Positions 1-38,019 of a stretch of DNA of 38,019 nt are shown piece by piece. Position 1 is the stretch's first letter; each line of letters begins with the position of its first letter. The notes below the pieces were generated by a model that saw only the letters and a list, made by a program, of their open reading frames with translations, did not search any database and had not been told where the DNA came from. This stretch comes from a virus: the IMG/VR virus record IMGVR_UViG_2077657019_000001, positions 1-38,019 of that record, one strand, 5' to 3'. A program made the position numbers and the translations under genes.

Positions 1-369
1 ATAAAGAAAGTGAATTCAAAGTCTGCCGTAGATGTCACTCAAGCGACAATAGAGTTGTTAATGCCCTTTAAAGATCACGTACATACGATTACAGCAGATA
101 ACGGTAGAGAATTTGCTCATCACGCTAAGATTGCAGAAGCGCTGGATACCAAAGTCTATTTTGCCCACCCTTATAGCTCTTGGGAGCGCGGCGCGAACGA
201 AAACAGTAACGGCCTTTTAAGGCAATATGTGCGGAAAGAAACTGATTTAAGAGAGATTGAAGATGACGTCATTCATTGGGCGATGACACGTATCAATTAT
301 CGTCCAAGAAAGTGTTTAGGGTTCAAGCAGCCAGCAGTCGCATTTAAAGAGATGTGCTTAGCGGCTTGA
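1..369 (+). CDS. IS30-family transposase, C-terminal fragment (cut by window edge)
   Basis: This is the C-terminal part of a DDE transposase, which cuts and joins the ends of its insertion sequence. The frame is open to the first base, so the GTG at 10 is not the real start and the gene continues outside the window. The stretch reading DNGREFA, followed by YFAHPYSSWERGANEN and NGLLRQY, is the highly conserved IS30-family block holding the second catalytic Asp (DNG) and the final Glu (ENSNG). The C-terminal NYRPRKCLGFKQP is also typical. It lies just beyond the truncated-looking left end of the prophage and may have caused a deletion there. Family assignment is firm; the exact IS is unknown. 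Confidence 0.9.
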   Translation: MKKVNSKSAVDVTQATIELLMPFKDHVHTITADNGREFAHHAKIAEALDTKVYFAHPYSSWERGANENSNGLLRQYVRKETDLREIEDDVIHWAMTRINYRPRKCLGFKQPAVAFKEMCLAA

Positions 370-570
370 AATGAAAAGTGTCGCACTTCGAACTTGAATT
401 CAGGCATTTATAACACTGCACATACAATTTAGAAAGTACCAACCTGCCCTACAAACTTATCCTACTAATAATGGTAAGACAGCTACCTGATGTATAATAA
501 ACAAGTTAGGGCTTCGGTTGTAATAAGAGCCTTTTTTCACGCCCTTACCACAATGCATGCGCCTTATAAC
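370..570. other. IS30 right end and gene-poor junction with the prophage
   Basis: The bases just after the transposase stop (about 376-404) probably hold the right terminal inverted repeat of the IS30 element; the left repeat is outside the window, so this cannot be confirmed. Bases 405-570 contain no gene that I can support. A weak plus-strand hairpin followed by six Ts lies at about 508-535. No copy of the dusA 5' sequence, which would mark the other attachment site, is visible, and no P2 gene U start follows the tape measure stop. Confidence 0.45.
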
Positions 571-3417
571 TTAACTCGTTCGCTTATCCCCCAAGCTTCC
601 ATCCGCCCTTGTCGCCATGTCCATGTTGCCCATCATTCCCTGTGCAAATTCGGCCTTGAGTCTTTCTATGACTTGATCCGCCATATCTTGATCATAACTT
701 GGATTCCCAGTTGGTGTTAAGTGGAGCACTGGCGCAAAGGTCATGCTTTTGGTGTTGTTTTGAAGCTGTTGGGTTTGGCTTGTTATGTTGCTGGGTGCGG
801 GTTGCTCTGTTTTGTCGTCGCTGAACCAGCCGCCAATGTTTGAGCCGATCCACTCCCCTAGTGCGCCACCGCCCATGCCGCCTGCAATGGTGCCGATGAG
901 GCCACCAATTGCGGTCCCGACTATTGGGACGACCGATCCGATGGCGGCACCCGCCATGCCGCCCGCCGCTGCACCGCCTAAACCACCGACCATGTCCCCT
1001 GCTGTTGCGCCGATTTCTACGCTGTCGCCTTGTGACACGGCAGAGGCTAGGCCTGCGCCTTGAAGCGCAATGTCTAATGGACGAAAGAGTTTCCCTGCGC
1101 CTTTTAGTACGTTGCCTGACATACCACCCACTGGCAACATGGTAGACAACCCGCCAGCGGCTCCCGCTAGGTCTGCCCCTGTCATGGCAATGTCGCTGAT
1201 ATTCGTGCCTGCGTTTGCTGTGTCGGACATAAGGGATAGTGCTGCGCCTCCACCCATGAGACCTGCGAGTCGGCCATAGCGTCCAAATTTTGATCGTCCT
1301 AACCGACCTGCAATGCCTTTGCCGTTTTTATCGAAGGGTTGTTTTGTATCGTTGATACGTTCTTCTGCTTGCCTTAAGCCTGCTAAGCGGCTCCCTGTGT
1401 ATCGGCCTGTTGAGTTTCCGTTTCGCGTTCTGCCGCCTCTTTGTCCAGATCCACCACCGTAACCCGCGCCAGCACCTAAGCCGTTTAGCTTTCGGTTTAG
1501 TCTGTCTATGGATCGAGAGGCACGATTCGCACTGATTGCGGTACGATCAGTGGAGCTTGTGAGCTTTTCGCGACCCAGTTTGAATCTGTCTTTGCCGTTA
1601 CCCAGTGCAAGTTTGGCAAATTTGAAGGCGATAACCCCTGCTTTCACGGCAGCCAGTGCTCCCACGACGCCCAATAGCCCTGTGGCTAATTGTGGATTGG
1701 CTTCGGCAAAGTTGGCGACACCATCCACGACGGACATTAGCGGCGGCAATACGGTGTCTAACACGGGTAGAAGTCGATCACCCAGCACGATGGTCATGCG
1801 ATCGAACTTGGCGCTCAGTTGGCTAAGCTGATGACCTCGTGTGCTGGCTCGGTTTGCGTATTCGTCGTTTACGCTGTTTGCTCTGTCGGCTTGGTTGGCG
1901 ACTTTGCCAAAGGCGGAGACGAGGCCGTTTTTGTCGTCGTCTAAGGTTGTGACGAGTTTTGCTACCGCGCCTTTGACTTCTTCGCCAAAGAGTTGCGAAA
2001 TGACGGCGCCTCGGTCGGTTGCGTTTACGTCTTGTAAGCCACGCATTACTTCAATGAGCGTGCTTTGTGCGTCGTTTTGCATCATGCCTGCAAGTTCGTC
2101 TGCATCGAACCCGATTCGGTTCATTGCCTCTTTTTGCGCACCTGTGGCGGCGTAACCTGCGGTTAAGCGTCCTGTGATGTTTTTAAGTGCTGTAGAGGCA
2201 ACTTCTTCTGTTGCGCCCCCTGCGATCAGCGTTGCAGACAATGCGGCGGTTTGGTTGTAATCCAGCCCCGCGCCCATTGCTGTGGAGCCTTGGCGAACCA
2301 TGACGGCGGCAATGTCCTTTGCCTTGGCGTTCATGTTGTTGCTTAGGTAGTTTGTGCTGTCGGCAAGGTCAATTGCATTCTCTTGTGTCAGACCCATTGC
2401 AGCGCGCCATGTGGCGAGTGTGGAGCCTGCTTCTTCTGAGCTTACATCCCATGCTACGCTCATTTTGGTGGCGGATTCTGCGAATTCTAGTAGCTGTTTT
2501 TTCTCTATGCCGCTCTGCCCCGCGGCGGTGACGATGTCGGCAATGCCTTTTTGCTCAACGCCTAAGCGCCCTGCAAGTTGCATCATTTTTGTTCTGTATT
2601 CGGCTTCTTCTCGTTTGTCTGAGAAGTTGACGACCTTTTTAACATCGGCAAAGGTGCTTTCGTATTCCACCGCTCGTTTACCCGCCATGACAAGGGGCGC
2701 GGTTTTGACCGCTAGGCCAACGGCTTGGCCGACAAGTTCGCCTTTTTGCGCGTTGCGATCGGCAATGCGGCCTTTTAGCTTTTGGATGCGTTGAAGCTTG
2801 GCTTTTTGCTGTTCTAGCTTTCGGTTGGCTTGCTCTGTTTGTTTGGCGAGCTTGAGCTGTTGCACACCCAATGAGTTTACTTTTAGCCCTGCGTCGCTCA
2901 TGCCACGACGCAATCCACCTAGCTCTTTGGCTTGTTTGCTGTATGAGGTTGTTAAGCGTGCGGTGGCGCGCTCTGCCCCTTTTAGGCTGGCTTTTTCTTT
3001 TTTATGAGCGCGTTCAGCGTCTTTTTTGGCTTTGGTGAGTTTTTTAAGCTCTTTGGTTGCTTTGGCTACTTGCTCGGACTCTGCGCCGTGGGCTTCTGCC
3101 GTTTCTAATAGGGCTTGTTCGGCTTTGGCTAGGGCTTTGGTATGAAGGGTTACAACATGCTTTGCTGCTGCTTCGCTGTCTTTGAGTTTGTCGGTTTCTG
3201 TTTTGGCTTTTGAGAGCGCTTGGCGGGAGTCGTCTAGACGATCGTTGAGGGTTTTGAATCGGGTGATTAGTTTTTGCTTGTTGCCTAGTTCCTTGAGAGT
3301 TTTGTCGGTTTGTTTGGCTTCTTCTTGCAGCTTCCCTGCTGATTTGCTCGCCATTTTGAAGGGCTTGGAAAATTTGTCGATTGCAGTCAGTGCAATGGAT
3401 ACGCTTCTATCTGCCAA
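571..3417 (-). CDS. T: Phage tail tape measure protein (P2 gpT-like)
   Basis: This 948-residue protein sets tail length and is threaded through the tail tube during assembly. The first 220 residues are a lysine- and alanine-rich coiled coil. Residues about 240-560 form the conserved tape-measure core, which starts near the YESTFADVKKVV segment. Hydrophobic and glycine-rich segments follow at about 590-620 and 750-880, as in P2-like tape measures. The start is TTG at 3417, supported by AAGGGG six bases upstream; no ATG fits. It directly follows the E/E' frame, as in the P2 FETUD operon. The C-terminus looks complete, but genes U and D do not follow. Confidence 0.93.
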   Translation of the reverse strand: MADRSVSIALTAIDKFSKPFKMASKSAGKLQEEAKQTDKTLKELGNKQKLITRFKTLNDRLDDSRQALSKAKTETDKLKDSEAAAKHVVTLHTKALAKAEQALLETAEAHGAESEQVAKATKELKKLTKAKKDAERAHKKEKASLKGAERATARLTTSYSKQAKELGGLRRGMSDAGLKVNSLGVQQLKLAKQTEQANRKLEQQKAKLQRIQKLKGRIADRNAQKGELVGQAVGLAVKTAPLVMAGKRAVEYESTFADVKKVVNFSDKREEAEYRTKMMQLAGRLGVEQKGIADIVTAAGQSGIEKKQLLEFAESATKMSVAWDVSSEEAGSTLATWRAAMGLTQENAIDLADSTNYLSNNMNAKAKDIAAVMVRQGSTAMGAGLDYNQTAALSATLIAGGATEEVASTALKNITGRLTAGYAATGAQKEAMNRIGFDADELAGMMQNDAQSTLIEVMRGLQDVNATDRGAVISQLFGEEVKGAVAKLVTTLDDDKNGLVSAFGKVANQADRANSVNDEYANRASTRGHQLSQLSAKFDRMTIVLGDRLLPVLDTVLPPLMSVVDGVANFAEANPQLATGLLGVVGALAAVKAGVIAFKFAKLALGNGKDRFKLGREKLTSSTDRTAISANRASRSIDRLNRKLNGLGAGAGYGGGSGQRGGRTRNGNSTGRYTGSRLAGLRQAEERINDTKQPFDKNGKGIAGRLGRSKFGRYGRLAGLMGGGAALSLMSDTANAGTNISDIAMTGADLAGAAGGLSTMLPVGGMSGNVLKGAGKLFRPLDIALQGAGLASAVSQGDSVEIGATAGDMVGGLGGAAAGGMAGAAIGSVVPIVGTAIGGLIGTIAGGMGGGALGEWIGSNIGGWFSDDKTEQPAPSNITSQTQQLQNNTKSMTFAPVLHLTPTGNPSYDQDMADQVIERLKAEFAQGMMGNMDMATRADGSLGDKRTS

Positions 3418-3420
3418 GGT

Positions 3421-3585
3421 TTACCCCTTTTTGATTCCTAGTTTTGCGGCGGCGAGATGGTAACGGCGCATGGCTTCGTCGATGCGCCAATTTAGTATTT
3501 CAGATGGTGGGATGTGGTAGACGATCGGGATGATGTCGGTGAGGACTTCTACGTCGTTTGGCGAAAGTAAGCCGCCGGTTTTTCC
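3421..3585 (-). CDS. E': gpE' C-terminal extension (product of -1 frameshift from gene E)
   Basis: This is the -1 frame segment joined to gpE to make the long tail chaperone, as in P2 where E+E' is made by programmed frameshifting. The frame also opens upstream to 3699, but that part lies wholly inside gene E and has no ribosome binding site, so I start it at the slip site. About 54 residues are added after E residue 178, giving a fusion near 232 residues. The core IVYHIPPSEILNWRIDEAMRR resembles the P2 E' motif of a short hydrophobic run, a PPSE-type turn and a helix. It ends three bases before the tape measure start. Confidence 0.8.
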   Translation of the reverse strand, partial: GKTGGLLSPNDVEVLTDIIPIVYHIPPSEILNWRIDEAMRRYHLAAAKLGIKKG

Positions 3586-4118
3586 AAAAAATCGATGAGT
3601 CGCTCTTGCAGTTGGTTCCAATCTGGCAAGCTTAAACGCCCTAGTTCGGTCTGGCTCAAACCTGTACAGCTTGAGCTGATAAACAGCGTGCGTTGCCATT
3701 CATCTTCGTGAGTGTCCATGAGGTCGGTTGTGGCGACGGTAGGCGGCTTGAGTTTGTATTGGTTGATGTCGCGGCCATCGTCTCCGTTAATCGGCTGTAG
3801 CAATAATGGTGCATTTAGATCGAACGCGTTTTTATTGTCCATGAGCTTACTGGCTGTTGCGTTCATCAGCTCCAATACTTTGGTTTGAATGCTGGTGTAG
3901 TCGGGCGTGACGAGCCGTTTAAGCTCTTTGTCTGTTAGTCCTGTGCTTTCACAGATGCAAGCACGTAGGAGCTTTGTATCGTCGTTTTGGATGCTTTGGC
4001 TCAAGGCTCGGTGAGTTTCCATGTCCATGAGTTGGAATGTGATTTGATGAATCTGCTCGCCTTTGTCGCTGTCGATCGGCCAGACAAGTTCGTGCGTTTT
4101 TACTTTGAATTCAGGCAT
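3549..4118 (-). CDS. E: Phage tail assembly chaperone gpE (P2-like)
   Basis: This 189-residue protein lies exactly where the P2 tail chaperone does, between the tail tube gene and the tape measure. Chaperones of this class coat the tape measure before the tube polymerises and are not part of the virion. The short form ends at 3549, and the long form is made through the slippery site at 3585-3591. Internal features are a DKELKRL segment near 62 and a second similar segment near 155 (QTELGRLSLPDWNQL). Function rests mainly on order and on the frameshift, since gpE sequences diverge widely. It follows a strong intra-operon hairpin. Confidence 0.8.
   Translation of the reverse strand: MPEFKVKTHELVWPIDSDKGEQIHQITFQLMDMETHRALSQSIQNDDTKLLRACICESTGLTDKELKRLVTPDYTSIQTKVLELMNATASKLMDNKNAFDLNAPLLLQPINGDDGRDINQYKLKPPTVATTDLMDTHEDEWQRTLFISSSCTGLSQTELGRLSLPDWNQLQERLIDFLEKPAAYFRQTT
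3585..3591 (-). promoter_or_regulatory. Programmed -1 ribosomal frameshift slippery heptamer
   Basis: Read on the minus strand, the gene E codons end in GAT TTT TTG, giving T TTT TTG. This is a canonical -1 slippery heptamer and the type known for P2 E/E'. Slippage here moves the ribosome from the gpE frame into the frame that runs to 3421 without a stop. The two frames overlap only in this area, which fits a programmed event. Confidence 0.8.
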
Positions 4119-4129
4119 ACGTTTATCCT

Positions 4130-4154
4130 AAAAAAAAGCCCGCAGTGTGCGGGC
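4130..4154 (-). terminator. Intra-operon rho-independent terminator or attenuator
   Basis: Minus-strand GCCCGCACACTGCGGGC forms a GC-rich stem followed by seven Ts. It lies between the tail tube gene and gene E. It could lower expression of the chaperone and tape measure relative to the abundant tube and sheath. Confidence 0.7.
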
Positions 4155-4173
4155 GATAAGGGGAAGTTTTGGG

Positions 4174-4680
4174 TTATGGCAAGCCGACGTTTCGGCGATG
4201 TTCGGCGAGAATGTCACCGCTTCCTAGATTAAGTATCTGGGCATTGCGATCAATCTCGTAGATGGTTTTACCCGATTCTGTTTTCTTATAGGCACTGACG
4301 GCCATTTCGATCTCGTGGTCGGGCAGTTCGCCCATTTTGCTCGCAGATTCGGTAATGCTTGTGATTTCCCCCGTCAAGCTGTCTTCTAACGCGAACTTTG
4401 CGCCGTCTTCGTCTTGAAGGGATTCATTGACGTTCACTTGGCACATTTCGCCATCGGCAAGGCCAAACGCTGAGAGCATGGCTTGAGTCGCGCCTTTGAC
4501 TTTGAACTTGGCGGTCATTTTCTCAAGGCCGACCATAACTTCACCTGGTATGAACGAGCCGCCTCTTGTCTCTTGCATGGTTTTCTTTATCTCAGGCGGG
4601 GTGTATTCGTCTAGCTCTTTTACAAGCGGCTCGCCATTAATAACCGCACGGCGGGTAATTCGTGTTCTTTGACCTGCCAT
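4174..4680 (-). CDS. FII: Phage major tail tube protein (P2 gpFII-like)
   Basis: This forms the inner tube of the contractile tail through which DNA passes. The 168-residue length matches P2 FII. The N-terminal pattern of INGEPLVKELDEYTPPEIKK, then an acidic, beta-rich body with FKVKGATQAML, is typical of the family. I chose the ATG at 4680 because AAGGAG lies eight bases upstream; a longer TTG-initiated frame overlaps the sheath stop and has no better signal. It follows the sheath gene directly, as in P2, and is followed by a hairpin at 4130-4154. Confidence 0.92.
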   Translation of the reverse strand: MAGQRTRITRRAVINGEPLVKELDEYTPPEIKKTMQETRGGSFIPGEVMVGLEKMTAKFKVKGATQAMLSAFGLADGEMCQVNVNESLQDEDGAKFALEDSLTGEITSITESASKMGELPDHEIEMAVSAYKKTESGKTIYEIDRNAQILNLGSGDILAEHRRNVGLP

Positions 4681-4681
4681 A

Positions 4682-5851
4682 TTAAGCAACTCCTTCTAGG
4701 AATGATTCGACGATGCCAACGTCTTCAATTAGGTGGTAAACCATGTGTTCGTTGACGCTGTAACCGTGGTATTTGATGGCAATGTGCCATTCGCCGTTTC
4801 GATAGTTTTCGACGTTGTTGAGCGTTGGGTGTAAGTAGACTTGAGCGCCCATCACTGTTTCGTTGGCTTGAAGTGATTTGAGCCAGTAATTCAGCTTTTC
4901 AATCTCTTGCTTCATGAATGATTCGGAGAGGTTGTAAGCCATGGCGCGTTGGGCTGTTTTGGCGAGTTTGCGAATAATGGCGTATTCCAAGCCCACTTGA
5001 GAGACAAAGCGCCCCATTACGCAACGGTTGCCAATCAGCGAGAAGCCGCCCATGGAGGTGCGCGCAAAGTAGCTGATGCCGTTTCGGTTCAGTAGGTCGC
5101 CACTTGTGGCTTTGTCCATGATGTTATAGTCAATAATTCGGCTAGTTCCTTCAATCAGCGCCCCCATTCCGCCTTTCGCAGGGCTTTCCCACGGTGCAAC
5201 ACGAGCGAAGCAGCTTAGCGCGATCGCCGATCCTGGGAAGAGTATGTTCCCACTCGCTGCTTGGCTGTAGACTGAGACAAACGGATCGATAAGATAGACA
5301 GACTCATAGCCCGTACCCGCGCCGCCTAAAGAGGCCGAATAACTGATTGCTTCGGTGTCATTGGTATTTGGTCCATCGACGACGGGAATCGCGTAGAGCC
5401 TTTTCCCCATCGTTGCGAGTGCATCAGCAACAGGTTTGGTGTTAAAGCCCGGTGCTGCAATGTGCGTTGGGATCTCGTCACAACCCGCGAGCGCTTCAAT
5501 ACCCGTTCGCTGGCCTGTCGCACCGTCAATTTTACCGATCACATTATTTTGAGCTGCCGCAACGTCTGCACCTTCTGCAACAATGATCACGTAAATAGGA
5601 ACCGATACAACTCGTAGAATCTCGTAGCACGTGCGGTACAAAGTCCCGCGCTCGTCTCCTACTATGTCGAGCTTAGCAACGGCGCCCATGTTGGCGATTC
5701 GAATTGGCGTGTTTTCTGGAAAATCAGCGTGAGCGTCTGGCGCGGTGCCAACGATGCCCAAGACAACACTGCCCAATGGCCCCATAGCTGGCGGAGCCGA
5801 TTGGGTAACGACACTGATGCCGTTGTGCACGAATGATGCTATTTCAGGCAT
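4682..5851 (-). CDS. FI: Phage contractile tail sheath protein (P2 gpFI-like)
   Basis: This 389-residue protein is the contracting outer sheath of the tail. The N-terminus (FVHNGISVVTQSAPP, then SVVLGIVGTAPDA) is the classic start of P2-family sheaths. The C-terminal half holds the conserved core, with a segment near GGFSLIGNRCVMGRFVSQ and an end like YHLIEDVGIVESFLEGV. Its length matches P2 FI (396). The ATG shares its A with the stop of the upstream 62-residue gene. The next gene is the tube, preserving the FI-FII order. Confidence 0.95.
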   Translation of the reverse strand: MPEIASFVHNGISVVTQSAPPAMGPLGSVVLGIVGTAPDAHADFPENTPIRIANMGAVAKLDIVGDERGTLYRTCYEILRVVSVPIYVIIVAEGADVAAAQNNVIGKIDGATGQRTGIEALAGCDEIPTHIAAPGFNTKPVADALATMGKRLYAIPVVDGPNTNDTEAISYSASLGGAGTGYESVYLIDPFVSVYSQAASGNILFPGSAIALSCFARVAPWESPAKGGMGALIEGTSRIIDYNIMDKATSGDLLNRNGISYFARTSMGGFSLIGNRCVMGRFVSQVGLEYAIIRKLAKTAQRAMAYNLSESFMKQEIEKLNYWLKSLQANETVMGAQVYLHPTLNNVENYRNGEWHIAIKYHGYSVNEHMVYHLIEDVGIVESFLEGVA

Positions 5852-6039
5852 TAGGCCTCTCCTTTTGGTTTCGCGGTATTTCTCGCAAGAGCGACTTTAC
5901 CACTGAGAATTAAGTATTCTGCTTCGCAAGGAAGCAGGTTGACCGTGTCACCTTTTTCGTGCCAATGCTTTTTGTTAGGGCATTGGTACGGGTTGAGAAC
6001 TTCGTATTGCTTGGGTTGGGTTTTGGATTGATTTGCCAT
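5851..6039 (-). CDS. Small phage protein of unknown function upstream of sheath
   Basis: This 62-residue basic protein contains a Cys-Pro-Asn-Lys-Lys-His-Trp-His segment and a second Cys (LLPCEAEYLILSGKVALA), so a metal site is possible but unproven. A strong GGAGG lies six bases upstream of the ATG. Its stop overlaps the sheath ATG by one base, so the two are probably translationally coupled. Small proteins at this position occur in other P2-like prophages. I do not recognise a named function. Confidence 0.7.
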   Translation of the reverse strand: MANQSKTQPKQYEVLNPYQCPNKKHWHEKGDTVNLLPCEAEYLILSGKVALARNTAKPKGEA

Positions 6040-6049
6040 CTTTCCTCCA

Positions 6050-6095
6050 CAAAAAAGCCCCGCATGTGCGGCATAAAAAAACCGCTGATGCGGTT
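6050..6095 (-). terminator. Two tandem rho-independent terminators
   Basis: Reading the minus strand, AACCGCATCAGCGGTT (6080-6095) is followed by seven Ts, and CCGCACATGCGG (6060-6071) is followed shortly by a run of Ts at 6051-6056. They separate the fibre gene group from the sheath group, so the sheath genes may have their own promoter or depend on read-through. Confidence 0.75.
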
Positions 6096-6121
6096 GGGGG
6101 ATGAATCAGTCTGATAGTCGA

Positions 6122-6535
6122 CTATTTACTAAGAATCTTACTTACCTCTGTCGCTCTTTCTGAGATATCTTCAATTACGTCAGATTGCCCTTTAGACTGA
6201 TATGGAAACTTATACTTACCTGAGTCCATTCCATCTAGTACTATGTTCGCATCTGAAACGAACGAGTTAGATGCTTTTTTAAAGTCATCAAATGAATCTG
6301 CACTCTCTAGACTAACTACTAGCTTACTAAACTCGACTAGCAACAACTCAGCAGCGTCCGCGTTGGCGCCCAAAAGGGATTGATGGTCACCAGCGGCTTC
6401 TAATATTCCTAATCTCTTTTTAAGTCTAACTTCGCTATCTGTATATTCATATGTACAACCCGCCGGAAAAACCAATGACTCTGCACCATCCAAAGAGCCG
6501 TAGTAAACTACGGCACCATCATTCAAGACCCTCAT
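6122..6535 (-). CDS. Unknown tail-fibre-associated protein (possible fibre assembly factor)
   Basis: This 137-residue protein sits where P2-like phages place the tail fibre assembly chaperone (gpG), directly downstream of fibre genes and overlapping the preceding gene by four bases (ATGA). The N-terminus (VLNDGAVVYYGSLDGAE) looks beta-rich; the rest (RLGILEAAGDHQSLLGANADAAELLL and beyond) looks helical. I see no clear match to known chaperone families, so the role is inferred from position only. Two terminators follow it. Confidence 0.55.
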   Translation of the reverse strand: MRVLNDGAVVYYGSLDGAESLVFPAGCTYEYTDSEVRLKKRLGILEAAGDHQSLLGANADAAELLLVEFSKLVVSLESADSFDDFKKASNSFVSDANIVLDGMDSGKYKFPYQSKGQSDVIEDISERATEVSKILSK

Positions 6536-7233
6536 ATACTGCTTCCTATTCCATATGAACTTGACATAACAATTAACGGAGAACCGCTAATATAACCAGC
6601 ACTAACCCACGGCCCGACTATATACAGCTTCACTCCCTGAGCACTTACAGAGCCCACCAGCCCATCTATATTCCAATAGCGAACAGATCCCATACTTAGA
6701 TCCACATACAGCTGATTTGACTCCATCGTTTGACCGCAAAAAAACATCCCGTTTTTATCGGCTAAGCATGCCAAAACCCCGGTAGTAAATCGCCCGCGCA
6801 CTGGACGACCGGGGAGTAATAAAAAATCCCCACCAGCCGAGCCAGCAGACAAGGTCACTTCCAACACATTAAAAACAAGACCGCCTTCCACATGACACTG
6901 ACTTTTTATCTCAGACGGAACATCGTCATCCGTATACTCCAATACTCTTAAATCATCCAACACAGCTCCACCACTAGAGTGAAAGCCAATGGGACTTAGA
7001 TAATTTCCATCCGAATCTTTTTCCGTTGCCCTCGAATTCAACAGAAGATTAACAGCAGGAAGGTTTCCACTTGCTCCATCTATATACCTCTCCACCGCTA
7101 CTTCCGCCGCTTTCATGCGCCCATCTATTTCGCCAATCATCCCACTAACAACGCTCGTCTGTTCCTGACTCACCGCCGTCTGCTCTTGAGCTGCCTGTTT
7201 GAGCTTTTGAAGCTCTTCTACTATTTCGGCCAT
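6532..7233 (-). CDS. Putative tail fibre distal or receptor-binding protein
   Basis: This 233-residue protein starts with a coiled-coil segment of about 50 residues (MAEIVEELQKLKQAAQEQTA, continuing with QEQTSVVSGM), followed by a glycine- and serine-rich beta body. That architecture suits a trimeric fibre tip. It follows the conserved fibre N-terminal gene at 7238-7774 by four bases, so in this phage the fibre may be built from two polypeptides. The C-terminal sequence is not recognised, as expected for a fast-evolving host-range module. It overlaps the next gene by four bases. Confidence 0.55.
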   Translation of the reverse strand: MAEIVEELQKLKQAAQEQTAVSQEQTSVVSGMIGEIDGRMKAAEVAVERYIDGASGNLPAVNLLLNSRATEKDSDGNYLSPIGFHSSGGAVLDDLRVLEYTDDDVPSEIKSQCHVEGGLVFNVLEVTLSAGSAGGDFLLLPGRPVRGRFTTGVLACLADKNGMFFCGQTMESNQLYVDLSMGSVRYWNIDGLVGSVSAQGVKLYIVGPWVSAGYISGSPLIVMSSSYGIGSSI

Positions 7234-7237
7234 TAAA

Positions 7238-7774
7238 CTACCCTCCTAACCTTAATTTTTCGCTCAGTTGCATTAACATATGAGCCTGTTTTGTTGCGAC
7301 AACTTGTGAGCGAACAAACGCGACTGCATCCATCATCATTTCGTTGTCTATTAGAATGTTGAGATTGTCGGTTCCGACCTGAATAGATACCGAGTCCGTG
7401 GGCAAGGCGCTTAGATTCAGCACATGCTGAATAATCATTTTGCCGCCTGCGGATTTGTAGTTCAGCGTTACACCCGGAGATGAAATCACGCCGAGCAACG
7501 TACCTGTTTCTAGATAGAACCCAAGTTCGTTAGCTGAGTATTCAAGATCGCCTTCAAACTTTGCGATCGCTTTTATCTTGCCCGCTCCAATATCGACTGT
7601 GTCGTTAAATTCTACTCGCTGTTTTTCGCTGTATAGCCTCGTTTGGTTTGCAATTGGGGTGTAGGATCGATCACCCGCTCCCACGTGCGTTATTTTTATT
7701 TGAATGCCTGCCTGTTTAGCAGAAATACACTCAGCAAGACCTTCTTCTGTTATGACTAAACCCAGTGCACTCAT
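7238..7774 (-). CDS. Phage tail fibre N-terminal protein (P2 gpH N-terminal type)
   Basis: This 178-residue protein matches the baseplate-attachment domain at the start of P2-like tail fibres: LVITEEGLAECISAKQAGIQI, then ITHVGAGDRSYTP and RVEF. In P2 this domain opens a much longer fibre (gpH, about 670 residues). Here the frame ends after the domain and the next gene carries a coiled-coil and beta protein, so the fibre is either short or split. It overlaps the gpI gene by four bases (ATGA), as usual for I-H. Domain identity is firm. Confidence 0.85.
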   Translation of the reverse strand: MSALGLVITEEGLAECISAKQAGIQIKITHVGAGDRSYTPIANQTRLYSEKQRVEFNDTVDIGAGKIKAIAKFEGDLEYSANELGFYLETGTLLGVISSPGVTLNYKSAGGKMIIQHVLNLSALPTDSVSIQVGTDNLNILIDNEMMMDAVAFVRSQVVATKQAHMLMQLSEKLRLGG

Positions 7775-8523
7775 AAAATTGCTGTTGCCTCCACGCTTCC
7801 AATTGAGTAAACATAAGCGCCTGCTGCTAAGTAGAGCGCTGCCGATGTGTTTGTAATGGATAACTCCGCTTGAATTTCTAGATTATTGATTGAGGTTCCA
7901 ACTTGAGCAGCGCCACATAATGCAAGCTCTGTTTTTGTTTCTAATTCCCACAGCCGGGCTTCGTGTGAGCTGCTTTTGAAATTTACCGCCGGAGCTATTG
8001 CACCAGCTAAGCCCATGTTTTGTTCGACACCATAGGCGAGGGATAGCGTTACTGTGTCTCGCTCTGATTTCGCTTCGTCAATATAAGAAAGTAACTTCTT
8101 TGCGTTCGCTACGTTTACGGGGTTATTTCCGTGCTCCCATGCGGTTATTATTTCTAGTGAGTAAGGCTCGGCGCTCTGTTCGTACCAGGGCGTAATCTCA
8201 CCTTTAAACCCTAGCGATTCTAAAGCCGTTTTGATGCCCTTTTTTGTGCCAGCGAGCCGCCTTACTATCCACGCATCCCGTGCTAATCTTCGTTTTAACT
8301 CGTCTGGTGCATCGTCATCCCAAATTGGAACTTGTGCGTCGTGAGCCAAAAACGGAAGCAGTTTATTTGTGGTTGTTTCAGCATTGAGCAAACCTGGAAA
8401 TGGAGAAGCGTGCTGATAAAGTTGCTCTGCTAATGCAAGCTCTATCGCTCTTTCGAGTGCAGATTTGTTGTCCGGTAAGACACTATAGCTGTGCAGTGAC
8501 GACGTTGATGTTGATTGACTCAA
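7771..8523 (-). CDS. I: Baseplate protein, phage tail protein I (P2 gpI-like)
   Basis: gpI is a baseplate wedge component that works with gpJ and gpW. The family signature is clear: SVLPDNKSALERAIE, then LLPFLAHDAQVPIWDDDAP and RRLARDAWIVRRLAGTKKGIK. The length of 250 exceeds P2 gpI (176), and the extra C-terminal part is alanine- and serine-rich. The start overlaps the gpJ coding end by 41 bases, so a slightly later start is possible. Confidence 0.92.
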   Translation of the reverse strand: MSQSTSTSSLHSYSVLPDNKSALERAIELALAEQLYQHASPFPGLLNAETTTNKLLPFLAHDAQVPIWDDDAPDELKRRLARDAWIVRRLAGTKKGIKTALESLGFKGEITPWYEQSAEPYSLEIITAWEHGNNPVNVANAKKLLSYIDEAKSERDTVTLSLAYGVEQNMGLAGAIAPAVNFKSSSHEARLWELETKTELALCGAAQVGTSINNLEIQAELSITNTSAALYLAAGAYVYSIGSVEATAIL

Positions 8524-9484
8524 GATAAGGTACCTCTGAATAGTCGCATTGGATGCTGTCTGTCATATTGAGTTCGACTCTCCGAACACCACCTATCGAT
8601 GCAAGTGCGGCATACAGCAAGCTGGGTTCAATTTCTCCGCCTAGTCGGTTTTGTTCGTCACCGTATTCTTGAACCGCTTTAATTGCTGCGTCTCTCACAA
8701 CCTCTCGATCAGGCCCTACTCGTAAATGAATGGTCGCGTCACACGCCCAACGAACAATATTTGCGGCTTGAACGGTTACGAGATCGGTTTCTTGGGCTAT
8801 ATCGTCTCGATCGATTAGATACGCTTTCGTCGCATTAATTAACGCCTGCGATGGTGTGCCGTCACCTTCATGCGCAAGTATTCGAACATCGACCTCGCCC
8901 GGAGATGTTTGGCGTGCTTGGGCATCTTTTGTTTGTCCGCCCATTTCATGCTCTTCATAGCGATAGGTTACGACGACTTGACCCGATTCAGAACTTTGAA
9001 CATCTATCTTAGGGCGACCACCTAAAGTCATAGCGTGATAACGATAGCCGGAGCGAGTGCCTGCACTGGATAACGCAAACACAGCAAGGTAGTAGCGAGT
9101 TAAGAGTGCATCATTGGATTCCATTGTTGGAGCAACTGGCGGGAAAGCATTAGGATCGCCTTCATCAATAATCTGCCGCTCAAGTCCTAAGCGACTGACA
9201 ATCACATCGACCATATCGTCATCGGTGGCATACATGCCAAACATTTGGAGGGCTTGCGCATTTCGCTGTCTATCCGTCGCTTGCATGATGACGGCGAACG
9301 CTTCAATGAGCTTGGTTATGATGGCCGCTTCGTTCTCAAACGTTTCTTGTACGCTGTCTGCTATGGATGGATCATGCTCAGCCAAATACGCCAATACGGA
9401 TTCTTTGATATTAGATAAAACAGCCTCATAAGGGCGAGTTTTAATAATATCTGGAATTGGGAGCTGGTTTTTATGAGGAAACAT
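8483..9484 (-). CDS. J: Baseplate assembly protein J (P2 gpJ-like)
   Basis: This 333-residue baseplate wedge protein belongs to the gpJ/gp47 family. Recognisable parts are the N-terminal ETFENEAAIITKLIEAFAV helix region, GTRSGYRYHAMTLGGRPKIDV, the turn GEVDVRILAHEGDGTPS, and the C-terminal GGEIEPSLLYAALASIGGVR. It overlaps gpW by 14 bases and gpI by 41, keeping the P2 V-W-J-I order. Confidence 0.94.
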   Translation of the reverse strand: MFPHKNQLPIPDIIKTRPYEAVLSNIKESVLAYLAEHDPSIADSVQETFENEAAIITKLIEAFAVIMQATDRQRNAQALQMFGMYATDDDMVDVIVSRLGLERQIIDEGDPNAFPPVAPTMESNDALLTRYYLAVFALSSAGTRSGYRYHAMTLGGRPKIDVQSSESGQVVVTYRYEEHEMGGQTKDAQARQTSPGEVDVRILAHEGDGTPSQALINATKAYLIDRDDIAQETDLVTVQAANIVRWACDATIHLRVGPDREVVRDAAIKAVQEYGDEQNRLGGEIEPSLLYAALASIGGVRRVELNMTDSIQCDYSEVPYLESININVVTAQL

Positions 9485-9812
9485 CGACTAACGCCTCAAA
9501 AGTATGCAAGCGACCCCGCCACTCGCCTTCTATGTAGAAAATAAATCCAATCTCGCCCGACTTAACTAAACAGCGTTTTGGGATGAAATCACTGAGCCCA
9601 TTTTCAGGAATGTAAAACGCGGCTATTGCAGCAGACTGACAACGCACTGCTTCACCGGGCGACATGTTTGCACTCAAAAATTTGGGAACATCTGAACCAA
9701 ATTCCGGCCTTTTTGCACGCCCGCCAAATGGAGTCGTCAGTACTTGGGTTATACGGCTAACAAGGAAATCGAAATCTGTGATTTCATTTCCCGTTTTTCT
9801 ATCTATGTCCAC
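9471..9812 (-). CDS. W: Baseplate assembly protein W (P2 gpW / T4 gp25-like)
   Basis: This 113-residue protein is the small baseplate wedge subunit. The motif ITQVLTTPFGGRAKRPEFGSD is the gp25/gpW signature, followed by a CQSAAIAAF helix and a beta C-terminus. It shares one base with the stop of the small upstream gene and overlaps the J gene. The order V, small gene, W, J, I follows P2 apart from the inserted small gene. Confidence 0.93.
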   Translation of the reverse strand: MDIDRKTGNEITDFDFLVSRITQVLTTPFGGRAKRPEFGSDVPKFLSANMSPGEAVRCQSAAIAAFYIPENGLSDFIPKRCLVKSGEIGFIFYIEGEWRGRLHTFEALVDVSS

Positions 9813-10009
9813 TATGTCACCTTATATGTTCCAGATGATGAACCACCCTCAATAACAACTTCCGCATTTGAATTTAAGTGATCGATAATGCCTTTTGAAA
9901 ACGCTACATAAAAATCATGGCCTGCGGCTTTGTCTGTCGTTGGTTTATACCCTGCTTGCTCTAATGAGTTTTCTATTGATATCGCCATTAATTCGGGAAC
10001 AAGTGCCAT
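9812..10009 (-). CDS. Small phage protein between gpV and gpW, unknown function
   Basis: This 65-residue protein lies inside the baseplate operon with its stop overlapping the gpW start by one base, which supports it as a real gene. It shows an N-terminal helical half (LVPELMAISIENSLEQA) and a short glycine- and serine-rich beta end. Small genes at this position are common in mosaic phages with this tail type. I recognise no function. Confidence 0.65.
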   Translation of the reverse strand: MALVPELMAISIENSLEQAGYKPTTDKAAGHDFYVAFSKGIIDHLNSNAEVVIEGGSSSGTYKVT

Positions 10010-10022
10010 AACTTACCTCGTG

Positions 10023-10688
10023 TCATTTTGCGGCGTTTACCAGCGTTGAACAGTCAGCGTGAGGTAATCCGGTGATCATGCACTTATGTGCACCGGTTAC
10101 CACGCCAGCGCCTCCGATTAAGTCAATTTTGGAACCTTCAATTAATACGTTTGCACCAGATTTAACGGTGACATCCCCGCCAGCAGTTAACTCTGTGGTT
10201 TCGCCCACTTCGATCGTGGCGGAAGCTCCCACTTCGATATTCAGTTCACCGACGCTCTTAATTGTCATAACTTTGTCTTGTGTGTGATAGGACACGAGCG
10301 AGCCATCCGGATAGCATCGCGTTATTAGATTGGTTTCTGTGGTTGGCGCTGGGAATGCATCACTGAATAGCCCCACAAGCGCGACGGTCTGAGCACCTGC
10401 ATTGCCGCCTCCATAGTTCAAAATCACGCATTGTTCGCCTTCGCTTGGACAGCGGTAATCCGTTGTCGCACCTGCTGCGGCGGCAAACCAACGAATGGAG
10501 GGAGTTGTTAGTTCGCCGTGACGAACTTTGATTAACATGCCTGATTCGTGGATGGATTCGACATACCCGAGGCGAACCATGCTCTGCATTCTTCGGCGTA
10601 GGTCTTCGGTTTCTGCACTTAATTCTTCAATACGATCAAGATACGACTCAAGCATCTGCCGAACCGTTGCTTCTATTAAATCTCTCAT
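10023..10688 (-). CDS. V: Baseplate spike protein (P2 gpV-like)
   Basis: This is the membrane-piercing spike at the tail tip. Residues 1-35 are helical (ATVRQMLESYLDRIEELSAE). An OB-fold-like region follows (MVRLGYVESIHESGMLIKVR to the GEQCVILNYGGG segment). The C-terminus is a repetitive beta helix of the type ASATIEVGETTELTAGGDVTV. The very end (GAHKCMITGLPHADC) carries two His and two Cys, which could hold a metal ion like the Fe-binding apex of P2 gpV; that is inference. Length 221 against 211 in P2. It overlaps the upstream gene by four bases. Confidence 0.92.
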   Translation of the reverse strand: MRDLIEATVRQMLESYLDRIEELSAETEDLRRRMQSMVRLGYVESIHESGMLIKVRHGELTTPSIRWFAAAAGATTDYRCPSEGEQCVILNYGGGNAGAQTVALVGLFSDAFPAPTTETNLITRCYPDGSLVSYHTQDKVMTIKSVGELNIEVGASATIEVGETTELTAGGDVTVKSGANVLIEGSKIDLIGGAGVVTGAHKCMITGLPHADCSTLVNAAK

Positions 10689-11245
10689 TTGGGCGGATTT
10701 TCATTTGTAGCGATGAGTGAGAAGTCACTATCGTGTTTAGGATTAATACCAAGAAAAATGGACTTCAAGGCTCGATCTTCTTCTAGTAACGATTCATCCA
10801 TCTCAACAACTTGACTGAATTCAACTGTCCAACAGTTAAACCCTTTGTCTCCACGTTTGAAATCACTCGGATAAGCGACAATATTCTCAGGGATACCAAT
10901 ATCCGAAAGCCCCCATCGATTTCTAACGAGCAAACGCTTAACGAAGCTAGCCAGGTTAATGACTTTTAATTCCGATACTTCGACCCTATTGGATAGAATG
11001 CAATGCAGGTATACGCCTACTTTCTCTTGATTTGTTCCCGATGCACTGTGTCCCGTTGCTTCATTCAACTCTGGGAAATCTATGAGAATCGCCATCTCTG
11101 GCAACGCATCCCATGATTCAATTGAAGTGGCAAATTCTACCAGCGGTATCTGAACCCCTTTGTTAGAGGCTGATGTGTTTAAACCCGCTTTTAAGGCATC
11201 GAAGTATTCAAGTATGCTTTTCACTGTAATGCTTCCCGTATCCAC
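10685..11245 (-). CDS. Putative tail completion or terminator protein
   Basis: This 186-residue protein lies between the gpZ-like gene and the baseplate operon, the place of tail terminator or completion proteins in similar mosaic phages. It contains an alpha/beta pattern with LPEMAILIDFPELNEATG, VGVYLHCILSNRV and FNCWTVEFSQVVEMDES. The order of helix, strand, strand is compatible with a terminator fold, but I do not recognise the family. It overlaps its upstream gene by 25 bases and gpV by four. Confidence 0.55.
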   Translation of the reverse strand: MDTGSITVKSILEYFDALKAGLNTSASNKGVQIPLVEFATSIESWDALPEMAILIDFPELNEATGHSASGTNQEKVGVYLHCILSNRVEVSELKVINLASFVKRLLVRNRWGLSDIGIPENIVAYPSDFKRGDKGFNCWTVEFSQVVEMDESLLEEDRALKSIFLGINPKHDSDFSLIATNENPPK

Positions 11246-11712
11246 TGGGCGAACTTACGATTTAGTTGCCCTTCCAGCTGCCGAATAATGCGTTCCGCTT
11301 CGCTAGAGAAGTCGATAGTTTGTTTCTTCAAAGGGTGGCGGCTCGCTCCAAGGCGCTTCCAAATAGCAAATTCTCCGTATACCGTCTCTAAAAATGCGCC
11401 TCTAAAGAAGTAGTCGCGCACTTTTACACCGCCCTCTTGTTGACGAGCTGCGCCGATCTTTACCGCCGAGATGGGCAAAATCCCCACCCACAAGCGGGCA
11501 GAGTGACCTTTTCTCGACACTCGAATCCGAAAGCGGTTTTTCAAGGCCGTTTTTTTTACTCCTAACTCTTGCGATAAACGCTTAAGGCTTTCTGTTCTAA
11601 GCCATGCAACCGCTCTTCGAAGGGCTTTTCTAATCGCACTGGTTAACTTTCGTTTAAGCTCGCCCACAACCTCTAAAGGCATATCCAACTCTAACGAGTA
11701 ATCAAAGGCCAT
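11221..11712 (-). CDS. Prophage minor tail protein Z-like
   Basis: This 163-residue basic protein matches the minor tail protein Z family, thought to act at head-tail joining. Supporting parts are ALRRAVAWLRTESLKRLSQEL, then KKTALKNRFRI and LWVGILPISAVKIG followed by GGVKVRDYFFRGAFLE. It is coupled to the genes on both sides (11-base overlap upstream, 25-base overlap downstream). It follows the lambda FII-like joining gene, so it marks the switch from lambda-like head genes to P2-like tail genes. Confidence 0.75.
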   Translation of the reverse strand: MAFDYSLELDMPLEVVGELKRKLTSAIRKALRRAVAWLRTESLKRLSQELGVKKTALKNRFRIRVSRKGHSARLWVGILPISAVKIGAARQQEGGVKVRDYFFRGAFLETVYGEFAIWKRLGASRHPLKKQTIDFSSEAERIIRQLEGQLNRKFAQWIREALQ

Positions 11713-12067
11713 AATCGCTATTCTCGGTATGAGTCAATTTTTCGGGTGTTTGAGTAGAGAGAATGCACAGTGTTTCACCACTGCCATCGTGCAGAGTGTT
11801 TTCGATAAAGAAGGTTTCATTTGCGATTCTGCAATGCCAGTCCTCAATTTCTTGCAGCGGCGACGGGATTGAAAGCAGCTTCTCAGTCGTTTTGAATTCG
11901 ACATTGGAATGTCGCCCTTTGAGCCCGTTAAGTTTTTCAAGAAGCTCTGGGTTATCGAATATTCCCGACGTCTCGAAGCTTTCCTCTGCGCTATAAACAA
12001 AAACGGGCGTTCCGACCTTTCGGAACACCCGCTTATTTGCGCGGTTTAACGCCTTATCGAAAGACAT
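11702..12067 (-). CDS. Putative head-tail joining protein (lambda gpFII-like)
   Basis: This 121-residue protein directly follows the major capsid gene, the place of lambda FII, which completes the head for tail attachment. Its length is close to FII (117). The central part LNGLKGRHSNVEFKTTEKLL, then IPSPLQEIEDWHCRIANETFFIE, suggests a beta-rich connector fold. Family assignment rests on position and general pattern, not on a sharp motif. Its ATG shares a base with the capsid stop. Confidence 0.6.
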   Translation of the reverse strand: MSFDKALNRANKRVFRKVGTPVFVYSAEESFETSGIFDNPELLEKLNGLKGRHSNVEFKTTEKLLSIPSPLQEIEDWHCRIANETFFIENTLHDGSGETLCILSTQTPEKLTHTENSDYGL

Positions 12068-13086
12068 TAACCCTTCTTACCCTTAAACAACATCTTGGGG
12101 CGGCGTGGATAGAAAAGCGGATAGCTATAACATTCCAGCTCGACAAACTGCTGACGTTTATCATCCAATAGTTGCAGTGAATAAAACTCTTCACCCAATT
12201 TACCAATATCAGCAAAGGATTCCCCCGGTGCTAAAGCCATTTCAAAGACATTGGCGTTTTTACCAGCCGGGAAAATATGACATTTATCAACATTAACAGC
12301 GATTTCCGAGTTATCGTCCGTACCTACGTAGTTGACCCACTTCACACCTGCGAAATCCAGTTCAAAGTCTGTTCCGGGGGCTCTAAGCTCGTGGCCCGCT
12401 TGTTGAACTTTGTACGTTTCTCGTACTTCAGAGTTACTGATCAAATCATCCCAAAATGCGTCTCCACAAATCGCTCGAATTTCAGAGTATCGAGCCCCTT
12501 TTGCACTTCGTCTCATTTGACGAATTACTTTTTCGGTAATTAACTTACGTAGATCGCCGTCTTTCTTATTCGCTAGATCAAAGTTAATTTCAGTATTTGC
12601 ACTGATATCAAACTCACTAAAGTAGTCGTAGATAACGGACCCATCTGCGTCAACTAACTTACCTTGCACGGATGCTAAGCGCATATTTTCATGCGTTGCG
12701 ACGATGTCCTCTTTCACGCTCATCATACGGCGAGCAAATTCTAATTGAACTTCGGTAATTGCATCCGTTAGACCTAATGCTCTAACGAAAGCCAATTCCG
12801 ATGCCGTGATTTTATCGGCTTGAGCAACACGGACCGCATTCAAATTTCTGATTTTACGGTCACCCTTCTCTTTTTGCGGAAGAGGTTCTCCGCGCAATGA
12901 GACAGGTACAACAGAGAGAGATTCACTCTTTGTCTCAATCGCGATCACATCACTACGCACTGGATTTCGACGGAAAATACCTAACTGCCCCAAATAATCT
13001 GGAGCGACTTCTACTTCGTTGATCGCTTCTGTCATGGAAGCGACAGAGAATGCATCATCGTTAAAAATATCGACTAGTTCAGCCAT
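12067..13086 (-). CDS. E: Major capsid protein (lambda gpE-like)
   Basis: This 339-residue protein forms the icosahedral shell and matches lambda E in length (341) and order. Typical pieces are FSVASMTEAINEVEVAPDYLG, then GIFRRNPVRSDVIAIE, the ATHENMRLASVQGKLVDADG segment, and a C-terminal LLDDKRQQFVELECYSYPLFYPRRPKML-like ending. A strong AAGGAG lies upstream of the ATG. It follows the decoration protein gene by nine bases, as D-E in lambda. Confidence 0.94.
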   Translation of the reverse strand: MAELVDIFNDDAFSVASMTEAINEVEVAPDYLGQLGIFRRNPVRSDVIAIETKSESLSVVPVSLRGEPLPQKEKGDRKIRNLNAVRVAQADKITASELAFVRALGLTDAITEVQLEFARRMMSVKEDIVATHENMRLASVQGKLVDADGSVIYDYFSEFDISANTEINFDLANKKDGDLRKLITEKVIRQMRRSAKGARYSEIRAICGDAFWDDLISNSEVRETYKVQQAGHELRAPGTDFELDFAGVKWVNYVGTDDNSEIAVNVDKCHIFPAGKNANVFEMALAPGESFADIGKLGEEFYSLQLLDDKRQQFVELECYSYPLFYPRRPKMLFKGKKG

Positions 13087-13095
13087 GTTAGCTCC

Positions 13096-13458
13096 TTAAA
13101 CTACTTTGATGCCATTCACTGCCAATTTTGCAATGGCAGCGGTTTTTTGGGCGTCTGAAATACCTTCAGGCCAAACGAGGTCTGAAGCTCGAGCGGCAGT
13201 TAATGCAGTGGAAAGCACACCTTCAACATCTCCAGAAGATGCATCCACAGCGTCAAACAAGATGGCAGATGCATTTTCGGCGCCGTCCGTCACGGTTGGA
13301 TCTAGCTGTTTAAACTTAGAAGAAGCAGACACTTTCCCCATGACCGTACAAGCACTGTATTTACCCGCTGTAATGACTTTCTTATCACGACTTAAATATT
13401 GGCCGACTTCTTCGACAATATATTGCCCCGCGCCAGGCGCTTTCGTTTTGGTAACCAT
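13096..13458 (-). CDS. D: Head decoration protein (lambda gpD-like)
   Basis: gpD trimers bind the expanded capsid and stabilise it against DNA pressure. The 120-residue length and the central pattern (VITAGKYSACTVMGKVS, then ASAILFDAVDASSGDVEG) are typical of the family. The C-terminal helix region DAQKTAAIAKLAVNGIKVV also fits. It sits between the protease and capsid genes, as in lambda. A good AGAGGG site lies upstream. Confidence 0.92.
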   Translation of the reverse strand: MVTKTKAPGAGQYIVEEVGQYLSRDKKVITAGKYSACTVMGKVSASSKFKQLDPTVTDGAENASAILFDAVDASSGDVEGVLSTALTAARASDLVWPEGISDAQKTAAIAKLAVNGIKVV

Positions 13459-13491
13459 TGTTAACCCTCTTTAATAAACGTTTGCAGTGGC

Positions 13492-14520
13492 TTAGCGCTT
13501 CACTGCGGAAATGGCACGAGACCATGAGTTTTTGATGTTTTCATTGTTTTGCTTGTTTTGCGTTAAGTCTTTAGGGCCACCTGAATCAATGTCTTCATCC
13601 ATTTCCGCCTTGGTTTCAGATACGGCGATACGCAGCAACTCCGCCGGATTATTCATGTTCTGTATGAGGTTTTGAGTCACAGTATTTAGGCCAGCAGTTG
13701 CACAGATATTTTGAATATCATTCGCTGTCGTAAGACGACTCTGTACATCTGTGATTGAAAGATTCTGAGTCACAAAATCAGACGCGAGGAAAGATAGATT
13801 CTTGTCGTGACACATTTTGATGATTTGAACCGCATCATTATCACTTCCATTCACTGGTGGAGAGTTTTGTGCGCTCACAGCGCCCTTAAGGCTATTAAGT
13901 ACTTCTGATTTAACTTGTTCACGACTTGCTAGATTGCAATTGAGAACAGGCGCTTCTGTTACAATAATTTCATCAACAAAGCCTTTCAAAACCGCTTCTT
14001 CCGCTGTCATCAACGTTTCTTGATCAAGCATTTCCCACAATGTGGCGCCTTCAATACCTGTTCTTTCTGCATAGAGCCGTAACAAACCAGATTTCAGAAT
14101 ATCCAGCTTATCAGCCATCGCACGGAAGTCGTTCGCGTTGCCCTGCATTCCCGTTAGGGGGTTGTGAATCATCATAAATGAAGCTGGGTAAGCTCTAAGC
14201 TTTCCAGCAGAAGCACCCATCGCAATAGCAGAACCCGCGCTGGACGCTTCACTAAGGATCTCAATAATTACTTCGGCTTTATGCCCTTTTAGAAAGTTCG
14301 CAATAGCAAGGCCGTCGAAGAAGTTGCCGCCCGGTGTGGCGAGAGAAACACGAATTTCATCCAAGTCACCCATGCTTTGAACCGCTTGAATAAACTCACT
14401 TGCGGCCACGGCATCGGGATCAAAAAAACTCCCGCCTACGGTGCCATGAATATTAATGGTCACTGAGCGAGGTTTATCGCCTGCCCCGCCTGTTAAGTTG
14501 AGGATTTCATACCATTTCAT
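13492..14520 (-). CDS. C: ClpP-type prohead protease (lambda gpC-like) with scaffold tail
   Basis: This processes the prohead. The ClpP-like domain covers residues about 20-190: TINIHGTVGG, RVSLATPGGNFFDGLAIANFL, the nucleophile block EASSAGSAIAMG (Ser94 the likely catalytic residue), and MMIHNP with His119. Residues after about 200 are glutamine- and asparagine-rich and helical. They probably serve as the scaffold, as Nu3 does at the end of lambda C. A hairpin at 14532-14563 lies between this gene and the portal. Confidence 0.92.
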   Translation of the reverse strand: MKWYEILNLTGGAGDKPRSVTINIHGTVGGSFFDPDAVAASEFIQAVQSMGDLDEIRVSLATPGGNFFDGLAIANFLKGHKAEVIIEILSEASSAGSAIAMGASAGKLRAYPASFMMIHNPLTGMQGNANDFRAMADKLDILKSGLLRLYAERTGIEGATLWEMLDQETLMTAEEAVLKGFVDEIIVTEAPVLNCNLASREQVKSEVLNSLKGAVSAQNSPPVNGSDNDAVQIIKMCHDKNLSFLASDFVTQNLSITDVQSRLTTANDIQNICATAGLNTVTQNLIQNMNNPAELLRIAVSETKAEMDEDIDSGGPKDLTQNKQNNENIKNSWSRAISAVKR

Positions 14521-14531
14521 TATTGAACCCT

Positions 14532-14563
14532 ATAAATAAGAAACCCCGCTAAGATGCGGGGTT
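14532..14563 (-). terminator. Intra-operon hairpin between portal and protease genes
   Basis: Minus-strand AACCCCGC and GCGGGGTT (14542-14549 and 14556-14563) form an eight-base stem that includes the portal stop codon, followed by TTTCTTATTTAT. It is probably a partial terminator or an mRNA-stabilising hairpin inside the head operon. Confidence 0.6.
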
Positions 14564-16048
14564 TGTGAGGTAGTTTTCGACTTTCTGCAAAAAGCCTAAA
14601 TCGTCTTCGGTAATACCAAGCTCCTTGGCTTTCTGAACTTTTCGCAGGAGCTTTTTCAGATTGGTTGTTTCAATTTCTTCCGGGTCTTGCCCTTTGCGAG
14701 CCACTTCCAGATCGGTTGATGTTAGATCATGCTTTTGCGCTTTGATCTTCGCATTTACATCTTGCTCTGGGTGGATGTAATCCCACCCTTGTGGTCTGTA
14801 ATCTGCCTTGAAATATTGTTCGGGGCTTGCTGAGTAAAAGGGTGCATCCAGCTTTCCAGAAAAGACGCAGGCTTCGATAAACCACTTCCAGTCCTTCATA
14901 CAAATCTGATAAACCAACAACTGATCTTGAATCGCTTCAATCTGTCGGTAATATTGCTGCATGATGATTCGAACCAGACGATCGTTCACTTGTGACCAGT
15001 CACCTGTTAAAAGCTCATAAGGTTGGTTATAAGACAGCGCCAAGCTAATGCACTGCCAACGCATGTAATCAGAGTAACCTTGCCCCGCATCATCACCATT
15101 GAAAAGGGTCAGATCGTCTCCGGGGAAACCATTTAAGACCGTTCCCGCCTGAACACTGACGTTCGGTATTTCATTCGTAGAATCTGGGTGGATTTCTTCG
15201 CCGGTTATCGGGTCAAACTGCCAATGCTTATCTTCTTCATAATGAGAGTAATCAACGGCACGCTTCATAAATCCCGTATAAGGCGCTCTCTGCTCTTTTC
15301 GTACTAGCTCTGCATCATCGTAAGAGTTAAAGGTGATTGCCTTAATCAACCCAGAAGTTCCATCTGGTGTACCGCGCCTTTGTCCTGGTCGCGTTGGTAA
15401 GTAATGATGAATAACGTCCTTTGCTCTTACACGAACATAGTCAGAAAGGTTTATGCTGAACTCGCCATCATGTGGATGTTCTCGGTAAAAGTAATAGGCT
15501 AATCGCCTTCCCTTTCTATCGAACTCAATGCCTTCACGAATCTTCCGTCCATTTCTAAGATCTTGATTTAGCTCTATTGGACAAAAACAGGATTCTAAGA
15601 TTTGATTTTGATACGGAGCCGGAAGTCCATCGCTAAGCGAGCGATAGCGTTTACGGATGAAAACCTCTCCCTGAGTTCTTCTCGCTCTAACAGCCTGTGT
15701 TAACTGACCGTGCCAGTTAATTACAAGCTCAGGATCAGAGTATTGAACTCTCTGTTGCCATAGCTCATTCGCCGCAATATTAAATTGCTCATCACTTGTT
15801 TTGGCGCGAATCGCCACGCCTGAACCCACTTCATTGACAACATTCTTTTCAATGCCGCTGAACACCAAAGGCATGTTTCTATGACCTGCCAATGTGCGAT
15901 CGCGTAATGAACCTTGATCAGGCGCAACCGTTTTATTGGGCCCTAATCTTGGAGAATGCAGACTGGCCGCGCGCTTACCGCGAGTCGCCCCTTCATAGGA
16001 TAGATTTGCGACACTGGATAGCGGATTTCCTCGATGGTCAACAATCAC
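14549..16048 (-). CDS. B: Phage portal protein (lambda gpB-like)
   Basis: The portal is the dodecameric ring at the head vertex through which DNA is packaged and ejected. Length 499 against 533 in lambda. Key pieces are SLRDRTLAGHRNMP, VINWHGQLTQAVRARRTQGE, VRVRAKDVIHHYLPTRPGQR with GTPDGTSGL, and SLALSYNQPYELLTGDWSQVN, the strongest lambda-portal signature. It starts with GTG at 16048, sharing a base with the gpW-like stop, so the genes are coupled. The C-terminus lacks the longer acidic tail seen in lambda. Confidence 0.94.
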   Translation of the reverse strand: MIVDHRGNPLSSVANLSYEGATRGKRAASLHSPRLGPNKTVAPDQGSLRDRTLAGHRNMPLVFSGIEKNVVNEVGSGVAIRAKTSDEQFNIAANELWQQRVQYSDPELVINWHGQLTQAVRARRTQGEVFIRKRYRSLSDGLPAPYQNQILESCFCPIELNQDLRNGRKIREGIEFDRKGRRLAYYFYREHPHDGEFSINLSDYVRVRAKDVIHHYLPTRPGQRRGTPDGTSGLIKAITFNSYDDAELVRKEQRAPYTGFMKRAVDYSHYEEDKHWQFDPITGEEIHPDSTNEIPNVSVQAGTVLNGFPGDDLTLFNGDDAGQGYSDYMRWQCISLALSYNQPYELLTGDWSQVNDRLVRIIMQQYYRQIEAIQDQLLVYQICMKDWKWFIEACVFSGKLDAPFYSASPEQYFKADYRPQGWDYIHPEQDVNAKIKAQKHDLTSTDLEVARKGQDPEEIETTNLKKLLRKVQKAKELGITEDDLGFLQKVENYLTNPAS

Positions 16049-16248
16049 TAGAAACCTCTGTTTACAGACGTGGTAACAGCATGAAGTGGACGTGAACGCC
16101 GTTTCTTACGCTGGAGGCGTTTCTCAATCCTTTCTAACTCGTCAATGCTGCGGTATTCAATTTCTCGGTCACCCTTACGAACCCGCTTTTCGCCACCACT
16201 GATAACCTCGTCAACATCTGTCAATTGCTCATCTATTTTTGTTGTCAT
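16048..16248 (-). CDS. W: Head-tail joining protein gpW (lambda-like)
   Basis: This small basic protein of 66 residues (68 in lambda) closes the packaged head before tail joining. The segment RKGDREIEYRSIDELERIEKR follows the gpW pattern of a strand pair and helix. The C-terminus (KKRRSRPLHAVTTSVNRGF) is basic and ends in an aromatic residue. It sits between terminase and portal exactly as in lambda, overlapping both (ATGA with terminase; TAGTG with portal). Confidence 0.82.
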   Translation of the reverse strand: MTTKIDEQLTDVDEVISGGEKRVRKGDREIEYRSIDELERIEKRLQRKKRRSRPLHAVTTSVNRGF

Positions 16249-18295
16249 GCTATCTGAATCCTACTTCTGCGCTCTCGCTTGGTTTTATGCGCTTTTTCAA
16301 GCTGATTGGGCCGTATTATGAAAGGATTTTCTTCTATAGGTTTTGCGTAAACAGGTGGTAATTCCCAGTCAACGGTATGTGCTCTCAACTGATAAATAGC
16401 CGCCCATCCATAATAGAATTGGTCAAATGCTTCGTTCGCCTTCTTGCCAGGTTTGGTCCAGCGGCCATCTACACCGCGGATTTCATATGTCAGCTCGTCA
16501 TAAAAGCTCTCAGGCAACCAGTCGGGGAAATAACAGTATTTCGCGCCCGGCTCATCTCGACCTATTGAGGAGTTATTGACGATATCTTTAAAGCGGTTGG
16601 AATTTAGTAGAAGCAAGGGGATATCACCCCGTGCTCTGGCTTTTCTATGCTTCTTCTTTGAGTTATCCGGGTAACTCACTCGAATATAATCAGACTCAAG
16701 CTTCTTACCGTCACCTTTTAGTAACCAAAACTTTTCATGCATTTTTAGCTTTTTTAGGCGGCGATAGTACTCGTAGGCATTATCCGTTACACCATCTTCA
16801 CCACCACTATCACAAAGCGTAATAGTTATAGGCATTCGCAAGTCAGGATGGTCTTCAATCTGATAAGACTGGTTAATTACGCGATCCGTAATCAGATCCC
16901 AATCTTCCGAATATTTTGCAGGGTCAACGCGCTTTTCTTGACCGTCTTCAACACGATTACTTTTCACGATTTCAAATCGATCAATAACCGTGTGTTGCAG
17001 GCCTTCCCCCCAACCTAAGACCATCACAGAGAAACGACTCTTCTTACCGTTTTGCACGTCTATCTGCGCCGTTAAGAAGCGAACCCATTTAGGAACTAAC
17101 AATTGCTCAAGGGGGACAACGCGTTCTTTCAGTTCTTCAGCTTTACCTTTCGCCTGAAGGCTCATCGGTGTATATGGCCTACCCTGATCCACATTGACCG
17201 TGGTTCTTAACTGCTTTTCACTGCCCGTTTTGTCATAGTCTCTTTTTGCGGATAGATGGAGATAAACCAACTCTTCCCACGTCTGAAAGTTTGCCGCTGG
17301 CCCTTCCATCCAGAAAGACGCTAAAGGCGAATCGATCATTTCACCGGTGATCTCACCATCGCGCGAAATCTCACAACCACCAGGAACCCAACGCGCCTTT
17401 TGTATCAGTTCAAACTTGTGTTGAGGCTTAATATCATTGGAGCCACAATGCGGACAAAACGCCGTTACGTTTCTTGCCGCCTTTCGAATATTGGTTTCAT
17501 TTTCATCAAACCTTAGATACTCAAACTTTGCAGGAAAAATTCACCACAATCAAGGCAAGCCCAATAGAGCTGCCTTCTGTCACCCGTATTGTATAGAGAC
17601 AAAATCCCGAGTGAGGCTGGCGCTTCGTGATGTTGAAGGTTCTTATCTCCATCTGGCATCACCTCATAACCGGGGCTGCTTTCACACACAGCCATTCCCA
17701 AACTCTGATACGTTTGGATACGTTTAAACGCCAAGCCCCAACCAGAACCTTCACCGCCTACATCAAGCGGCCATCGATCGTAATCTGTTAAGAAAACAAA
17801 ACGATAATCAGACGACGCTAGAATGGTTTTCGAAGGATGACCAATACGAAGATAATTACCCGCCTTAAAAATCTTTTCTGTCACGTTATTGTCGTGAGTG
17901 CGAGGGCTTAGACAGTCGGCGAGTATTGGGGAATTCTCCAACATGGGAGTAATTCGCTTCTTACCAAACTCTGCCGCTTTGACTTGCGACATCTGAGCGA
18001 CCAACATGTCGCTAGGGTCAACAGCCACCCCATAACCTACACCACCATCGATAAGTGCTTGGGTTTTACCTGATCGGGCTGGACCTACAAATATCAGCCC
18101 CTTCTTTTTCCGAGAAGAGATAATATCCATGGGCTCGACCATATAGGGCGCGGTTTCAATGTCCCAGTAATCCCAATTCCCTGATGGCGTTTTTGTCTTG
18201 ACGTACTGAGCGACGGCTTCCGATACTGCTAACCTAGTCGGTGGTTTAATTAAAAGCGCCGTGTCTCGTTTTAAACTATTTGCGGATGCATACAC
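16245..18295 (-). pseudogene. A: Phage terminase large subunit (lambda gpA-like), frameshifted
   Basis: This motor cuts and packages phage DNA. The N-terminal frame (18295-17513, 260 residues) holds Walker A GPARSGKT at 71-78 and a Walker B-like VFLTDYDRW near 167-175. It then runs through the zinc-ribbon start CLDCGEFF into a premature stop. Adding one T to the five-T run at 17535-17539 gives an unbroken reading into the C-terminal frame, with the second ribbon half FCPHCGS and then the nuclease domain (17339-16245, with VMVLGWGEGLQHTVIDRFEIV). The whole is about 680 residues, normal for gpA. It is either a sequencing indel or an inactivating mutation. A -1 ribosomal shift is unlikely because ATTTTTC is a poor slip site. 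Confidence 0.92.
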
Positions 18296-18774
18296 TATTC
18301 GAGATCACCACCGTTATTAACCACAGACAGATACATATTTTCTCTAATGCTATCGACTTGCTTTTGAACAATCTCAGCTTGATCCGCATTGAGACCCGCT
18401 TTTCGTTCCAATAAATCAGGTAGGCTGTCCAGTGGGTTTACAATTGCTTTTGCAAACTCGGCGTACCCTCTCGCCACTTCATCTGCAGGAACCAACTCAC
18501 CACAATTTATCTCAAAATTGACTCTGGCATTTTCAGAGTCAAACCAAGCTTTCCGTTCGCCCGGTGTCATCGTATCGGGATTAATAACACTTTCATTTAC
18601 GATCAGTTCAGAAATGATGGCCGGAGCTGCCACATTCATATGATAGTAAGCAGTATTTCCCTTCACTGTATGAGCAGATACCTCAGCTTTCCTCAATCGT
18701 TTCCTTACCGTGTCACGATGCAAACTAAACGCTTCTGCAAGCTCAGTAATATTAAAAACATATTTAGAACTCAT
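18295..18774 (-). CDS. Terminase small subunit-like, DUF1441 family
   Basis: This 159-residue DNA-binding protein is probably the packaging recognition subunit. The N-terminal helix-turn-helix (NITELAEAFSLHRDTVRKRLR) resembles the Nu1/DUF1441 family. A central MTPGERKAWFDSENARVNFE and a C-terminal helical region (EIVQKQVDSIRENMYLSV) follow. It overlaps the large subunit start by one base. No strong ribosome binding site precedes the ATG. The 180 bases upstream may hold the packaging site. Confidence 0.82.
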   Translation of the reverse strand: MSSKYVFNITELAEAFSLHRDTVRKRLRKAEVSAHTVKGNTAYYHMNVAAPAIISELIVNESVINPDTMTPGERKAWFDSENARVNFEINCGELVPADEVARGYAEFAKAIVNPLDSLPDLLERKAGLNADQAEIVQKQVDSIRENMYLSVVNNGGDLE

Positions 18775-18955
18775 AGTAGATTTTTAGGCAGCACCGTCAG
18801 TATGAAAGTCTTTTAATTCAGATAGTTAAGAAAGGTAGTGCTGACGATCCCTTTTTTTGCGAAAAATACGCAAAGAACGCAGGGACGGCTGCCGCCTCGC
18901 GTACATTCCAGAACGCCAGGGTCCCAGACCTTTTTGGAGCAAAAATGCACCAAAA
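18775..18955. other. Non-coding region upstream of terminase, candidate packaging (cos) site
   Basis: No gene fits here. The segment holds several short repeats: CAGCAC and CGTCAG at 18789-18800 reappear inverted as GTGCTGACG at 18838-18846, and TTGCG/CGCAA flank seven bases at 18857-18873. A GC-rich core follows at about 18884-18925. Repeats next to the small terminase gene are what a cos/terminase-binding region looks like in lambdoid phages. The cut site itself cannot be placed. Confidence 0.35.
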
Positions 18956-19123
18956 CTATGCATTCAATGCCTTTTTTACTTCCTCGACTAGCTTATCGTC
19001 GAGAGTATTCGTGGTCTTTTTTGTCAGGAATTCGGCCACATGTAGAAATACGGAAATTAACACCTTTTCCGTAACCAATTTAGTGAGTAATGTCTTCAAA
19101 ATAGCTAATAAAATTGTGCTCAT
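18956..19123 (-). CDS. Small 55-residue lysis-region protein, unknown
   Basis: This short gene starts with ATG at 19123, overlapping the lysozyme stop in an ATGA arrangement, with AAGGAG eight bases upstream. The protein begins MSTILLAILKTLLTKLVTEK and ends with LDDKLVEEVKKALNA. The first 30 residues are an amphipathic or hydrophobic helix, the rest is charged. Similar short proteins occur downstream of endolysin genes in other phages, but I cannot name a function. A spanin is unlikely because there is no signal peptide or lipobox. Confidence 0.72.
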   Translation of the reverse strand: MSTILLAILKTLLTKLVTEKVLISVFLHVAEFLTKKTTNTLDDKLVEEVKKALNA

Positions 19124-19638
19124 ACGTATTGCTCCTTATCGATTCCATATAACTCATACGGGAAGTGGTTAATGAACTCGTCAACAGTCCCCGCGCCTTT
19201 AAACGTGTTGTAATGATCTTTCCAGTATTCACCTAAAGCCTTGATATTATTGGCTTCTGGCAATGTTTGAGGTTTACGCCAGTAATGAACACGGCACATT
19301 GCGACCGCATACTTGAGGTTGGTAATTAACTCTGTGTCATCAGGAACACCACACACTTCAAACACATCGTCGGCTTCTGCTGAGAGCAATGCTCGTAGAT
19401 CTACCGTTAATCGCTTTGTATAACGTACGAAATTACGCCAAATATCGGCGTGTGTGGCGGGTTCCATCTGGATCAAACCCAGTGCGGGGCCTTTTCCGAG
19501 TTGCTTTAAGTACGTTCCACGCGACTCTTGAGCAATCGTCCCCATTACAAGCTGCTCCGCTGCTAGGCTGTACATTCCTAGGTTTGAAAGCGTTGGAACG
19601 ACCACAAGGTCACGTAACTGCGCAAGGTCTAAGCTCAT
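19120..19638 (-). CDS. Putative endolysin with lysozyme / transglycosylase-like fold
   Basis: This 172-residue protein probably degrades peptidoglycan for lysis. IAQESRGTYLKQLGKGPALG, then LIQMEPATHADIW, has the ordering of soluble lytic transglycosylases: a catalytic Glu in ES, then a GLIQ..P.T block. No signal peptide is visible, so export would need the holin encoded just upstream, whose gene overlaps this start. The assignment to a lysozyme superfamily is from motif order; substrate specificity is not known. Confidence 0.72.
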   Translation of the reverse strand: MSLDLAQLRDLVVVPTLSNLGMYSLAAEQLVMGTIAQESRGTYLKQLGKGPALGLIQMEPATHADIWRNFVRYTKRLTVDLRALLSAEADDVFEVCGVPDDTELITNLKYAVAMCRVHYWRKPQTLPEANNIKALGEYWKDHYNTFKGAGTVDEFINHFPYELYGIDKEQYV

Positions 19639-19928
19639 GAGAGGCCTCGTTTAAAACGGTTAATAAATAGTTTGATTGCTTCGTCGCCCATCAGACCTGC
19701 GACACCTGCCATAAAGCCAGTAAGTGGGCCTCCCATATTCATGGAAGTACATAAAAAATACGTCAACATCCCTAAGAAACCACCTGTAAACACGGCGATA
19801 AGCATATGAATTAATGAGAATTTTTTAGCTTTATGCTGAAAATCACGGAGGTATTTCACAGCGCCACCCAGCACACCGACCACCACAAATACTGCCGTTT
19901 GAAGAAGCTCATCCGGTAGGTACTTCAT
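19635..19928 (-). CDS. Phage holin (superfamily III / LydA-like)
   Basis: This 97-residue membrane protein has three hydrophobic segments: LLQTAVFVVVGVLGGAVKYL, HMLIAVFTGGFLGMLTYFLC, and GPLTGFMAGVAGLMGDEAIKLF. Its end is basic (INRFKRGLS). Holins of this type open the inner membrane for the endolysin encoded next. I use the ATG at 19928 because the longer GTG-initiated frame (from 20045) would translate straight through two terminator hairpins. The ribosome binding site is weak. The overlap with the lysozyme gene is four bases. Confidence 0.82.
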   Translation of the reverse strand: MKYLPDELLQTAVFVVVGVLGGAVKYLRDFQHKAKKFSLIHMLIAVFTGGFLGMLTYFLCTSMNMGGPLTGFMAGVAGLMGDEAIKLFINRFKRGLS

Positions 19929-19950
19929 ACAGTGCGTCCAGTCCAGAAAC

Positions 19951-20009
19951 GAAAAAGCCCCGCAATTCGCGAGGCTAGAAATGAAAAAGCCCAACACATT
20001 GGCTGGGCT
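19951..20009 (-). terminator. Two tandem rho-independent terminators upstream of holin
   Basis: Minus-strand AAGCCCAGCCAATGTGTTGGGCTTTTTC (about 19983-20009) and GCCTCGCGAATTGCGGGGCTTTTTC (about 19951-19975) are both good hairpins with T-runs. They sit between the upstream minus-strand region and the late operon. The late genes therefore either start transcription after them or need antitermination. Confidence 0.72.
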
Positions 20010-20254
20010 TAAATGATTTGCGTGCCGCTCAGATACAATCTTCACAGCTTGAGGAAACTTTAACGTCTAATTCCCGAGGTCGCAAGCGTTACGCGCGAGA
20101 TTTTAAAATGTCGTTCTCTTCTTATGAAAGCGACATTTTGTATATAAAGCCTTGTGTTTATTGGGCTAGAGCAAAGCGGTTTCACAACTCAATGGCGGCA
20201 TGTTGGCGGCAAAACACATATCTTTTTTGATGGATATGTTTAGTTTAGGCATAA
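20010..20254. other. Gene-free region with inverted repeat, late-control candidate
   Basis: I find no supportable gene. AAAATGTCG (20105-20113) is repeated as CGACATTTT (20131-20139), a perfect nine-base inverted repeat with a 17-base spacer. Minus-strand TTTATATAC next to it could be a promoter -10. The region is upstream of the holin, lysozyme and terminase genes, so it is the natural place for late gene control. The spacing does not match the P2 Ogr site TGT-N12-ACA. Confidence 0.4.
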
Positions 20255-20277
20255 AAAAACCACCCGAAGGTGGTCTA
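20255..20277 (-). terminator. Rho-independent terminator of the zinc-ribbon gene
   Basis: Minus-strand ACCACC TTCG GGTGGT with a UUCG-type tetraloop is followed by seven Ts. It lies 16 bases after the stop of the small membrane protein gene. Confidence 0.82.
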
Positions 20278-20292
20278 GATTTTACTAATACT

Positions 20293-20553
20293 TCAATGAT
20301 ACCCTTTTCCGAAACATACCATACAAGCCTCTTCACGCCGCTTTTGAACCATCCTTGCCCCTGATAAGTTATTTTCAGGCTCTGTATATGTTTTCCAAAC
20401 CTTCCCAGTACCAGCACAATTCATACACGCAATCGGCTTTTTTTGAGCGCTGCCAGAATTTTTTGAATGGGTACTGTTAGATTTCGCTGACCCTGAATTA
20501 GTTAAAGCATTAATAATTACAACGACTACAATAAAAACGATTATTAATTCCAT
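20293..20553 (-). CDS. Small membrane-anchored protein with DnaJ-type zinc ribbon
   Basis: This 86-residue protein has an N-terminal membrane helix (ELIIVFIVVVVIINALTNSG), a serine- and asparagine-rich linker, and two CxxCxGxG repeats: CMNCAGTG and CMVCFGKG. These are the DnaJ zinc-finger elements, and one pair is enough for one zinc site. The start is the ATG at 20553, with GGAGG seven bases upstream; a longer frame to 20619 lacks such a site. It has its own promoter and terminator, so it is an independent unit, perhaps a lysogeny-expressed moron. No J domain is present. Partner and role are unknown. Confidence 0.72.
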   Translation of the reverse strand: MELIIVFIVVVVIINALTNSGSAKSNSTHSKNSGSAQKKPIACMNCAGTGKVWKTYTEPENNLSGARMVQKRREEACMVCFGKGYH

Positions 20554-20587
20554 CTGAATCCCTCCGCAAATAAAAAAGAAAACGATC

Positions 20588-20623
20588 AAACCGCAATTTA
20601 AGATTAGACTAAAAATCACTCAA
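20588..20623 (-). promoter_or_regulatory. Putative promoter for the zinc-ribbon gene
   Basis: Minus-strand TTGAGT (20618-20623), a 17-base spacer, and TAAATT (20595-20600) form a plausible sigma-70 promoter 40-60 bases upstream of the ATG at 20553. It lies just after the umuC stop. Confidence 0.45.
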
Positions 20624-20665
20624 CATCTTACGATTAGCAGCGACATTTAGAAAAATTTCACCCCC

Positions 20666-21937
20666 TCACCTCACCCTAGGCAAGTCCTCCCACCTAGTCG
20701 TATAAGCCGGTGATAGATGGTCGCGTTTCATTGACCATTGTGGTGTCGTGCCTTGGGCGGCGAAGAAGACGTTACCAAGGCCGCTGTGGTTGATTCGGTC
20801 AACCACTTCCATTAGATGTTTTGCATTGTCGCGTTGAGCGTTAGATCGAAATAAATCAGCCTGAAAGGTGCCGTGTTCGTAAAAGTCGCTAAGCATTACG
20901 CCTGCTTTTGCGTAACGAAACCCCGCTTTGAAAATTCGCCGAAAGAGAACATCGGTGGCTTCTAGCAGGTCTCTCGTATCGTCCGTCGGGTTTGGAAGTT
21001 CAACGCTTAACGAATTGGAATATCGAGGATCATTCGGGTTAAACACACCTGTCCGAATAAACACCTGTACCACTCTTGCGAGCCGCTTCTCCCCTCTTAG
21101 CTTTTCCGCCGCGCGGGTCGTGTATTTGGCAATGGCTTCTCGTAGCTCGGCTTTATCCGTTATTCGGTTCCCAAACGAGCGACTGCATACAATCTGCTTT
21201 TTAGTGGGGGCCACGCTTTCAAGCTCAAGACACGACACGCCATTCAATTCACGGATCGTGCGCTCCAACACAACGGAGAACTCACTTCGTAAAGATTTAG
21301 GGTCGCTGTCTGCGAGATCCAACGCAGTGTAAATGCCTAGCGCTCTCAACTTCTCAGAGATTCGACGACCGACACCCCACACGTCTCCAACCTCCACCAA
21401 TGCCATGAGTTTTCTTTGTCGCTCTGCATTCATTAAATCCACCACGCCACCCGTCGCGGTGTACTTTTTGGCGGCATGGTTAGCAAGCTTGGCAAGTGTT
21501 TTAGTGGGCGCAATGCCGATACCAACCGTAATGCCTGTCCATGTATCAATCTTATGTTTTACACGACGAGCAAAGGCTTCGTAATCTATCGCGGTTTCAA
21601 TGCCTGATAAATCCATAAACGCCTCATCAATCGAATACACCTCAACGCGGGGCGCCTCCTCTTCTAATAGCGTCATTACCCTATTTGATAGATCCGCATA
21701 AAGCGCATAATTCGACGAGAAACAGACAATACCGTGCTTTTCGATCTCGTCTCGAATCTTAAAGACGGGCACGCCCATTTTAATACCGAGCGCTTTTACC
21801 TCTTTTGAGCGCGCGACAATGCAGCCGTCATTATTCGACAACACCGCAACGGGTTTGTATTTTAGATCTGGGCGGAACAGCTTTTCACAGCTTGCATAGA
21901 AGTTATTGCAATCAACCAACGCAAAGACCGTACTCAT
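20666..21937 (-). CDS. umuC: Error-prone DNA polymerase V subunit UmuC
   Basis: This Y-family translesion polymerase bypasses DNA lesions together with processed UmuD and RecA. The N-terminus [20 protein letters not shown] carries the first catalytic Asp (residue 9). [13 protein letters not shown] (SIDE at 102-105) holds the others. [20 protein letters not shown] and [12 protein letters not shown] are the finger and thumb motifs. The 423-residue length matches E. coli UmuC (422). It overlaps umuD by four bases. The pair lies between phage late and early genes and is therefore phage-borne cargo. Confidence 0.96.
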
Positions 21938-22377
21938 CGTTCTATCTTACGCACGACACCAGTGACAACACCAAACACCTCTAAACCGCTTTCTTCCGAG
22001 ATAGGGATAACAGGGTACGCTTTATTACGTGGTCGCAACGCGACAGCAGGCATTAACTCCAATACCTTAACAGTCATTTCCCCATGCACACACGCAATAA
22101 CGATGTCGCCATGTTTAGACGTTAGCGAGCGATCGACCACCAGAACATCCCCGCAATGAATCCCCGCTTCTATCATCGAATCCCCCTGAGCACGTACAAA
22201 AAACGTTGCACTGGGGTGTTGAATGCACAGCTCGTTTAAATCAAGCGTACGCTCAACAAAATCCTGCGCTGGAGACGGAAACCCGGCAGACACAGACTCG
22301 ACATAAAGCGGGATCTGCATCTTGTTCGAAGACAAAAAAGCCGACGATTCCGCCGACCCAAGGTAAGTCACACGCAT
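21934..22377 (-). CDS. umuD: SOS mutagenesis protein UmuD (S24 family)
   Basis: UmuD cleaves itself on RecA filaments and then supports UmuC. With the start at 22377, the product is 147 residues. The cleavage site is Ala31-Gly32 in SVSAGFPSP, Ser67 in QGDSM is the nucleophile, and Lys104 in MTVKVLEL is the general base. An ATG at 22389 also exists, but it lies one base from the LexA box and has no room for a ribosome binding site. The segment beginning MRVTYLGS matches longer UmuD proteins. It is controlled by the SOS promoter upstream and is coupled to umuC. Confidence 0.94.
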
Positions 22378-22390
22378 AGCAAGCACCATA

Positions 22391-22436
22391 TACTGTATAT
22401 TTATACAGTATAGCGATAACTATCACATTCGCTCAA
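22391..22436 (-). promoter_or_regulatory. SOS promoter with LexA box for umuDC
   Basis: TACTGTATATTTATACAGTA (22391-22410) is a near-perfect LexA box with the CTG-N10-CAG core. On the minus strand TTGAGC (22431-22436), an 18-base spacer and TATACT (22407-22412) form the promoter, so LexA would cover the -10 region and the start site. This makes umuDC damage-inducible. Confidence 0.92.
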
Positions 22437-22448
22437 GAAAAAGTTGTG

Positions 22449-23024
22449 TTATATCCCATCACCAAAACCCCGTCCTGTTGCGGTTTTCACACGTTCGATG
22501 GTTTGGTCGACCCATGCGGGGTTGGTTTGGATTCTGGCGAGTTGTTGTTGGTAGTTTCGGATGGTTTGGATCATGGCCATGATGTCGGTGGCGGAGACGA
22601 CGGCGATGCTTTCGGTAATGCCTAAAGATTTGGCAACGTCGTTAATGAGTTTGAGTTTTTCGTCGTCTTGGATTGGGGCGGGTAAGCTTTGTTGAATGGG
22701 TTCTGGCGGTTGTTCTGTTTGGGCTTGATCGAAGGCGCGAATTACTTCTAGATTGAACTTCGGGCTGATCCACATGGCGTAAGCATAAACCAGTTCTTTG
22801 CAGACCCAAGTGCCACCGCTTCTACCCTGATTTTTATTTACCGCTAAACTATGCGAATTAGCATAGTTATCAATTTCAGCTATTAATTCTTTTGTTTGTT
22901 GGTTTCTTAGGAACTGAGCGGGTAAATGGCGCGATTCTGAGCCAGACGCTTTATGAAGATCATTAAGGGAATACAATCCGTCGAGTGTGCGGATGTCTTT
23001 TGAAGCAATCATTAAGTGAGCCAT
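22449..23024 (-). CDS. KilA-N domain protein, candidate antirepressor under C4 RNA control
   Basis: This 191-residue protein has an N-terminal KilA-N DNA-binding domain: DGLYSLNDLHKASG, then RHLPAQFLRNQQTKELI, GGTWVCKELVYAYAMWISPKF, and FNLEVIRAFD. A glutamine- and proline-rich linker and a helical C-terminus follow. Such domains are frequent in phage antirepressors. I prefer the second of two adjacent ATGs (23024) because GGAGG then lies six bases away. That ribosome binding site is complementary to a segment of the C4-like RNA encoded just upstream. Its start faces away from umuDC, which lies downstream on the same strand behind its own promoter. Confidence 0.85.
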   Translation of the reverse strand: MAHLMIASKDIRTLDGLYSLNDLHKASGSESRHLPAQFLRNQQTKELIAEIDNYANSHSLAVNKNQGRSGGTWVCKELVYAYAMWISPKFNLEVIRAFDQAQTEQPPEPIQQSLPAPIQDDEKLKLINDVAKSLGITESIAVVSATDIMAMIQTIRNYQQQLARIQTNPAWVDQTIERVKTATGRGFGDGI

Positions 23025-23032
23025 CATTGGCC

Positions 23033-23073
23033 TCCTACGGTCGAAGTTTGACCACCCTAAAGAGGTACTAATC
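23033..23073 (-). promoter_or_regulatory. C4 RNA target sites in the KilA-N leader (a2 and b2)
   Basis: On the minus strand, GATTAGTACC (23073-23064, a2) contains TTAGTAC, complementary to GTACTAA inside C4 copy 1. CCGTAGGA (23040-23033, b2) overlaps the Shine-Dalgarno of the KilA-N gene and is complementary to TCCTACGG in the C4 copy. Two separate antisense matches in the known a/b order of P1 C4 argue strongly for a working switch. Confidence 0.78.
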
Positions 23074-23081
23074 TCTATTAA

Positions 23082-23158
23082 GGTGGTGGATCTAAATCAG
23101 GTTAGTACTACCGCCCGTAGGAACGGCCTAGCCGAAGCTAGCCCAAAATAGACCCACC
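23082..23158 (-). ncRNA. c4: C4-type antisense RNA, copy 1
   Basis: The 77-base minus-strand element is closed by GGTGGGTCT pairing with AGATCCACC. It holds a CTAGC-UUCG-GCTAG hairpin and a CCGT/ACGG stem with TCCT in its loop, and the antisense segments b' (TCCTACGG, 23122-23115) and a' (GTACTAA, 23108-23102). In phages P1, P7 and N15, C4 RNA of similar size blocks translation of the antirepressor operon that follows it on the same transcript. Here the following gene encodes a KilA-N protein and both antisense segments match its leader. Identity rests on structure, matches and context; a covariance-model search would settle it. Confidence 0.8.
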
Positions 23159-23180
23159 ATAACAGGCGGATTTCGGCCAC

Positions 23181-23201
23181 AAAAAAACACGCGGTGCGTG
23201 T
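23181..23201 (-). terminator. Terminator hairpin in leader of C4 copy 1
   Basis: Minus-strand ACACGC ACC GCGTGT is followed by seven Ts and lies between the promoter and the C4 core. Outer CGGCC and GGCCG segments can extend the fold. It may limit or pause transcription into the C4-KilA-N unit. Confidence 0.75.
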
Positions 23202-23263
23202 CTTAGGCCGCTACGGTTAAACGGGGTACTAATCCCGACACTGGATTTTGCCAGTGCAGGGTA

Positions 23264-23294
23264 ATGTTAGTATTAGCTTGAATGCATTTCAAGC
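23264..23294 (-). promoter_or_regulatory. Putative promoter and operator of C4 copy 1 / KilA-N unit
   Basis: Minus-strand TTGAAA (23287-23292), a 17-base spacer and TAACAT (23264-23269) form a promoter whose start would fall at the beginning of the conserved leader. GCTTGAA and TTCAAGC (23276-23294) make a seven-base inverted repeat across the -35 region, a likely repressor site. Copy 2 has the same promoter spacing but lacks this palindrome. Confidence 0.55.
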
Positions 23295-23389
23295 ATTAAG
23301 CCCTTTAATTTAATAAGTGCTATATTAAACGCCATAAAATTTAATACGACGATTACAATGCAAAAACAGTCAGAAAAGGTGTGAAAAGT

Positions 23390-23989
23390 ATGTTCAAGGA
23401 TGCTAGTTGGTGGGTGTGCAGTTTTTTTATTGGGTTATTTTGCTACATGCTAGGGGCTGTCGGAGGAGACATTGCTCTATCCCACATTGCTAGTTTCGCA
23501 GGCATTGTTGCCGGATGCGCCACCGCCTTCGCGGCATTTTTTGCTTATAAATCTTTCAGCACTTGGGAAGAGAGAACAAAAAAACAGCATTTCTTAGAGA
23601 ATAAAACAGCCGCTATTAAAGAGCTTAGCCTTTGCTATGAAATGCATATTTCGGAGCTATTTGTGTATCTTGACGAGCTATATCACTTTAAAAAATACAT
23701 ACGTCAAAATAGAACCCATGATGAAGGGCATAGCAAAAAGGAAGACGATACTAAAAGAAAACTTCAGAAAGTTAATGAAAGTTGGGCCAGATATAAATCT
23801 TCTTTAATTTTCACGCAATCATTCTATACAGAAACGATACTGAATGGCTATCAACCTAATGACCTAATTAGCCTTCAAAAAAGTGTATGTAAAATTGCCA
23901 AAGATGGTGGTTCTTGGGATGGAGAGCTGAGGAATTTTGCAAATGAAGGAACCAAAAAAATCTTAGCATTGTATAATAACCAAGACTAG
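23390..23989 (+). CDS. Unknown two-helix membrane protein, cargo between C4 repeats
   Basis: This 199-residue protein has two N-terminal hydrophobic segments (WWVCSFFIGLFCYMLGAVGG and IASFAGIVAGCATAFAAFFAY), then a long charged helical cytoplasmic domain. It is AT-richer than the phage structural genes and is the only rightward gene between the late genes and the repressor. The start is ATG at 23390 with AAGG about ten bases upstream; a GTG at 23381 is the alternative. Flanking by two same-direction C4 repeats suggests cargo gained by recombination between them. The build, two membrane helices plus a cytoplasmic domain, resembles many superinfection-exclusion or abortive-infection proteins, but no function can be claimed. 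Confidence 0.72.
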   Translation: MFKDASWWVCSFFIGLFCYMLGAVGGDIALSHIASFAGIVAGCATAFAAFFAYKSFSTWEERTKKQHFLENKTAAIKELSLCYEMHISELFVYLDELYHFKKYIRQNRTHDEGHSKKEDDTKRKLQKVNESWARYKSSLIFTQSFYTETILNGYQPNDLISLQKSVCKIAKDGGSWDGELRNFANEGTKKILALYNNQD

Positions 23990-24045
23990 ACCACATCGTC
24001 CAACTTGCCTGTGATTCCCAAAACTAAGGTCTCAATCTCAATAGA

Positions 24046-24123
24046 GGTGGTGGGTCAAATAACAGGTTGAGACTACCGCCCAAAGGTACGGCCTAGCCGA
24101 AGCTAGCCTGATACCGACCCACC
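24046..24123 (-). ncRNA. c4: C4-type antisense RNA, copy 2 (changed specificity, no target gene)
   Basis: The 78-base element folds like copy 1, with a perfect GGTGGGTC/GACCCACC closing stem and the same CTAGC-UUCG-GCTAG hairpin. Its a' segment is GTCTCAA (24073-24067), and the nearby downstream site is TTGAGAC. Compared with copy 1 this is three consecutive compensatory base-pair changes. Its b' region reads ACCTTTGG, and no matching site exists downstream. It is therefore a real but orphaned C4 RNA, or one that acts in trans on another prophage. Confidence 0.75.
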
Positions 24124-24144
24124 ATACAGGCGGATTCCGGCCAC

Positions 24145-24165
24145 AAAAAAACACGCGGAGCGTGT
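24145..24165 (-). terminator. Terminator hairpin in leader of C4 copy 2
   Basis: Minus-strand ACACGC TCC GCGTGT is followed by seven Ts. The stem is identical to copy 1, while the loop differs (TCC instead of ACC), showing that the stem is conserved. Confidence 0.75.
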
Positions 24166-24226
24166 TCTAGGCCGCTACGGTTAAACGGGTACTAATCCCG
24201 ACACTGGATTTTGCCAGTGCAAGGTA

Positions 24227-24255
24227 ATGGTAGATCAGGACGATGGCACGATCAA
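24227..24255 (-). promoter_or_regulatory. Putative promoter of C4 copy 2
   Basis: Minus-strand TTGATC (24250-24255), a 17-base spacer and TACCAT (24227-24232) match the geometry of the copy 1 promoter. Similarity between the two modules stops at this -10, so -35 and upstream control differ. Confidence 0.5.
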
Positions 24256-24360
24256 TACACTTAAGATTTAATATCTGTAATATTAAATAACAACCCCACC
24301 TCTTGCCTTCACGATGAAAATTTAGCGAATAATCAAGACCCACTCAATCACAAAAACATA
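24256..24360. other. AT-rich spacer without gene
   Basis: I see no gene here. The stretch contains TTTAATATCTGTAATATTAAA, an imperfect AT-rich inverted repeat that resembles TTTAATTTAATAAGTGCTATATTAAA upstream of copy 1, so some shared upstream control is possible. Confidence 0.35.
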
Positions 24361-24543
24361 TTATTGAAAGCGATTCCTTAATATTTTAACTAGGTTAAAA
24401 TCAGATTCTGTATAGTTAACTTGATATTGACAAAGCTCGTACACAGACTTTTTCTTCTTTAATTTTTTATTAGGACTTAATATTTCACTATCTTCAAAGT
24501 TAAAAGATGATGGTGATTGACAAATATGAATTTTTCTTTTCAT
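24361..24543 (-). CDS. Small lysine-rich protein of unknown function
   Basis: This 60-residue basic protein contains a LSPNKKLKKKKSVYEL segment. It follows the larger membrane protein gene by 50 bases on the same strand, and GGGGGAG sits just before the ATG, with tight spacing of three to four bases. It is AT-rich like its neighbour. No family is recognised, and it may not be expressed. Confidence 0.45.
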   Translation of the reverse strand: MKRKIHICQSPSSFNFEDSEILSPNKKLKKKKSVYELCQYQVNYTESDFNLVKILRNRFQ

Positions 24544-24593
24544 AAACTCCCCCTATCTCTACCCCATTATATTATAAAGGCACTGAGACAGCT

Positions 24594-25952
24594 CTATTTA
24601 TTTTCTTTTAATGACTCTGTTTCAAAGTTATTTAAAGGGATATATTCCCAGTCAAGCGCTTGTGAAAACGCGGGAAAAACCTTCTTTAAGGATATTAAAT
24701 ATTTAATAATATTAATGCCTTTTTCGTCCAAAATTTCTATAGCACAACTGATATCACTATGATCACTACTTTCCCCTCCCATTGAGTAGACTAAATAATC
24801 TAAATAGCAAGTCCTTTTCATATTGCTTCGATTCACTGTATTGAAATGATAATCAGGGTATTCCGACATCAAAATTATCTTTTTTTTCTGATGCGACACA
24901 TCAATCAAGTTTACGGACTCAATTGGAATATCGCCTGGATACCTATGACCGTCTGGTCGAGTTGAGAAAACACAGCGATAAACCCCATCATCTTCAATAC
25001 GCAACCTCACAGACAGATAAGTAGAATTCTGTGGTAGTAAACATTTATTAAAGCTCGTGGTTATCAAGCTAATACGTTCAGCGTGAAGGCAGTTTAGTTT
25101 GCGGCCAAATTCACCTCTATTTAACCAAAAGCCTTTCTTAAGTTTTGCAAACTTTTCGCTGTAATCGGCATTAATATTATTAGCCTGCGAAATAAAACAA
25201 CAAAGACTAAAATCTATTTTTTCGAACAAAGTTAGCTCCTCATTGCTCTTAGAGCAATTAAAGAAAGTATATCGAGCACTTTCAAGAGACAGTAAATAGT
25301 TTCGAGGCAAGTCGTCTGGCTCTGGGATAAGGCGACATTCCTCCTTTTGATTTCTGGTAAAGTAGGAAGGCGAATTCTCTGTAAGTGGCTCAAAGGGATA
25401 GCCAAAGACCTCGTCCTGCTTTGGAGTAAAACAGGACGGTTGCTCATCATTCTGTGAATTTGTTAAGCAAGGTTCCGAAATGTTCTGATGTTTATTCTTC
25501 CGCTTGTAGTTGTACACACTATATTTACGACATAAACAATTAGTAATCCATGCTGATGCCATAGCATATAACAAGTAGCATAGTAACATACCTGCGAAGT
25601 CAAGATCGGATAAAACAAGTGCAATTGAGGCTTTACTAAATTTACTAACTTCACTGACTTCACTGACTTCACTGACTTCACTGACTTCACTAACTTCACT
25701 TAGTTCACTAACTTCACTTAGTTCACTAACTTCACTACTATCCTTATTGTACATATTAAGAAAGTTCAGCGTCACAAAAATTAAAGTTGGTAATAGAAAG
25801 ACACTTGATTTTAAAAGAAGAATATTTGTAGAGTGAGAGTTATTAAGTTTGAAATAACTACGTACAAATATAGTAAAAATTATTGGGAGAAACAAAAAGA
25901 AATAATTATTTTCTAGTAAATTACCATAGCTATTAAAAAGTACAATATCCAT
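24594..25952 (-). CDS. Unknown membrane protein with Ser-Glu-Val tandem repeat
   Basis: This protein of about 452 residues has hydrophobic segments near 18-32 and 46-66 and a third near 112-140. A Ser-Glu-Val/Leu tripeptide repeat (about 73-103) lies between the second and third. The remaining 300 residues are soluble and Cys-rich. The start at 25952 has GGGGA about six bases upstream; a TTG at 25964 and an ATG at 25958 are also in frame. It is much richer in A+T than the phage core, pointing to recent acquisition. I recognise no family. Its place in the accessory segment next to cargo and C4 repeats suggests a lysogenic conversion or defence role, which is inference. Confidence 0.68.
   Translation of the reverse strand: MDIVLFNSYGNLLENNYFFLFLPIIFTIFVRSYFKLNNSHSTNILLLKSSVFLLPTLIFVTLNFLNMYNKDSSEVSELSEVSELSEVSEVSEVSEVSEVSEVSKFSKASIALVLSDLDFAGMLLCYLLYAMASAWITNCLCRKYSVYNYKRKNKHQNISEPCLTNSQNDEQPSCFTPKQDEVFGYPFEPLTENSPSYFTRNQKEECRLIPEPDDLPRNYLLSLESARYTFFNCSKSNEELTLFEKIDFSLCCFISQANNINADYSEKFAKLKKGFWLNRGEFGRKLNCLHAERISLITTSFNKCLLPQNSTYLSVRLRIEDDGVYRCVFSTRPDGHRYPGDIPIESVNLIDVSHQKKKIILMSEYPDYHFNTVNRSNMKRTCYLDYLVYSMGGESSDHSDISCAIEILDEKGINIIKYLISLKKVFPAFSQALDWEYIPLNNFETESLKENK
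25648..25737 (-). repeat. Nine-base coding tandem repeat (ten units)
   Basis: Ten head-to-tail units of ACTTCACTG or close variants (plus strand) encode the Ser-Glu-Val/Leu repeat. The first four units are identical and the rest differ mainly in the last base, a typical slipped-strand expansion. Unit length is a multiple of three, so changes alter loop length and not frame. Confidence 0.92.
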
Positions 25953-26043
25953 GAACATCCCCAAAAGAATAAATGAACCTCAAAATTCAATATCTCTCAC
26001 TACAATGTTAGAATACGTCTGTTTCCATGCATTTTGTTAGTTT

Positions 26044-26072
26044 AATATTGGCTCATTGTTTTAGATTGTCAA
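26044..26072 (-). promoter_or_regulatory. Putative promoter for the Ser-Glu-Val repeat protein
   Basis: Minus-strand TTGACA (26067-26072), a perfect -35, a 17-base spacer, and AATATT (26044-26049) lie about 90 bases upstream of the gene start. No other good promoter is visible between the recombinase stop and this gene. Confidence 0.5.
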
Positions 26073-26094
26073 ACCCAAAAGAGAAGTCATTACA

Positions 26095-27261
26095 TTAAAT
26101 AACACTACATACACAAAATACATCCCCCCACTCTCCCAACGCCCTTTTCATCTGTTCTCTGGAATGGGCGTGCATGTACCGTTTATCCAACCCATCCCGT
26201 TCGTGGTTGAGTAGCATTTCCCCTATTACCCAGTCGATGCCCATGTCTTGCCAGCAGTCACGGGCGAGTTTGCGTATGTCGTGGCTAGTGAATTTGATGC
26301 CGACTTCGTCGCTTAGGCTTTGATACCAACGCTCTAAAGTGCGTATGGCATAGGGTTTGTCGCCGTTGGAAGAGAAGATATAGTCGCCGCGCTTTGGCAG
26401 TGTGTGTATGAGGTCGTAAGCGTGTTGGGTGATCGGGAGCCGGTGCTCGGTGTTGTTCTTGGTGTTTTCTTCGGGAATGCTCCATTCCAATGGCGCGTTG
26501 GAAAATTGCTTCCACTCTGCGAGCGATGTCTCCCCTATTCGGGTTGCGTGGAGCAGTTGCGTCATGAAGAACACGCGCTTTTGTGTCGGCTGGCCGTTTA
26601 TGGCTTTTATCAATGCCTTTAAGTCGTGAGGTTTCAGTTTGCCGGGCTTGGCTTCGGGCTGTGTGGTGGTGAAGCTGCTAAAGGTGATGTCTGCAATCGG
26701 GTTTCTGGCAATCAACCCTAGTTCGTATGCGCGGGCGAATGCGGTTTTTAATACACTTATTACACCTTTTATCGTTGAAAGCGCGTAATCGGCCTGCATA
26801 GGCATGTAGAGCGTTCTGTATAAGCGTGTTTTGTTTAACTCGCTTAGGGTCGCCTCTGAGAGCTTAGCAAGCAAGTGATTGCCAATGTAGCTCGACGCGG
26901 TAGAAACGTATGAGACGGAGTACGTTTTGTCGGCATCGATATGTTGCATAAACCACATGAGCACTTCTCCCGCTGTATGATACGTAGAGACGGCAAGGCG
27001 CGCTTTACGATCGGCCAACGCATTGGCACGGATCGCGGGTAACTCTTGAAACAAACTCGCGGCGGTGATCGCTGGCCATTTGGCAAGCTTGGTACGTTGG
27101 CGCTTTTTCCCTTTGTATACGACATCGTAAAAGGTGCCACCCGTGCGGGCGGCATTGATGTGGAATTCGACTCGGCGGGAGTCGTAGAGGTATCGCACCT
27201 CTTTTTTAAACGCCGCTCGAATCGATGCGTCGGTTATTTTCTTCGTTACAGCTTTGGTCAT
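26095..27261 (-). CDS. Internal tyrosine recombinase (integrase family)
   Basis: This 388-residue protein has the full catalytic set: Arg241 in ATRIGE, Lys268 region, His327 and Arg330 in SHDIRK, His353 in LLNHE, and Tyr362 in KRYMHAH. The N-terminal part (about 90-190) looks like a core-binding domain. It is not the dusA-proximal integrase and lies about 8 kb inside the prophage, next to the replication genes and the AT-rich accessory block. It could serve phage genome resolution, or it could be left from a nested element. It overlaps the upstream gene by four bases, so it is part of the early operon. Confidence 0.88.
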   Translation of the reverse strand: MTKAVTKKITDASIRAAFKKEVRYLYDSRRVEFHINAARTGGTFYDVVYKGKKRQRTKLAKWPAITAASLFQELPAIRANALADRKARLAVSTYHTAGEVLMWFMQHIDADKTYSVSYVSTASSYIGNHLLAKLSEATLSELNKTRLYRTLYMPMQADYALSTIKGVISVLKTAFARAYELGLIARNPIADITFSSFTTTQPEAKPGKLKPHDLKALIKAINGQPTQKRVFFMTQLLHATRIGETSLAEWKQFSNAPLEWSIPEENTKNNTEHRLPITQHAYDLIHTLPKRGDYIFSSNGDKPYAIRTLERWYQSLSDEVGIKFTSHDIRKLARDCWQDMGIDWVIGEMLLNHERDGLDKRYMHAHSREQMKRALGEWGDVFCVCSVI

Positions 27262-27785
27262 GCAATCGCTTTCAGCTCGTCCTCTGAGAGTCTTGATTGC
27301 AACTCTTCTTCTAACGTTGCCAAAAAGCGCTTTCTACCTTCTGAGACGTTGTTCGCGAACGTCTTTTCAGACGGCACGGTATGCGCTGGGCCTAGCCTGA
27401 GTTCTGCGGCGAAGGTGGGCAGGGTTGCTGCTATACGGGCGTTTGAGAGCGGTCGTCCTTTTATTGTTCGTCGCCCTTCTGCAAGTACTGCGGCAAATAA
27501 GCAAAGCTTTTGCATGCGTGACAGGTCACGAAAGAGCCAACTGAACCCTTTGTCTTTTACTGACAGGGCTTTTATATGGCGGATCATTGCGGCGTTGCTG
27601 TCACCGCCACCACTAAAGGTCGGGGAAACGCCAAACATCAAGGATTCACAAATGCGCCCTGTGTTGCCGACCCCTTTCCATCCTGCGTCGGCTGTGCTCG
27701 ATATGAGGTACGTTACGTGGTCGTTTATGATCCGCCATGAGAGCGAACCGAGTGTGTTTAGTTTGTCTTTGTCTTTCCAACGCAT
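27258..27785 (-). CDS. Unknown phage protein in replication operon
   Basis: This 175-residue protein has no domain that I recognise. It is basic and helical, with a glycine-rich FGVSPTFSGGGDSNAAMIRH segment and a charged C-terminal helix pair. It is coupled to the downstream recombinase by an ATGA overlap, so the two may work together. The ribosome binding site is weak, fitting translational coupling to the small gene before it. Its frame would also be overlapped by the corrected end of that small gene. Confidence 0.65.
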   Translation of the reverse strand: MRWKDKDKLNTLGSLSWRIINDHVTYLISSTADAGWKGVGNTGRICESLMFGVSPTFSGGGDSNAAMIRHIKALSVKDKGFSWLFRDLSRMQKLCLFAAVLAEGRRTIKGRPLSNARIAATLPTFAAELRLGPAHTVPSEKTFANNVSEGRKRFLATLEEELQSRLSEDELKAIA

Positions 27786-27788
27786 GGG

Positions 27789-27953
27789 TTATATCCGTAT
27801 TGTTGGGCGACGGCTAGGCACTGATATTGAAGCTTTGCTTTTACAACATCCCCTGTGTGCCTTGCTCATTAACGCTTTCCAAGTTGTATCGACATCCTGT
27901 TGCGATACGGCGTGTGTTAGTTGCTTTACTCTGATTCGGGGTTTGTGTTCCAT
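27789..27953 (-). CDS. Small phage protein, probably frameshifted near its middle
   Basis: The ATG at 27953 follows the upstream stop by two bases and has AAGGA in front, so translation initiation looks real. As given, the product is 54 residues and its second half looks like shadow sequence. Dropping one base from the four-C run at 27850-27853 (plus strand) gives a far more natural helix-rich end, including DVVKAKLQYQCLAVAQQYGY. That corrected gene would end at 27758 with about 64 residues. I do not recognise the family. Confidence 0.5.
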   Translation of the reverse strand: MEHKPRIRVKQLTHAVSQQDVDTTWKALMSKAHRGCCKSKASISVPSRRPTIRI

Positions 27954-27955
27954 CG

Positions 27956-28303
27956 TTATCCTTCTAATATCGCTCGTATATCTCCAATTCGTTCACGGCC
28001 AATCTGACGACGGGCGTGCACTTCTCGTGCAGTGAGTTTTTCGCCTGTGTTTTGCGGTTCTATCACGGAGCGAGGGAAGCGCTCTCCTCGCATATGGGCT
28101 TTGCAAACTTCTTTGTATATTTTGCCAAACGCCCGTTTCCCCGCTCCGGTGTCACGTCGCCGAATTTTGGAGAACCCAACTCTGCGCCCCGCTTCGTACA
28201 AAACCTCGTGGCTTGGTTTCCAGCGCGCTAGGTCGTGGGCATTGTTCGCAACTTCAAGGTAGGCTGCTTCGGTGTCTGGAAACTCGTTGAATAAATCTCT
28301 CAT
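27956..28303 (-). CDS. Unknown basic phage protein in replication operon
   Basis: This 115-residue protein carries many Arg and Lys residues (VGFSKIRRRDTGAGKRAFG; AREVHARRQIGRERIGDIRA), suggesting nucleic acid contact. AAGGAG lies upstream of the ATG at 28303. It follows the replication gene by nine bases on the same strand. Phages often carry accessory replication or Holliday-junction factors here, but no motif supports a specific call. Confidence 0.65.
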   Translation of the reverse strand: MRDLFNEFPDTEAAYLEVANNAHDLARWKPSHEVLYEAGRRVGFSKIRRRDTGAGKRAFGKIYKEVCKAHMRGERFPRSVIEPQNTGEKLTAREVHARRQIGRERIGDIRAILEG

Positions 28304-28312
28304 GTTCGCTCC

Positions 28313-29251
28313 TTACCAGTTTGTGTCGTGAATGTTCGACAGACTGTTCTGAACTTGATCCCGCGCTGTGGCGGGCGGTGTCGGTCGCTGCTGGGAGAAT
28401 TTCATGGAGTTACGCATCCACAGCCGCCACGCGGCGACCCAATCTTTTTTCGTCGAGCCGTTCGCTTGGTGGTAATCCATAAATTTCTTGGTTTCGTTTT
28501 GCCAGTCGGTCGTGATTTGGTTTTGAACGAGCCAGTCGAGCATTCGCTGATCGACGATGAACTGATCGGGAACGTTCGAGGCGCGTTTTGATTTCGGCTT
28601 GGGGTTTGCCGGAACGGGCAAACCAATCTCATGTGTAGTCTCTGAGTTAATCTCTGAGTTAATCTCTGTATACGTCCCCCGTTTTTTTGTGGGAGGTGTC
28701 CCAATTATTTGTGGGGGGTGTCCCAAATTTTTGTGGGGGGTATCACAATTATTTGCGATAGGGGTCACATCGTCGTGTTGGGGGGTATCACAAATATTTG
28801 TGATAGGGGTCACATCGGCGGTCTCAACCGCTTTAGGAAAAGTGATCTCTTCTATTTTTTGAGCAACAGGTTCGATATATAAAACATTGGATAGCTGAGT
28901 TCCATTGACTTGTTTGTTACGCAACTCACAACGAATCAAGCCAGCATCACGCAACCTTTTAATGGCTTCTTGTGCTTCACGCTTTGTCATCCCAAAGTCT
29001 TCAGAAAACGAAGCGTAAGAGCGGTGTAACATGTCATCGCTGAATCGCCTCTGATAACCTGTTACCGCACCTGTATGCTCGTCTCTCAGCTCTCTTGGGC
29101 GATACCAATAAACAATCTCTGACAGCAACGCAACCGCTTTAAAGTCAGGCTTACCAGAAGGTGTTAAGATTTGTTTGTACCACACTTTAGGCGTCACATT
29201 ACCAGTAAAACCTAAACGCCCAATATCGGCGACTGCCTTTGTAATTGTCAT
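28313..29251 (-). CDS. Phage replication initiation protein (lambda O-like role, DnaT-like end)
   Basis: This 312-residue protein has an N-terminal winged-helix region (ASFSEDFGMTKREAQEAIKR, continuing LRDAGLIRCEL). A low-complexity middle follows, then a C-terminal segment FMDYHQANGSTKKDWVAAWR of the DnaT DNA-binding type. The middle (about 145-190) is encoded by six iteron-like repeats, as the lambda origin lies inside gene O. The role is therefore origin binding and helicase recruitment, by analogy. It overlaps the DUF2786 gene by four bases. Confidence 0.78.
   Translation of the reverse strand: MTITKAVADIGRLGFTGNVTPKVWYKQILTPSGKPDFKAVALLSEIVYWYRPRELRDEHTGAVTGYQRRFSDDMLHRSYASFSEDFGMTKREAQEAIKRLRDAGLIRCELRNKQVNGTQLSNVLYIEPVAQKIEEITFPKAVETADVTPITNICDTPQHDDVTPIANNCDTPHKNLGHPPQIIGTPPTKKRGTYTEINSEINSETTHEIGLPVPANPKPKSKRASNVPDQFIVDQRMLDWLVQNQITTDWQNETKKFMDYHQANGSTKKDWVAAWRLWMRNSMKFSQQRPTPPATARDQVQNSLSNIHDTNW
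28639..28668. repeat. Twelve-base tandem repeat in the replication gene
   Basis: TCTCTGAGTTAA occurs two and a half times and encodes a Glu-Ile-Asn-Ser repeat. It lies about 20 bases from the iterons and may be part of an AT-rich unwinding region of the origin. Confidence 0.8.
28687..28817. repeat. Iteron-like repeats, candidate phage replication origin
   Basis: Six related units spaced 22-23 bases apart have the plus-strand pattern of a TTTGTGGGGGGTGTCCCAA or TTTGTGATAGGGGTCACA type. Repeat starts fall near 28689, 28711, 28733, 28755, 28778 and 28800. Units 3-4 recur as units 5-6 with a 45-base period. The spacing equals about two helix turns, so bound proteins would face one side. The position inside the initiator gene mirrors lambda ori inside O. 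Confidence 0.72.
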
Positions 29252-29936
29252 GAAAGTCCACCAATACGAAGTTGTGTGGCGCGTTGGCTTGTCGTCGCAT
29301 TGTTAAGCTTCGCGCTCTGTCCTGCTTTGAACCCAAGCGCTCCGCAGGTAAGTCCATCTTTCGAATCGTCTAGTTGAATGCTTTTAAACTTAACCGGTTT
29401 ATGATCTTTGGAGACTTTAGTACGGTGTTTCGTTACGTCCTCTGGTACGTTCTTTTTACCAAAGACATTGATCAACTTCTCACATGCCGAGTACGCCCAA
29501 CCCAAACAAAACTGGTCTTGTAGCATTGCATTGGCGTTATACTTCTTTTTGAAGTTTTTTCTTTCACGCTCTAACTGAGTGTAAAGCACATCAAACGAAT
29601 AGCTGGCAAGTTGAGCGTGCGTATCAAATCCAATAAATACAACGCTTGAAAGCCATTGATAACGATTAGATTTGACATCGACAGTCTTTTCGATCGTGCA
29701 ATATGTACCGGAAATTTGAGTGATCGCTTTAATCAGGTAGCACTCAAACTCTTTTAGCGACTTTCTACGGATCGTTCGTGATTTCATTTCTAAGATAGAA
29801 AGATCCCCTTCATCCATCTTATGCTTCTTCATCAACGCCATGGCTTGACGTTTAGCGATTTCCGCTTCATGTGGATTATCGCTTTGTGAAAGAGCGAGCA
29901 ACTTACGAATTTTTCTTCATACCGACGATTCGACAT
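29248..29936 (-). CDS. DUF2786-domain phage protein, apparent frameshift near start
   Basis: The domain begins KIRKLLALSQSDNPHEAEIA, then MALMKKHKMDEGDLS, a DUF2786 signature found in many phages; its function is unknown. The rest (about 220 residues) is helical with a basic C-terminus. The natural start is the ATG at 29936, with AAGGGG six bases upstream, but that frame breaks at the five-T run (29910-29914, plus strand). One more base there gives MSNRRYEEKIRKLLAL. Without it, only a TTG at 29901 without a good ribosome site could start the frame, inside the domain. Confidence 0.78.
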
Positions 29937-29939
29937 AAC

Positions 29940-30380
29940 TCACCCCTTGAGTTGATCAATTCCGTGCTGTAGCACGGCTTTACGTAGAGCCATCAAAGCT
30001 TCTATCGCTTCTGTGATTTCGCGCTGACACTGCTCTTGTTCACGAAGAGTCAAACGGCCGTCGGCAAGCGCTTTTTGTATCGTCGAAAGCACATCACCGT
30101 GTTCTTTGCCCGCGTTGAGCACACATTCGAGAATGCTTAAACTTTTGCTCTCCTCTGCTTTGATCGACAGCTCTAGCCCCATCGCTCGGTAGATGGCGTG
30201 ATTACCTGTAAGCAACTGAATCGCGACGGATTCGCGTAGTGTGAGTCGGTGCGTTTCGTTTTGTGGGTTGGCTTTGTTAATCATCACTTGATAATTCGAC
30301 CCCAAACGTCGTGCAATTTCCTTCGGCGGCATATCAGAATCGTGAACCGTGTCATAAATGGCCTGATCAATATGGTCCAT
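29940..30380 (-). CDS. Phage regulatory protein CII family (CP76-like)
   Basis: This 146-residue DNA-binding protein resembles the phage CII/CP76 family, which controls lysogeny or early genes. The N-terminal half has a helix-turn-helix area (PPKEIARRLGSNYQVMINKA). The middle has RLTLRESVAIQLLTGNHAIY, a common signature of the family, and the C-terminal part is a long helix. A clear AGGAG precedes the ATG. It is the second gene after Cro in the leftward early operon, like cII in lambda. Confidence 0.82.
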   Translation of the reverse strand: MDHIDQAIYDTVHDSDMPPKEIARRLGSNYQVMINKANPQNETHRLTLRESVAIQLLTGNHAIYRAMGLELSIKAEESKSLSILECVLNAGKEHGDVLSTIQKALADGRLTLREQEQCQREITEAIEALMALRKAVLQHGIDQLKG

Positions 30381-30427
30381 TGTTTTCTCCTTGATTAATG
30401 AAACGTGGCTGAATACGGTAAAGTTAG

Positions 30428-30640
30428 TTAGTCTTTAATGGCTTGCTGTTCGTGATCGCGTAACAAGTCCGATTCCGACACTGAGCCATTCGTTGCTTTG
30501 GAGATCTGGCGAATATATTTGGCTGGCGCACGTTTGTTCCGCCATAACCAGTTCCAAACATGTGCCTGCTTTACTCCTAAATTTTCAGCCAATGCGGTTT
30601 GACCTCCAACGGTCTCTATAGCTTTTTGTATTGCGGTCAT
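30428..30640 (-). CDS. cro: Cro-like repressor (YdaS/Cro family)
   Basis: This 70-residue helix-turn-helix protein (AIETVGGQTALAENLGVKQA, then VWNWLWRNKRAPA) is the typical Cro/YdaS form. It is divergent from the CI repressor gene and starts the leftward early operon. It would compete with CI at the operators between 30662 and 30725. AGGGA lies upstream of the ATG. Confidence 0.88.
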   Translation of the reverse strand: MTAIQKAIETVGGQTALAENLGVKQAHVWNWLWRNKRAPAKYIRQISKATNGSVSESDLLRDHEQQAIKD

Positions 30641-30661
30641 ATTCCATCCCTACATATTTTT

Positions 30662-30737
30662 GTTGTATTTAAATACAACTTATATGTGTTTGTCAAATAC
30701 ACGTAAAGTTGTAATCATCACAACAAGAAGTTAACTA
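30662..30737. promoter_or_regulatory. CI/Cro operator-promoter region
   Basis: Three dyads lie in the divergent intergenic region: a perfect 18-base palindrome GTTGTATTTAAATACAAC (30662-30679), GTGTTTGTCAAATACAC (30688-30704), and GTTGTAATCATCACAAC (30709-30725). The leftward promoter has TTGACA (30689-30694, minus) with its -10 inside the first palindrome. The rightward cI promoter could be TTGTAA (30709-30714) and TAACTA (30732-30737), a 17-base spacing. Repressor binding would shut both off, as in lambda OR. Confidence 0.78.
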
Positions 30738-30753
30738 GACTGAAAAACTAAAA

Positions 30754-31404
30754 ATGAACATCGCAGAAAGAGTTAAAACCCAACGAATACACTTAGGACT
30801 AACTCAAACAGAGTTGGCTAATAAAGTTGGAATAAGCCAACAGTCATTGCAGAAAATTGAAGATGCTCGGACAAGCAATCCAAGAAAGCTATTAGCACTT
30901 GCGAAAGCCCTTGAATGCACGCCTGAGTGGTTGCAATTTGGTATTGAGGGAGTCAGTTCAGGTGAAGCCGAGAGCAATGTTGAAGCAGCGCCGTTTAAAG
31001 CTCCTAGTAAAAAGCTGCCTGTTGTAAGCCATGTTCAAGCTGGTGCATGGAGCGAAGCTATTGATTATCGCTCATTGGCAGACGATATTGAGTGGGAAGA
31101 AAGCCCATTCTCTGCAAGTGATAACGCTTTTTGGCTAAAAGTCGTGGGCGACAGCATGACATCACCCGTTGGAACTAGCATTCCAGAGGGACATTTAATT
31201 CTAGTCGATCCTGATATTCCGGCTGACAACGGAAGCCTTGTTGTGGCGAAACTTGACGGCACAGATGAGGTAACTTTTAAAAAGTTATATATTGATGCTG
31301 GGCAGAAGTATCTAAAGCCACTTAACCCGAACTACCGCCCTTTTGAAATCAACGGGAATTGCCGTATAGTCGGTGTTGTAAAAGAAGCAAAAGTGAAACT
31401 TTAA
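30754..31404 (+). CDS. cI: Phage CI-type repressor (XRE helix-turn-helix plus S24 peptidase)
   Basis: This is the main repressor of the prophage. Residues about 5-62 are the helix-turn-helix (LGLTQTELANKVGISQQSLQ). Residues 88-216 are the LexA-type self-cleavage domain, with Ala96-Gly97 in HVQAGAWSE as the cut site, Ser134 in VGDSM and Lys176 in VTFKKLY. RecA-stimulated cleavage would induce the phage. No Shine-Dalgarno lies before the ATG, and the predicted transcript leader is only about ten bases, as for lambda cI made from PRM. It ends four bases into the convergent DUF4411 gene. Confidence 0.93.
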   Translation: MNIAERVKTQRIHLGLTQTELANKVGISQQSLQKIEDARTSNPRKLLALAKALECTPEWLQFGIEGVSSGEAESNVEAAPFKAPSKKLPVVSHVQAGAWSEAIDYRSLADDIEWEESPFSASDNAFWLKVVGDSMTSPVGTSIPEGHLILVDPDIPADNGSLVVAKLDGTDEVTFKKLYIDAGQKYLKPLNPNYRPFEINGNCRIVGVVKEAKVKL

Positions 31405-31949
31405 GCGCTAAGGCTAAACCTTGCTTCAAGCGTACGAAGTAAGGTAAAACAGTCAATTACCTCAATACCAAAATGTTTACATACATTAGGTACTTTTACT
31501 TTGGTTGAGTTTTCAGCAACTAGCTTTTCGTGAGTGACTACAGCAACTTCCCCACCCAATTCCTTTATTGACATTGCTTTAGAAATTATCCAAGGGTCAG
31601 CGCCATCCAAGAAGCTGTCTCTATTAGCCTCATTTAAGTGCGGTTGATCCATTAAATATTCCACAACTTCTACAAAGCAATTTTGTGTTAAGTCGTCCTC
31701 ATCATCAATGAAATGCTCATCGCGTTCTTTAACCCAAAGACTAAGTTTGTCCTCTTGCTTTTGAGTTTCACCAGCTCTGGCTTTCGCTGGCTTCGGTTGT
31801 TTCAGCTCTTTTTGAACTTGCTTAATTGACGTTATTTGGCCACTTTTGTACGACTTGTCTAAGAATGCCCAAAATCCAGGACAAAAATCCATATCGTAAT
31901 AAGACCCTTGTGCCTGAATGTAAATATTCGCATCTAGTAAGTACAGCAT
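31401..31949 (-). CDS. DUF4411 family protein, PIN-like putative toxin or nuclease
   Basis: This 182-residue protein starts LYLLDANIYIQA, the first acidic motif of PIN-like nucleases. It also has QITSIKQVQKEL, a second acidic motif in DGADPWIISKA, and AVVTHEKL near the end, the DUF4411 pattern. Such genes usually pair with an ImmA/IrrE gene that also carries an XRE domain, as here: its start overlaps the stop of that gene by one base. It is probably a toxin partner or an effector in phage-phage competition. It converges with cI, overlapping by four bases. Confidence 0.8.
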   Translation of the reverse strand: MLYLLDANIYIQAQGSYYDMDFCPGFWAFLDKSYKSGQITSIKQVQKELKQPKPAKARAGETQKQEDKLSLWVKERDEHFIDDEDDLTQNCFVEVVEYLMDQPHLNEANRDSFLDGADPWIISKAMSIKELGGEVAVVTHEKLVAENSTKVKVPNVCKHFGIEVIDCFTLLRTLEARFSLSA

Positions 31950-33073
31950 TAAATACCTAGTTCCTTGGCTAAATTTTTTACGTTTAAAGGCTTGGTGCCT
32001 AATAAATGCCCTGCATCGCGCAGTAACATACGTCCGCTTAGTGCTTCGGATACAACTGCACTAGCAAAACTCTTTCCAAGCCGAGAAATTTTGGTCGTAT
32101 AGTAAGATGGCCCACCATTGGAGTTACGCTCATGATCTTTCTTGTAGCTTTCGATCATTGAGTAATATTGAGCTTCCGTAATCAACCCTAGCGTTAACGC
32201 CCTTCTGACAATAACCCATCGACTCACATGGAAATGCTTAGCAATTGCACTAACATGTAGTCGCCAATCTTTCTCAATCCAGACTTGAAGGAATTCATCT
32301 TCTGGTACTAGAAACTCAGCGGCAATTGCGTTGCATTTGGCTTCTTCTTTACGATGGTTGCTTGGACTAACATCTGAAAGGCCGCTCTGACCGATCCAAA
32401 TGTGAGCCAACTCATGAAGCATGGTGAAAAGTTGCGCCGTTTGCGCATCTGCACTGTTAATAAAAATAACTGGGGCAACGTCATCACAGATAGCAAAACC
32501 TCGAAATTCTTGAACTAATAGCGGTTTACTTTTCCCACCAAGGTCTCGTTCTCTCATTACCATTATGCCCAACTTCTCAATGTGTTGGCGCACAACTCTT
32601 TCATAATCATCCCATCTACCTGAACGTTTCGCTGGCAATGAAAGCCTGTTGCGCATATCAGCAACGACCGAAGACGTATCACTATCCATAGTAAATTGAG
32701 TTATAAAGGAATTCTCAAGCTTAAGGTTATCTTTACGATATTCCTTATACCACTCTTGGCGCTCTAACACTTTTCGGATTATTGCTATCAAAGAAGCGCT
32801 AGGTTTTTGTAGCTCTCTTCCATCAATAGTTCGTAAATCTGGTATTGGTAGATCGTCGGCTGGCGGCTGCTTGGCAAAAAGTAAACCGAAAGAAATTAAG
32901 GTTTTATCTGCAATATTTCTGGCTTGTGCCATAGATGGCGCATTTTCACCATTTTCCCAAGCTATTACTTTTTCCTCCTTAACACCTAAGGCATCTGCGA
33001 GTTGAGACACAGACATACCCGCACGCACGCGCGCCCAAATAATATTGGCAGGGTTAATAAGTGCTTTGCTCAT
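31949..33073 (-). CDS. XRE-ImmA/IrrE metallopeptidase fusion, DUF4411 partner
   Basis: This 374-residue protein joins an N-terminal helix-turn-helix (ARVRAGMSVSQLADALGVKE, about 14-55) to a zinc peptidase domain with FTMLHELAHIW (HELAH at 220-224) and EFLVP with a likely third ligand Glu253. ImmA/IrrE proteases cut repressors, and the fused DNA-binding part probably represses its own operon. I start it at the ATG at 33073. The longer frame to 33145 would read through TATACT, a probable promoter -10. It lies next to cI, so cleavage of a repressor is a possible second induction route. Confidence 0.86.
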   Translation of the reverse strand: MSKALINPANIIWARVRAGMSVSQLADALGVKEEKVIAWENGENAPSMAQARNIADKTLISFGLLFAKQPPADDLPIPDLRTIDGRELQKPSASLIAIIRKVLERQEWYKEYRKDNLKLENSFITQFTMDSDTSSVVADMRNRLSLPAKRSGRWDDYERVVRQHIEKLGIMVMRERDLGGKSKPLLVQEFRGFAICDDVAPVIFINSADAQTAQLFTMLHELAHIWIGQSGLSDVSPSNHRKEEAKCNAIAAEFLVPEDEFLQVWIEKDWRLHVSAIAKHFHVSRWVIVRRALTLGLITEAQYYSMIESYKKDHERNSNGGPSYYTTKISRLGKSFASAVVSEALSGRMLLRDAGHLLGTKPLNVKNLAKELGI

Positions 33074-33145
33074 AGTAGATAAACCTAGATAGATAATTCT
33101 TAAAGTATAGCCAAAGAAAGGAGGTCGAAAAGAAAGCCAATCCAT

Positions 33146-33334
33146 GACTGTAGACAGATTAAAACTTAACTATAAGCGTCTTGGCAATACATTCAGCATT
33201 AAATAGATAAAAAACGAAATTTTTAAATTTACACAAACAACATAAGAAATCTGCATAACAACTTTTTAGTGTTGACTAAACCTAATATTTGGTTGTATAT
33301 TTGTCTAACACTTTACAACCAAAGGATAGGAATC
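33146..33334 (+). promoter_or_regulatory. Promoter and dyads of the csrA operon
   Basis: TTGACT (33272-33277), an 18-base spacer and TATATT (33296-33301) form a rightward promoter. TTTAGT GTTG ACTAAA (33265-33280) is a perfect dyad over the -35. GGTTGT and ACAACC (33291-33296 and 33315-33320) flank the -10 and share half-site bases with the CI/Cro operators. The rest of the spacer, 33146-33260, is AT-rich without a visible gene. Confidence 0.62.
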
Positions 33335-33523
33335 ATGCTTGTAATCACACGTAAACTTGGCGAAGTAATCAACATCGGTGACGACATCGAAGTCACTGTC
33401 TTAAGTGTTAAGGGGAATAGCGTGCGCCTAGGCGTTGAAGCCCCCAAAGAAACTACAATCCATCGAGAAGAAATCTATAAGCGAATCCAAGCTCAAAAAG
33501 CCTTGGATGCGGAAGTAGCGTAG
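33335..33523 (+). CDS. csrA: Carbon storage regulator CsrA/RsmA, phage-borne paralogue
   Basis: This RNA-binding protein regulates translation by binding GGA motifs in mRNA leaders. It is a 62-residue form with [20 protein letters not shown], then [19 protein letters not shown] and HREEIYKRI, including the RNA-contact residues near Leu4 and Arg44. The start is ATG at 33335 with AGGA upstream; longer frames cross the promoter. It lies inside the prophage beside regulatory genes, so it is a phage copy that could reprogram host Csr targets. Its own leader contains two GGA-type sites next to the start. Confidence 0.93.
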
Positions 33524-33542
33524 CAATAAGGGGGACTTAGTT

Positions 33543-33974
33543 ATGAGTTTCGCTGTATTCGGAGCATCAGTTGAAGATGCTAAAAAGCTTGCCCATAAGC
33601 GCCTATCAAAGATTGAGAAGGATGGCATGAGCACTTGCCTTGAGAAGGTTGGGAAATGGAATCCTCAGAAAAAGCTAACTATTTCCGACCGCTGCATAGA
33701 ATCCGTCGCAAAGACTGGAGAGATTCCTCAGACACTTTGGGTCGAAGCGTTTCAGGAACTTGTACAAGTCAACATGAAGTCGATGAAACCCAAACAGGTC
33801 TCTCCTCTTTATGGGGCACCGGAGCGTTGCTATGAGTTTATTAGTCTCGCTAAACGCTTTGGGGCTTTGAGAATGACGATTAGACAACGAGTACGCTGCG
33901 AATCCTCAAAGAAACCCGGTAAGTTTGAAACTAAGTGGGAAGACTTTAATCCAACACAAAAAAGGCGTCATTAA
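33543..33974 (+). CDS. Unknown phage protein downstream of csrA
   Basis: This 143-residue basic protein begins MSFAVFGASVEDAKKLAHKR and has a repeated pattern of helices with scattered Cys residues. AGGGGGA lies upstream of the ATG. It is separated from csrA by 19 bases and from the next gene by two, so all three are one rightward operon. I recognise no domain. The basic C-terminus (RVRCESSKKPGKFETKW) could touch nucleic acid. Confidence 0.65.
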   Translation: MSFAVFGASVEDAKKLAHKRLSKIEKDGMSTCLEKVGKWNPQKKLTISDRCIESVAKTGEIPQTLWVEAFQELVQVNMKSMKPKQVSPLYGAPERCYEFISLAKRFGALRMTIRQRVRCESSKKPGKFETKWEDFNPTQKRRH

Positions 33975-33976
33975 TC

Positions 33977-34207
33977 ATGACCGAGCGACAAATTCAACGA
34001 TATAGAAACCTGCTACTCAAGTACCTTGAAGACGAAACGCCGGAAAAGCAATGCTATTCACCGGAGCTCATCTTTCAGGATGTTTTGTATTTGATGGGCA
34101 TTGCCATTGATGAACAAAAATATGGCGCCGCGCAAGGGTTTGATGAATTCAAGCTGCTGTTAACAGAAATAATAAAAGGACAGAACAGGAACAAATATGA
34201 CTTCTAA
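33977..34207 (+). CDS. Small unknown phage protein
   Basis: This 76-residue protein starts MTERQIQRYRNLLLKYLEDE and is mainly helical and amphipathic. It begins two bases after the previous stop and overlaps the PrtN-like gene by 11 bases, so it is real by operon context. No family is recognised. Confidence 0.65.
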   Translation: MTERQIQRYRNLLLKYLEDETPEKQCYSPELIFQDVLYLMGIAIDEQKYGAAQGFDEFKLLLTEIIKGQNRNKYDF

Positions 34208-34556
34208 AACGTTATTTTTACTAATGGCTGAGTTTGAGGGGCGAACGGCAGTCCCGCTTGCTGAGGCCTTGCATTACACAAACTACACAACCCTAGCAGA
34301 AGCCAACAAAGCTGCTAATGCAGCAACATTGTCTATTCCTGCATTTCGTATGGCGGATTCACAAAAGAGCCCGTATATGGTTCATTTGGAAGATCTGGCT
34401 GTTTGCATCGATGCAGCGCGCAAAAAAGCGATGGAGAGCAGTTATTTGCTCTCTGGTAAAGCGCCGATTATCGAGAGAGCGTCTAAAAATCCCCCGCCTG
34501 TTATTTCTAATAGACGAGGCAGACGAGAAAAAGCTACGGTGATGGCTGGCCAATAA
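34197..34556 (+). CDS. PrtN family protein (pyocin activator / excisionase-like)
   Basis: This 119-residue DNA-binding protein has the PrtN pattern: TLFLLMAEFEGRTAVPLAEA and then LSIPAFRMADSQKSPYMVHL with EDLAVCIDAARK. In Pseudomonas PrtN activates pyocin genes after DNA damage. In prophages, relatives next to the integrase are thought to act as excisionases or activators. It lies directly before the integrase, converging with it and overlapping its 3' end by 23 bases. Both roles are possible here. Confidence 0.85.
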   Translation: MTSKTLFLLMAEFEGRTAVPLAEALHYTNYTTLAEANKAANAATLSIPAFRMADSQKSPYMVHLEDLAVCIDAARKKAMESSYLLSGKAPIIERASKNPPPVISNRRGRREKATVMAGQ

Positions 34557-35676
34557 GCCCAGCCTCACCAAGCTCTTTACCCAATACTGAATATTTGTCG
34601 TAATAACCTGCTTGGGTTAAATGCGTATATCGAGCAAGATTTGACCAGCTTCGATGCCCTGAAACCATGCTTACCTCTGGCACACTGAGTTGTAGCTCAA
34701 ATAGATGACTCACCCCTTCGTGCCGTAGATCGTGAAACGTTAAATCTTCTATATCAGCCCAGCGACACGCTCTTTGAAATGCGGCACCTATTGTACTTTC
34801 AGCATACGGAAATATCCGAGACTCACCTTCTACTTTAGGCTGTTTTTCGATCAATTTAATTGCGCGGCGCGGAAGAAACAATGTCATATTGTTCCCTATT
34901 TTTTTACGAGGATGCTTCATGTCTTTGACGAGAATGGTTCCCTTCAGTGCATCAAGGTCATTCCATTCCAATCGAACGATCTCTCCTAAACGACGCGCTG
35001 AAAACACGGCAAATAGTACGATGTCGTCGAGAGGTGTTTTAAATTCAGACATGCGACCTTTGCCATTTTTTTCCCTGTGCTTGTATGAACAGATTTTTTG
35101 CAGTTCGTCATAAGTCGGTCGTCGGTCTCGGCATGTTGAACGATCGACGATGCCAAGCTGAGAAGCAACGCCTGATGCGTCCTCTATCTCTTGTAGGTTA
35201 ACCGGTATTGACCAGGCAACTCTTGCATATTTGGCTAACACTCGAATGTACGCTAAATCTTGAAGTACTGTTGCAGGTTTAGCGTTGTCCTCGTCATGAC
35301 GTTTTCGTAAATAATTCAAAATATCAGACGCTGTTATTTCTGCTAAAGCAATCGTAGATAATATGGGCTCTTCACTCATTAGCCTCATTGTTCCACGCTT
35401 TGTCTTACCTAAAGGTTTCGGTACGTTTTCATGCTCTTTTAGATACCTTGCCATAGCCTGCGCAATCGATAAATCAGACAATGACTTTCCATTTGCCAAC
35501 AGTTTTTTAACTTCGGCTTCTCTATTTGCTGCCCACAATCGAGCATTTTTTTCAGCACCACGCCCTTCAAAGCTTTTAGCCTCACTAAAAGCTTGCACTC
35601 CAGCTTTCATTATTCGAATCTGAGCAGAGTGAACAACTGTCCCATCCTTTTTTTTCCTAGTTTTAAATGTAGCCAT
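34534..35676 (-). CDS. int: Prophage integrase (tyrosine recombinase) at dusA
   Basis: This 380-residue integrase has an N-terminal arm-binding region (MATFKTRKKKDGTVVHSAQI), a core-binding domain (about 65-165), and a catalytic domain. The catalytic residues are Arg229 in ARRLGE, Lys254 region, His315 and Arg318 in HDLRHEG, His341 in GHRSW and Tyr350 in LARYTHL. It lies less than 200 bases from the start of dusA, a known integration site, with its own start facing dusA. I use the ATG at 35676; the longer frame to 35850 covers a large palindrome and no ribosome site. Confidence 0.93.
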   Translation of the reverse strand: MATFKTRKKKDGTVVHSAQIRIMKAGVQAFSEAKSFEGRGAEKNARLWAANREAEVKKLLANGKSLSDLSIAQAMARYLKEHENVPKPLGKTKRGTMRLMSEEPILSTIALAEITASDILNYLRKRHDEDNAKPATVLQDLAYIRVLAKYARVAWSIPVNLQEIEDASGVASQLGIVDRSTCRDRRPTYDELQKICSYKHREKNGKGRMSEFKTPLDDIVLFAVFSARRLGEIVRLEWNDLDALKGTILVKDMKHPRKKIGNNMTLFLPRRAIKLIEKQPKVEGESRIFPYAESTIGAAFQRACRWADIEDLTFHDLRHEGVSHLFELQLSVPEVSMVSGHRSWSNLARYTHLTQAGYYDKYSVLGKELGEAGLIGQPSP

Positions 35677-35742
35677 GCTGGTTAGCATCCTTGTAAGTAT
35701 GTGACATAATAGAGCGACAAAATCTGGTGTTATGCGTTGCTG

Positions 35743-35814
35743 GTGTAAAAAAATTACACACCAATACATAGGCTTCTCAACAAGCAATTTACTACAAAGA
35801 TTTTTGTAGTAAAT
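35743..35814. promoter_or_regulatory. Strong palindromes between integrase and dusA
   Basis: ATTTACTACAAA and TTTGTAGTAAAT (35787-35798 and 35803-35814) form a perfect 12-base inverted repeat with a four-base centre. GTGTAA and TTACAC (35743-35759) form a smaller one with five As in the middle. They could be int operators, integrase arm sites, or a PrtN-like protein target. A T-tail is absent on both strands, so a simple terminator is less likely. Confidence 0.6.
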
Positions 35815-35868
35815 GAGTAGCAACATACTACCTAGAACGCCAAAAAACACCCAATAACAGACTTAAAT

Positions 35869-36915
35869 ATGCTACAAGAAAACAGCGAAAAAACAAGCTC
35901 AAACCCTTATAAATCAAGGGATACAATAGACAGACGCTTTAGCGTTGCGCCCATGCTCGACTGGACAACCCGCGATTACAGAGTCTTTGCACGTACTCTG
36001 ACGAAACATACTCTGCTTTACACTGAGATGGTAACAACGGGCGCGATTTTACAGGGCGACAACCCTGAGCGTTTTTTAAAGTATGACGATTGTGAGCACC
36101 CTATCGCATTGCAGTTAGGCGGTTCTGATGCGGTGGCATTGGCGACGTGCGCTAAAATAGCGGAGACGTTTCACTATGATGAGGTGAACCTCAACGTTGG
36201 TTGTCCGAGTGACCGCGTTCAAAACAGTCTTATTGGAGCCTGTTTGATGGCCTACCCTGATAAGGTCGCCGATATACTAAAAGCAATGCAAGACGCGACG
36301 TCTATTCCAGTTACTATTAAACACCGAATTGGGTTAGACGATCAGCAAGAATACAGTATTTTAAGAGACTTCGTGGGGACCGTCGCTGATACGGGCATTC
36401 AGACTTTTATCGTGCACGCACGAAACGCCATTTTGCAGGGGTTGAGTCCAAAAGAAAATCGCGAAATTCCGCCGCTTAAATACGATTATGTTTATCAGCT
36501 AAAGAAAGATTTTCCTGACCTTGAAATCATTATTAATGGCGGCATTAAGACAATAGATGAGACTATTTCTCACTTGGATCATGTAGATGGTGTTATGATG
36601 GGCCGAGAAGCCTATAACAACCCATGGATTCTAAGCGACATTGATACAAAAGTGTATGGTGCGTCTGCTTGTGTAAATAACCGCTTTGAAGCCTTGGAAA
36701 GATTTGTTCCCTATGTTGAGGAGCAACTGGCTAAAGGCGAACGGTTGATGCACATGACACGCCATATTCTGGGCATTTTTCACGGATTGCCCGGTGGAAA
36801 GCAGTTTAGACGCTACCTTTCCGAAAACGGTCACAAAACCGACGCGAAAATCGATATATTATTAGAAGCAATTGAAATTGTTCGCAAACAAACAACGAAA
36901 CACACATGCATATAA
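35869..36915 (+). CDS. dusA: tRNA-dihydrouridine(20/20a) synthase DusA
   Basis: This FMN enzyme reduces U20/U20a in tRNA. Key residues are Cys112 in [12 protein letters not shown], the catalytic acid, and Lys151-His152 in [11 protein letters not shown], with FMN-binding stretches IINGGIKT and [13 protein letters not shown]. Length 348 is close to E. coli DusA. The first 20 residues are atypical, and no good ribosome site lies before the ATG. This fits a prophage insertion that replaced the original 5' end while keeping the reading frame. Confidence 0.96.
35930..35970. other. Candidate attachment site (attR) at the 5' end of dusA
   Basis: The segment coding for [11 protein letters not shown] lies near the start of dusA and is the part that dusA-targeting integrases are known to use as the crossover. 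Int and dusA starts are divergent with 192 bases between them, the layout seen in other dusA islands. The matching left site is not in the window, so the core cannot be defined. Confidence 0.4.
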
Positions 36916-36928
36916 AAAGGATAAAGCA

Positions 36929-37879
36929 ATGAGCAATAAGTTATCCCAACTAAAAGAATTCACGACCATTGTTGCTGATACTGGCGACATTACCGCTATT
37001 AAAGAGTTTTTGCCTGAAGACGCGACAACCAACCCTTCTTTGATGCTCAAAGCATCGCTTATTCCTGAGTATGCTCCTTTTATTGATCAAGCGATTAGCT
37101 GGGCGAAAGAACAAAGCGATGATGCAGCGCAACAATTGATCGACGCAGGAGACAAGTTAGCCGTTATTATCGGCTGCGAAATTCTAAAATACGTGCCTGG
37201 CCGCGTTTCTACCGAGGTTGATGCTCGTTTGTCTTACGACAAAGAGGCAACAATCGAAAAAGCACGTCGCTTAATTGCGCTGTACGAAGAAGCCGGCATT
37301 ACACGTGACCGCATTTTGATTAAAGCCGCTTCCACTTGGGAAGGGATTAAAGCAGCAGAAGAGCTGGAAAAAGAAGGCATTAACTGCAACCTTACTTTGT
37401 TGTTCTCTTTTGCTCAAGCGCAAGCGTGTGCTGAAGCCAATGTTACTTTGATCTCGCCTTTTGTAGGTCGAATTTTAGATTGGTACAAAAAATCGACAGG
37501 CGAAGCATACACAGCTGAAACAGACCCAGGCGTTGTCTCCGTCACGAAAATCTACGACTACTACAAGCAACACGGTTACAAAACCATTGTAATGGGTGCG
37601 AGCTTCCGTAACATCGGCGAGATTGAGCAACTGGCCGGCTGTGACCGTCTAACCATTAGCCCTGCACTTCTAGAAGAACTTAAAAATGACGAGGGCACAT
37701 TGGAGCGCAAATTGACGCCAGTGTCTTCGACAACACCGGCTGGCGAATCTATTACTGAATCCGCTTTCCGCTGGGAAATGAACGAAGACGCAATGGCTAC
37801 GGAAAAGCTAGCGGAAGGCATTCGTAACTTCGCTGTTGACCAACGTAAGCTGGAAGACCTACTTACTGCTAAATTGTAA
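36929..37879 (+). CDS. talB: Transaldolase B
   Basis: This enzyme of the non-oxidative pentose phosphate pathway moves a three-carbon unit between sugar phosphates. Schiff-base Lys132 lies in [13 protein letters not shown], and other signatures are [12 protein letters not shown] and [17 protein letters not shown]. Length is 316, as for E. coli TalB (317). The start at 36929 has AAGG eight bases upstream and follows the dusA stop by 13 bases, so both genes may be cotranscribed. It is a host gene, outside the prophage. Confidence 0.97.
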
Positions 37880-37920
37880 AACTTTCTTGACTCACTAAGA
37901 AATAAAAAAAGAAAGAAAAA

Positions 37921-37957
37921 AGAGCAGATGCCCATCTAGGCATCTGCTCTTTTTGTT
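37921..37957 (+). terminator. Rho-independent terminator after transaldolase
   Basis: AGAGCAGATGCC and GGCATCTGCTCT form a 12-base stem with a six-base loop, followed by TTTTGTTT. An A-rich stretch lies before it, so it can also work on the other strand. Confidence 0.9.
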
Positions 37958-38019
37958 TAAGCCGAACATCAAATATGAAGGAAATAGCAACAACTTAAAA
38001 AGGCATCTACTATAGTAAA

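Follow-up and report, generated by a model that had tools for sequence, protein, structure and literature searches.

Two C4 antisense RNA modules of different specificity in a Marinomonas prophage, one of them without an antirepressor gene

The C4 antisense RNA of phages P1 and P7 (Rfam family RF01695) was reportedly described by Citron and Schuster in 1990. According to later accounts, C4 acts in trans to block synthesis of the antirepressor, and heteroimmunity is set by its loops (PMC8546580, PMC12197685, PMC5320573), a loop difference of about 4 nt being enough to make P1 and P7 heteroimmune (PMC5320573, PMC12197685). In the Salmonella prophage Gifsy-1, IsrK (IsrK/STnc1160, RF01394) has been shown experimentally to pair with a C4-like region of its own transcript (PMC4825925). 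The Group 1 C4-like sRNAs of Acinetobacter baumannii are described as numerous in one genome, variable in their a' loops, highly expressed and processed, and the authors suggested incoming phages, or host RNAs, as their possible targets (PMC5320573). C4 heteroimmunity is thus known from P1 and P7, and an anti-phage role for C4-like RNAs has been suggested before.

Here we analyzed the whole 38,019-nt stretch of IMG/VR virus record IMGVR_UViG_2077657019_000001, hereafter the window, which carries two C4 modules. Their fold and their a' and b' loops are those of the P1/P7 system, as are, in copy 1, the a2 and b2 sites at the ribosome-binding site and a putative antirepressor downstream. However, P1 and P7 each have a single specificity, whereas the window prophage holds two specificities, one of them without an antirepressor. 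The arrangement of Gifsy-1 is also similar, with an isrK leader and terminator followed by a complementary, processed C4-like RNA and then the regulated gene (PMC4825925), but Gifsy-1 has a single cognate set, whereas the second leader of the window mismatches the C4 that follows it. The A. baumannii RNAs are likewise C4-shaped with variable a' loops; the accessible text gives no cognate phage target or prophage module for them (PMC5320573), whereas in our case a donor-type phage with matching a2 and b2 was identified and the RNA lies beside a resident C4 operon. The CI RNA of P4, with seqA and seqC, resembles the window modules as an untranslated leader RNA pairing with sites before and after itself (PMC4825925), but it has a single specificity and controls termination before replication genes, not an antirepressor. 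In the literature searched, which covered few subscription papers, we found no prophage described as carrying an additional C4 of foreign specificity together with an identified target.

Two C4 modules in one Marinomonas prophage

The window is a prophage within a complete 4.68-Mb Marinomonas chromosome (G028), to which it was matched by identical scores and spacing, and the chromosome has just two C4s, both in this prophage. Among 49 Marinomonas genomes, 22 contained a C4 above the cut-off, and the leader pattern matched 20 stretches of Marinomonas genomes and another ten of viral contigs. Four loci with the same synteny as the window (L003, L004, L238 and L239) hold a single module between an integrase gene and a KilA-N gene, and the cargo upstream of the module differs among them. 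Searches of the window modules against a phage database and E. coli genomes gave no matches.

Consistent with the preliminary description, the two C4 modules run in the same direction; both lie on the minus strand, 964-965 bases apart, and exceed the Rfam gathering scores for C4 (RF01695, 45) and isrK (RF01394, 50). The E values of the C4 and isrK matches, from 5e-8 to 4e-12, ruled out chance similarity. Read 5' to 3' on the minus strand, each module consists of a promoter-like site, isrK leader hairpins with a terminator, the C4 and a2; the features given below are on this strand unless stated otherwise.

Copy 1 continues after a2 with b2 and a KilA-N gene and has the structure of a complete isrK-C4-antirepressor operon. 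Its promoter-like site (TTGAAA-17-TAACAT, 23264-23292) was found by a consensus scan, and the segment upstream resembles that of prophage L216 of genome G038 (local score 49 over 72 nt). An inverted repeat, GCTTGAA-5 nt-TTCAAGC, covers the -35 element (23276-23294); it is a possible operator and is absent at copy 2. The isrK-type leader/terminator RNA (23182-23257, 66.2 bits) is followed by the C4 RNA (C4-1; 23079-23164, 56.2 bits), a2 (TTAGTAC, 23065-23071) and b2 (CCGTAGG, 23034-23040), which overlaps the Shine-Dalgarno sequence of the downstream gene. This gene (22449-23027) encodes a KilA-N domain protein (Pfam PF04383, E 6.8e-23), is conserved in relatives and, lying directly downstream of a2 and b2, is the putative antirepressor gene ant. 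The a' loop (GTACTAA, 23102-23108) is complementary to a2 at 7/7 positions and the b' loop (CCTACGG, 23115-23121) to b2 over 8 nt, and b2 co-varies with b' in relatives. In the leader, the a1 core (23226-23232) and b1 (CCGTAG, 23211-23216) are complementary over 7 and 6 nt to the C4 that follows on this transcript. Neither leader reached the gathering score of the c4-a1b1 family (RF03163, 46.7), copy 1 scoring 38.9 bits and copy 2 31.5, so a1 and b1 were assigned by complementarity.

Copy 2 is the upstream one. Its promoter-like site (TTGATC-17-TACCAT, 24227-24255), which the consensus scan missed and which we infer from the sequence and alignment, has the form usual in relatives (in L003, TTGACC-17-TACTAT). 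It is followed by an isrK-type leader (24146-24220, 58.9 bits) whose a1 core (TTAGTAC, 24189-24195) and b1 (CCGTAG, 24175-24180) have the specificity of copy 1, then by the C4 RNA (C4-2; 24043-24129, 54.7 bits), with b' CCTTTGG at 24080-24086 and a' GTCTCAA at 24067-24073, and by a2 (TTGAGAC, 24029-24035), complementary to its own a' at 7/7 positions. Similarity to relatives ends shortly after a2, and both b2 and the antirepressor gene are absent. The preliminary description of a duplicated module thus holds as to two C4 modules, but copy 2 is no plain duplicate: it is not a complete C4 operon, and its RNA is still a C4 by score and fold. Both RNAs are predicted to fold into the C4 shape (-36.6 kcal/mol for C4-1 and -35.6 for C4-2). 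Both also have GG on the 5' side of the outer stem, a feature bearing on the RNase P processing to about 77 nt that characterizes C4 RNAs.

The a' and a2 sequences were as first reported for both copies, and a1 GATTAGTACC is indeed kept in both leaders. A second pairing site, b1/b'/b2, had been missed; it follows the same logic as a1/a'/a2, with the same b1 in both leaders and a different b' in each C4. The earlier observation that only C4-1 matches both leaders therefore extends to the two sites: in a as well as in b, C4-1 fits both leaders and C4-2 fits neither, so that the copy 2 leader does not match the C4 of its own transcript.

Between the modules lies a convergent cargo gene on the plus strand (23381-23989), which encodes a probable membrane protein of 202 aa. 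Its homologue in G038 lies in the corresponding position (33% identity, E 4.5e-21); no Pfam family matched the protein, and the phage collection contained no relative of it. Elsewhere in the window, a prophage-borne umuDC-like pair (S24 peptidase and Y-family polymerase, 20666-22389) adjoins the KilA-N gene, and a 456-aa open reading frame on the minus strand (24594-25964), with no Pfam match, contains a short tandem repeat of SEV/SEL units at 25640-25740. There are two integrase-family genes (26095-27261 and 34534-35850), the second abutting a dihydrouridine synthase-like gene that could plausibly serve as the attachment site. The prophage also carries genes for a protein with HTH and IrrE-like metallopeptidase parts (31949-33145) and a CsrA homologue (33269-33523).

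Specificity classes and the make-up of copy 2

The joint variation of a' and a2 held across the C4 family. The a' loop matched its own a2 at 7/7 positions in 113 of 137 non-redundant C4s, compared with 3.8% when partners were swapped, which excludes changes of a' and a2 that do not keep pairing; a2 and b2 were both matched in 102 of the 137 (1.05% when swapped). Pairs between a1 and a' were Watson-Crick in 79% of cases, against 49% after shuffling and 21-31% after sliding; here both partners were set by position only, with some register errors that lower the observed pairing. The three middle a1-a' pairs occurred as G-C, A-T, C-G and T-A. Because of this covariation across C4 loci, we regard the specificity classes as inherited features of the family, and TTGAGAC, the class of copy 2, is common in it.

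We then compared copy 2 with its relatives. The 106-nt block comprising its C4 and a2 is identical at 104 positions to L199/L239 (G006, Marinomonas sp. TW1) and at 100 to L238 (G038), but at only 87 to copy 1, indicating that C4 and a2 were exchanged as a block. The leader shows the reverse, with 78 of 81 positions identical to copy 1 and 76 to L199. Among the leaders listed, the stretch GTTTAACCGTAGCGG is confined to the two window copies, and this common a1-b1 tract suggests gene conversion of the leader.

The alignment with L199 ends at a2 of copy 2. Directly after it comes the 3' remnant (23986-24009) of a homologue of the YafO-family toxin gene that adjoins the 202-aa-protein homologue in G038, ending in GKLDDVV and a stop. 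In L238 the YafO-family protein (PF13957, E 1.1e-8) has the same last residues in different codons, and its gene overlaps the convergent homologue by 4 bases, as at the copy 2 junction. From this position of the remnant, the antirepressor end of an L199-type module was most likely deleted into the cargo gene. Judged by sequence, copy 2 is a hybrid with a copy-1-type leader, a foreign C4 and a2, and a deleted antirepressor; the order of the events that formed it is one that we infer.

Possible function of copy 2

We somewhat favor the reading that copy 2 is the source of a C4 acting in trans to silence heteroimmune relatives. Copy 1 would be the working isrK-C4-antirepressor operon of the prophage, in which C4-1 would silence the KilA-N antirepressor through a'-a2 and b'-b2 pairing at the ribosome-binding site. 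Copy 2 would be an accessory module without an antirepressor, its C4 and a2 derived from a heteroimmune sibling of type a TTGAGAC / b CCAAAG. Expressed from its own promoter and processed, C4-2 would be bound by neither resident leader, would leave the resident antirepressor unaffected and, acting in trans, would shut down the antirepressor of incoming sibling-type phages.

L199 provides a cognate target phage: its module is complete, combining a2 TTGAGAC and b2 CCCAAAGGAGG with an intact KilA-N ant. L226 is a second Marinomonas target whose a2 and b2 C4-2 fits. The predicted pairing of the C4-2 loops with the L199 target is -9.2 and -14.3 kcal/mol. Since the a' duplex is predicted to be at least as strong with the target region of copy 1 (-9.9) as with L199 (-9.2), the predicted discrimination between targets rests on b'. 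C4-2 has no antirepressor of its own, yet its fold and promoter spacing are kept. Independent cases of antirepressor-less C4s in other phages (see below) and the pairing shown by experiment in Gifsy-1 also speak for this reading. A global target search was not discriminating, as 63% of random a'/b' combinations hit some target, and only same-clade matches were kept as target evidence for orphan C4s. Because C4 modules also decay in Marinomonas, our confidence in an immunity effect of C4-2 is moderate.

Such decay underlies the main rival explanation, which we consider possible but rather doubtful: copy 2 may be a recombination relic, the remainder of an older sibling-type module left after a new segment of cargo and module arrived beside it, with subsequent deletion of ant, gene conversion of the leader and no present function. 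The junction, running from just past a2 directly into the last codons of the YafO-family gene, is what such a history would leave, and so is the a1-b1 tract held in common with copy 1 only. L073 has a comparable deletion that runs from its C4 stem into ant, other Marinomonas modules have decayed, and the tandem modules of L105 likewise share a leader. Against a relic, C4-2 and its a2 differ from those of L199 at just 2 of 106 bases, with a normal fold and promoter-like hexamers kept; moreover, antirepressor-less C4s recur in unrelated phages, in one clade with variation concentrated in the loops (see below).

It seems improbable that the leader is the active part of copy 2, either as an IsrK-type RNA that titrates C4-1 and tunes ant induction or as part of a transcript antisense to the membrane-protein gene. 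Leader 2 is predicted to pair with C4-1 at -11.1 and -11.4 kcal/mol, IsrK of Gifsy-1 activates its downstream gene in trans (PMC4825925), and read-through from copy 2 would be antisense to 23381-23989; but this account leaves the retention of a near-identical foreign C4 unexplained, and such a role is impossible for the orphan C4s of L146 and its relatives, which have no leader. A recent duplication within the prophage followed by three compensatory point changes in copy 2, as the preliminary description had proposed from the same spacing and stems and the joint change of a' and a2, is very unlikely, as b' changed too, the block departs from copy 1 at 19 of 106 positions, and the near-identity of the block to another prophage refutes it unless L199 derived from the window locus. 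In-place mutation was rejected on that identity, and the compensatory pattern reflects an inherited specificity class rather than three new mutations.

Multiple and antirepressor-less C4s in other loci

Co-resident C4 units of diverged specificity also occur beyond the window. We compared 21 loci with more than one C4 within 10 kb, and in none did two C4s share both a and b. A full cross-match between co-resident C4s was seen in 0 of 55 cases, with a chance expectation of about 0.4 over 34 comparable pairs; because chance predicts nearly none, this is no evidence of selection. The search of related prophages suggested by the preliminary description did find paired modules: three Marinomonas prophage contigs (2840639839, 2834254687 and 2770939628) each have 2-3 complete modules of differing specificity. 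Tandem sets also occurred in L043 (two modules), L105 (three), L068 (four) and L284/G310 (four). Module 1 of L105 is like copy 2 in having the leader specificity of another module (module 3) with its own C4 and a2.

C4s without an antirepressor were found repeatedly. In four related loci (L075, L141, L146 and L150), a leaderless C4 lies just upstream of the resident promoter; its variable columns number 10 of 20 in the loops, 3 of 52 in the scaffold and 12 of 228 in the flanks, a concentration in the loops (10/20 versus 15/280 elsewhere; Fisher p 2.7e-7). Two of these orphan C4s fit the a and b sites of a sibling phage (L141 those of L051, and L075 those of L241). Upstream of the resident module, fifteen further related contigs combine a constant isrK-like leader with differing antirepressor-less C4s, which is the architecture of copy 2. 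In this group, the orphan C4s of L247 and L248 have the very types that are resident in sibling contigs, and most others have weak or partial targets only. An antirepressor-less C4 also precedes the resident module in L071, and two in tandem do so in L116 (1-650, minus strand). The resident module of L116 has relatives on E. coli plasmids that carry a protelomerase gene (phage N15-like).

More broadly, we tentatively propose that temperate phages may keep accessory antirepressor-less C4s as an RNA immunity repertoire, in which a constant scaffold, often with a constant leader, sits upstream of the resident operon and recombination swaps the two targeting loops to match sibling phages. If so, about 90 bases of RNA would add immunity to a competing phage type without its antirepressor. 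This would explain the exchange and accumulation of specificities among C4-phage immunity groups and would give many C4-like RNAs of unknown role a testable function.

Some loci showed other states of the module. In Marinomonas, L073, L162, L174 and L237 look like products of deletion or mutation. Further modules, in L163, L170 and L230, seem mismatched or decayed. The four modules of L284/G310 have four different a' sequences and short downstream reading frames, those of modules 1 and 3 extending into the next promoter. The promoters of this array (L284 1500-3400, contig 9 of G310) are near-identical, and it lies beside a DUF927 gene and an integrase gene, giving it the look of a P4-like satellite.
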